DNA from: Ignavibacteria bacterium | GTDB lineage: Bacteria > Bacteroidota > Ignavibacteria > UBA10030 > F1-140-MAGs086 | Length of the DNA: 42,592 bases | Assembly: GCA_016873775.1 (NCBI GenBank) | Contig: VGWC01000014.1 | Location: 1 to 42,592, forward strand | Direction: 5' to 3' | Part shown: piece by piece, positions 1 through 42,592 of the stretch | Numbering within the stretch: position 1 is the first letter of the stretch | How the letters are laid out: every line of letters starts with the position of its first letter | Made by a program: the position numbers and the translations under genes | Notes under the pieces: generated by a model | Told to the model about the DNA's origin: nothing | The model's input: only the letters and a program-made list of their open reading frames with translations | Database searches by the model: none

Positions 1-2
1 TA

Positions 3-83
3 GCAACCGAAGCAATTACAGAATTGGAAACTGTTGTTGATGACCTTCGTGAAATTTTAACCCTGCTTGAAAATGGAGAATAG
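3..83 (+). CDS. hsdM: Type I restriction-modification methyltransferase subunit HsdM, C-terminal end only
   Basis: Only the last 26 codons are in the window, in the frame beginning at base 3 and ending with TAG at 81-83. The peptide (ending LREILTLLENGE) is an acidic, helical tail of the kind that closes HsdM subunits. The identity rests mainly on position: it overlaps the start of hsdS by 11-17 bases, the usual translational coupling of hsdM and hsdS. HsdM supplies the adenine methyltransferase activity of the type I complex. Nothing catalytic is visible here. Confidence 0.6.
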   Translation, partial: ATEAITELETVVDDLREILTLLENGE

Positions 84-1530
84 TTTACCAACAAATTGGG
101 TTGAAGTCCAGTTGGAGGAATTATTAGTTTCTCTTGAAAGTGGTTCACGACCAAAAGGTGGAGTTCGTGGAATTGCTGAAGGTGTTCCAAGTGTTGGAGG
201 CGAACATTTGAATGATGATGGAGGATTTAATTTTACAAACATCAAGTTCGTTCCGAAATCTTTTGCATCAAAAATGAACAGAGGCAAAATAAATTCACAT
301 GATGTATTGATTGTAAAAGACGGTGCAACAACTGGAAAAACTTCATTCATAAATGGAAGTTTTCCTTTTGATGAAGCAGTAGTGAATGAGCATGTTTTTA
401 TTTGTCGTGCAAGTGCAGAGTTTAATCCTAAATTTCTTTTTTATTTTTTATGGAGCAAAGAAGGCAAAGAAAAAATTTTAGAAAACTTTAAAGGTTCTGC
501 ACAAGGTGGAATCAATACAACCTTTGCTTCAAACTTATTAGTTCCTGTTTCACCCCTTGCAGAACAACACCGCATAGTAGCCAAATTAGATTCCCTCTTT
601 GCAAAAACAGAAAGCAACAAACAACGCTTAGAAAAAATTCCACAACTCCTCAAACGCTTCCGTCAATCTGTTTTAGCCGCAGCCGTTAGCGGAAACAATG
701 GCATTGAAGAAATTGCAAACAATGTTTGTTCTGAAATTCAAATTGGTCCTTTCGGAACACAACTGCATAAACACGATTACATTTCTAAAGGTATTCCTTT
801 AGTTAATCCAACTCATATTCAAGCAGGGGAAATTGTTCCTGATATGGATTTGACAATTTCAAAAACCAAATTCAAAGAGTTGTCAAATTATCATTTGCAA
901 ACTGGTGATGTAATAATGGGAAGAAGAGGAGAAATGGCAAGATGTGCTTTGGTTGGCAAGAAGGAAAATGGTTGGTTGTGTGGAACAGGAAGTTTGTTTT
1001 TTCGTCCTGACTTAAAAAAAGTAAATCCACAATATTTGTTTTGGGTATTAAGCAACAACAACACAAAAGCATTTCTTGAAGGTGAAGCAAAAGGAAGCAC
1101 AATGAGTAATTTGAATTTGAACATCGTTAGAAATATTCCAATTCCACTTCCACCGCTTGAAGAACAAAAAGAAATCGTAAAACAAGTAGAACAACTTTTT
1201 GCGTTCGCAGATAAAATAGAAAACCGCTACACCAAAGCCAAAACTATGATTGATAAATTGCCACAAAGCATTTTGGCAAAAGCATTCAGAGGAGAGTTGG
1301 TTTCTCAAAATGCAGATGATGAACCGGCAAGTATGCTGTTGGAGAGAATTGCGCTTGAGCGTGCACGAACTAAAGTTCGAGTAACAAAACGAACCGAAGC
1401 GCAGGTAATGCAACGAACTAAAGTTCGTTCTACAAGCGTAACACGAACTTCAGTTCGTGAAAAAGTAATACGAACTTTAGTTCGTAGAAATATAACTCAA
1501 ACTTCCATTCGCAAGAAAAGAAAACAGTGA
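67..1530 (+). CDS. hsdS: Type I restriction-modification specificity subunit HsdS with repeat-extended C-terminus
   Basis: DNA-recognition subunit of a type I restriction-modification complex; it dictates the bipartite target for HsdM and HsdR. Two target-recognition domains are seen (about residues 7-160 and 215-360), each followed by a conserved coiled-coil spacer: PLAEQHRIVAKLDSLF at about 163-178 and PLEEQKEIVKQVEQLF at 363-378. The frame opens at TTG 67; ATG 73 is an equally good start, and both lie inside the hsdM end. Residues 433-487 are odd: a basic tail made of repeated RT(K/S/L)VR peptides encoded by a palindromic DNA array. HsdS proteins normally end soon after the LLERI motif, here at about 423-427, so this tail looks like an in-frame insertion that kept the final KKRKQ. 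The last codons overlap the start of the downstream transposase gene. Confidence 0.93.
   Translation: MKMENSLPTNWVEVQLEELLVSLESGSRPKGGVRGIAEGVPSVGGEHLNDDGGFNFTNIKFVPKSFASKMNRGKINSHDVLIVKDGATTGKTSFINGSFPFDEAVVNEHVFICRASAEFNPKFLFYFLWSKEGKEKILENFKGSAQGGINTTFASNLLVPVSPLAEQHRIVAKLDSLFAKTESNKQRLEKIPQLLKRFRQSVLAAAVSGNNGIEEIANNVCSEIQIGPFGTQLHKHDYISKGIPLVNPTHIQAGEIVPDMDLTISKTKFKELSNYHLQTGDVIMGRRGEMARCALVGKKENGWLCGTGSLFFRPDLKKVNPQYLFWVLSNNNTKAFLEGEAKGSTMSNLNLNIVRNIPIPLPPLEEQKEIVKQVEQLFAFADKIENRYTKAKTMIDKLPQSILAKAFRGELVSQNADDEPASMLLERIALERARTKVRVTKRTEAQVMQRTKVRSTSVTRTSVREKVIRTLVRRNITQTSIRKKRKQ
1365..1511 (+). repeat. Array of short palindromes inside the 3' end of hsdS
   Basis: Four clear copies of a 14-16 bp palindrome with core CGAACT-NN-AGTTCG lie at 1365-1380 (centre AA), 1413-1428 (AA), 1443-1458 (TC) and 1470-1485 (TT). 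Degenerate copies lie at about 1389-1401 and 1498-1511. Spacing is about 24, 24, 30, 27 and 27 bases, always a multiple of three, so the hsdS frame stays open and each copy reads RT-x-VR. The same unit recurs in the next gene. Confidence 0.9.
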
Positions 1531-2279
1531 AGCATTACTACAAACGCCACTTACCGCATTACCAATCAAGCGGCAATTCTTTTTTTATTACGTATCGTTT
1601 GGCTAACTCACTTCCCGTCAATGTCATTGTAGAATTGAAAGAACAATTTGAAAAACTTCGCCGCGACGGCAAACCATCATACGACGAACAAAAGCGGTAC
1701 TTTGGAAAATTCGATGTGTATTTAGATAAATGCGAAAAAAGTCCGAAGTGGTTAGCAAATGATGACGTTGCGAAAATTGTTGCTGATGCAATACTCTCAC
1801 GCGATGGAAAAGAATACAATTTGATTTGTTATTGTATAATGCCAAACCACGTGCATTTGGTAATCACTGTTCCTGAACCCGTAACTCGAACTTCAGTTCG
1901 AGAAGACGTAACACGAACTTTAGTTCGTGAAGACGTAACTCGAACTTCAGTTCGAGAAGACGTAACACGAACTTTAGTTCGTGATGAAACCGAATCTACA
2001 CGAACTGAAGTTCGTGCAACAAGCGAAACAAACGCTCCATATTCCGAATACATCGTAACTTCATTTCTTCGAGGATTGAAAGGAAGTACTGCACGTGAAG
2101 CAAATAAAATCCTCAATCGCACTGGCGCATTTTGGCAACACGAAAGTTACGACCACATTGTCCGAGACGAAAAAGAATTATTTCGTATCGTTGAATATGT
2201 TTTAAACAATCCTGTGAAAGCGGGATTAGTTTCGGAACGGAATGAATGGAAATGGAGTTATGTAAAGAAGTTTGAATAA
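1527..2279 (+). CDS. REP-associated tyrosine transposase (RAYT, IS200-like Y1 family) with internal palindrome array
   Basis: A 250-aa single-strand DNA transposase of the HUH (TnpA-REP / Y1_Tnp) type. The metal-binding HUH pair is H108-V109-H110 in the motif CIMPNHVHLVI. The likely catalytic tyrosine is Y208 in WQHESYDHIVR, followed by the family's typical EYVLNNPVKAGLV (residues 223-235). The start is GTG 1527, overlapping the hsdS stop (GTGA). Residues about 119-165, between the HUH half and the FLRGLKGSTAREANKIL helix, are a nonapeptide repeat (VTRTSVRED / VTRTLVRED) encoded by a tandem palindromic array; relatives have only a short linker there. RAYTs are normally single-copy genes that act on REP palindromes near them, so here the enzyme may carry its own substrate inside its gene. 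Whether the protein is still active is unknown. Confidence 0.88.
   Translation: MKHYYKRHLPHYQSSGNSFFITYRLANSLPVNVIVELKEQFEKLRRDGKPSYDEQKRYFGKFDVYLDKCEKSPKWLANDDVAKIVADAILSRDGKEYNLICYCIMPNHVHLVITVPEPVTRTSVREDVTRTLVREDVTRTSVREDVTRTLVRDETESTRTEVRATSETNAPYSEYIVTSFLRGLKGSTAREANKILNRTGAFWQHESYDHIVRDEKELFRIVEYVLNNPVKAGLVSERNEWKWSYVKKFE
1886..2015 (+). repeat. 27-bp tandem array of palindromes inside the RAYT gene
   Basis: Four copies start at 1886, 1913, 1940 and 1967, exactly 27 bases apart. Two versions alternate: TCGAACTTCAGTTCGA (1886, 1940) and ACGAACTTTAGTTCGT (1913, 1967), giving a 54-bp higher-order unit. A fifth copy, ACGAACTGAAGTTCGT, lies at 2000-2015 with the centre in the opposite orientation. 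The outermost bases covary (T with A, or A with T), so pairing is kept. The array encodes RTSVR, RTLVR and RTEVR in the transposase frame. Confidence 0.92.
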
Positions 2280-2280
2280 C

Positions 2281-2337
2281 GTAAGACGATGGTCAAATCG
2301 TCTTCTTGATATATTGACAAACTGAAGTTTGTCTTAC
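2281..2337. repeat. Intergenic composite palindrome, candidate REP doublet (REPIN-like)
   Basis: Directly after the RAYT stop there are two hairpins. The first pairs AAGACGAT (2283-2290) with ATCGTCTT (2297-2304) around a 6-base loop. The second is the palindrome GACAAACT-GA-AGTTTGTC (2316-2333), a variant of the array unit in which CGAACT/AGTTCG has become CAAACT/AGTTTG, a compensatory change in both arms. The pair is framed by GTAAGAC (2281-2287) and GTCTTAC (2331-2337). There is no T-tract, so a terminator is less likely than a mobile repeat. Confidence 0.7.
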
Positions 2338-2352
2338 AAATACAAAAAACTT

Positions 2353-2463
2353 ATGAAACACATTCTCATTTTCACATTACTTTTACTTTCACTTTCTTAT
2401 TCACAACAAACAAAACATAAACCAATGACACAACAACACGAAAAAGCAACATTTGAAAAATAA
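2353..2463 (+). pseudogene. Short signal-peptide ORF, possible remnant of a secreted MsrA
   Basis: A 36-codon ORF encodes a clear signal peptide (a hydrophobic core of Leu, Phe and Ser ending SYSQ) and then runs QQHEKATFEK before TAA at 2461-2463. Just past the stop the DNA can be read TGT TTT ... TGT, so the junction faintly resembles the KATFGGGCFWC motif of peptide methionine sulfoxide reductase MsrA. If so, this is the 5' stub of a secreted msrA that lost its body. The similarity is short, and an unrelated small exported peptide remains possible. The rest of the gap to 2588 holds no other recognisable gene. Confidence 0.3.
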
Positions 2464-2588
2464 TGTTTTCTTCGATGTAATGCGATGAAATAATTAGTTT
2501 TCATAATTGGCGAACGTGAAGTAAGAAACCCTGCATCGTAATTTGTATATTCAACACGATTTTTTTTCACAAAATACAAGAGGTATTT

Positions 2589-3335
2589 ATGTACAAACTT
2601 GTTTTAATTCGACACGGTGAAAGCGTGTGGAACAAAGAAAATCGGTTCACCGGTTGGACTGATGTTGATTTATCCGAAAAAGGAATTGAAGAAGCGCACT
2701 GCGGAGGAAAAGCATTAAAAGAACGCGGCTTTGTTTTCGATGTCGCGTACACTTCCGTTCTCAAACGCGCAATTCGCACGTTGTGGATTGCGCTCGATGA
2801 AATGGATTTGATGTGGATTCCTGTGCTCAATTCCTGGCGATTGAACGAGCGGCATTATGGTTCGCTGCAAGGATTGAACAAATCCGAAACGGCGGCGAAG
2901 TTTGGCGAAGAGCAAGTAAAAATTTGGCGACGCAGTTACGATATTCCTCCGCCATCGCTTGAAATTTCCGATGAGCGTTATCCCGGAAAAGATGCTCGCT
3001 ATAAATATTTGAAGAAGGAGGAAATTCCGCTTACCGAATCGCTGAAACTTACTGTGGATAGATTTCTTCCATATTGGTTTTCGACGATTGCGCCGACAAT
3101 CAAATCGGGAAAGCGCGTCATTATTGCGGCGCACGGAAATAGTTTGCGAGCGTTAGTAAAATATCTCGATAATATTTCTGACGATGCGATTGTGCAAATG
3201 AATATTCCCACCGGCATTCCGCTTCTCTATGAACTCGACGATAATTTAAAACCGCTTCACAGTGAATATATTGGCGATGCGGAAGAAGTAAAGCGCGCAA
3301 TGGAGTCGGTGGCAAATCAGGGAAAAGCAAAATAG
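2589..3335 (+). CDS. gpmA: 2,3-bisphosphoglycerate-dependent phosphoglycerate mutase
   Basis: Interconverts 3- and 2-phosphoglycerate in glycolysis and gluconeogenesis, through a phosphohistidine intermediate in the cytosol. The 248-aa length is normal for dPGM. The signature [10 protein letters not shown] places the phosphorylated histidine at residue 9. [13 protein letters not shown] (20-32) and [12 protein letters not shown] (87-98) are the substrate-binding segments, and [15 protein letters not shown] (180-194) carries the second catalytic histidine, H182. ATG 2589 is preceded by AAGAGG, a plausible ribosome site. The next gene starts 3 bases after the stop, suggesting co-transcription with the nitrilase-family gene, although no shared pathway is obvious. 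Confidence 0.96.
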
Positions 3336-3338
3336 AAA

Positions 3339-4202
3339 ATGCGCCTCGCTGTTGTTCAAACAAATCCTATTTTCGGAGAAGTAAGAAACAATGTTCAATC
3401 CGCTATTCGACAAATGGAAAATGTTGATGCGGATTTGTTTGTACTTCCCGAACTGTTCAACACGGGATATAATTATATTTCCAAAGAAGAAGTTGAACAA
3501 CTTGCCGAAACAACGGATGGTTTTACGTTTCAAGAAATGTTTTCTTTTGCGAAGAAGAAAAATTGTTTTGTTGTGTATGGATTTGCGGAACTAGAGCATA
3601 GAGCGGAGAGTTTAGAGCAAAGAGCAAGGAGCGAGGAGCGAGGAGAAAATTTACGAACCACGAATCACGATTCACGATTTACGTATTACAATTCTTCCGC
3701 GCTTGTTGGTCCAAACGGAATGATTGGCATCTATCGTAAAGTGCATTTGTTCTATCGCGAAAATATTTTTTTCTCTCCGGGAAATCTTGGTTTTCCTGTA
3801 TTCGATTTGCCGTTTGGAACAATTGGAATGATGATTTGCTTCGATTGGTATTTTCCCGAAAGCGCGCGAACGCTTGCATTACAAGGTGCGCAACTTATTT
3901 GTCAACCGGCAAATCTCGTAATGTCGCATTGTCCCGATTCACTCATAACACGCTGTTTGGAGAATCGTGTATTCGCTGCGCTCGCTGATAGAGTTGGCGA
4001 TGAAAATCGAGGTGGAGAAAATTTACATTACATCGGAAAAAGTGAAATCGTTACCCCAAAAGGAGAAATTCTTATTCGTTTGGGAGAAAATGAAGCAAAC
4101 ATTGCTGTTGCGGAAATTGATGTCTCTCTTGCAAACGATAAACAACTCAACGAATATAATAATTTGTTTGAAAGTCGCCGTTCGGAAATGTATAAATTTT
4201 AA
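3339..4202 (+). CDS. Carbon-nitrogen hydrolase (nitrilase superfamily) with an in-frame repeat insertion
   Basis: A 287-aa amidohydrolase of the nitrilase superfamily. The Glu-Lys-Cys triad is visible: E38 in FVLPELF, K134 in GIYRKVHLF and C167 in GMMICFDWYFPES. The exact substrate cannot be told; members hydrolyse amides, carbamoyl compounds or omega-amidated acids. Residues about 85-115, between VVYGFAE and YYNSSALVGPNG, are an extra 30-residue hydrophilic segment rich in Glu and Arg. Most relatives have only a few residues there. The segment is encoded by repetitive DNA (3591-3684) unlike the rest of the gene, so it is probably an insertion into a surface loop ahead of the catalytic lysine. 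Activity may survive because the frame and triad are intact. The gene is closely coupled to gpmA upstream. Confidence 0.88.
   Translation: MRLAVVQTNPIFGEVRNNVQSAIRQMENVDADLFVLPELFNTGYNYISKEEVEQLAETTDGFTFQEMFSFAKKKNCFVVYGFAELEHRAESLEQRARSEERGENLRTTNHDSRFTYYNSSALVGPNGMIGIYRKVHLFYRENIFFSPGNLGFPVFDLPFGTIGMMICFDWYFPESARTLALQGAQLICQPANLVMSHCPDSLITRCLENRVFAALADRVGDENRGGENLHYIGKSEIVTPKGEILIRLGENEANIAVAEIDVSLANDKQLNEYNNLFESRRSEMYKF
3591..3684 (+). repeat. Repeat insertion within the nitrilase gene
   Basis: About 93 bases made of two phrase-like parts. The first is a run of AGAGC/GGAGCGAG-type words (3593-3645); the second is a run of ACGAAYCACGATTTACG-type words (about 3651-3684) containing the small palindrome GAATC-AC-GATTC. 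It is purine-rich, internally repetitive and keeps the reading frame. It sits exactly where relatives have a short loop. Its boundaries are estimated from the protein, not from a target-site duplication. Confidence 0.65.
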
Positions 4203-4308
4203 TTGCAAATAAATGATTTGTCAAGAAAAGCGTGTGTATCATTTACTCAACTTTTTTCAAGAAAGAAAAAGTATATACAATTTTTCTCACACTTTTAAGG
4301 AATAAATT

Positions 4309-4719
4309 ATGTCCAAAAAATTATGGATCGGCTTCGTCGCGGTATTTGTGTTTTTTCAGATTTGTGATTACCTCATCCACGGCGTTATATTAAGCGGCGC
4401 ATATCAGAAACTTATGACGGATGCTCCCGGGATGTTTCGACCTGAAATGAAAATGTAGATATTTCAAGTTATCGGATTATTCTTTTCATTTTTCTACACA
4501 CTGGTATTCTCGAAAGGATATGAAGGAAAAGGAATAATGGAAGGAGTACGGTATGGATTATATGTTGGGCTAATGGTGCACATTCCTGCAGCATATTCTA
4601 CGTATGCAATGTATCCGTATCCATATTCTCCTATAATGACGTGGTTTCTGCTCGGTACTATTTCATCCGTACTCGGCGGAATTTTGCTCTCGATGATTTA
4701 TGGTAAAAAACAGGCATAG
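4309..4719 (+). pseudogene. Small four-helix membrane protein gene interrupted by an in-frame amber codon
   Basis: Reading from ATG 4309 (AAGGA lies 6-10 bases upstream) gives 49 codons, then TAG at 4456-4458, then 87 more open codons in the same frame to TAG 4717-4719. Ignoring the first stop, the product is about 136 aa with four hydrophobic segments: WIGFVAVFVFFQ..., IFQVIGLFFSFFYTLVF, a YGLYVGLMVHIPAAY segment and a C-terminal WFLLGTISSVLGGILL. The amber follows KM and precedes IFQ. I recall tryptophan at this place (KMWIF) in similar uncharacterised bacterial proteins, so a single TGG to TAG change is likely. TAG also ends several intact genes here, so code reassignment is unlikely. A sequencing error or a recent nonsense mutation explains it best. 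Function unknown. Confidence 0.75.
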
Positions 4720-4741
4720 ATGTTTTGAGATAAAAATAAAC

Positions 4742-4782
4742 AATGCCGTGTACGTTTATATGCACACGGCATTTTCTTTTTT
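4742..4782. terminator. Rho-independent terminator between convergent genes
   Basis: The arms AATGCCGTGT (4742-4751) and ACACGGCATT (4764-4773) form a 10-bp stem with a 12-base loop, followed by TTCTTTTTT on the plus strand. It ends the membrane-protein transcript. The A-rich left flank could let it also stop the htrA transcript from the other side. Confidence 0.85.
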
Positions 4783-4804
4783 ATAAAAATATTGAGAAGA
4801 TACG

Positions 4805-6334
4805 TTATTCCGGAATTTCAATCGCTACCAAATTCATTTGCCCGTTCGAGCGGTTCAAACGCAATAGTATCGAATCGCCCGCTTTATGCGCTTTGATGAT
4901 AGTTTCGAAATCTTTTATTGAAGTAATCTTTTTTCCCTCCGCTTCAATAATAATATCATTACTTGCGATTGTTCGCTTCGACGCTTCTCCCATCGGTTGA
5001 ATGTTCGTAACAATAATTCCGTGAGGAACGTCCCGTTGCGATTTTTGTTCATCGGAAAGTGTTTTTACCGTCATTCCAAGTTCATTAAAACTTTTGGTGT
5101 GCGAAATCAGTTCTTCGTCGCCGCTCGTTTCATCTTTGGATTTTCTATCGTTCGAAACAAGAGACACATCTCCGCGCGATTTTAATTTTACATTCATCTC
5201 CATTTCTTTCTTGTTACGGAAAATTTTCAGCACGACCGTTTCTCCTGGATGATGTTTTGCTATTTGTGTTTGCAACTCGTTCGACGCATTTACTTCAACT
5301 CCATCAACGGAAAGTATTACGTCTCCAAGTTGTAACCCCGCATCTTCTCCCGCTCCTCCTTCGGTTACCACTTGAATCAACACACCTCGCACTGTTCCTA
5401 ATCCAAGTGCTTTTGCCATTGTTTCGTCAATATTAGAAATCTGAACACCAATATATCCACGCTGTACTTTTCCGTGCCGAATTAAATCTTCGGTAACGGT
5501 CTTCATCAGGTTAGAAGGAATTGCAAATCCATAACCTTGATAGCGAGCATTCGTTGTTGCAATCGCCGCGTTAATCCCAATAACTTCACCACGTAAATTT
5601 ACTAATGCGCCACCGCTGTTTCCCGGATTTATTGCTGCATCCGTTTGAATAAAATTTTCAATTCCATATCCATCGCTGCGATTGATGACGCCAAGATTTC
5701 CGCGACCAATGGCACTAACTATTCCAGCAGTAACTGTCGAAGTTAACCCGAGTGGATTTCCAATGGCGAGAACCCATTCGCCTACTTGCACAGAATCAGA
5801 ATTTCCCAATGAAGCAACTGGTAAATTCTCCGCCTCAACTTTTATGACAGCCAAATCCGTCGTTTGATCCGTTCCTATAACTTTTGCTTTAAACTTTCTT
5901 TTATCATCAAGAACAATTTCTACTCCCTCATTATCTACATCAGCAACAACGTGATTGTTGGTAACGATGTATCCATCGGATGTGAGAATAACACCGGAAC
6001 CAGAACCGATAGAAGGCGTCGGTTGCTGTTTGAAATCCGGGTCAAAAAATTTGAAGAAGTTATGGAAATCCTCCGTCGGCGATTCTTTTCCTTTGGAAGT
6101 TACCGTAATGCTAACAACCGTTGGCTTTGCTATTTTCGATACTTCAATAAATGCTTTGCTGAGTTCTTGCGTGTTAAATACCGCCGTTGATGAAGGAATC
6201 GCAGTTCCAACGGAAACGCTTGCTCCCGTTAGTGTAATTTCTTCTGAGGTTTTCAATCCAGAAATAACGATTGCTGCGAAAAGCACGCTCACGCATACAA
6301 GCAATACCGTAGCAAGTAATGATTTTTTAGTCAT
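4805..6334 (-). CDS. htrA: HtrA/Deg-family periplasmic serine protease (Do-like)
   Basis: A 509-aa envelope protease and chaperone that degrades misfolded exported proteins. The N-terminus is a hydrophobic signal or anchor segment (about residues 6-26), placing the enzyme in the periplasm. The trypsin-like domain shows the full triad: H128 in IVTNNHVV, D160 in TTDLAVIKV and S240 in NPGNSGGALVN. Two PDZ domains follow, about 290-380 (RGYIGVQISNIDE onward) and about 410-505 (ending ILLRLNRSNGQ), as in DegP and DegQ. The length is normal and nothing is missing. It lies just downstream of recO on the same strand, 29 bases after the recO stop, so the two are probably co-transcribed, although they have no shared role. 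Confidence 0.95.
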   Translation of the reverse strand: MTKKSLLATVLLVCVSVLFAAIVISGLKTSEEITLTGASVSVGTAIPSSTAVFNTQELSKAFIEVSKIAKPTVVSITVTSKGKESPTEDFHNFFKFFDPDFKQQPTPSIGSGSGVILTSDGYIVTNNHVVADVDNEGVEIVLDDKRKFKAKVIGTDQTTDLAVIKVEAENLPVASLGNSDSVQVGEWVLAIGNPLGLTSTVTAGIVSAIGRGNLGVINRSDGYGIENFIQTDAAINPGNSGGALVNLRGEVIGINAAIATTNARYQGYGFAIPSNLMKTVTEDLIRHGKVQRGYIGVQISNIDETMAKALGLGTVRGVLIQVVTEGGAGEDAGLQLGDVILSVDGVEVNASNELQTQIAKHHPGETVVLKIFRNKKEMEMNVKLKSRGDVSLVSNDRKSKDETSGDEELISHTKSFNELGMTVKTLSDEQKSQRDVPHGIIVTNIQPMGEASKRTIASNDIIIEAEGKKITSIKDFETIIKAHKAGDSILLRLNRSNGQMNLVAIEIPE

Positions 6335-6363
6335 AGAAAGAATGTATTATATATGGAAAAAAA

Positions 6364-7155
6364 TTATTGTACGATGGGTTGCGCACCCTTAAATATTTGC
6401 TCACTTCGCAACGCACGAAACCCTTCAATATGAATGCGCAAGTAATTATTGAGTACATTCGCAATTTCTTTTTCTGTTTGCAAAGTCAATGGTTGCTCTG
6501 TGATGTTGTGGAAATTACGATTCAATAACACGCGCAGCGTCGAAAGAGTTTCCGCAGATACAAAAAATGGCGATGATATTTTTTTTGAACACGAATGACA
6601 TAATAAGCCGCCGCGATGTAATTCGAGAGAATACTGTTTGTTTCCGGAATCCGCCGTTGAGAACGTCTGCTGACACATCGGACAATGTTCCAACTGAAAG
6701 CGAAATCCCAACATAGCGGCAAAGTGCAGTTGAAACGAAAGCAATGTTCGCGATGCGTTGTTGTTCTCGTATTGTAATGCGTTCAAACTTTCGATGACAA
6801 GATAAAACAACGGTTCATTTTTTTCTTCGTGCGTTGCGCAATACAACATTTCCATTATAGATAGCGCGGTGGAAAGCGATTCCAAACGATTGCTCGTCCT
6901 CCCAAAATATTGAAGATACGAACACTCGGAAATCAATTGCAGTGAGCGTGCATCTTTTTTATACAACACTAACGATACGTACGACAACGGTTCGAGCGCG
7001 CTACCGAATTTCGATTTTTTTCCGCGCGCGCCTTTCGCAATTGCACTTACTTTTCCAAATTCTTTGGTAAAAAATGTAACGATTTTACTCGTGTCGCCGT
7101 ATTTCATTGCTTTGAGTACAATTGCTTCCGTTGTAACGATTGTGCAATGCTTCAT
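6364..7155 (-). CDS. recO: DNA repair protein RecO
   Basis: RecO works with RecF and RecR to load RecA on SSB-coated single-stranded DNA during gap repair. The 263-aa product starts with the family's N-terminal OB-fold (TTEAIVLKAMKYGDTSKIVTFFTKEFG, with the KGARGKKSKFG basic loop after it). A helical domain follows, with a zinc site formed by C158, C161, C186 and C189 (CPMC ... CHSC). An upstream in-frame ATG at 7245 would add 30 residues with no family similarity, so ATG 7155 is preferred; it puts the TTEAIVL strand at residue 8, as usual. The gene is followed closely by htrA. Confidence 0.93.
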   Translation of the reverse strand: MKHCTIVTTEAIVLKAMKYGDTSKIVTFFTKEFGKVSAIAKGARGKKSKFGSALEPLSYVSLVLYKKDARSLQLISECSYLQYFGRTSNRLESLSTALSIMEMLYCATHEEKNEPLFYLVIESLNALQYENNNASRTLLSFQLHFAAMLGFRFQLEHCPMCQQTFSTADSGNKQYSLELHRGGLLCHSCSKKISSPFFVSAETLSTLRVLLNRNFHNITEQPLTLQTEKEIANVLNNYLRIHIEGFRALRSEQIFKGAQPIVQ

Positions 7156-7311
7156 AAATTTGTTGACGAAAATATACTTTTCTTCATACAGAGAATCAAA
7201 AAACATTTCTATTACTTTTTTACTTCTCTCTTTTTCTCTTATCAAAATCTCTCTATATTTTCAGCGTTAAATGAGTGATTTTTTCACTTGTTCAAAAATA
7301 GTAAAACCGAA

Positions 7312-8307
7312 ATGTCGCCACTTTCAAAAAAAAGAATTGAATCGCTGTTCAAAAATTTTCTCGGAAAAACCATCGCCGTTGTTGGCGATTTAATGCTCGA
7401 TAGATATATCTGGGGTTCTGTGCATCGTATTTCTCCCGAAGCGCCGGTTCCTGTTGTCGACGTTGAATCGGAATCTGCTCGACTTGGCGGCGCCGCAAAC
7501 GTTGCGAATAATATCAAATCGCTCGGAGGAAATCCGCTCCTTGTCGGCGTCATCGGCAATGATAACAGCGGAAAACTCGTCAAAGATACAGTTCGTGAAA
7601 TGGGATTTTCGGAAGATGGAATTGTGAAAGATGATACGCGACCAACTACGGTAAAAACCCGCGTTATCGCACATCATCAACACGTCGTGCGCATTGACAA
7701 AGAATCGAGAAATGATATTTCCTCTCTGATTGAAGAGAAAATTTTATTTTCGCTTCGCCGCCATTTGAGTAACGTAGATGCTATTATTTTAGAAGATTAC
7801 AACAAAGGCGTCATGACAAGTACATTGATTGAAAAAATTGTTCAACTTGCAAACTCTCATAAGAAAATTATTACGGTGGACCCGAAATCCATGAATTTTT
7901 TTGCGTATAAAAATATTTCCGTATTCAAACCGAATAAGAAAGAAACTGAGGAAGCATTGGGAATAAAAATTATTTCGGACGCTGATGTTGAATACGCAGG
8001 GACATTGCTGCTCGAAAAACTGAACGCAAAAAATATTCTTCTTACGCGCAGCGAAAAAGGAATGACGCTTTTCACGTACAACGGAGTAATTGAACACATC
8101 CCTACAAAAGCGCAAAAAGTCGCAGATGTTTCCGGCGCCGGAGATACAGTTATTTCTGCGATGACTCTTGCGCTCGCAAGCGGTGCATCCATTGAAGAAT
8201 CTGCTGTCATTGCAAATCATGCGGGAGGTATTGTTGTTGGCGAAGTAGGAATCATTCCCGTTTCGAAAGAAGCGTTGCGACAAGCATTGCTCAATGAAAT
8301 TCCTTGA
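7312..8307 (+). CDS. rfaE1: D-glycero-beta-D-manno-heptose-7-phosphate kinase (HldE kinase domain, RfaE1)
   Basis: A PfkB/ribokinase-fold kinase that phosphorylates heptose-7-phosphate at C1 in the ADP-heptose pathway, which supplies the lipopolysaccharide inner core. Family signatures are VVGDLMLDRYIWG near the N-terminus, the substrate-binding RLGGAANVANNIKSLGG, and the ATP/anion-hole motif VSGAGDTVISA near residue 280, which holds the catalytic aspartate. ATG 7312 gives 331 aa; a TTG at 7288 in the same frame would add 8 residues and cannot be excluded. The adenylyltransferase that follows 49 bases downstream is the other half of what E. coli makes as the fused HldE protein. The separate-gene layout is common, so this is not a broken fusion. 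Confidence 0.93.
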   Translation: MSPLSKKRIESLFKNFLGKTIAVVGDLMLDRYIWGSVHRISPEAPVPVVDVESESARLGGAANVANNIKSLGGNPLLVGVIGNDNSGKLVKDTVREMGFSEDGIVKDDTRPTTVKTRVIAHHQHVVRIDKESRNDISSLIEEKILFSLRRHLSNVDAIILEDYNKGVMTSTLIEKIVQLANSHKKIITVDPKSMNFFAYKNISVFKPNKKETEEALGIKIISDADVEYAGTLLLEKLNAKNILLTRSEKGMTLFTYNGVIEHIPTKAQKVADVSGAGDTVISAMTLALASGASIEESAVIANHAGGIVVGEVGIIPVSKEALRQALLNEIP

Positions 8308-8356
8308 AAAAAAATTTATACGAATTACAATTCAATAAAAATAACTGTTCCACACT

Positions 8357-8833
8357 ATGGGAAAAATAATCGCGCATAACGAAATAGCGTTTCTTTGCAG
8401 GGAAATGAAAAAAAGCGGAAAGGTTATCGTATTCACGAACGGTTGCTTTGATATCCTGCATCGCGGACATATTGAATATCTCTCGAAAGCAAAACAATTC
8501 GGCGACGTTCTGATTATCGGCATAAACACCGATGCTTCCATAAAAAAAATAAAAGGCGAAAAACGTCCAATCGTTTCCGAAGAAGACCGCGCATTTGTTC
8601 TTTCTTCGCTCGCGTGTGTTGATTATGTTGTAATGTTTGATGAAGAAACTCCACTCAATCTCATTGCAAAAATACTTCCCGACGTGTTGGTGAAAGGCGC
8701 GGATTGGAACAAAGAAAATATTGTCGGCAAAGATATTGTTGAAGAAAACGGCGGAAGAGTTGCAACGATAGAATTTCTTCCGAATCGTTCTACGACAAAT
8801 ATGATTGAACGAATTCTCACATTGTACCGCTAA
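8357..8833 (+). CDS. rfaE2: D-beta-D-heptose-1-phosphate adenylyltransferase (RfaE2)
   Basis: A 158-aa nucleotidyltransferase of the cytidylyltransferase-like (HxGH) superfamily. It joins AMP from ATP to heptose-1-phosphate, the step after the upstream kinase. Signatures are VFTNGCFDILHRGHIEYL at about residues 25-42, with the RGH version of the HxGH motif, then VKGADW and the C-terminal FLPNRSTTNMIERI. Length and start (ATG 8357) are normal for stand-alone RfaE2. The TamB-like gene begins 23 bases after the stop, giving an envelope-biogenesis run of three genes. Confidence 0.94.
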   Translation: MGKIIAHNEIAFLCREMKKSGKVIVFTNGCFDILHRGHIEYLSKAKQFGDVLIIGINTDASIKKIKGEKRPIVSEEDRAFVLSSLACVDYVVMFDEETPLNLIAKILPDVLVKGADWNKENIVGKDIVEENGGRVATIEFLPNRSTTNMIERILTLYR

Positions 8834-8856
8834 CAATTTCCGCCCTTGCAACACGT

Positions 8857-11800
8857 GTGAAAAAATTTGCAACATACAGTTTCTTGGTTCTTGCCGTATG
8901 CGTCGCGCTGTTTATCGGTGCAATATTGTATATGCGAACAGATTCGTTTCGGAATTATCTTCGAGCGACTATTGCAGAAGAAGCGCAAACATACTTCAAC
9001 GGAAAGGTGTTTATCGGAGCGGTGCGCGGAAATCTGTTTTCCGGTTTTGAAACCGACAGCATTGCCATTGAAATTGATAATGCGCCGTTTGTCGAAACGC
9101 GGCGCGCAAAATTTTCCTTCGATTTATTTCCCGCGCTGCGAGGAAAATATTATTTGAACTCCGCCGAACTTCTCGAGCCGCACATTCATATTCATTCATC
9201 CTCGAACGGAACATGGAATCTCGAAAAATTTTTATCCGCCGATACATCGCACACAACGCCAACAACATTCATTTCCATTTCTCGTTTAGGTATTACCAAC
9301 GGCGAAGTATTTATTGTTGATTCATCAAAACTTTCGGCAACGTTGACCGATTCAACGCGCGCGTTTCCGTTCAATAACTTGCATCTTACGTATGTGAATG
9401 CGCTTCTGTCTTTACTGATTGATAAAAATTCGTATGCGGCAACGGTAAAAAATTTCTTTTGTGAACTCGATTCGCCAAAATTTTCCGTGAGAAATTTTTC
9501 CGGAAAATTTCTCGCATCACCTTCACTCCTTCGCGCCGACGGTGTAGAAATTCAAACGGAACGCAGCAAACTTTCGTTGAGTGCATCGCTGCACGGAGTC
9601 AATATATTTGCTCCAGTTTCGTTCGACACACTGCAACATAAACCGATGGCGTTATCGTTATATTCGCCCGCATTGAACGGAGAAGAATTATCTTTGTTCC
9701 TTCCGAAAACATTGAACATTCAAGGAACAAGTTCGCTCGACATTCAAGCAGGCGGAGAAATTGGAAACATTGCATTGCGCACGTTTCATGCTGAATCATT
9801 TGAAAGTTATATTCAACTCACGGGCAATATTCGCTGTCTTACTATCGCAGAGAGTTTATCCATTGAAACGAACATTGATGCAAGCGCATTGATGCTTTCA
9901 GAAATTTCTTCTGCGTTTCCTTCATTATCACTGCCTCAATGTTCTCAACTTGATGCAATTCGATGTTCAGGAAAAATACTTGCATCAATTCATACGTTGG
10001 ATGCGAACGTTGAGTTGAATACCAACGCAGGAAATGCTCGCATTGATACGAAAATTGATTGGCGCTCTCCGCAAATGAAATATGAAGGAAAAATGTTTGC
10101 GCAACACGTAAATCTGAAAAAATTTTTCCAAGAAATCGACACTTCCATTCCTGAAACGCAATTAAATATTTTCGGAACATTTTCTGGCAAAGGCACACAC
10201 CTAGATTCTCTCGTTGCCGAAAGTACTTTCCGTATTGATTCTTCTTCGGTGCAACTCTCATCGGAACACGAACAAGCAATCAATATCCATCGTTTGAACG
10301 TAGAATTTTCTGCGCAAAAAAACATTCTGAAAACGTCCACCTCGTTTGAAATTGAGAACACCAACGGAACCATTTATGCATCAGCAACTTTGATTAACAG
10401 CCGTTTTACAAGCATTGAAAGCGAAGGAACGATTGCGCATTTCAATCCAGCAGTATACTTGAACAATTCCAACTATGCAGGCGATGTTTCTTTTCACTTT
10501 TCCGGAAAAGCAAACGGGAAAACGTTGAATGATCTTTCTGCAACATTCGAAGCGCATTTTCATCCGTCAACATTTGCGGGACGTTCTTTTGGAAATGAAA
10601 ACGAAACAGATTCAAACGCAACTGTAACGTTGTTTTTAAGCCAACAACAACACGATAAAAAATATTCTCGGTTGAGTTCTCCATTGCTTGATGCAACCGT
10701 TGAAGGAACGTTCGACATTCTTGCGACGCCTAATATCGTGTTCACACAACTGAAATCGTTGCTGAACGAAGTTTCACTTTCTTCACAGCAACGCGCCGCA
10801 GGAACAGATCCGGAGACAACGCAGAAGATGCAGGAACAAAATTTTTCATACAATATTGTTGCAAAAAATCTTGCCCCGTTTTCCGTATTTACCGGCAACA
10901 CCGCTTTCCGTTTTCAGGGAAACATCAATGGTAATTTTCAATCCACAAACGATACCTCAACCGTCATCGGAAAAATTATTTTCGATTCAATCGTATACAC
11001 AGAAAAAAATAATGATGAACAGCAATCGTTCGCAACAGACATTCGCGCAAACGATGGAAATATTTCGTACGATATTCAATCAGCAAAACAAGAACCCGGT
11101 TCCTCTGCGACGACAATCCGGTTTGTATCTGCGATGAGAAACGCATACTACAACGGCACGCATCTCGATTCGATTCGTTTATTTCTGGAAACAGAACAAC
11201 AGAAAGGCAATTTTTTCGCTTCAACAATAGTGAATAACGCGTACGCGTTTAATACACGCGGAACGTTCACCATCGAAAATGAACGCTACAATTTTTTCTG
11301 TTCTCCATTTTTATTCTCGAAAGAAACATACCGATGGAACGCAGAAGAAACACTGCGCGTAAGCGTGTATCCCTCGTTGATTCGTTTCGACCAATGTGCG
11401 CTTCAACGCGATTCGCAACGCGTACGATTTTCCGGCGATATTGTTGCTGATTCAATGAATCTCCTGGTGGAAATAAAAAATTTTTCTTTACAAGAAGTTT
11501 CCCTATTAGGAAATTCTTCTGAAAATTCTTCGTCAGCAAAAAATGTTTTTTCCGGTTCAATCAATGGTTCGTTCACATTAGGAGGAACGTTTCGTTCACC
11601 TGAAATTTCATTTAACGCAACGTCCAATAATATTGCGATGGAAAACGTTGCGACGGGAACTGCATCGTTTCTCGGCGCGTACGTAGAAAAAAATCTCACG
11701 ATGCAATGTTATTTTTCTTCGAATGATACGTTGCATCCATTCACGTGCGCGCTCGATGGCGAACTTCCGATTGACCTTTCCTTTACGCATATTCCGCAAC

Positions 11801-13410
11801 GTTTTCCTGATGACAGAATGAATCTTCACATTGTAGGAAAGGAAATTCCGCTTGCATTGCTTGACCCATTTGTCCCGCGTTTCGATAATATAACAGGAAC
11901 ATTGGCGTGCTCGCTCGCAATTGGTGGCACAACGACGCTTCCCGATTATCGCGGCGTAATAACGTTGGTGAACGGCAAATTTCAATACGAAGATAATAAA
12001 CTTTGGTATAATGTTTCCGGAACGTTGCGCGGCGAAGGAAAACGCATGCGACTTGCGAATGTTGTTCTAACAAACGAACCTATGGACCGTTCCGATGGAA
12101 AAATTTTTCTCAACGGATATTTTTCGTTGCGCGGAATTTCGATTGATTCCATCAACGCGCACGCCAAAGGACAATTGCTCGTGTTGAAATCTACCATTCG
12201 CAAAACAAAACAAGGAGCATACGGGAATTTATTTTTGGCAACGGATACATCGGGAATTACGTATCGCGGAACGTTTGAACATTCTGTTCTGCAAGGAGCG
12301 ATGATTGTGCAAGACGCTGATATTACCTTTCCTGCAATTCAGAAAACAGAAGAAAATTCTGCAACGTTTCTTCCGATAATTACTATTGACGATACGTCGA
12401 ACAGTTCTCAACCATTGTTGAAAGCGACAGAACAATCAATGCTACAAGCAAAAAGGAGTGAGCGCACGGATGTTCTACAAAAATCTCTCGGCGCTATCGT
12501 CGTTGAAGGAATGGCGATAGATGTTACGATGGAAACGCAAGGAGCAAATCAATTGCGAATGATTTTCAGCAATAATCCTGCAACAAGCGAAGAATTGTAT
12601 GCGGAATTGCATGGAAAACTTTCGTACAGAAAAACGCGCGAAGGCGTGTATTTATTGGGCGATTTGAACATTGGAGAAAATTCATATTACAATTTTTTCA
12701 AACGATTTAAAGCAACGGGAAGTATGAAGTTCACAGGAAATTTGCAAAATCCGGAACTGAATATTCTCGCAACGCATGAAGGAATTCATACGGTATTCGA
12801 TTCGTTGCAAAATCAACAGAGTGATTATAAAATACTCGTACAACTGAATATAGCGGGTACGCGCGCAGAACCGAAAATTTCGATCGCGATGAAACAAGTG
12901 GAAGGACAAGACACAACGGATTTTTCGCAACAGGGAAAAGATGCGCAATCGGATGCGCTTGCGTTTATTCTCACGGGAAAATTCCGCGACGAATTAACCG
13001 GCGGCGAACGTTCGCAACTTGTTCTCGACGTTGGTTCTTCCGTCGGTTCGTCTGTCGTTACGGGATTTACAACGTCTGTGCTTTCGGGGATGCTGACAGA
13101 ATTTTTGCGCGATGAATTCGGATTTATTCGCAGCGCAGAAATATCGTATCGCGGTGGAAGCGTTTCGGAAGAAGCGGATGTGCGTTTGAGCGGCGAATTA
13201 TTCAATGCCTACTGGCGATTCGGCGGACGAATTTTCAACGACATCGGGCGCGCAAATGTGAGTTTCCAAATTCCGTTGGGCGAAGTGGTAAAATCTCGCT
13301 CGCTCCAAAATCTCTTTATCGAAGTGGAGCGCAAAGTGGAAGACGAAACGTTTGTCGGCGAACGAAAACTTACTAACACCGCGCGATTGTTTTACAAATT
13401 TTCGTATTAG
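8857..13410 (+). CDS. tamB: TamB-like (DUF490) translocation and assembly module protein
   Basis: A very large 1517-aa protein of the TamB/AsmA-like family. Such proteins span the periplasm as a long beta-rich groove; they are implicated in outer-membrane protein assembly and phospholipid transport. One N-terminal membrane anchor is seen (about residues 5-26, YSFLVLAVCVALFIGAILYM), followed by about 1100 residues of degenerate beta-strand repeats with no motif I can name. The conserved C-terminal domain lies in the last 300 or so residues: DALAFILTGKFRDEL, then a Gly/Ser-rich stretch and SAEISYRGGSVSEEADVRLSG. The end (LFYKFSY) is aromatic. GTG 8857 is the start used. No tamA/bamA-type partner lies in the window. 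It follows the heptose genes closely. Confidence 0.88.
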   Translation: MKKFATYSFLVLAVCVALFIGAILYMRTDSFRNYLRATIAEEAQTYFNGKVFIGAVRGNLFSGFETDSIAIEIDNAPFVETRRAKFSFDLFPALRGKYYLNSAELLEPHIHIHSSSNGTWNLEKFLSADTSHTTPTTFISISRLGITNGEVFIVDSSKLSATLTDSTRAFPFNNLHLTYVNALLSLLIDKNSYAATVKNFFCELDSPKFSVRNFSGKFLASPSLLRADGVEIQTERSKLSLSASLHGVNIFAPVSFDTLQHKPMALSLYSPALNGEELSLFLPKTLNIQGTSSLDIQAGGEIGNIALRTFHAESFESYIQLTGNIRCLTIAESLSIETNIDASALMLSEISSAFPSLSLPQCSQLDAIRCSGKILASIHTLDANVELNTNAGNARIDTKIDWRSPQMKYEGKMFAQHVNLKKFFQEIDTSIPETQLNIFGTFSGKGTHLDSLVAESTFRIDSSSVQLSSEHEQAINIHRLNVEFSAQKNILKTSTSFEIENTNGTIYASATLINSRFTSIESEGTIAHFNPAVYLNNSNYAGDVSFHFSGKANGKTLNDLSATFEAHFHPSTFAGRSFGNENETDSNATVTLFLSQQQHDKKYSRLSSPLLDATVEGTFDILATPNIVFTQLKSLLNEVSLSSQQRAAGTDPETTQKMQEQNFSYNIVAKNLAPFSVFTGNTAFRFQGNINGNFQSTNDTSTVIGKIIFDSIVYTEKNNDEQQSFATDIRANDGNISYDIQSAKQEPGSSATTIRFVSAMRNAYYNGTHLDSIRLFLETEQQKGNFFASTIVNNAYAFNTRGTFTIENERYNFFCSPFLFSKETYRWNAEETLRVSVYPSLIRFDQCALQRDSQRVRFSGDIVADSMNLLVEIKNFSLQEVSLLGNSSENSSSAKNVFSGSINGSFTLGGTFRSPEISFNATSNNIAMENVATGTASFLGAYVEKNLTMQCYFSSNDTLHPFTCALDGELPIDLSFTHIPQRFPDDRMNLHIVGKEIPLALLDPFVPRFDNITGTLACSLAIGGTTTLPDYRGVITLVNGKFQYEDNKLWYNVSGTLRGEGKRMRLANVVLTNEPMDRSDGKIFLNGYFSLRGISIDSINAHAKGQLLVLKSTIRKTKQGAYGNLFLATDTSGITYRGTFEHSVLQGAMIVQDADITFPAIQKTEENSATFLPIITIDDTSNSSQPLLKATEQSMLQAKRSERTDVLQKSLGAIVVEGMAIDVTMETQGANQLRMIFSNNPATSEELYAELHGKLSYRKTREGVYLLGDLNIGENSYYNFFKRFKATGSMKFTGNLQNPELNILATHEGIHTVFDSLQNQQSDYKILVQLNIAGTRAEPKISIAMKQVEGQDTTDFSQQGKDAQSDALAFILTGKFRDELTGGERSQLVLDVGSSVGSSVVTGFTTSVLSGMLTEFLRDEFGFIRSAEISYRGGSVSEEADVRLSGELFNAYWRFGGRIFNDIGRANVSFQIPLGEVVKSRSLQNLFIEVERKVEDETFVGERKLTNTARLFYKFSY

Positions 13411-13541
13411 GTCATCGAGGAGAATGGAATTATAACGGAGAAAATTTGGTAGATTTGTACTGGAAAATGACACGAGTAAAAGAAAAAACAATTATACAAA
13501 AGTATTTCACCATTTAAACAGACTTTGTTAAGGAAAATATT

Positions 13542-15251
13542 ATGTTATCAATTTCAGACAAACAAGAATCATTAGATACACTATTAGCAAATTCTCATTA
13601 TAATGTTCCTCTATACCAAAGAGAATATTCTTGGGAAATAGATGAAGTTTCCGAATTATACCACGATATATATGAAGCAAACGATGATGGTCATCATTTA
13701 GGCACACTCTTACTTTCAGAAAAAAATGATAAAGAAAAAGTTTATGAAATAATTGATGGACAACAAAGATTAATAACATTGTTTCTACTGCTTGGAAATA
13801 TTAGAAAACTTCTTGCAGAATCGAACGAAATAACAATAAACCTCGACAAAATTTTATTCAATTATCCTCATACTGTAAAAAATGTAACGATTACAAACCT
13901 TGAGCCGAGACTCGTTGCAAACCAAAGAGATAAAGAACTTTTTAAATCCCTCGTAAAAGGTGAAAGCAATCAGAATTATGACAAGAGAAGAAAATCTTAT
14001 AAATGCTTGGTATCAGCGAACAAATTTTTAGAAAGGGAATTAAAACAATTAAAGGAAAAACGTGGACCTGAAGCATTGTCTGATCTTGAGGATATGATTT
14101 TGCAAAAAGTATATTTTATCAGAATGACTGGTCAAGACGATTCCGACAAAATTTTGCTTTTTAAAACGCTTAATGCAAGAGGTTTAGAATTGTCTAAGTC
14201 AGATCTAATAAAGAATGAAATTTGTCATAAGCTCGAACGTGAAAATAAAATAGAGAAGATTGATGAAACAATTGATAAATGGGATTCAATGCGACAAAAA
14301 CTTGAAGAAGTAAACGCGAACATTGACAGTTTTTTCTTTCATCATATAAATTCGTTAGAAACCGCATTAGACATTAGAAAAAAGTTAGAAGAGAAAAAGG
14401 GAAACAGTGTTAAGACTGTTGATTTTTTCTCGCCACCACTTCCAGAAAAATACCTTTTCGGAGCATATGAATACAAAATAAAAACTACGACCGTAGATAA
14501 ACTCCTAAAAGAATTAGATAATTCTGCAAATATATACTCACACTTTATTGATCCAGATGATGAAGAAAAGCACTTGAAGAATCTAAGAGCACTTGGTGCG
14601 GTAAGATGTTATCCCTTATTGCTTCATTCACAAAGAGTTCTGAGTAAAAAAGAGTTTAAAAAATTATGTGAGGCAATAGAAATATTGACTTTTCGACATA
14701 GCAATATTTGCAAAATTGATGCAAAAGAATTAGAGTCAGAGTACTATAGGATCGCAATAGAGTTAAAGAGCGATAAAGACATTATTAAGGCAATAGAAAG
14801 AATAAAGAAGCAAAGTGTATTGAAAAACGTAGAACCATTCCAAAGTTCATTTAAAATCGCTTCACCTAAAGTAAGTATATCTAAATATATATTATGTAGA
14901 ATCCATAACGAAGACCAAGAAGAAATAGATTGGGATAATAAAGAGATACATGCCGAACATATTATGCCGGTTAGTCCTGATGGAGAGTGGGAAATTTTAT
15001 TTGAAAAGGACAGTACTTCGTATATGGAGTATTTAAATAGAATCGGGAATATTACAATTTTAAAAGGTAAGCGGAATAGAGAAGCGTCCAATAAAAACTA
15101 CATCGAAAAATGTAAGCAATATGTAAAGTCAATTCCCATTACCAAAGAAATTCCTTCCAAGTGGAAAGAATGGAATTACGAAAGTATCAAGAATAGACAA
15201 CTGGAACTCTGGAAAGAGGTTGAAAAAATTTGGAATACAAACAGGATTTAA
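13542..15251 (+). CDS. GmrSD-like DUF262 + DUF1524 restriction endonuclease
   Basis: A 569-aa protein with the two-part build of single-chain GmrSD-like enzymes. These are modification-dependent type IV or phage-defence nucleases; the founding GmrSD cuts glucosylated hydroxymethylcytosine DNA with NTP use. The N-terminal DUF262 (ParB/Srx-like) part has VPLYQREYSW (22-31) and IIDGQQRLITLF (70-81, with the DGQQR motif), then FKTLNARGLELSKSDLIKN. The C-terminal DUF1524 (HNH-like nuclease) part starts near 470 with HAEHIMPVS and continues LNRIGNITILKGKRNREASNKNY, carrying the expected His and Asn residues. AAGGA lies upstream of ATG 13542. The gene is visibly more AT- and Lys/Ile-rich than the tamB and rnr genes on either side, suggesting transfer. 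No regulator or methylase accompanies it. The target modification is unknown. Confidence 0.85.
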   Translation: MLSISDKQESLDTLLANSHYNVPLYQREYSWEIDEVSELYHDIYEANDDGHHLGTLLLSEKNDKEKVYEIIDGQQRLITLFLLLGNIRKLLAESNEITINLDKILFNYPHTVKNVTITNLEPRLVANQRDKELFKSLVKGESNQNYDKRRKSYKCLVSANKFLERELKQLKEKRGPEALSDLEDMILQKVYFIRMTGQDDSDKILLFKTLNARGLELSKSDLIKNEICHKLERENKIEKIDETIDKWDSMRQKLEEVNANIDSFFFHHINSLETALDIRKKLEEKKGNSVKTVDFFSPPLPEKYLFGAYEYKIKTTTVDKLLKELDNSANIYSHFIDPDDEEKHLKNLRALGAVRCYPLLLHSQRVLSKKEFKKLCEAIEILTFRHSNICKIDAKELESEYYRIAIELKSDKDIIKAIERIKKQSVLKNVEPFQSSFKIASPKVSISKYILCRIHNEDQEEIDWDNKEIHAEHIMPVSPDGEWEILFEKDSTSYMEYLNRIGNITILKGKRNREASNKNYIEKCKQYVKSIPITKEIPSKWKEWNYESIKNRQLELWKEVEKIWNTNRI

Positions 15252-15255
15252 CTAT

Positions 15256-15489
15256 ATGAAAAAATTAAACATTCAAAAAGAATGGCAACTATTAAACAAC
15301 GAAGTATTCGAGATTGTACCAATTCGACCTTCTTCTTCAAACGAAGTAATTGATAGGAAAAGTTTGCTCTTGATAGCACAATCATTTCTTGCTAATTACC
15401 AAATTTCAAAATCAAAAAAGAAAAAATCGTTTTTTGCAGAAGTCTATGCAACGACAATGGCGTATTACGGTAAACTTGATTTGAAATAA
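15256..15489 (+). CDS. Hypothetical protein downstream of the GmrSD-like gene
   Basis: A 77-aa ORF starting at ATG 15256, four bases after the GmrSD-like stop, so probably co-transcribed with it. The frame is open further upstream (TTG 15220), but that would overlap the nuclease gene. The sequence begins MKKLNIQKEWQLLNNEVFEI and has a lysine-rich stretch (SKSKKKKSF) at about 52-60; no membrane segment is seen. I do not recognise the family. The tight spacing suggests an accessory or immunity-like partner, but that is only a guess from position. Confidence 0.55.
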   Translation: MKKLNIQKEWQLLNNEVFEIVPIRPSSSNEVIDRKSLLLIAQSFLANYQISKSKKKKSFFAEVYATTMAYYGKLDLK

Positions 15490-15523
15490 TACAAATAGTT
15501 ATAAATTTGGAAGAAATGAAACT

Positions 15524-15697
15524 ATGAAATCAAAAGAAACATTTATCAACTTAACCGAAATAAAAAAATTTTATAAGGAAGAAGGAGAAAGAAAATTTTC
15601 TGATAAAGAGTTTAAAATGTTTGTAGAATGTTGCGAACGAGATTTTCATCAATGGTTACGAGATAACTTAAAATTTTTTGAATCTAAAAATAATTGA
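15524..15697 (+). CDS. Hypothetical small charged protein
   Basis: A 57-codon ORF from ATG 15524 to TGA 15697. It is rich in Lys, Glu and Phe, predicted helical (KFYKEEGERKFSDKEFKMFV), with a CC pair at residues 36-37 and a WLRDNLKFFE segment near the end. It lies 34 bases after the previous small ORF and 10 bases before the next, on the same strand, so it may belong to one small operon. The family is not recognised, and no signal peptide or membrane helix is seen. Confidence 0.45.
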   Translation: MKSKETFINLTEIKKFYKEEGERKFSDKEFKMFVECCERDFHQWLRDNLKFFESKNN

Positions 15698-15707
15698 ACT
15701 TTCTTCT

Positions 15708-15932
15708 ATGCAAACCACTTCATCAAAACATATTCCCATTAACAAAGCAGATTATATTTTTACGACTGGAGCATTTCTTATCCCAATGAAAATAAATATT
15801 GACGGTGAATATTATTGGCGTTGGATAGTTTCAGAGTTTGTTGATGATTCGTTTCTCTATGAGCGAATGGTAAATCCCATCGAATGTACCGACAAGATTG
15901 AAACAATGCTCGAATCAATTGAAGATGATTAA
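15708..15932 (+). CDS. Hypothetical acidic protein
   Basis: A 74-aa ORF from ATG 15708. An upstream in-frame TTG (15678) would overlap the preceding ORF and adds nothing recognisable. The product is acidic, with an aromatic centre (GEYYWRWIVSEFVDDSF) and an acidic helix at the end (ETMLESIEDD). No known domain is evident. It is the last gene of the low-GC patch that starts with the GmrSD-like nuclease and is followed immediately by an inverted repeat. Confidence 0.5.
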   Translation: MQTTSSKHIPINKADYIFTTGAFLIPMKINIDGEYYWRWIVSEFVDDSFLYERMVNPIECTDKIETMLESIEDD

Positions 15933-16007
15933 TTGCGTTACTCTGCGAAAAACTCTGCGTAACTTCGCGGTCAAACAACGTTCTTTTTCAACCGCAGAGT
16001 AACGCAA
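15933..16007. repeat. Intergenic inverted repeat, CGCAGAGTAACGC family
   Basis: The arms at 15933-15947 (TTGCGTTACTCTGCG) and 15993-16007 are perfectly complementary over 15 bases and enclose 45 bases. The interior holds another diverged copy (CTCTGCGTAACTTCGCGGT, 15953-15971), and a half copy follows to about 16026. There is no T-tract. It fills the gap between the low-GC patch and rnr. From memory, very similar phrase-like repeats are scattered in intergenic DNA of many environmental bacteria; their role is unknown. Confidence 0.75.
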
Positions 16008-16060
16008 AGTCAAGCGCAAAGTAACACAAATTAAATTTTTCTTTCACGACAACACAACAA

Positions 16061-18226
16061 ATGAAATCTCAACTTCCCGAACAACAACCTTTCCGCGAAA
16101 CAATTTTAGAATTTCTTCGCCGCTATCCCCATCAAACGTTTAAGTCGAAAGAATTACAGCGGCGATTGGGAATAAAAGACGAGCGTGCGTACGGTGAACT
16201 TCGCAAAACACTCGGCGTTTTGGAAAAAGAAAAACTCGTTCTTCGCGTTAAAGGAAAACATTACAAACATCAAGCGCATCAATCTAATCGTTATGTCGGA
16301 ACGTTTATGATGAAGAAAGGTTTTGGCTTGGTGCAAATTGAGAACGAATCTTTTTCGGAAATTATTATTCCACAAAAATTTTGTTCTACTGCAATGGATG
16401 GCGATACGGTGGAAGTTGCGTTGTTTGCCGAGCATCATCATAAACATACATTCAAAACAGAACGGCAAGAAGGAGAAATTGTTCGCATCATTAAACGTGC
16501 AAAGGAAGAGGTGGTCGGGCGATTTGAACGAAGCGGCAATTTTTATTTCGTTGTTCCTGATGATGGAAAAAAATCTTCTCGCGATATTTACATTCCGAAA
16601 AGCGCAATGAACAAAGCGCGCATCGGTGATAAAGTGATTGCCGTTGTCGAGCGTTGGGAAGATAGAAATCTCAATCCCGAAGGTCGCGTTGTGGAAGTGC
16701 TGGGAAAAAGCGGTGAAGTGCGCGCGGAAATGCTTTCGGTAATTCGTGAATTTAAATTGCCGGAAAAATTTCCTTCGCAAGTAATTGCAGAAGCGGAAGA
16801 AGTTTCAGCAGAATATTTGGAGAAAGAAATTGCAGCACGTCTCGATTTGCGCGACAAACATATTTTCACGATTGACCCGGAAGATGCAAAGGATTTCGAC
16901 GATGCAGTTTCGTTGGAAGTTTTAGAAAACGGAAATTATTTGCTTGGCGTTCACATTGCCGATGTTTCGTATTACGTGCGTGAACAATCACAACTCGATA
17001 AAGAAGCGTTCAAGCGCGGAACGAGCGTGTATCTCGCCGATGCTGTTGTTCCGATGTTGCCGGAAGAACTTTCCAACAACATTTGCAGTCTGCGTCCGAA
17101 TGTTGATAGATTGACATATTCTGCGATTATGGAAATTACGTCGCGCGGAGTTGTGAAAAATTACGAAATAATAAAATCCGTGATTAACAGCAAGCGAAGA
17201 TTTACGTACGAAGAAGTACAAAAGGTTATCGAAACAAAGCGAGGAGATTTTGTTGAAGAAATTTTGATGATGCACAAGATGAGTCAAGTGCTGTTGAAAA
17301 AACGATTGCGCGAAGGTAGTATTGATTTCGGAAGTGAAGAGGCAAAATTCCGTTTCGATGCATCGGGAAAACCGTCAGAGATAATAAAAAAAGTTCGTCT
17401 CGATAGTCATCGCTTGGTTGAAGATTTTATGCTGCTTGCAAATCAAACTGTTGCAAAGCATATTGCAGTTCAACCAAAGAAACGTGATACAAAAACGCAA
17501 ACTTCAATTCATCCGTTTGTGTATCGCATTCACGATTCACCGCTGCCGGAAAAAATTGCTGAGTTTGCAGAGTTCGTAAAACAATTTGGTTATTCACTTC
17601 CGCCGCGTGATGTTACTTCCAAAGTGTTGCAAAAATTGATTGACGAAACGCGCGGGACTCCCGAAGAAAATGTCATCAACGACATTGCAATTCGCTCGAT
17701 GGCAAAAGCGATTTACAGCGAAGAAAATATTGGTCATTACGGATTGGGATTCAAATATTACACGCATTTCACTTCGCCAATTCGCCGTTATCCAGATTTG
17801 ATTGTGCATCGTTTGTTGTTTGAATACGGAAACGGAATGAGCGCAGAACGAAGAAATCAGTTTCAAAAAAATCTTCCGTTCGTTTGTGAATATTCTTCTG
17901 AGCGCGAACGTGTTGCGATGGAAGCGGAACGCGAATCTATAAAAGTGATGCAGGTAGAATATATGAAGCGGCATATCGGAGATGAATTGCACGGCATTAT
18001 CTCCGGCGTTACGAATTTCGGTTTGTTCGTAAAGATAAATGATTTACTGACGGAAGGAATGATTCGTCTGCGTGATTTGGAAGATGATTATTACGTGTAC
18101 GACGAAAAAAATTATTGCATCATTGGCAAACGAACAAAGAAACGTTATCGAATGGGAGATGAAGTGGAAGTAAAAGTTGCGCGCGTGGATAGCGTGGAGA
18201 GAAGGATTGATTTTGTGTTGGTGTGA
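16061..18226 (+). CDS. rnr: Ribonuclease R
   Basis: A 721-aa 3'-5' exoribonuclease that degrades structured RNA in mRNA turnover and rRNA quality control. Domain order is that of RNase R: an N-terminal winged helix (about 10-70), two cold-shock domains (about 75-225), the RNB catalytic domain from about 259 with the metal-binding cluster IDPEDAKDFDDAVS (271-284), and a C-terminal S1 domain starting at about GDELHGIISGVTNFGLFVKI and ending at the stop. FTSPIRRYPDLIVHRLL, a hallmark of RNase II/R, is intact. The protein lacks the long lysine-rich tail of the E. coli enzyme. ATG 16061 is used; the gene is flanked on both sides by repeat-filled gaps. Confidence 0.96.
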   Translation: MKSQLPEQQPFRETILEFLRRYPHQTFKSKELQRRLGIKDERAYGELRKTLGVLEKEKLVLRVKGKHYKHQAHQSNRYVGTFMMKKGFGLVQIENESFSEIIIPQKFCSTAMDGDTVEVALFAEHHHKHTFKTERQEGEIVRIIKRAKEEVVGRFERSGNFYFVVPDDGKKSSRDIYIPKSAMNKARIGDKVIAVVERWEDRNLNPEGRVVEVLGKSGEVRAEMLSVIREFKLPEKFPSQVIAEAEEVSAEYLEKEIAARLDLRDKHIFTIDPEDAKDFDDAVSLEVLENGNYLLGVHIADVSYYVREQSQLDKEAFKRGTSVYLADAVVPMLPEELSNNICSLRPNVDRLTYSAIMEITSRGVVKNYEIIKSVINSKRRFTYEEVQKVIETKRGDFVEEILMMHKMSQVLLKKRLREGSIDFGSEEAKFRFDASGKPSEIIKKVRLDSHRLVEDFMLLANQTVAKHIAVQPKKRDTKTQTSIHPFVYRIHDSPLPEKIAEFAEFVKQFGYSLPPRDVTSKVLQKLIDETRGTPEENVINDIAIRSMAKAIYSEENIGHYGLGFKYYTHFTSPIRRYPDLIVHRLLFEYGNGMSAERRNQFQKNLPFVCEYSSERERVAMEAERESIKVMQVEYMKRHIGDELHGIISGVTNFGLFVKINDLLTEGMIRLRDLEDDYYVYDEKNYCIIGKRTKKRYRMGDEVEVKVARVDSVERRIDFVLV

Positions 18227-18230
18227 ATTA

Positions 18231-18312
18231 ACCACGAATTACACGAATTATAACGCGGATTATCACGGATAGTATTCGTGAAGATTCGCGTTTCATCCGC
18301 GTAATTCGTGGT
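18231..18312. repeat. Intergenic inverted repeat, ACCACGAATTAC family
   Basis: ACCACGAATTAC (18231-18242) pairs perfectly with GTAATTCGTGGT (18301-18312). The interior repeats the same words (ACACGAATTA, GATTCGCG, CATCCGCG), giving nested pairing such as CGCGGAT with ATCCGCG. It occupies nearly the whole gap between rnr and the next gene, with no T-tract. I recall near-identical phrases in intergenic regions of many unrelated environmental genomes; their function is not known. Confidence 0.75.
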
Positions 18313-18327
18313 GAATAAGAAAATCAA

Positions 18328-19203
18328 ATGAGTATCGCACTTCTCTTTCTCGACGGTGTTGGCATTGGTTCTATTCAGAATGAACTTAATCCATTCACGA
18401 AAGTTCAATCAAAATTTTTTACGCTGTTCTCTGATGGTGGAAATGCGAATTGCGCTTTCGATGGGAAAATAATTTCTACAGACCCATTTCTTGGAGTTGA
18501 AGGATTACCACAAAGCGCAACGGGACAAACAACTATTTTCACCGGCATCAATGCGAGCAAAGAAATGGGACGACACGTTTCAGGACATCCAACATTTACA
18601 TTGAGGAAAATAATTTCTGAACATAGCATAATGCTGCAACTCAAAAAACTTGGTTTTACTTCAACATTTGCAAATGGTTACACGCCGCAATATTTTGAAC
18701 GTCGGTTACAATTTTGGAGTGCATCAACTTGGTGTGTAAAATATGCAGATGTTCAATTTCGCTGGCTGGATGATATTGTGAACAACAAAGCAATTGCACC
18801 GGATTTTACAAACGATTTCCTTTTGCAAAAAAAATTGGCTGACGTTCCGTTGCGCACGGCATTTGCTGCGGGAAACATTTTCGCTTCGCTTTTGAATGAG
18901 AACGATTTTGTATTGTTTGAGCATCCGTTCAGCGACGCAATTGGACACGCACAAAATATGAACGATGCCATTGCCAACATTCACAAGATCGATGAATTTC
19001 TCGAAGGAATTTTTTCCGCAACAAATCTTGATGAGCATACAATTCTACTCACCAGCGACCATGGGAATATGGAAGATTTACGCATTGATACGCACACGCT
19101 GAATACAGTTCCGACAATTGTTTGGGGAAAGCAACGCAAGTATTTTGTTTCGAGGATTATATCTCTTCTGGATATAACACCAAGCATAGTTAGTAGTTTT
19201 TAG
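18328..19203 (+). CDS. Metalloenzyme of the alkaline phosphatase / phosphomutase superfamily
   Basis: A 291-aa protein with the two-metal site of the alkaline phosphatase/iPGM/phosphopentomutase superfamily. The first metal motif is LLFLDGVGIG (D9). SATGQTTIFTG (63-73) provides the nucleophilic Thr. The C-terminal LLTSDHGNMEDLR supplies Asp and His ligands, and EHPFSDAIGHAQNM a further set. It is shorter than iPGM (about 510 aa) and phosphopentomutase (about 390 aa), so it belongs to a compact uncharacterised branch; the substrate is unknown, presumably a phosphoester. ATG 18328 lies 16 bases after the repeat. The final codons and the TAG stop lie in or at the edge of the next repeat, so the end of the protein may have been reshaped by it. 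Confidence 0.75.
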   Translation: MSIALLFLDGVGIGSIQNELNPFTKVQSKFFTLFSDGGNANCAFDGKIISTDPFLGVEGLPQSATGQTTIFTGINASKEMGRHVSGHPTFTLRKIISEHSIMLQLKKLGFTSTFANGYTPQYFERRLQFWSASTWCVKYADVQFRWLDDIVNNKAIAPDFTNDFLLQKKLADVPLRTAFAAGNIFASLLNENDFVLFEHPFSDAIGHAQNMNDAIANIHKIDEFLEGIFSATNLDEHTILLTSDHGNMEDLRIDTHTLNTVPTIVWGKQRKYFVSRIISLLDITPSIVSSF

Positions 19204-19264
19204 TTTGTAGTTTATGGTTTGTTTTCTTCTTTGCAAACTACAAACTTAAAACCAAAAACTATAA
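19190..19264. repeat. Inverted repeat of TAGTTTGTAGTTT words overlapping a gene end
   Basis: AGTTTGTAGTTT (19202-19213) pairs perfectly with AAACTACAAACT (19235-19246). Both arms are extended by loosely repeated TTTAGTTT / AAACCAAAAACTATAAACT words, so the element runs from about 19190 to 19264. It contains the stop codon of the upstream metalloenzyme gene (19201-19203). A T-rich stretch between the arms and the weak AT-only stem argue against an ordinary terminator. Confidence 0.65.
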
Positions 19265-19295
19265 ACTTTCCCGTATATTTTCGCCGTAATTTTTT

Positions 19296-19760
19296 GTGCC
19301 TACGTTAGATTCAAAATTTGTTGAAGTGTGCGTGTTCAAACGGAATGTACATTCTGCGTTGTACCTTCTTTTGCAGCGTTCTTTTTCTGAAACACGGTAT
19401 CCGTTGATGTGGCAAATTATTACTGCAACAATAGAACCCGGCGAAACTGCAATACAAACAGCGCAACGCGAAATAAAAGAAGAAACACAACTCACTCCTC
19501 TTGCGATGTGGCACGTTCCGTTTGTCAATTCGTACTTTGATGCGAAGACTGATGCAATTCATTTCATTTCCGTTTTTGCCGCAGAAGTTGATGAAACGAA
19601 CGAACCGATTCTCTCGAAAGAACATCAGGCGTACGAATGGAGGACGCTTGCACATTCAAAGGAAAAACTTGTTTGGCACGGACAAATTCGCGGGCTTGAA
19701 ATTGTTGACGAGTTTATTGTTGGAAAAAAAGAAGCAGAACGATATTCAAGAATTTTTTAG
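19296..19760 (+). CDS. Nudix hydrolase
   Basis: A 154-aa Nudix-fold pyrophosphohydrolase. The Nudix box is at about residues 49-71 and reads A-x5-E-x7-REIKEE. The metal-binding core REIKEE is intact, but the first glycine of the consensus is alanine (ATIEPGE) and the later glycine is glutamine. WQIITATIEPGE resembles dihydroneopterin triphosphate pyrophosphatase (NudB-type) enzymes, so a nucleotide or pterin triphosphate substrate is possible but not established. The start is GTG 19296, the first start codon of the frame. The stop falls at the edge of another repeat. The gene lies between the metalloenzyme and a PfkB kinase on the same strand. Confidence 0.85.
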   Translation: MPTLDSKFVEVCVFKRNVHSALYLLLQRSFSETRYPLMWQIITATIEPGETAIQTAQREIKEETQLTPLAMWHVPFVNSYFDAKTDAIHFISVFAAEVDETNEPILSKEHQAYEWRTLAHSKEKLVWHGQIRGLEIVDEFIVGKKEAERYSRIF

Positions 19761-19763
19761 TTT

Positions 19764-19786
19764 GCGGTTAGCGTACAGCGGTCAGC
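19764..19786 (+). repeat. Direct repeat of GCGGTTAGCGTACAGCGGTCAGC type
   Basis: A short run of AGCG(G/T)-(T/C)AGC words starts three bases after the Nudix stop. It is a fourth phrase-like repeat type in consecutive gaps of this region. The rest of the gap to 19868 is T-rich with no clear signal. The unit is too short to tell from chance except by its internal repetition. Confidence 0.4.
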
Positions 19787-19868
19787 ATTTCGCAATCGGT
19801 TTTATTTCGCATACTAATCATACTGATGACTTTTTTGCTTTTTCATTTTATTATTTTATTTAAATCCC

Positions 19869-20777
19869 ATGAGTTTATTAGTCGTCGGAAGTATCGGAAT
19901 TGATACGATAGAAACGCCATTAGGAAAAGTAGAAAACGTCATTGGCGGTTCAGCTATTTATATTTCGCTTGCAGCAAGTTTTTTTACTTTGCCACAATTG
20001 GTTGGAGTGTGCGGTGATGATTTTCCAAGCGAGGAAATTGCACTTTTAAAACAACACAATGTTGATTTGGAAGGATTGGAAATTGTACAAGGAGGAAAAA
20101 CATTTCGTTGGGGAGGAAAGTATCATCTCGATACAAATAATCGTGATACGTTGTTCACGCACTTAAATGTATTTCAAACTTTTAGTCCGAAAATTCCCGC
20201 ATCGTACAGAAGCAGCAAGTACGTTTGCTTAGGAAATATTGACCCGATATTGCAGTCCCGCGTTCTCGAGCAAATGGAACAACCATCGCTCGTTGTTTGC
20301 GACACGATGAATTTCTGGATTGAAGGAAAACTTGCAGAGTTAAAAAAAACGTTGGAGCGTGTTGATGTTCTTCTTGCAAATGACAGCGAAGTAAAATTGC
20401 TGACGAACGAATCAAATCTTTTCCGCGCGGCAAAACATTTGTGGAAGATGGGACCAAAAATTTTAATCATCAAAAAAGGCGAACACGGCGCAATTCTTCT
20501 CACGGAAAAAACGACATTCATCACTCCTGCATTTCCGCTTGAAAGCGTTTTGGACCCAACGGGCGCAGGAGATTCGTTTGCCGGTGGATTTATCGGTTGG
20601 CTTGCAAAGACGAACGATATTTCCGATGAAAACTTAAAACGCGCCGTTGTTTATGGAAGCACGCTTGCGTCATTTTGTGTAGAAAAATTTTCTATAGCAA
20701 AAATTCAGGAACTTGTTGAGCGCGATATTCATTCGCGTTATCGTGCATTTCGCGCATTAACGCATTTTGAAGAATAA
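19869..20777 (+). CDS. PfkB-family carbohydrate/nucleoside kinase
   Basis: A 302-aa kinase of the ribokinase/PfkB family, which phosphorylates sugars or nucleosides with ATP. Visible signatures are the N-terminal strand and GG motif (LLVVGSIGIDTIETP, then VIGGSAIYISLAAS at about 25-38), and the C-terminal motif LDPTGAGDSFAGGFIGW with catalytic D235 in GAGDS. The middle section LANDSEVKLLT (169-179) and ILIIKKGEHGAIL (198-210) match the usual ATP-site strands. The substrate cannot be assigned. ATG 19869 is used. The gene is probably cytosolic and stands between the Nudix gene and a small membrane protein gene. Confidence 0.88.
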   Translation: MSLLVVGSIGIDTIETPLGKVENVIGGSAIYISLAASFFTLPQLVGVCGDDFPSEEIALLKQHNVDLEGLEIVQGGKTFRWGGKYHLDTNNRDTLFTHLNVFQTFSPKIPASYRSSKYVCLGNIDPILQSRVLEQMEQPSLVVCDTMNFWIEGKLAELKKTLERVDVLLANDSEVKLLTNESNLFRAAKHLWKMGPKILIIKKGEHGAILLTEKTTFITPAFPLESVLDPTGAGDSFAGGFIGWLAKTNDISDENLKRAVVYGSTLASFCVEKFSIAKIQELVERDIHSRYRAFRALTHFEE

Positions 20778-20849
20778 TTCTCACCGTATATCTTCAAACA
20801 TTCTGCGCCGATAAGTTTTACAAGCAACATCAACAGAAAATACTACGTT

Positions 20850-21167
20850 GTGAAACATTTTACGCTCGAACAAAAAGAACCGTTTCTTTTTCTACAACGA
20901 TTATTTTTCGCTGCCATTGTCAACGTGAAAATTACCGGTGCCGCAAGCGCCGGAGATATTTCACTTCCAATTGTAATCGGATTAGGCGGCGCGCTTTTTC
21001 TTTCACCTCCGTTGCTTACGCTTGCATTTCTACTGTTCATTGAAGATTTGAAAACCTATACTATCGAAGGAGATGCTGTCAAATACGTTGATGATGTTGT
21101 TCCAATTTCGCAACTCCTCCGTTTCGACCCGAAGACCTGTTTACCTTTACAACGGAAAACCAAATAG
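20850..21167 (+). CDS. Hypothetical small protein with a hydrophobic centre
   Basis: A 105-aa ORF starting at GTG 20850. Residues about 41-65 are hydrophobic (LPIVIGLGGALFLSPPLLTLAFLLFI), probably one membrane helix or a helical hairpin with a Pro-Pro turn. The N-terminal third is soluble (KHFTLEQKEPFLFLQ), and the tail is charged and ends in QRKTK. No conserved motif is recognised. It sits between the PfkB kinase and ndk on the same strand, with gaps of about 70 bases on each side. It could be a real small envelope protein, but support is only frame length and composition. Confidence 0.5.
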   Translation: MKHFTLEQKEPFLFLQRLFFAAIVNVKITGAASAGDISLPIVIGLGGALFLSPPLLTLAFLLFIEDLKTYTIEGDAVKYVDDVVPISQLLRFDPKTCLPLQRKTK

Positions 21168-21240
21168 CATCAGTATTGATGTTTATGCAGAAATATAATT
21201 TGAATTCATTTATTTTAAAATCAAAAAACTACACTTCATT

Positions 21241-21672
21241 ATGGCTCTTGAACGTACACTCGCAATCTTAAAACCCGATTGCGTACGAAAACAACTTATC
21301 GGCGAAATACTTGCGCGCATTCAAAAAGCAGGATTCAAAATTCTCGGAATGAAAATGGCGCGGCTTACCAAAGATACCGCAGGCGGATTTTACGCTGTGC
21401 ACAAAGGAAAACCTTTTTTTGAAGGACTTGTTGAATTTATGAGTTCCGGCGCTTGCGTTCCTATTGCATTGGAAAAAGAAAATGCAATCGCAGATTATCG
21501 AACACTCATTGGTGCAACAGACCCGAAAGAGGCGGCTGATGGAACTATTCGCAAACTTTTTGCGGATAATAAAGGTGAAAACATTGTTCACGGTTCCGAT
21601 TCTGCAGAGAACGGAAACATCGAGATTGCGTATTTTTTTTCGGAAAGCGAATTGGTTGCAAATCAAGCGTAA
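21241..21672 (+). CDS. ndk: Nucleoside diphosphate kinase
   Basis: Transfers the gamma phosphate of ATP to nucleoside diphosphates, keeping NTP and dNTP pools balanced. The 143-aa length is standard. It opens [20 protein letters not shown] with the nucleotide-site lysine, and carries GPV-like [12 protein letters not shown] (67-78), [12 protein letters not shown] (93-104) and the active-site histidine H117 in [15 protein letters not shown] 21241 is clearly the start. The next gene runs the other way, so ndk ends its own transcript; the 36-base gap contains no strong terminator. Confidence 0.97.
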
Positions 21673-21708
21673 CGAATGATTGTTTGCATCATTTCTCTTG
21701 ATGCGGAT

Positions 21709-21972
21709 TTACGATTCGACGTTGTGTTTTTTTAATTCTTCGCGAATGATTTGAGTTGCTGCACTAATGGATATCTGCATTCGGGAACCGGAAATGCGCA
21801 CTGCATTTTCAAGCGTTCCTTCTTTCACTTTCAACCAACGCCAAACGTAATAACCCAATCGAGTTTTATCGTTGGGTTCCTTTGTTGAAATTGTTTGCAC
21901 GCTGTTGTATGCTATTTTTTCGAGCGTAGTATCCGCAAATATTTGAACTTGCGCGGGCGCTTGCGTAGACAT
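21709..21972 (-). CDS. Hypothetical protein
   Basis: An 87-aa ORF from ATG 21972; an upstream in-frame ATG at 22017 would add 15 residues and is less likely because it looks unlike the rest. The product starts MSTQAPAQVQIFADTTLEKI, has WRWLKVKEGTLENAV in the middle and ends in a charged helix (IIREELKKHNVES). No membrane segment or known motif is visible. It lies convergent to ndk and divergent from rnhA, about 100 bases from the rnhA start, so its promoter region is shared with rnhA. Function unknown. Confidence 0.6.
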   Translation of the reverse strand: MSTQAPAQVQIFADTTLEKIAYNSVQTISTKEPNDKTRLGYYVWRWLKVKEGTLENAVRISGSRMQISISAATQIIREELKKHNVES

Positions 21973-22072
21973 TTTTTTCTCAATTATTTTGGACAAAGAT
22001 AGAAAAACCATTTTCATTTTTCAATTTTTGCGGCGATGAAAATATATTTTTTCAGCAATGTTTGAACCGAGT

Positions 22073-22555
22073 ATGAAGCATATTACAATCTATACCGATG
22101 GCGCGTGCTCCGGAAATCCTGGACCGGGCGGATGGGCGGCAATTCTTTTGTACGGAAATGCACAGAAAGAAATTTCCGGCGGCTACAAGAACACTACGAA
22201 TAACAGAATGGAACTTCTTGCAGTCATCAATGCGCTTTCTGCATTAAACGAAATGTGCAAAGTAACGTTGATTTGCGATTCCAACTATGTTGTACAAGCA
22301 GTCAACAAAGGATGGTTAACGAAATGGAAAGAAAACAACTGGAAACGCAATAAGCGTGAGAAAACACTCAATGTTGATTTATGGTTACGGTTGCTTCCAT
22401 TGCTTGAAAAACACGAAGTTACATTGTGCTGGACACAAGGTCATAACGATAATACATATAACGAGCGTTGTGATAAACTTGCGGTTGCGGCGTCGCGAAA
22501 AAAAAACTTATTGGAAGATCTCCGAGAACATACAGAAGAAGAGAATCTCGTATAA
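22073..22555 (+). CDS. rnhA: Ribonuclease HI
   Basis: Cleaves the RNA strand of RNA-DNA hybrids, removing primers and R-loops. From ATG 22073 the product is 160 aa with all catalytic carboxylates in place: D9 in YTDGACSGNPGPGGW, E47 in NNRMELLAV, D69 in ICDSNYV, D134 in ERCDKLA, plus the catalytic-loop H124 in TQGHND. The basic handle region (KWKENNWKRNKREK) is present, as in E. coli RNase HI. A second ATG at 22058 adds five residues and is possible, but the MKHITIYTDG start matches the family better. The pseudogene downstream begins 28 bases after the stop. Confidence 0.96.
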   Translation: MKHITIYTDGACSGNPGPGGWAAILLYGNAQKEISGGYKNTTNNRMELLAVINALSALNEMCKVTLICDSNYVVQAVNKGWLTKWKENNWKRNKREKTLNVDLWLRLLPLLEKHEVTLCWTQGHNDNTYNERCDKLAVAASRKKNLLEDLREHTEEENLV

Positions 22556-22583
22556 AATATTTTTGTGCAAATAACAGTGTGCG

Positions 22584-23142
22584 ATGAGCAGCATAACGAT
22601 ACTTGATGTAACTCCTGACAACGTGCATTCCGTCGGAATATTTTGTATCAAAAACAATTCCGCACGAGGACAGCAAGCGAAAATTGAGTGGTTCAAAAAA
22701 CAATACCGCGTAGGATTGAGAATGAACATTGCTCTTGATGCCCGAAAGAAACAAATCGGTTTTATAGAATATATTCCTTCGGAATTTGCTTGGCGTCCGA
22801 TTGCAGCGAAAAATTATTTGTTCATTCATTGCATGGGAAAAAAATCAAAAAAAATTTTCGGGATGGAATTTGATATATGCCGACCAATGTCCTTGGAATG
22901 AAAAATCTGTAAATGATGTGAGAGAAGCCGCAGCCGCTTCCGAACATGGAATAGACTTGAACATCGTCAAACTCGTGCATTCAAAAGAAGCAAGAAATGC
23001 GCCTTCGGGATTTGGTGTGTTTAGTTTATTGCTCAACGGAAAAATACTAGAAGACAATTACATAAGCAAATGACGGTTTGAAAATATTTTAAAACAAGAA
23101 TTGGCTCCAAAAAATTTACACGGAGATTTCGTTAATCGTTAA
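22584..23142 (+). pseudogene. Decayed GNAT acetyltransferase with YoaP-like C-terminal domain
   Basis: The first part (22584 to about 22835) matches the start of a GNAT-type protein: GLRMNIALDARKKQIGFIEYIPSEFAWRPI and YLFIHCM. After that the frame fails, and the remainder continues in another frame with WNLIYADQCPW, a helical segment and APSGFGVFSLLLNGKILEDNYISK, features I associate with the YoaP-like C-terminal domain of such proteins. The section normally lying between IHCM and the DQCPW motif (the acetyl-CoA loop and end of the GNAT fold) is missing, so an internal deletion of many tens of codons, not a multiple of three, best explains the shift. A TGA at 23071-23073 then stands where the frame could continue RFENILKQELA to 23142. 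Two or three lesions make a sequencing error alone unlikely. Confidence 0.75.
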
Positions 23143-23166
23143 CGCACTTTTCCCCGCGCAGAAGTA

Positions 23167-24927
23167 TTACAAACGTTCTGCAATTTCCGGAAATTCTTTT
23201 CTTAAAATTCCCAAGAGAAATTGCTCGATGTCTCTCGTGGTTGTAAAATGCAACGCTGTTTGTGCAATGCTTCTTGCTTCTTTCAACGAAAGAGAACGAA
23301 TAATTTTTTTGATTTCCGGAAGCACCGACGGTTCAACACTAATTGAATCGAATCCCAAGCCAAGAAGTATTGAAGTTGCCAACGGATTACTTCCCAACGC
23401 CCCGCACAACGAAACCCATTTCCCAACTTTATGCGCCGCGGTAACAATCTGATGTAACGAACGCAGCACCGCCGGATGAAGTTCGTTAAATAAATTGGAA
23501 ACGTACGGATTGCCTCTGTCCACAGCAAGCATATACTGCGTTAAATCATTCGTTCCAACGCTGAAAAAATCCAGTTCCTTTGCAAGTTCTTCGATGAGCA
23601 ACACGGCGGAAGGAACTTCAATCATCGCACCCAATTGAATGTGTTTGTCGAAACGAATTTTTTCTTGGTACAGTTCTTCTTTCGCTTTTTCCAGCCAAAG
23701 TTTCGAGGTGCGCACTTCTTCCAAACTTGCAATCATCGGAAGAAGGATATAAATATTTTTTCTTGAACTTGCGCGCAACATCGCTTTCAGTTGTGTAAGA
23801 AAGACATCAGTATCGTCTAAGGAAACGCGAATTCCGCGCCATCCAAGAAACGGATTTGCTTCTTCAATGGAGTTGGGGGCAATTTTATCTCCGCCAACAT
23901 CGAACGTTCGAATCACTACTTTGTGCGGATACATTTTGTCGGAGATTTTTTTATAAATAGAATACTGTTCTTCTTCGCTTGGCAGCATCTCGCTTCCTAC
24001 AATTAAATTTTCTGTTCGTAGCAAACCAACTCCATCCGCACCTTGCAAAAGGGAAAATTCAATTTCTTCTTCACCATCAATATTCGCTGCAAGTTCTATG
24101 CGTTTCCCATCGGAAGTTTCTGCTGGAAGTTCACGAAGTCCGGAAAGTTTGCGTTCGTGTTCCATATACGCTTTACGTTTGCTTTCATATTCGGAAATGC
24201 GTTGCGGAGATGGATTGATGATAACTGTACCGGAGTAACTATCAACAATCATTGGAACTTTATTCTGAACAAAACGCGTCGCGTCTTTCAAGCCAACAAC
24301 GGCGGGAATATTCAGCGAGCGGGAAAACAATGCGGCGTGCGAAGTAATTCCTCCTAAATCCGTAACGTAAGCAAGCGTTTCGTTCCTACTAAGGATCACC
24401 GTATCTGCAGAAGTAAGATTGTGCGACACAATAATACAGCCGCGTTCAATTTTCGAAATAAGTTTTTGCGCTTGCAAACAACGAACGATGCGCAGTTTCA
24501 AATCATCCATATCATGCGCTCGCTCGTGCATATACTCGTCGTGTGCTGTAAGCATCAATTGTTGGTATTTTTCAATTTCTCCCGATACAATTATTTCGGC
24601 ATTTTTCTTTTCGTTGCGGATGCGGTTGTATAACGTTTCCAGCAGAATGGGGTCTTCAAGCACCATCATTTGCGCTTCGAGAATTTTTGTTCGGTCGCCG
24701 AGTTTTTGTTCTGCAAACAATAAAATTTTTCGTAACTCTTTTTGTGATCGCTCTAATGCAGAACGTAATCGCTCGATTTCTGTGTCAATTTCTTCATCAT
24801 GAAGCGTGCGTTCGATGATTTGGGGAACGTTTTTTGAAAATAAACACGCACAGCCAATTGCAATTCCGGGTGCGGCTCCAATTCCATGAAGCACAATTTC
24901 TGATGATGATTTATTATCTAGTTCCAT
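23167..24927 (-). CDS. ptsI: Phosphoenolpyruvate-protein phosphotransferase (PTS Enzyme I)
   Basis: Enzyme I takes phosphate from PEP and passes it to HPr, the first step of the PTS relay. The 586-aa length is normal. The phosphorylated histidine is H197 in GGITSHAALFSRSLNIPAVVG. The C-terminal PEP-binding barrel shows DGVGLLRTENL, GGDKIAPNSIEEANPFLGWRG and FFSVGTNDLTQYMLAVDRGN, all hallmark Enzyme I motifs, and CGALGSNPLA near the end. It follows ptsH by 13 bases on the same strand, so they form an operon. No sugar-specific EII components are in the window, so the relay may serve regulation rather than uptake. Confidence 0.96.
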   Translation of the reverse strand: MELDNKSSSEIVLHGIGAAPGIAIGCACLFSKNVPQIIERTLHDEEIDTEIERLRSALERSQKELRKILLFAEQKLGDRTKILEAQMMVLEDPILLETLYNRIRNEKKNAEIIVSGEIEKYQQLMLTAHDEYMHERAHDMDDLKLRIVRCLQAQKLISKIERGCIIVSHNLTSADTVILSRNETLAYVTDLGGITSHAALFSRSLNIPAVVGLKDATRFVQNKVPMIVDSYSGTVIINPSPQRISEYESKRKAYMEHERKLSGLRELPAETSDGKRIELAANIDGEEEIEFSLLQGADGVGLLRTENLIVGSEMLPSEEEQYSIYKKISDKMYPHKVVIRTFDVGGDKIAPNSIEEANPFLGWRGIRVSLDDTDVFLTQLKAMLRASSRKNIYILLPMIASLEEVRTSKLWLEKAKEELYQEKIRFDKHIQLGAMIEVPSAVLLIEELAKELDFFSVGTNDLTQYMLAVDRGNPYVSNLFNELHPAVLRSLHQIVTAAHKVGKWVSLCGALGSNPLATSILLGLGFDSISVEPSVLPEIKKIIRSLSLKEARSIAQTALHFTTTRDIEQFLLGILRKEFPEIAERL

Positions 24928-24940
24928 TCAAGTCCATACG

Positions 24941-25207
24941 TTAAGGTTCATCAAATCCGCGTTCAAACAACGCAAGAATTTCTGTCGCGGCTGCAGATTC
25001 GTCTTCTCCGACAAACCGCAGAGAGAGTTTTGAGCCTTTCTCTGCCGCAAGAGTCATTACGCCAATGATGCTTTTTCCGTTAATTTCCATTCCGTCTTTA
25101 TAAATAAAAAATTCTGTTTGGTATTTCGATGCGATTTTTACTAACGCCGCCGCAGGTCGCGTGTGCATCCCTGCGCGATTAACGATGGTTACTTCTTTTT
25201 CTATCAT
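24941..25207 (-). CDS. ptsH: Phosphocarrier protein HPr
   Basis: A small PTS phosphocarrier. With ATG 25207 it is 88 aa, the standard HPr length, and the key residues fall at their canonical positions: phosphorylated H15 in NRAGMHTRPAA and regulatory S46 in GKSIIGVMTLAAEKG. The Ser46 region suggests control by an HPr kinase, as in other species with a regulatory PTS. Upstream in-frame ATGs (25246 and 25309) would add 13 or 34 unrelated residues and are rejected. It is translated just ahead of ptsI. Confidence 0.95.
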   Translation of the reverse strand: MIEKEVTIVNRAGMHTRPAAALVKIASKYQTEFFIYKDGMEINGKSIIGVMTLAAEKGSKLSLRFVGEDESAAATEILALFERGFDEP

Positions 25208-25282
25208 TCGGTTACGAGAAACATGCTTGGGAATGTTGGAATTCATTCTTTCGAAATAAAAATAGGAAGAAAAGCATTGGAG

Positions 25283-25317
25283 AAAAAAACGGCGATCGTT
25301 TTTTTTCAATCGCCGTT
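25283..25317 (-). terminator. Rho-independent terminator for the T9SS cargo gene
   Basis: On the minus strand, AACGGCGAT and ATCGCCGTT (plus-strand arms 25309-25317 and 25288-25296) form a 9-bp GC-rich stem with a 12-base loop, followed by a run of seven T. It sits 20 bases after the stop of the sorting-domain ORF and before ptsH, so the two minus-strand units are separately transcribed. Confidence 0.85.
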
Positions 25318-25336
25318 CGTAATTGATGCTGTATTA

Positions 25337-26788
25337 TTATTTCAGCAAAAGCATTTTTCGAATGGACGACGTTGTTTGTTCTGTTTTGGGAACATACGTT
25401 GTTAAACGATAAAAATACACACCAGTTGCATATGGTGAACCGTCGAATGGAAATTCGTATGCGCCTTCTTCCAATACTTGTTTTCTGAGAATGGTTTTTA
25501 CTTCTTGACCGAGAATGTTGAATACAGTAAGTTCAACAATAGATAATGACGAAATGGAAAACCGTATGGTCGTTGTCGGATTAAACGGATTTGGATAGTT
25601 TTGGTCGAGTTCATACGATTCAAGTGGACTAGAAATTACAGCATTCCTTACGTAACGATGTCTTGGTTTTAACGTATCTGGTTTGTACAGAAACGAAACG
25701 TCTTTCAATCTAACATTTCCGAAAACTTTTAATGGACATCGCGAAATGGTATCAACTGGACCTTTGAATGCCGTGTTTATTTTCCGAGCAAGTGTATCAA
25801 GAAGCGCGTAATCGAGACTTCCGCTACAATTGCTCATCGCTGTGTCAATTTTATCTGCAATTTCCCACACGGTAAAATTATTGAATGGATGACTAAGATT
25901 CGTGCTGTCCATAAACACTAAATCGGGAAATTCTTCGGGCGTTATACCGATGTCGCTTGCCATCATATTGATGCGAAGCGCCATTAACTCTCCCGCAAGA
26001 TGATTGGGATGTTTTTTATACTGTGGACTTTTTTGGTAACCAAGATTTTTTTCATTGGCCCACGGTTTTTTATTGTAAATATTAAAACATCGAGCGTCTG
26101 CGGGCGGCTTTAGCCAATCTCCGTTTTCTATTTCTTTATTGGAAGGAAGAAATTTTGAAAGCGTTTTTGCACTTTTGTCCGTTGTGGTAATGCTTGCATT
26201 TTTGATTTTATATTTTTTGAGGAGAATGGTATATCCATTTGTTGTGCTTGGTTGTGCAACACCAAGAACTAACCCGGATAATTTCATATTCGTTGGATTA
26301 TATAAATCTGTTCGTACCCATGCAGTATCCCGTACATTGAGCCACGTTGGTTTTGATTTGGGAGATTTTGTACATGAAATTCTAACTGCTTTATTCGTCG
26401 TAAATGCAATAAGACTTTCTTGCGGAGCGGTTGCGTAGCGCGGGTCGCGAAGATTGTAAAAATCATTATTAGAGGAAATTCCTTGTTGAGATGAAAAATT
26501 CACATTCACGCGGATTTTTCTCGAGCCGAGAACGATTTGTGAAACGCCGCCGGTTCCGTGGTTTGCGAAATAACTGAATGGGTACATCGAATCGCACAGA
26601 ACATCATACGTAACAGAATTGTTTCCTAATTTGTAAAAACTATAATAACCTTTATTATCTGTTCGCGTCGAATCTACGAATACGTTCGTCGTTGTGTACA
26701 TCTCAACTTTCCAATCCTTCAATCCCTTCTGGTCAAGTGTTGTAGATGTATCGCCGTCTAAATCGTCAATGACTTGACCGGCAATCAC
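25337..26788 (-). CDS. C-terminal half of a secreted protein: SdrD-B-like domain and T9SS sorting domain
   Basis: A 483-codon frame with no convincing start of its own: its first codon (GTG 26788) is formed by the end of a G tract. It opens with an SdrD-B-like beta sandwich (GQVIDDLDGD ... TDNKGYYSFYKL, about residues 4-60), has a long middle section of unknown fold, and ends with a type IX secretion sorting domain: LDQNYPNPFNPTTTIRFSI, ELTVFNILGQEV, GVYFYRLTTY and a final MLLLK. The sorting domain directs export across the outer membrane and surface attachment or release. It is almost certainly the continuation of the ORF at 26785-28224, separated by a one-base frame change in the G10 tract; together they would make a protein of about 960 aa. 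Confidence 0.85.
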   Translation of the reverse strand: MIAGQVIDDLDGDTSTTLDQKGLKDWKVEMYTTTNVFVDSTRTDNKGYYSFYKLGNNSVTYDVLCDSMYPFSYFANHGTGGVSQIVLGSRKIRVNVNFSSQQGISSNNDFYNLRDPRYATAPQESLIAFTTNKAVRISCTKSPKSKPTWLNVRDTAWVRTDLYNPTNMKLSGLVLGVAQPSTTNGYTILLKKYKIKNASITTTDKSAKTLSKFLPSNKEIENGDWLKPPADARCFNIYNKKPWANEKNLGYQKSPQYKKHPNHLAGELMALRINMMASDIGITPEEFPDLVFMDSTNLSHPFNNFTVWEIADKIDTAMSNCSGSLDYALLDTLARKINTAFKGPVDTISRCPLKVFGNVRLKDVSFLYKPDTLKPRHRYVRNAVISSPLESYELDQNYPNPFNPTTTIRFSISSLSIVELTVFNILGQEVKTILRKQVLEEGAYEFPFDGSPYATGVYFYRLTTYVPKTEQTTSSIRKMLLLK

Positions 26789-28224
26789 CCCCCCCCCGAT
26801 GAAACATATTTTTGAACCATAACATCATACGTACCGTCGGTACCGATACTTCTTCCCGCAAGATATACTGAATTTGTATGGTCAATTGCCATACAAGTAG
26901 GAAAATCGTTGTTGTTTGTTTCTCCATTAGTCGTGTCGTACCATATTTTTTTCCCCGTTGCAGGATTCAATTTTGCAACAAAAAAGTTTCCGTATCCTCG
27001 CGCGCTATCCGCAGTAGTAAATCCTGAAACATAAACCGCGGAATCGCGACCGACGATAATAGATGTCGCACCATCTATGGAATTCACCAGAGGTCCATTC
27101 AATGCGCTTGTCCATATCGTATCTCCAGTAGTGCCGTTATATTTTATGGTAAAGATATCGTCTTTAGGTGTTCCCCGATATGCCGTTCCTGTAACATATA
27201 CATTGTTTGATTTATCAACGGCAACGCCAACAGGAATTTCGTCCACGAAAAAGGTTGATAAGTTATACCGCTTTTTCCAAATTTCTGTTCCACCTGGAGA
27301 ATATTTTATTGTTAAGATATCATTGCGCGTTGAAGATTTTGATAGTCCCGTAACAATAAGATTATCATTATTATCTGATACCACTGCTACCACACTATCA
27401 ACCCCATCAATTGGACCATTCGCCCTGTATGACCATAGCGCAGTATCTCCGGAAGATGTGCTAATACTATTGTATGCCAATGAGATGAAATCGAAACTTG
27501 TATTTCCTCCAGAACTATATCCTCCAACATAAACAATTCCGCTGGGAGAAATAGCGATTGCTTTTCCAATATCATCACCATAACCACCATCATACATAGT
27601 AATCCACGATGCCGCATCATTTGCGTTCAAATCTACTCCGGATAAATTTTTGGGAAACTTAATTGTTACCAATTTATAAAATCCGTTTGTACCTTGTTCT
27701 GATGTTCCTGTAACATAAGCGTTTCCCTCTTCATCTATTGCTATTGCCCGCGCTTCGTCAAATCCGCTACTTTGGCGAAGACTATAATAACTACTCCAAT
27801 GTATTGCTCCGGAATTTCCATCAATTTTTGCAGTAAAACTATTGGCTTGTCCTCCGCCAAGAGATGGATAATATCTTCTTCCGCATACATAGAGGTTTCC
27901 GCGAGAATCTATTTTCATCGCTGCGAGAGAATCACTTCCTAATTCATTGAGAAATTTTACAGGCCATCCACCACCTTCTATTAAAGTTCCCGTAGTGTTG
28001 AATTTTAAAATTACCCAATCCCTGTCGCCAGTTACTGTATTGGTAACAGCCGTTATTCCAACAAAAACATTTCCGGAGCCATCAACGCAAACAGAAGATG
28101 GAAACTCATTTGAATTAGGAAGACTATAACGTGGAGGAGGAAGCCACGCTTGATTGACCTGAGAATAGATAGGAGAAAGCGAAAGCACTCCTAACAGTAT
28201 TAGAAGAACAGAATGCTGTTTCAT
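26785..28224 (-). CDS. N-terminal half of a secreted protein: signal peptide and SBBP-type beta-propeller repeats
   Basis: A 479-aa frame starting at ATG 28224 with a clear signal peptide (KQHSVLLILLGVLSLSPIYSQ). It then carries about seven repeats of the SBBP type, each with a segment like NVYVTGTAYRGTPKDDIFTIKY or AYVTGTSEQGTNGFYKLVTIKF, which fold as beta-propeller blades. The frame ends SSGGG-stop inside a run of ten G. With one more G (or two fewer) it would read straight into the frame at 25337-26788, which supplies the missing sorting domain. As written, the product lacks that domain and would reach the periplasm but not the cell surface. The promoter should lie in 28225-28445, which it shares with the bacilliredoxin gene on the other strand; no convincing promoter motif is seen there. 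Confidence 0.87.
   Translation of the reverse strand: MKQHSVLLILLGVLSLSPIYSQVNQAWLPPPRYSLPNSNEFPSSVCVDGSGNVFVGITAVTNTVTGDRDWVILKFNTTGTLIEGGGWPVKFLNELGSDSLAAMKIDSRGNLYVCGRRYYPSLGGGQANSFTAKIDGNSGAIHWSSYYSLRQSSGFDEARAIAIDEEGNAYVTGTSEQGTNGFYKLVTIKFPKNLSGVDLNANDAASWITMYDGGYGDDIGKAIAISPSGIVYVGGYSSGGNTSFDFISLAYNSISTSSGDTALWSYRANGPIDGVDSVVAVVSDNNDNLIVTGLSKSSTRNDILTIKYSPGGTEIWKKRYNLSTFFVDEIPVGVAVDKSNNVYVTGTAYRGTPKDDIFTIKYNGTTGDTIWTSALNGPLVNSIDGATSIIVGRDSAVYVSGFTTADSARGYGNFFVAKLNPATGKKIWYDTTNGETNNNDFPTCMAIDHTNSVYLAGRSIGTDGTYDVMVQKYVSSGGG
26788..26797 (-). repeat. G10 homopolymer tract at the junction of the two halves of the T9SS cargo gene
   Basis: Ten consecutive C on the plus strand (G on the coding strand). 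Upstream reads SSGGG then TGA at this length; a tract of 8 or 11 would join both frames without a stop. Long G tracts inside surface-protein genes are classic slippage sites for phase variation, but they are also a typical place for sequencing or assembly errors. Confidence 0.9.
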
Positions 28225-28445
28225 ACTGGTACCTAAAAAATATAATTGTTTATAAAAGAAATATCAAATGCCGATAGACGACAATTCCGCATGAATTAGA
28301 TACATTTTTCTGGGTTAAATGTATTGAGAATCCGTAAAAAAATCAAGAAAGAAAATCAACACGTCGAAATTCTAACAAATTATTTTTCACACAAATTATT
28401 TCTATCTTTTTTTCAAAAAATTATTAACAATCAAAAAAGGAACTT

Positions 28446-28871
28446 ATGTACCCCGAAACTCGTGTTCAACCAATGCGAAAAGAAGTTGCAGATTTAGGAT
28501 TCGAAGAAATTAAAACTGCACAAGAAATTGATTCCCTCATTGCTAGTACCGACGGAACGTTATTTTTCTTCATCAATTCTGTATGCGGATGTTCAGCAGG
28601 GTCTGCTCGTCCAGCGTTACGAATTGCAATGAAAAACAACATATTGCCCGAAAAGAAAATTACCGTGTTTGCCGGCAATGATGTCGAAGCAACCGAACAA
28701 GTGCGAAAATACCTTGTAGGGTTTGCTCCCACATCTCCTTCGATGTGGCTTCTCCAAAATAGAAAAGTTGTCTATGCAATTGAACGGCATCATTTTCAAA
28801 CTAATCCACCGGAAACAATTGCAGAACAATTAAAATCCGCTTTCGATAGATTCTGTAAAGTTATGGCATAA
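28446..28871 (+). CDS. BrxA/BrxB-family bacilliredoxin
   Basis: A 141-aa protein of the YphP/YqiW (DUF1094) family. These are thioredoxin-fold proteins that remove bacillithiol or similar mixed disulfides from oxidised proteins. The diagnostic CGC active site is residues 47-49 in INSVCGCSAGSARPA. The C-terminal part has the family's MWLLQNRKVVYAIERHHFQ segment (residues 98-116). ATG 28446 is preceded by AAAAGGAAC, a fair ribosome site. It is followed by a strong terminator, so it is a single-gene transcript; it points to a low-molecular-weight thiol redox system in this organism. Confidence 0.94.
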   Translation: MYPETRVQPMRKEVADLGFEEIKTAQEIDSLIASTDGTLFFFINSVCGCSAGSARPALRIAMKNNILPEKKITVFAGNDVEATEQVRKYLVGFAPTSPSMWLLQNRKVVYAIERHHFQTNPPETIAEQLKSAFDRFCKVMA

Positions 28872-28910
28872 ACCTGATTCAATGTCTGAACGCGATTTTG
28901 CTTTACTTAC

Positions 28911-28940
28911 AATGCCGAGTTTTCGCTCGGCATTTTTTTT
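28911..28940 (+). terminator. Rho-independent terminator after the bacilliredoxin gene
   Basis: The arms AATGCCGAG (28911-28919) and CTCGGCATT (28926-28934) form a perfect 9-bp stem with the loop TTTTCG, running into a string of T to 28940. It lies 40 bases after the gene. Confidence 0.92.
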
Positions 28941-29001
28941 CTATCGTTAAACCTCTTTCGTTTTTATATCATCTAACCATCGTTCACAATCAAACGAATA
29001 C

Positions 29002-29589
29002 GTGGAAACACACGAAACACGAGTAACGGCAAAACTTACAACAGATGAAGAACTCATCGCATTATTTCGAAGCGGTGATGTTGCAGGATTCAATGAACTT
29101 GTTCGGCGATATCAGGAACGTGTATATTGGATTGCCCGAAGAATTGTTCTTGACCACGACGACGCGGATGATGTTACGCAAGATGTTTTCGTCAAAGTGT
29201 ACGGCGCATTAAAACATTTCAGAATGGAATCGGAATTTTTTACGTGGCTTTACCGAATCGCCGTCAACATTTCTCTCAATAAAATTCGTGCAAAAAAAGT
29301 GAAACAATTTTTCCGTATAAATGAAGACGATTCATTGCCGCTCGAAGTAATGGACGAATCAATACATCCCGACGTACTCTATCAAAAAAAAGAACTGCAA
29401 CACGTAGTCGAGAAAGCGGTCGAAAAATTACCAAAACAACAACGCACGGTATTCGTTATGCGATTTTATGATGAACTTTCTTACGAAGAAATCGCGCATC
29501 TGCTGAAACGCTCGATTGGTGGATTAAAAGCAAATTACTTCCATGCATTTAAAAAAATTCAAAAGTATGTACAACACGCACTGCAATGA
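29002..29589 (+). CDS. ECF RNA polymerase sigma factor (RpoE-like)
   Basis: A 195-aa sigma-70 family factor with only regions 2 and 4. Region 2 lies about 20-95: ELIALFRSGDVAGFNELVRRYQERVYWIARRI, then DADDVTQDVFVKVYGAL and FFTWLYRIAVNISLNKIR. Region 4 lies about 130-185: VEKLPKQQRTVFVMRFYDELSYEEIAHLL. GTG 29002 is the start used; no other start in the frame fits the family better. The downstream gene overlaps by 23 bases and encodes a membrane protein with a zinc-anti-sigma-like head, so the pair forms a standard envelope-stress switch. The third gene (Spy-like) is a plausible regulon member. Confidence 0.92.
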   Translation: METHETRVTAKLTTDEELIALFRSGDVAGFNELVRRYQERVYWIARRIVLDHDDADDVTQDVFVKVYGALKHFRMESEFFTWLYRIAVNISLNKIRAKKVKQFFRINEDDSLPLEVMDESIHPDVLYQKKELQHVVEKAVEKLPKQQRTVFVMRFYDELSYEEIAHLLKRSIGGLKANYFHAFKKIQKYVQHALQ

Positions 29590-30214
29590 AATTCAATCCC
29601 TTCTCCCGGATTGGATAAAGAACAAAGAAAGCGACGAACATAATCAAGAAATTCTCCTGCATCTTTCACATTGCGATGGTTGCAAACAAGAAACAATGGA
29701 GTTGGAACAAACGTTAACGCAGATGAAACAACAATACACTTCTCCCCCGCAACAATATTTTATTACTCTTCTCCCGCGAGTACATCAACGCATCGAAAAG
29801 AAACGTAAGCAAAACGTTTATTGGCGCACGGCACAAGCGATAACATCTCTCGCCGCAATAGCGATAGTGTTTATTTTCGGTTCGCTCTTCAAGACTTCCG
29901 AAAAATCTTTTGATGAAAAATTACAATCCATTACTCGAGATATCAATGAAACCGATTTACAAGATTTTGCTTCCCTGGATTTGACAGAAGAATATCTTTC
30001 TCCTGCGCAACAGGAAGAAACAATATTCAGTGATGACGATATCGAAGTTTTGCAAACTCTTGTAGATGAACATCCGCCTTTACTTTTCACTGGTGCCTCC
30101 GCATTAGAAAACGACGAAAAAATTTTATTGGAAACGCTTTCCGATGAAGATGCGCAATTCCTTGTTTCAACATTAGAAAAAAAATTTCCCGACAACTATA
30201 ACAGAAAGAAATAA
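29567..30214 (+). CDS. Putative transmembrane anti-sigma factor
   Basis: From ATG 29567, which overlaps the sigma gene, the product is 215 aa. The head has a zinc-binding anti-sigma (ZAS) pattern: C6 early and the characteristic HxxxCxxC in LHLSHCDGCKQE (about 32-43). A single hydrophobic helix follows the basic KKRKQNVYWR segment (TAQAITSLAAIAIVFIFGSLF, about 92-112). The remaining 100 residues are acidic and extracytoplasmic, ending EKKFPDNYNRKK. This is the layout of anti-sigma proteins that hold an ECF factor at the membrane until a signal releases it. A start at 29543 would add eight residues. The pairing with the adjacent sigma is inferred from position and the ZAS motif. Confidence 0.8.
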   Translation: MYNTHCNEIQSLLPDWIKNKESDEHNQEILLHLSHCDGCKQETMELEQTLTQMKQQYTSPPQQYFITLLPRVHQRIEKKRKQNVYWRTAQAITSLAAIAIVFIFGSLFKTSEKSFDEKLQSITRDINETDLQDFASLDLTEEYLSPAQQEETIFSDDDIEVLQTLVDEHPPLLFTGASALENDEKILLETLSDEDAQFLVSTLEKKFPDNYNRKK

Positions 30215-30216
30215 TT

Positions 30217-30729
30217 ATGACACTCAACAATAAATATTCACTTCTTATTCTTTTGCTTTTCGGAACACTGTTTTCGTTTTCGCAATCGGATGAAATGCCA
30301 ATGCGTCCCGGTGGAGAACGCATAAAACAATTTCGTAAACTAAAACTAATAGAAGTGTTGGACTTAAACGAAGAAAAATCCATTCGTTTTTTTGCAAAAC
30401 TCAATGCACACGAAAACACTGTTCATGAATTACAAAAACACCGAAATGATTTGCTTGACACACTTGAAATCCTCATCAAAGCAAAAGCCACAGATAAATC
30501 ATTTGAACGCGTTTTCAATATGCTCTTTGACATCGACCCCAAAATTACCAACGAACGAAACGCGTTTCATAACGAAGTAAAAGACCTGCTTTCACCGGAA
30601 CAAATGGCAAAATGGCTTGTGTTCGAACGAAAATTTTGGAGCGAAGTGCGAGAGAGAATGCAAGAAAAAATGAAGGATAAAATGCCAGGAAAAGGAAAAC
30701 GCTTCCGCGGAAAAATGGAAGAAGATTAA
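30217..30729 (+). CDS. Periplasmic Spy/CpxP-like (LTXXQ-type) protein
   Basis: A 170-aa exported protein with a signal peptide (SLLILLLFGTLFSFSQ, about 8-23). The mature part is helical and charged, with a pattern close to that of Spy/CpxP and heavy-metal-resistance proteins: a LIEVLDLNEEKSIRFFAKL segment, a long heptad-like middle, and DLLSPEQMAKWLVFERKFW, similar to the LTxxQ motif at the end of such proteins. The tail is very basic with Met and Lys (EKMKDKMPGKGKRFRGK). It starts two bases after the anti-sigma stop, so it is the third gene of the sigma operon and may act as a periplasmic sensor or chaperone. The link to Spy is by pattern only. Confidence 0.65.
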   Translation: MTLNNKYSLLILLLFGTLFSFSQSDEMPMRPGGERIKQFRKLKLIEVLDLNEEKSIRFFAKLNAHENTVHELQKHRNDLLDTLEILIKAKATDKSFERVFNMLFDIDPKITNERNAFHNEVKDLLSPEQMAKWLVFERKFWSEVRERMQEKMKDKMPGKGKRFRGKMEED

Positions 30730-30741
30730 ACCATAAATACA

Positions 30742-30780
30742 AAAGCCCTCAATGAGAATTCACTGAGGGCTTTCTTTTTT
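30742..30780 (+). terminator. Rho-independent terminator of the sigma operon
   Basis: AAAGCCCTCA (30742-30751) and TGAGGGCTTT (30764-30773) make a 10-bp stem with a 12-base loop, followed by CTTTTTT. It closes the sigma/anti-sigma/Spy-like transcript. Confidence 0.9.
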
Positions 30781-31154
30781 GCTTTCAATTACCAACTTAC
30801 AACATAGAAAGTTGAAATCTGGCGATTTCAATATCGTACGGTATACTTCACCCCATGATTTCAATTCAAAAACCTTACAAAGAAATTTCCAACAGTAACC
30901 GCGCTTGACAACGGTAATTACATTCGTAGTGTGTGGAAATTCAAAAAAGGACACGTGTTTTAGAAAAGTAGAATTCAAAAGAAAACATTTACAAATTACA
31001 CGCTGTCGTAAAACGGAATTTTGCCCGCGTTCCTTTTTTCCCTATCTTTTTCCCATTTTAAAAATGAATCCCGTTCCCAAAAATCCGGAACGGTTTTTTT
31101 ATCAATGCGGAATGAACATTCCGTTCATTCATTTATTCTTTGCACTTCATAGTT
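30781..31154 (+). other. Gene-free leader region upstream of rpmH
   Basis: No convincing protein gene is seen in these 374 bases; the long plus-strand frame at 30905-31450 runs through rpmH and rnpA in the wrong frame and is rejected. Visible structures are a hairpin TTGAAATC-TGGC-GATTTCAA (30812-30831), a TTGACA hexamer at about 30905 that could be a -35 box without a clear -10, a strong terminator-like hairpin at 31071-31100, and a palindrome CGGAATG-AA-CATTCCG (31108-31123). Neither dnaA nor a DnaA-box cluster is recognised, so an origin of replication is not supported. Confidence 0.55.
31071..31100 (+). terminator. Terminator-like hairpin 55 bases upstream of rpmH
   Basis: CCGTTCC (31071-31077) pairs with GGAACGG (31087-31093), with a 9-base loop and seven T after the stem (31094-31100). 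No gene precedes it on this strand within 290 bases, because the sigma operon already ends at 30780. It therefore terminates an unseen small transcript or acts as an attenuator in the rpmH leader. Confidence 0.7.
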
Positions 31155-31301
31155 ATGAAACGAACCTTTCAGCCAAGCAACCGCCATCGAAAAAATGTTC
31201 ACGGTTTTCGTCAGCGAATGAAAACGAAAAATGGACGAGCCGTCCTTGCTCGCCGCCGCGCCAAGGGACGCTGGAAACTTACTGTAAGCGACGAAAAATA
31301 A
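31155..31301 (+). CDS. rpmH: 50S ribosomal protein L34
   Basis: A 48-codon ORF from ATG 31155 to TAA 31301. It opens [20 protein letters not shown] and continues with the invariant [19 protein letters not shown], so it is L34 without doubt. The length is normal. It heads the conserved rpmH-rnpA-yidD-yidC order found near the origin in many bacteria. rnpA follows 13 bases later. No strong ribosome-binding site is visible before the start. Confidence 0.97.
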
Positions 31302-31314
31302 TACGATACGTTTA

Positions 31315-31767
31315 TTGCTTCGCAACTCGCTTCCGCGAAAAGAAATTCTCCGCGGATACGGCGCATTTACAGAAGTTTATCGCAACGGACAACGATTTTC
31401 CCAGGAACACATTCTGTGTTTTGCGCTTGAACGAACTCGTCTCTCTTTGAAACATTTGCCAACAGACGTTCCTGTTCTTGTTGGCTTTTCTGTTTCTCGT
31501 AAAGTGCAAACCGCAGTAGAGCGAAATCGTTTGAAACGGTTGTTGCGAGAGGCATATCGTATTCAGAAACATAAACTTTTTGAATTTTGTCAATTGCATC
31601 AACAACCAATAGTGCTGTTGTTTTCTTTTTTTAACGTAAAAGCATCGGTTCCGAAACATCTTTCGTTTCAACGAATTGAAAAAGAAATGGGTGTTTTGTT
31701 GGATTCACTTCTTCGGTGGAAAAATTATCAAACACAACAAGCAAAGAGCATCGAAAATAAATCATAG
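31315..31767 (+). CDS. rnpA: Ribonuclease P protein component
   Basis: A basic 150-aa protein subunit of RNase P, which helps the catalytic RNA cut tRNA 5' leaders. The family core is FSVSRKVQTAVERNRLKRLLREAYR (about 61-85), holding the RNR motif, and the N-terminal substrate strand RKEILRGYGAFTEVYRNGQRF is clear. The first start codon in the frame is TTG 31315, which gives LRNSLPRKEIL at the N-terminus, as expected. The C-terminus is about 20 residues longer than usual, with a Gln/Lys-rich tail. It follows rpmH and precedes yidD in the usual order. Confidence 0.94.
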   Translation: MLRNSLPRKEILRGYGAFTEVYRNGQRFSQEHILCFALERTRLSLKHLPTDVPVLVGFSVSRKVQTAVERNRLKRLLREAYRIQKHKLFEFCQLHQQPIVLLFSFFNVKASVPKHLSFQRIEKEMGVLLDSLLRWKNYQTQQAKSIENKS

Positions 31768-31803
31768 AACGTTTTTCATCAACTTCATTTATTATTTACG
31801 TAC

Positions 31804-32013
31804 GTGCGTACCCTCATCCGTTTTTACCAAATTGTTATCTCCCCGATACTTCCGCAGAACCAATGCAGATTTCAGCCATCGTGTTCAAACTATGCGCTTG
31901 ATGCATTTAAGAAACATTCATTCCTTTCCGCTTTGTGGCTGTCGGCGAAACGAATTGCAAAATGTCATCCGTTTCACCAGGGAGGATTTGATTCCGTTCC
32001 CGAAAGAAAGTAA
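31804..32013 (+). CDS. yidD: Membrane protein insertion efficiency factor YidD
   Basis: A 69-aa small protein with the YidD signature: [34 protein letters not shown], with its two conserved cysteines (C21 and C27), then the amphipathic helix and [14 protein letters not shown]. It assists YidC in membrane insertion and lies on the cytoplasmic face. The start is GTG 31804. It is in its normal place between rnpA and yidC. Confidence 0.95.
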
Positions 32014-32089
32014 TGTTTCCCCGACGAATTTGCACGCACACATGTAACAACTCTATATTTCTTCTATTCAACATTTTTTAAATACAACC

Positions 32090-33916
32090 GTGGAAAAACG
32101 AGAAACATTTGGTTTCATCCTCATCGGACTAATTTTGATGGTGTGGATGATGTATATTGCGCCAACGCCACAGCAGCCACCACAACGAACTATTGCAGAT
32201 TCGCAATCTGCGCCATATAAAAAACCGTTGGATTCTGTTACGCAAAAAATTTTTCCACAAGACATATCAATCGCGGATTCAAGCGATGACCGGTTTGTAA
32301 AAGTTTTTGGAAATTTTTTTGCGCCGTTTGCTCAGGGAACCGAAAAAATTATTCACATCGAAAACGAATTGTTCTCTGCAGAGTTTACATCGAAAGGTGG
32401 AATGTTGAAAAAATGGACGTTAAAGAAATTTTCTTCGTGGAGTAAAAAACGGCTGGTGCAATTGGTAGAAAACACGAACTTGGGAGATTTAAGTTTGTTA
32501 TTTTCTTCTACCGAAGGAAAAATCATCAACACGAACGCGTTGTATTTTCAAACTTCGCACCCTGCATCGCATATCGATATTTCAAGTTCCGATGCCGATG
32601 AATACACACTTGAATTTGTTCTCCCGGTTTCTGAAACAAGCACACTGATTCGAAAGTATATTTTTAAGCGCGGTGAATATGGTTTTCGTACCGAACAGCA
32701 TTTTATCGGAATGCAAAATATCATTGCGGGAGATGAATATCAACTCGTGTGGGAACGCGGGATTCGTTTTACAGAATATAACAGCGTTGACGAAGCAGAG
32801 TTTGCGCAAGCAATTGCATACAGCGGCGGCGAACTGAAAACTATTGACGCCGCTTCTTCTGACGAATTTCCGAAATCAAATTTTTCGGGAACAACCGAAT
32901 GGGTGGGAACGCATAACAAATATTTCGGATTTGCTATTCTTTCGAACGAACAAAAAAGCGTTGGCGGGTATCTGGAAGGAAAGCATATCACTGTTGGCGG
33001 TACTGGAATGAAAGAAGAATACAAAGTCGCGATGAAACTTCCATTCAAAGGAAACCAAGAAGAACGTTGCGCCGAAACAATTTTCCTTGGACCGCTTGAC
33101 AGAGATATATTACTTTCGTACGACGCAGGACTTGACCAAATGTTGAGCCTCGGTTGGGCGTGGATTGTTCGTCCGATTTCTGAATATGTGTTGCTTCCTA
33201 TTTTTTACGGTTTGCATTATGTGATTCCAAATTACGGAATTGTCTTAATTGTATTTTCCATTATCATCAAAATTCTCCTCCATCCGCTGACGAAAAAAAG
33301 TATGGATTCGATGAGGAAGATGCAAAAACTTCAGCCGATGATGGCTGAGTTAAAAGAAAAACACAAAGAAGACCCGACAAAAATGAATCAAGCGGTGATG
33401 AGATTGTACACCGATTATGGAGTAAATCCCGCCGGAGGTTGTTTGCCAATTATTTTACAGATGCCGATTCTTTTTGCTTTGTTTTCTGTGTTTCGTTCGA
33501 CCATTGATTTACGGCAGGCGCATTTTGTCGGATGGATTCACGACCTCTCTATGCCCGATGTGTTATTCACTCTTCCATTTTCCGTTCCTATTTTTAATTC
33601 GCAGGAAATTAGCGGATTAGCATTGATGCTGGGAATAACACAATTTTGGCAATCCAAACAAACAACGACGGACCCTCGTCAAAAAATGATGGTGTGGATG
33701 ATGCCGGTGATGATGTTCTTTCTGTTCAATAGTTTTCCCTCGGGATTGAATTTATATTATACGCTTTTCAATCTTCTCTCGATTGCTCAACAGTGGTTGG
33801 TCAACAAATCACACAACGATGAACCGTTGAAAAAAATTGAACCGAAAAACCGGAAACTTTCCTGGTTCGAACGATTAGCAAAACAAGCACAAGAAACAAG
33901 AAGAGGGAAAAAATAA
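32090..33916 (+). CDS. yidC: Membrane protein insertase YidC
   Basis: A 608-aa inner-membrane insertase and chaperone (Oxa1/Alb3 family) of the long Gram-negative type. An N-terminal helix (FGFILIGLILMVWMMYIA, about 7-24) is followed by a large periplasmic beta domain to about 350. The conserved C-terminal core of five helices contains YGIVLIVFSIIIKILLHPLT, the MRKMQKLQPMMAELKEKH cytoplasmic loop, NPAGGCLPIILQMPILFALF, and MMPVMMFFLFNSFPSGLNLYY. The start is GTG 32090. The basic C-terminal tail (QETRRGKK) is typical for ribosome contact. It closes the rpmH operon. Confidence 0.96.
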   Translation: MEKRETFGFILIGLILMVWMMYIAPTPQQPPQRTIADSQSAPYKKPLDSVTQKIFPQDISIADSSDDRFVKVFGNFFAPFAQGTEKIIHIENELFSAEFTSKGGMLKKWTLKKFSSWSKKRLVQLVENTNLGDLSLLFSSTEGKIINTNALYFQTSHPASHIDISSSDADEYTLEFVLPVSETSTLIRKYIFKRGEYGFRTEQHFIGMQNIIAGDEYQLVWERGIRFTEYNSVDEAEFAQAIAYSGGELKTIDAASSDEFPKSNFSGTTEWVGTHNKYFGFAILSNEQKSVGGYLEGKHITVGGTGMKEEYKVAMKLPFKGNQEERCAETIFLGPLDRDILLSYDAGLDQMLSLGWAWIVRPISEYVLLPIFYGLHYVIPNYGIVLIVFSIIIKILLHPLTKKSMDSMRKMQKLQPMMAELKEKHKEDPTKMNQAVMRLYTDYGVNPAGGCLPIILQMPILFALFSVFRSTIDLRQAHFVGWIHDLSMPDVLFTLPFSVPIFNSQEISGLALMLGITQFWQSKQTTTDPRQKMMVWMMPVMMFFLFNSFPSGLNLYYTLFNLLSIAQQWLVNKSHNDEPLKKIEPKNRKLSWFERLAKQAQETRRGKK

Positions 33917-33933
33917 CTATTGCGTATCGGCGC

Positions 33934-34017
33934 AAAACTTTCAAGGTTTGCATTGATGAACCATTGGGATGCTAAAAATTTTATCATCGCACCTTCAAAG
34001 AGAAACCTTGAAGATTT
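33934..34017. repeat. Imperfect inverted repeat between yidC and the response regulator gene
   Basis: AAACTTTCAAGGTTT (33935-33949) pairs with AAACCTTGAAGATTT (34003-34017) except at two adjacent positions. It fills most of the gap between two convergent genes. There is no T-tract, so terminator activity is uncertain; it may be another short repeat of the AAACCTTGAAGGTTT type. Confidence 0.45.
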
Positions 34018-34029
34018 TCAGAAGTTCAC

Positions 34030-35385
34030 TTACGTTTGAGGAATACCTAAATCTTTTATTCTTCTGTATAACGTAGGCAAACTTATTTTCAGTTGCCCCG
34101 CTGTTTTTTCCTTATCGAATTCAAACCGTTCCAGCGTAGTGTAAATAAATTGTTTTTCTACTTCATCCAATGCTTCTCGTAAGGACATATCGTTGCGAGC
34201 AATCGCTTTTTCCGTACTTACTTGAAAAAATTCCGGAAGACTTTTCATCGAAACAAATTCATCGGTAGAAAAAATGACCGCGCGCTCGATGATATTTTCC
34301 AGTTCGCGGATTTCTCCTTTCCATTCGTGCGCCAGCAAATGTTTCATCACGTCGTTATCCACACCCTTGATGTTCTTATTCATTTCTCTTCTGAATTTCT
34401 GAACAAAATGTTCGATGAGCAACGGGATATCTTCTTTTCGCTCAGCGAGCGAAGGAAGATGGATTTCTACAACATTTAAACGATAATATAAATCCTCCCG
34501 AAATCTTCCCGCTTCCACTTCTTTCAGCAAATCACGATTCGTTGCCGCAACGATGCGAACATCAATAGAAATCGGCGTTGATGAACCAACGGGAATGATT
34601 TCTTCTTGCTCCAGTGCGCGAAGTAATTTCACTTGTAATTGAAACGGCATTTCACTTATTTCGTCCAGGAACAAAGTGCCGTTATCCGCAGTTTTAAAAA
34701 ATCCTGCTTTGTCCGAAGCCGCTCCGGTAAACGCTCCTTTTTTATGACCGAATAACTCGCTTTCAATCAATGTTTCCGGAATTGCTCCACAGTTCACAAC
34801 AACAAACAGTTTTGTTTTTCGTTTACTGTTGTAATGAATAGCGCGCGCGACCAATTCTTTCCCTGTTCCGCTTTTTCCCGTAATAAGAACTGTGCTACTT
34901 GTTCCGGAAACCGTTTGAATCATATCGAACACTTTTTTCATTGCGGTACTTTTCCCGATTAATTTGGAAAAATCATACTTATCGAGAAGTTCCTTGCGTA
35001 ATAATTTATTCTCGATAGAAATGCGGCGATGCTCGAGCAGCCGCTGAATTTTTACAACGAGTTCGTCAAATTCGACGGGCTTTAAAATATAATCGCTTGC
35101 GCCGTTTCGTAACGCTTGGATCGCCGTTTCGATTGAACCGTGCGCCGTTATGATAAACACCAGCGTTTGCGGACTTGCTGTGGTGATGTGTTCTAACAAA
35201 TCAATGCCTTTCATTTCGGGCATTTCGATATCGGTGATAACCAAATCGTATGCACTCTCAAGCACTTTTTCGTACGCTTCTTTTCCGTTAGATGCTTCGC
35301 TCACTTCGTATCCTTCATTTTTAAGGATGAAGGAAAGAGATTCGCGGATGATTTGTTCGTCGTCAACGACTAAAATTTTTTCCAT
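34030..35385 (-). CDS. Sigma-54-dependent response regulator (NtrC family)
   Basis: A 451-aa two-component regulator that activates sigma-54 promoters by ATP hydrolysis. The receiver domain (1-120) has the acidic pocket DDE (8-10) and phosphorylated D52 in LVITDIEMPEMKG. The AAA+ domain (about 140-370) has Walker A TGKSGTGKE, the sigma-54-contacting GAFTGA loop in GHKKGAFTGAASDK, and Walker B in NGTLFLDEISEM. The C-terminal Fis-type helix-turn-helix is LKISLPTLYRRIKDLGI. It lies 6 bases after the stop of the histidine kinase on the same strand, so the two are partners. Target genes are unknown. Confidence 0.95.
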   Translation of the reverse strand: MEKILVVDDEQIIRESLSFILKNEGYEVSEASNGKEAYEKVLESAYDLVITDIEMPEMKGIDLLEHITTASPQTLVFIITAHGSIETAIQALRNGASDYILKPVEFDELVVKIQRLLEHRRISIENKLLRKELLDKYDFSKLIGKSTAMKKVFDMIQTVSGTSSTVLITGKSGTGKELVARAIHYNSKRKTKLFVVVNCGAIPETLIESELFGHKKGAFTGAASDKAGFFKTADNGTLFLDEISEMPFQLQVKLLRALEQEEIIPVGSSTPISIDVRIVAATNRDLLKEVEAGRFREDLYYRLNVVEIHLPSLAERKEDIPLLIEHFVQKFRREMNKNIKGVDNDVMKHLLAHEWKGEIRELENIIERAVIFSTDEFVSMKSLPEFFQVSTEKAIARNDMSLREALDEVEKQFIYTTLERFEFDKEKTAGQLKISLPTLYRRIKDLGIPQT

Positions 35386-35391
35386 ATAAAA

Positions 35392-36906
35392 TCAGATTTC
35401 TAAATTGATGGGGAGAATAACGGTAAAGGTCGTTCCTTTGCCTTCTTCACTGTGAACTTGAATATCACCTTGAAAACTTTTGATGATGCCATAACTTACC
35501 CATAGTCCAAGCCCTGTACCTTCGCCAATTTTCTTTGTCGTAAAAAACGGTTCGAAGATTTTTTCCAAATGCTCTTGAGAAATTCCCGTCCCATTGTCGC
35601 AGATAGAAATGGATACGTATTTTCCGTGCGCCTGGGTTGTTGCGGAAATTTCCGCTTTCATTGATTCGACGGAACAATGCTGCTGTTCTGCTTTGGTAAT
35701 CAACGCGTCCGCAGCGTTAATAAGAATATTGATAAAGACCTGAAGAATTTGGTCGGGAACAATACGGAGCAATGGAACCGTATCATCGAGTGAGGAGTTG
35801 AAAGAAATTCCTTTTGCTTTTTTTCCGACGCGAACAATTTCTACTGATTCGCGGATGCATTTATTGATGTCCGTCAGTTGCAGTTCGTACGTCGAGCGGC
35901 GCGAAAAATCTACAAGGTCGCGAAGAATGCGGGAGATGCGGTTGATTTGACTTTTAACAAGTTCTAATTTTTCTTTCGTGAAACCTTCTTTGGTTGTGCG
36001 TTGAATAATTTGCACGATAGAAGAAATTGAGGTAAGCGGATTTCCTACTTCGTGCGCTACGCCTGCGGAAAGTGTTCCGATGCTCTCCATTTTTTGCACG
36101 TGGATAAGATGTTGTTCAAGATATTTTTGCTCGGTGATATCGCGATGCACTCCTAAAAATCCGACGAGTGTTTTGCTTTCATCAATAATTGGAGAAATAA
36201 GAACGTGAGCAAAAAACGGTTCACCGTTTTTTCGCGTGTTTTCAATTTCGCCCACCCAAACTTTTCCCGAATTGATGGTGTTCCAAACATTTTTCCAAAA
36301 TCCGTTGGAGTGTTTTCCGCTTTTAAAAATACTCGGGTTTTTTCCCAGCAATTCTTCTTTCGAATATCCGCTCGCTTTTTCAAACGAAGGATTGACATAA
36401 ATCATATTACCTTTGACGTCGGTAATTTGAATCGGGTTCACTGTTTGTTCCACAACATTGAAGAAGCGGAGAAAATCCAATTCGTGCTTCTTTTGTTCCG
36501 TAACATCGCGCGCATTGACGACACACAAGCGATACTCTCTCTTATGAGGGAGCAAAACTGGCGAAAAAAACATTTGAACGTTTACCGATGTTCTGTCGGA
36601 AGAATGAAATTGCGAAGTGCATTGCTGATTACTACCCGTAAGAAAACATTTGTTGAGCGTTTCTTCAACAAACAAGCGTTCACTCGATATTATATGCGAC
36701 GCAAGCAACGAACCGAGAAGTTGTTCTTTCGGTCGTTTAAGCGTTGCACATACAACGTTGTTCGCTTCAAGAATTACTCCATCGTTGGAAACAAGAAAGC
36801 AAAGATCGGGAAGCGAATCTAACAACATCAAAGCAGGAAAAAATTCTTTGTTCAAAGAAATTTCTTCTTCAGAAGTCGTGGAAGGCATTCGTGCGAAAGC
36901 GTTCAT
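35392..36906 (-). CDS. PAS-domain sensor histidine kinase
   Basis: A 504-aa kinase with no clear transmembrane segment, so probably cytoplasmic. Two PAS domains come first: about 28-140, and about 150-270 with the typical TDVKGNMIYVNPSFEKASGYSKEELLGKNP. The dimerisation domain carries the phospho-histidine in LSAGVAHEVGNPLTSI (about 281-296). The ATPase part has an N box near FINILINAADALI, then CDNGTGISQEHLEKIFEPFFTTK, GEGTGLGLW and GKGTTFTVILP. Its partner is the NtrC-type regulator that follows. The signal sensed by the PAS domains is not evident, although PAS domains of this class often bind small ligands or redox cofactors. ATG 36906 is used. Confidence 0.93.
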   Translation of the reverse strand: MNAFARMPSTTSEEEISLNKEFFPALMLLDSLPDLCFLVSNDGVILEANNVVCATLKRPKEQLLGSLLASHIISSERLFVEETLNKCFLTGSNQQCTSQFHSSDRTSVNVQMFFSPVLLPHKREYRLCVVNARDVTEQKKHELDFLRFFNVVEQTVNPIQITDVKGNMIYVNPSFEKASGYSKEELLGKNPSIFKSGKHSNGFWKNVWNTINSGKVWVGEIENTRKNGEPFFAHVLISPIIDESKTLVGFLGVHRDITEQKYLEQHLIHVQKMESIGTLSAGVAHEVGNPLTSISSIVQIIQRTTKEGFTKEKLELVKSQINRISRILRDLVDFSRRSTYELQLTDINKCIRESVEIVRVGKKAKGISFNSSLDDTVPLLRIVPDQILQVFINILINAADALITKAEQQHCSVESMKAEISATTQAHGKYVSISICDNGTGISQEHLEKIFEPFFTTKKIGEGTGLGLWVSYGIIKSFQGDIQVHSEEGKGTTFTVILPINLEI

Positions 36907-37094
36907 ACGTGTGGAGACGAAACTTGTTGATTGCGTTGTTGTGAAAAAAAATTATGGCAAAATATATGATTTCATTCTGCGAAAATTCAATTCATTGGAA
37001 AAACCATTTGCTTGCAGTGTAAAATTTTTTGTTTTTCAAATTCGCTTTTTCTAACTTTGCAACGCAATTTTTTAAAACATAAAACTGTACCATC

Positions 37095-38024
37095 GTGAAT
37101 AACATTTTCCAACAGCTTAGCACATTGCACACCGAGAAACGAAATTTCCGCTCGATGAAAATTGACAGCGCATCGGTTGCTGAAATACTTCACATCATCA
37201 ACGAAGAAGATAAACTCGTTCCGTTCGCAGTCGAAAAAGATTTTTCGAGCATTGCGAAAGCGGTGAATATCATTGTTCACGCATTGAAAACCAACGGGCG
37301 ATTATTGTATGTTGGCGCAGGGACAAGCGGAAGATTAGGAATATTAGACGCAACGGAATGTCCGCCAACATTCGGAACAAAAAAAGAAATGGTGCAAGGA
37401 ATAATTGCCGGCGGGAAAAAAGCAATGGTGCAATCTATCGAAGGCGCAGAAGATATTGAAGAACAGGCGGGAAAAGATCTGCGCGCAAAAAACGTTTCTG
37501 CTCGCGACGTTGTCTGCGGCATTGCGGCAAGCATTCGCACTCCGTATGTTGTTTCAGCGATGCAATACGCAACTTCAGTTGGAGCAAAAACTATTTTTCT
37601 CACGACCAATCCCCGAAGCGTCTATTCTCAACGACAATTTTCCGCGCTTCACCGTTGTGTTGATATTGCGATTTGTATAGACGTCGGCGCCGAAATTATT
37701 ACCGGCTCGACACGGATGAAAAGCGGAACGGCACAAAAAATGGTTCTGAATATGCTGACTACTGCATCGTTTATTCGTTTGGGAAAAGTGTACGAAAATA
37801 TGATGATTGACTTGCAACTGAAAAGTAATAAACTCAGCGAACGAGCAAAAAATATTCTAATGACTATCTTAAACATTACATACGGCGAAGCGGAAAAAAT
37901 TCTTGGGGAAACAAACGGAAACGTCAAAGTTGCAATCGTTATGCACAAAAAAAGTGTTTCACGAAAAAAAGCAATAGAGTTGCTAAAAAATTCCGACGGT
38001 TTTGTGCGAAAAGCCATCGGATAA
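37095..38024 (+). CDS. murQ: N-acetylmuramic acid 6-phosphate etherase
   Basis: Cleaves the lactyl ether of MurNAc-6-phosphate to give GlcNAc-6-phosphate during peptidoglycan recycling. The 309-aa product has the SIS-fold signature LLYVGAGTSGRLGILDATECPPTFG, followed by GIIAGGKKAMVQSIEGAEDIEEQ with the family's conserved glutamates, and EIITGSTRMKSGTAQKMVLNM. The start is GTG 37095. It is divergent from the histidine kinase gene, with an AT-rich 188-base gap that should hold both promoters. No other MurNAc-pathway gene is nearby. Confidence 0.95.
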   Translation: MNNIFQQLSTLHTEKRNFRSMKIDSASVAEILHIINEEDKLVPFAVEKDFSSIAKAVNIIVHALKTNGRLLYVGAGTSGRLGILDATECPPTFGTKKEMVQGIIAGGKKAMVQSIEGAEDIEEQAGKDLRAKNVSARDVVCGIAASIRTPYVVSAMQYATSVGAKTIFLTTNPRSVYSQRQFSALHRCVDIAICIDVGAEIITGSTRMKSGTAQKMVLNMLTTASFIRLGKVYENMMIDLQLKSNKLSERAKNILMTILNITYGEAEKILGETNGNVKVAIVMHKKSVSRKKAIELLKNSDGFVRKAIG

Positions 38025-38047
38025 TTTTCCAAAGAAGATTTTCAATC

Positions 38048-38209
38048 TCACATCTCAAATTTATCCTTTGCCTGCTGATATTCAGCATCAAATTCCTGCA
38101 AGCGTATCAAAGACGATGCAATCGCTCTGTTCACTTTTGTTTTAGGAACTCGTCGTGTTGCCGCATCAATCATTTCTCTCGAAAGTATAATACAGGGAAA
38201 ATTTATCAT
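38048..38209 (-). CDS. Small protein overlapping the methyltransferase, possibly ribbon-helix-helix
   Basis: A 53-codon ORF from ATG 38209, overlapping the methyltransferase stop by 4 bases, the mark of coupled translation. The sequence starts with a possible strand (INFPCIILS), then two predicted helices (REMIDAATRR and NRAIASSLIRLQEFDAEYQQ), an order that fits a ribbon-helix-helix DNA-binding protein or an antitoxin-like regulator. A longer frame from 38275 would lie inside the methyltransferase and is rejected. The family is not recognised; the fold is inferred only from pattern and position. Confidence 0.5.
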   Translation of the reverse strand: MINFPCIILSREMIDAATRRVPKTKVNRAIASSLIRLQEFDAEYQQAKDKFEM

Positions 38210-39462
38210 CGTGCTTTTTGGAAAATGACAATGCGATTCGTGTTTGTTCCTTTGCTGTTGTTCGCAATGCCCCAAATGTTTGCAGTTTTGGTAAACTGCT
38301 GCGTATTCAGCATAATTCCCTCACACAAAAATCCTGTCTCGATTCCGATGGCTGCAATATTTTCTTCCAAACGAATTTTCCCTTTACGCACTTCGCCAAC
38401 TTCAAACGCAACATAACCATGTTGTTGCGTAATGCGAAACAATTCTTTGAACACAGATTTCATTACGCCGCACCACTCGTCAAGCGATTTACACACCGTA
38501 ATCTTCTTTCCAATGTTATCCACATCAAAACCATTGAACCAGCACCGAAGCCAGTTGTCATTTGCATACTGAACAACATCGAGAAACGGCGGCGACGTAA
38601 CGGTGAGTTGAACGGAATTATTTTTTATTTCCTTCGCGCATCGTGCATCGTTGGAATAAAATTTTGCTTTTCGCGCAATCCTCCGAAGGATATTTTTTTC
38701 TTCCGAAGAAATATTCCGAAGCAAGTCGTTCGATTTTTTTACAATGATGTTTTTCACGTTGCGATATTCGGGAATTTGATTTCGCTGTATGTTTATTTTC
38801 GTTTGACGCTCAGCAGAAATTGCCTGATTCGGCGGCAAGGTATACACGGAAAAAAATCCTTTCGAATGTCCCGTAAGACGACTGGTTGCAACCATCTGGA
38901 TCCATTCATCGAGAAAATCTTCGTCAGAAAATTTATTTTTCAGAAAAAGATATTTTCGCAACGAAAGAATTTCCTGCAATGTTTTCGAATGAAAAAACAT
39001 CGAAAGGTCAATATCGGAAACTTCATGTTCCTCAAAAGAAATTTCATTCAAACGTTGTTCAACATCAGAAATTTCGGGAAGAAAAAATCTCGGCTTGTAT
39101 AAAATTTTACTCAGCGGATTGATGTCGTTGGCAATGACATTCCTCTTCATCAATGCGGCTTCGATGACCGTTGTTCCTCTTCCTGCAAACGGGTCATAAA
39201 CAATATCGCCCGGCTTCGTGAAACGCTGAATAAAGAAACGCGGGAGTTGCGGTTTGAAACATGCGCGATACGAAATTTCGTGCAATGAATGCGCTTGCCG
39301 TTGTTTCGAAGTCCAGAACTCATTGATAAAAACGGGAATCGTTAACTTGCCAAGGGATAATTGTTCTTCACGCATTTTTTTATTTTCCGAAAACAAACTT
39401 TCGCCGGTATAACAAGAAAATTCTTTCAGATGTGTTTTAAAATCATTGTTTGGGAACATCAA
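38206..39462 (-). CDS. DNA methyltransferase (N4-cytosine/N6-adenine type), apparently orphan
   Basis: A 418-aa S-adenosylmethionine-dependent DNA methyltransferase. Motif I, YDPFAGRGTT (89-97), binds the cofactor, and TSPPFLD (289-295) is the catalytic motif IV of amino-methyltransferases. Motif I lies about 200 residues before motif IV, with the likely target-recognition region between, so the domain order is not that of the common beta class. No cognate endonuclease gene is seen next to it, only the 53-aa partner overlapping its end. It could be a solitary regulatory methylase or one half of a restriction pair whose nuclease is elsewhere. ATG 39462 is used; the next ATG (39459) is in the same frame. 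Confidence 0.87.
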   Translation of the reverse strand: MMFPNNDFKTHLKEFSCYTGESLFSENKKMREEQLSLGKLTIPVFINEFWTSKQRQAHSLHEISYRACFKPQLPRFFIQRFTKPGDIVYDPFAGRGTTVIEAALMKRNVIANDINPLSKILYKPRFFLPEISDVEQRLNEISFEEHEVSDIDLSMFFHSKTLQEILSLRKYLFLKNKFSDEDFLDEWIQMVATSRLTGHSKGFFSVYTLPPNQAISAERQTKINIQRNQIPEYRNVKNIIVKKSNDLLRNISSEEKNILRRIARKAKFYSNDARCAKEIKNNSVQLTVTSPPFLDVVQYANDNWLRCWFNGFDVDNIGKKITVCKSLDEWCGVMKSVFKELFRITQQHGYVAFEVGEVRKGKIRLEENIAAIGIETGFLCEGIMLNTQQFTKTANIWGIANNSKGTNTNRIVIFQKAR

Positions 39463-39477
39463 CGTATATTGTAATAA

Positions 39478-40593
39478 TCACTGATTCAATAATTCTTCCA
39501 CATATCTCGCAATTGCGGGCGATGCAGTGAGTCCTGGCGATTCAATGCCTATAAGATTAATAAAACCATTGAATCCTTTTTCTTTTTCGTTCACGATAAT
39601 AAAATCTTTCATCGCATCTCCTTTCTTTTGCAACTTCGGACGAATGCCGCTCATATCGGGAGATAAATCTTCTACAGTAATCGAAGGAAACATTCGTTGA
39701 ATTGCGGATGCAAATGCATAACGTTTATTTTCATCAACGGAATAATTTATTTTTTTTTCTTCAAGAAATTCAACATCGGGACCGAATTTTAGATTTCCTC
39801 CCAAATCAAGAACTGCGTGAACCCCAAGACTTTCATTGTTGGGAATAGGATATACTAAACGCGAAAGGATTTTCGCTTTATGCGGAACAACGGAAAAATA
39901 TGAACCTTTACAAAACGCCTGTCGGTATTGTTCCTTATCAATATCCATTCCCGCAAGCGATGCGATGTCATCAGAAAATAATCCGGCTGCATTGATAATT
40001 TTTTCTGAAGTAACCTCTGAGTGCAAATTTTTTTCACGAAGAATAATTGAATAACCGTTCGACTTAGGTGAAATTTCAGTAACGCAACAATTATGTTTAA
40101 CTATTGTGCCGTTATTTTTTGCCGTGTGAAAAAAATAATCCATCAAGCCGTGCGCACTGATAATTCCCGTTGTCGGCGAAAAGATGGAAGCAACAGCGTT
40201 GACATTTGGTTCAAGTTTTTTGGTTGATTCTTTATCGAGCAGACGTAATTCAATACCGTTTGCAATACCGTTTTGAAAAATATTTTCCAGCGAGGGAATT
40301 TCGTTTTCTGAATTGGCGACAATTATTTTTGAAATTTTCCGAAATGGAATGTTGTGCGCATAGCCCAGCGAATACAATTCGTTATTTCCTTCGACACAGA
40401 AACGCGCTTTGAGTGAATTGTGCGGATAATATATTCCCGCGTGAATAACTTCGCTGTTACGGCTCGAGGTTTCCATTCCATATTTTTCGTTTTTTTCCAC
40501 TACAAGTATGCGCGAACAATTTCGAGAAACTCGCGCTGCAATTGCAAGTCCAATAACACCTGCGCCGATAATCGTAATTTCAAAATCGTGCAT
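39478..40593 (-). CDS. lhgO: LhgO-like FAD-dependent oxidoreductase
   Basis: A 371-aa FAD-dependent oxidoreductase of the DAO family, most like L-2-hydroxyglutarate dehydrogenase/oxidase. The FAD dinucleotide fold is at the start (ITIIGAGVIGLAIAARV, 6-22), followed by EKNEKYGMETSSRNSEVIHAGIYYP (34-58), a motif typical of this subfamily. SPTTGIISAHGLMDYF lies in the substrate domain, and GIRPKLQKKGDAMKDFIIV plus NLIGIESPGLTASPAIARYVEELL form the C-terminal FAD contacts. It probably repairs L-2-hydroxyglutarate to 2-oxoglutarate; related glycerol-3-phosphate or glycine oxidases are the main alternatives. It lies upstream of the methyltransferase with only 15 bases between, perhaps co-transcribed. 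Confidence 0.88.
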   Translation of the reverse strand: MHDFEITIIGAGVIGLAIAARVSRNCSRILVVEKNEKYGMETSSRNSEVIHAGIYYPHNSLKARFCVEGNNELYSLGYAHNIPFRKISKIIVANSENEIPSLENIFQNGIANGIELRLLDKESTKKLEPNVNAVASIFSPTTGIISAHGLMDYFFHTAKNNGTIVKHNCCVTEISPKSNGYSIILREKNLHSEVTSEKIINAAGLFSDDIASLAGMDIDKEQYRQAFCKGSYFSVVPHKAKILSRLVYPIPNNESLGVHAVLDLGGNLKFGPDVEFLEEKKINYSVDENKRYAFASAIQRMFPSITVEDLSPDMSGIRPKLQKKGDAMKDFIIVNEKEKGFNGFINLIGIESPGLTASPAIARYVEELLNQ

Positions 40594-40681
40594 TATTTTA
40601 TGGAAGAATTTTTCTTAAAAAAGTTATTGAAAATTTATGAACGGTTTTATATTCTACAGAAAATTTTAATAGAAAACTACT

Positions 40682-40974
40682 ATGCTCATCGTAACAACAA
40701 ATACTATTGAAGTGAAAAAAATATTACGCTACTTCGGAATCGTCAGCGGAGAAACAATGTTGCTTGCGGGAATTTACAACGCTCGTCACCCGGCGGCGTT
40801 TGAAAACAAATTGCGCGAAGCAAAAGAGATATTGCACTGGAAAAAATGACGTATCAGGCAAAATCCTTGGGAGCAAACGTAATTATCGGCGTTGATTTAG
40901 ATTACGAAACCGTTGGAGAAGGTTCGATGCTGATGGTAAGCGCGAGCGAAACAGCAGTTGTGGTTGAGGAATAA
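40682..40974 (+). pseudogene. ybjQ: Frameshifted YbjQ-family (UPF0145) protein gene
   Basis: From ATG 40682 the frame reads IVTTNTIEVKKILRYFGIVSGETML and ENKLREAKE, matching the start of YbjQ-family proteins, then stops at TGA 40847-40849. The remainder of the family sequence follows in another frame: [40 protein letters not shown] and VVVEE, to TAA 40972-40974. Removing two bases of the AT repeat near 40828-40832 (GAGATATTGC) would restore the frame. The central VGGRSGAYE-type segment of other members also seems shortened ([10 protein letters not shown]). Function of the family is unknown; it was once annotated as heavy-metal binding. The break may be real decay or a sequencing error. Confidence 0.75.
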
Positions 40975-41073
40975 TGAGACGATTTTATTTTTAACAATAT
41001 CATCTCTTCGTTTTGGTGTAACTTATGTTGAAGTTTTTACAAAAGAAAAATATCTGATTACAATAAATTTCTT

Positions 41074-42592
41074 TCACTCCTTCATCCCTCTCCACAACAC
41101 GCCGCCACACACAACCGCAATAACGAGCAATGCAACGCCAAAACTAATTTCACCAAATAAAATTTTTCCAACGCCGAAAAGAGAAGAATACACTAACACA
41201 ACTCCCGCGCACCATTGCAGCAATTGCTTTCCAAAATGAAAATCCGTTTGAATATTCGGAAGAAGTTGTGCAATTGGTTTCCACATTCCGCCGGGACGAA
41301 TGCGTGTGTAAAATTCTTTGAGAACATTTTCTTCCGTTGGTTTTGTAAGAAACGTAACAACGAGCCATACAATAGTTGTAACGCCGACAATAAAGAACAG
41401 CGAGTTGGGAAACGTTATATCGGTGAAAAATTTTATATACGCATACATAAAAAACGGCGTAAGCATTGCGGCGATTTCACTCCACGCATTTACGCGCCAC
41501 CAATACCAACGCAGAATCAACACAAGTCCAAGTCCCGCGCCTGCTTCGATAATAAATGACCACGCGCCGGAAATCGTTTGAATAAACATTGTAACGACAA
41601 CGGAAACGAGCATTAATAGTATCGTCGTAATTCTTGAAATGCGAACATATTCTTTTTCCTCTGCTTCTTTTTTTACAAAGCGGCGATAAAAATCATTCAC
41701 GACGTATGATGTTCCCCAATTTAAATGCGTTGCAATCGTGGACATATACGCCGCGAAAAACGCAGCGACTAACAATCCAAGCAATCCCGTTGGAAGAAAA
41801 TCGCGCATCGCAAAAACGTAACCAAGTTTTTTATCGGCGAGCGAAAGTTGCGGATACAAGACAAGCGTTGCAAGTCCCGTAAGAATCCAGGGCCACGGAC
41901 GCAAACAATAATGCGCAACGGTGAACCACAATGTTGCAAGCACGCTGTGTCGCTCATCTTTTGCCGCCATCATTCGCTGCGCAACATAACCGCCGCCGCC
42001 CGGTTCTGCTCCCGGATACCACGATGCCCACCATTGAATTCCGATGTACGCAAGAAATCCCATAACGGAAATTGCGAGCGTTGTTCCCATTTCCGAAGTT
42101 GCATTTCCAACATTAGGAAAAAAATCAAAATAATATTTTGGAAGTTTTTCTTGCAATCCAGTTATTCCACCGACTTGTGGAAGTTGTAGTAAAAGAATCG
42201 CAAGCACAAGCGTTCCGACCATTGCAAACACGAATTGAAACACATCTGTCGCCGCAACGCCCCACAATCCCGACATTGCCGAATATGCTGCAACAAGCAC
42301 CATACACGCGGCGATGTAAAAAATACTTTGCGAATGTGCGATGCCAAAAATGCCTTCGAGAATGGACATCATCGCGACGTTCACCCAACCCATAATGATG
42401 CAGTTGAGAAACAATCCGAGATAGAGCGCGCGAAATCCACGAAGAAATGCGGCTGGTTTTCCCGAGTAGCGCAGTTCGATAAATTCCACGTCCGTCATTA
42501 CACCCGCGCGTCGCCAAAGTTTTGCAAAAAAGAAAATTGTGAGCACACCGCCGAAAACAAAATTCCACCAAAGCCAATTGCCTGCGATGCCA
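41074..42592 (-). CDS. Sodium:solute symporter family transporter, N-terminus outside the window
   Basis: A multi-pass inner-membrane transporter of the SSS family, 5'-truncated by the window end; at least 505 codons are visible and translation continues beyond 42592. Family marks near the visible N-terminus are LWRRAGVMTDVEFIELRYSG, then LNCIIMGWVNVAMM. Further on come YSAMSGLWGVAATDVFQFVFAMVG, the substrate/Na+ region with AAFFAAYMSTIATHLNWGTSYVVNDFYRRF, and long hydrophobic helices throughout. It takes up a solute with sodium; the substrate cannot be named, although the AYMSTIATHLNWG stretch resembles carriers of sugars or organic acids. The C-terminal part has two extra hydrophobic helices (WCAGVVLVYSSLFGVGKILF and FGVALLVIAVVCGGVLW). 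Confidence 0.92.
   Translation of the reverse strand, partial: GIAGNWLWWNFVFGGVLTIFFFAKLWRRAGVMTDVEFIELRYSGKPAAFLRGFRALYLGLFLNCIIMGWVNVAMMSILEGIFGIAHSQSIFYIAACMVLVAAYSAMSGLWGVAATDVFQFVFAMVGTLVLAILLLQLPQVGGITGLQEKLPKYYFDFFPNVGNATSEMGTTLAISVMGFLAYIGIQWWASWYPGAEPGGGGYVAQRMMAAKDERHSVLATLWFTVAHYCLRPWPWILTGLATLVLYPQLSLADKKLGYVFAMRDFLPTGLLGLLVAAFFAAYMSTIATHLNWGTSYVVNDFYRRFVKKEAEEKEYVRISRITTILLMLVSVVVTMFIQTISGAWSFIIEAGAGLGLVLILRWYWWRVNAWSEIAAMLTPFFMYAYIKFFTDITFPNSLFFIVGVTTIVWLVVTFLTKPTEENVLKEFYTRIRPGGMWKPIAQLLPNIQTDFHFGKQLLQWCAGVVLVYSSLFGVGKILFGEISFGVALLVIAVVCGGVLWRGMKE

Follow-up and report, generated by a model that had tools for sequence, protein, structure and literature searches.

In-frame REP hairpins in a type I hsdS gene and the adjacent RAYT gene of an Ignavibacteria bacterium

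How does one palindrome come to stand, always in the same reading frame, in two unrelated genes that overlap? The question is raised by a contig of an Ignavibacteria bacterium (C14 of an assembly of 2.54 Mb in 157 contigs), whose whole length of 42,592 nucleotides is here called the window, and near whose start the gene for a type I restriction specificity subunit, hsdS, runs into that for a RAYT transposase.

The locus and its foot-tagged hairpins

The genes concerned are the following:

3..83, forward strand: hsdM 3' end, the remainder of which lies on contig C112 (96% identity to residues 444-469 of the C112 hsdM)
67..1530, forward strand: hsdS, type I specificity subunit (PF01420, 1e-30; PADLOC Specificity_I, 1.6e-91)
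1527..2279, forward strand: RAYT/TnpAREP (HuH Y1 transposase), with a GTG start and a 4-bp overlap with the hsdS stop

Since the hsdM ends on both contigs are identical for 55 nt (the first 55 of the window and C112 4009-4063), C14 and C112 are, judging by sequence, most likely one operon that forks at two alternative hsdS genes. C112 carries hsdR, an intergenic REP array, hsdM and the start of another hsdS, in this order, and the complete operon most likely reads hsdR, REP array, hsdM, hsdS with a REP tail, RAYT with a REP array, and an inverted REP doublet. The two hsdS genes that follow the same hsdM end (window 1-640 and C112 4009-4633) are different, with a central conserved segment in common, and may represent strain variation or an hsdS-switching locus.

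Exact cores of the palindrome, CGAACTNNAGTTCG, begin at 1366, 1414, 1444 and 1471 in hsdS (spacings 48, 30 and 27) and at 1887, 1914, 1941, 1968 and 2001 in the RAYT gene (spacings 27, 27, 27 and 33). Each of the nine begins on the first base of a codon and therefore reads RT-x-VR, just as a sequence-only reading of the window had described, and the tenth core, at 2318-2331, does carry the paired G-to-A/C-to-T change noted there. With up to two mismatches, CGAACT-NN-AGTTCG gives 10 matches, against a mean of 2.28 and a maximum of 7 in shuffled sequence. The palindrome of 16 bp that had been taken as the element is real, but the element is larger: most copies have a stem of 8 bp around a centre of 2 bases, immediately preceded on the 5' side by a GTAA or GTAG foot, and because of this foot the palindromes are, on sequence grounds, REP elements. 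The copies and related hairpins are:

1366..1379, forward strand: hsdS copy 1, core palindrome with an imperfect outer pair and without a GTAR foot
1412..1433, reverse strand: hsdS copy 2, GTAG-AACGAACTTTAGTTCGTT, inverted partner of copy 3
1438..1459, forward strand: hsdS copy 3, GTAA-CACGAACTTCAGTTCGTG, folded as a DNA hairpin
1465..1486, forward strand: hsdS copy 4, GTAA-TACGAACTTTAGTTCGTA
1492..1512, forward strand: decayed copy in the hsdS tail, ATAACTCAAACTTCCATTCGC, recognised by sequence and the 27-bp period
1881..1902, forward strand: RAYT copy 1, GTAA-CTCGAACTTCAGTTCGAG
1908..1929, forward strand: RAYT copy 2, GTAA-CACGAACTTTAGTTCGTG
1935..1956, forward strand: RAYT copy 3, same sequence as copy 1 (54-bp duplication)
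1962..1983, forward strand: RAYT copy 4, same sequence as copy 2
1999..2016, forward strand: RAYT copy 5, CACGAACTGAAGTTCGTG, without a GTAR foot
2281..2302, forward strand: downstream hairpin with a different stem, GTAA-GACGAT-ggtcaa-ATCGTC, folds as a DNA hairpin
2316..2337, reverse strand: downstream REP, GTAA-GACAAACTTCAGTTTGTC, forming an inverted doublet with the 2281..2302 hairpin, feet outward

The feet in the window are GTAA with a single GTAG exception, and the bottom of the stem is mixed. Both genes hold their copies in frame, as had been proposed, but in hsdS these form a C-terminal tail and not an internal insert: the PADLOC Specificity_I match stops at residue 443, and the final ~55 codons are REP-derived.

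In the 2.54 Mb genome, exact matches to the foot-bearing pattern GTAR-NNNN-AACT-NN-AGTT number 11, of which the window contains 8 and C112 the other 3. No dispersal of the exact pattern is seen over the whole genome: the foot-tagged copies all lie in one hsdR-REP-hsdM-hsdS-RAYT operon. Upstream of hsdM, in the same operon, C112 has four further copies or near-copies, arranged like those in hsdS (an inverted copy and CTAC, then, after 2 to 4 nt, GTAA and two direct copies in a row), so that one arrangement is coding in hsdS and non-coding upstream of hsdM. The exact core alone occurs at 14 sites genome-wide, against none for the reversed control pattern. C31:87 and C96:28 mark a single footless site, in a 127-nt contig overlap, which was excluded from the REP count, and the copy at C128:575, with a TTAA centre and in another frame, is probably due to chance.

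Other repeats were observed in passing. The junction of contigs C31 (20-110) and C96 (1-150) holds a cluster of footless, intergenic perfect palindromes (TGACTTTAGTCA, GGCTTTAGCC, CCACGAACTTTAGTTCGTGG, CCACGACTTAAAAGTCGTGG), a repeat type different from the window REP, and an unrelated 27-bp tandem repeat lies near the contig end at 42311-42364 of the window. Inverted REP doublets (window 1412-1459, C112 2572-2617, and loci L274 and L276 of the related genome G040) tend to combine one GTAA with one GTAG foot, as if their partners were distinct types. A scan of the palindrome region against Rfam matched no family.

Pairing and reading frame

Covariation was assessed in 40 distinct copies from seven genomes. 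Standard pairs fill 95.3% of the pair cells, and the covariation score is 0.294, compared with 0.097 +/- 0.015 in shuffled sets and at most 0.064 with slid partners; as the inner pairs are fixed by the search pattern, only the three outermost count as covariation. Pair 1 occurs in all four Watson-Crick types, pair 2 as A-T (11), T-A (8) or G-C (19), and pair 3 mainly as C-G, with T-A once. Within this genome alone, 8 of 8 distinct copies are perfectly paired, with both-side changes at three positions. The covariation of outer bases suggested from the window is thus borne out across the 40 copies, but the alternation of T..A and A..T in the RAYT array reflects a single duplication of 54 bp, covering two types of unit, hence one or two events and not four, and should not be taken for repeated covariation.

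At the protein level, pair-2 changes alter the third base of Thr and Arg codons, without effect on the peptide, and the pair-1 change in hsdS copy 4 (1465-1486) turns Thr into Ile and Glu into Arg with pairing intact. That nine copies have a common frame is unsurprising, because the foot always brings a stop into one forward frame, and 34 of the 40 copies leave the RT-x-VR frame open. These sequences support the view that pairing, not peptide, is what stays conserved; pairing could be kept up by selection or by template switching within the hairpin, and the data fit both. The earlier proposal that the fold is kept while the frame is tolerated agrees with this, and also with the predicted disorder of the RAYT loop and the empty hsdS tails of orthologues described below.

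The RAYT, related genomes and a second REP family

The RAYT protein matches PF01797 (5.6e-6, 26.9 bits, cut-off 23) and, in two separate stretches, the NCBIfam model REP_Tyr_transpos (NF047646; 6.1e-22, 78.1 bits, just under the cut-off of 80). Residues M105, N107, H108, H110, W203, Y224, N228 and P229 are invariant in 50 homologues. TnpAREP (PDB 4ER8) is the only PDB sequence match (7e-11) and also the top fold match (1e-6), with IS200-type TnpAs next at 0.015; the closest structural relative is TnpAREP, not IS200 TnpA. The REPs lie in frame at about residues 118-165, between the HuH motif (107-110) and the tyrosine (224). In an AlphaFold2 model, the core is mostly above pLDDT 90 and the insert (121-170), at pLDDT ~50 and with no secondary structure, is predicted to be an unstructured or disordered loop. 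As in a REPtron, the gene is flanked by REPs, the hsdS array upstream and the inverted doublet downstream. REPs thus both flank and enter this gene, and the RAYT had rightly been singled out as the relevant neighbour, by which the copies may have been moved. Its position next to hsdS is not a general rule, since in this RAYT clade a tblastn search with HsdR, HsdM and HsdS, covering 122 loci, turned up hsd genes beside no other member.

The window REP was matched in 24 of 98 genomes of the order, with a clear excess over the reversed control in G023 (49), G067 (22), G032 (14) and G040 (11), and it is through these genomes that the element shows the marks of a REP, a foot and hairpin in many dispersed, mostly extragenic copies. 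Among 86 copies read with their surroundings, 74 lie outside any frame of 120 aa or more and 12 inside one, several of these frames being short and doubtful; in-frame doublets in a 666-aa frame of G059 and in the G032 RAYT are convincing. In relatives the foot is mostly GTAG. The sequence-only reading had held that a lack of other copies in the genome would count against it; its own genome, with foot-tagged copies in one operon, comes close to this, but related genomes do contain the element in dispersed form.

In the close relative G023 (locus L125, contig C130, 997-2268), tandem arrays of 53-bp REP units flank the RAYT gene, five upstream and six downstream, and no REP lies inside it. An orthologous hsdRMS operon is found in G040 (hsdM 74-76% identical); neither there nor in G004 does a RAYT lie beside the hsdRMS operon, and their hsdS tails are without repeats, so that the comparison of hsdS orthologues suggested earlier yields tails with and without the array. 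No close relative of the window RAYT was found in G040 (11 copies) or G067 (22 copies); therefore either the pairing of RAYT and REP is not strict or RAYTs have been lost.

The genome of the window encodes a second RAYT, on contig C81, with its own foot-tagged hairpin (GTAR..ACAANTYTCY..TTGT), which occurs in frame inside that RAYT and is also dispersed elsewhere in the genome. In guaA (GMP synthase; locus L187, contig C47, ~640-710), an in-frame inverted doublet of this second family, RQVSNLSTGQIGNLSYK, sits in a loop; at this loop position most relatives have a short segment, and a genome of the same genus (G001, L326) has another insert there, of greater length, SSVVARSEATKQSPKHQ... Over their last 209 bp (window 2075-2283, C81 1-209; 127 nt exact, at a contig fork) the two RAYT genes share 97% identity, against ~55% in their N-terminal halves, with the break just after the REP-bearing gap. 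This shared 3' end looks like gene conversion, for which reason we do not lean on the grouping of the window RAYT with its C81 paralogue in a tree.

Origin of the in-gene copies and RAYTs in defence genes

We consider it very probable that these REPs are of the kind handled by the RAYT they surround, that they were seeded near it and tandemly multiplied, and that copies leaving the frame open survived. Each REP, a foot with a stem of ~8 bp, folds as a single-stranded DNA hairpin, which the RAYT presumably cuts and joins; landing places would have been the region upstream of hsdM, the C-terminal tail of hsdS and the loop on the RAYT surface that separates the HuH motif from the tyrosine motif. 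Slippage may then have multiplied landed copies as units of ~27 bp, or 54 bp in the RAYT gene. Within genes, only insertions with a stop-free frame would survive, selection removing those that break it, and the RT-x-VR peptide would be a by-product sited where protein structure tolerates it. The gap insert follows a wider rule among RAYTs: in 86 distinct homologues, hairpins with a stem of 7 or more number 26 in 5,751 nt of HuH-Y gap versus 28 in 48,711 nt elsewhere, and codon-shuffled gaps give a mean of 2.4 and a maximum of 7. A GTRR foot is present in 20 of the 26, and their stems differ between RAYTs, so that the location is common and the sequence is not. Mobilisation by this RAYT, and the manner of movement, we infer.

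It is unlikely, in our judgement, that the in-gene copies are a cis-acting part, by which the RAYT binds its own gene or mRNA for self-regulation or always transfers together with seeding substrate for a new host. The internal array and the downstream doublet do stand together at the RAYT gene, and unrelated hairpins are found at the same place in many RAYTs. However, just 14 of the 86 RAYTs have a gap hairpin with a stem of 7 or more, the G023 RAYT lacks internal copies despite having the same REP, and the similar insert in the guaA loop is in a place where no such role is expected.

A plain minisatellite, in which replication slippage duplicated a chance palindrome in tandem with no transposase involved, is improbable. 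The 27- and 54-bp periods of the window and the 53-bp arrays of G023 are what it would produce, but slippage accounts for tandem growth and not for the seeding of REPs: one operon has three separate arrays with foot, stem and inverted doublet in common, other genomes contain the element in dispersed form, and both arms change together. That RT-x-VR is a selected peptide repeat with a protein function, for instance one in which basic repeats let HsdS and RAYT touch DNA, is hardly credible. All nine copies do have one frame in common, and the hsdS tail is basic, but few frames of the palindrome are stop-free and one is closed by the foot in every case, a change of pair brings other amino acids with it, and disorder is predicted for the RAYT loop. 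We reject this reading on the orthologous hsdS tails without RT-x-VR, the covariation, and the non-coding state of the array upstream of hsdM and of nearly all copies in relatives.

REPs within genes have precedents. REPs inside subclass 2.4 tnpAREP genes, as a rule in the peripheral variable stretch that separates HuH from Y and with the frame undisrupted, were described by Quentin et al. (2018; PMC6006769). The window RAYT resembles these in being a HuH Y1 protein with NHVH, WQ and YVLNNP motifs and in carrying its in-frame REPs on a peripheral variable loop, inserted between HuH and Y; it differs in the second REP array, in hsdS, and in the confinement of its REPs to one operon. As the published rule (a GT[AG]G foot with a G-C-rich stem bottom, or a double foot) does not describe REPs with mostly GTAA feet, a stem bottom other than three G-C pairs and no double foot, the RAYT is subclass-2.4-like and is not assigned to subclass 2.4. 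Foot-tagged GTAG REPs in frame within unrelated ORFs of many proteins, often grouped and some C-terminal, were reported by Di Nocera et al. (2013; PMC3733652), many of them in DNA-metabolism genes. The window resembles these cases, but the parts of that paper considered here do not name hsdS as a host gene, and the foot here is GTAA. E. coli TnpAREP (4ER8) is the closest solved structure by sequence and fold, and its REPs likewise have a hairpin with a 5' tetranucleotide, but it is only ~15% identical to the window RAYT, and REPs of the E. coli subclass have longer, bulged stems with no in-gene copies reported (PMC6006769). Rickettsia palindromic elements, to which the repeats had been likened, are also palindromic and in frame in unrelated genes, but this kinship is not supported: the window repeats are REPs that carry a foot and lie both beside a RAYT gene and within it, and they are set apart by their ~22 bp, their foot, their RAYT partner and their mostly extragenic state in relatives. 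Because in-gene REPs were described in 2013 (PMC3733652) and 2018 (PMC6006769), the window adds a clear case to a known kind of element; what is new is a REP array in the tail of hsdS, a foot that is mainly GTAA, and the confinement to one restriction operon.

In a related clade, RAYTs are nested in frame inside other genes: in 9 of 9 cases in which a RAYT was found within a frame of 450 aa or more, the host was a restriction, methylase or defence gene:

Eco57I type IIG hosts, L121 (G018), L289 (G356) and L109 (Halochromatium roseum): RAYT between methylase motifs X and I
HsdR hosts, L290/L295 (G239), L296 (G382) and L291/L297 (G344): RAYT between HSDR_N and the helicase
HmaB (DUF1156) hosts, L292 (G138), L293/L299 (G334) and L300 (G440): RAYT at two sites

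Insert sites differ between hosts, several nested RAYTs are flanked by in-frame repeats, and on the RAYT tree the nested label requires two changes, versus 8.3 in shuffles; this set is not an unbiased survey, because two queries derived from nested RAYTs. A literature search found no paper describing RAYTs nested in restriction, methylase or defence genes, and combining RAYT with restriction gave nothing relevant. We suggest, tentatively, that genes for restriction, methylation and other kinds of defence might be preferred sites for RAYTs and their REPs, since such genes may tolerate inserts, move together, or gain from a single-strand nuclease domain.

The nested RAYTs could open the question why these transposases sit in restriction systems. 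With two RAYTs and two REP families in one genome, the specificity between RAYT and REP is testable, and one REP can be compared side by side where it is coding, where it is non-coding and in orthologues that lack it. The locus offers a clean example of a hairpin repeat surviving in coding sequence, through an open frame and a loose protein segment as landing place.
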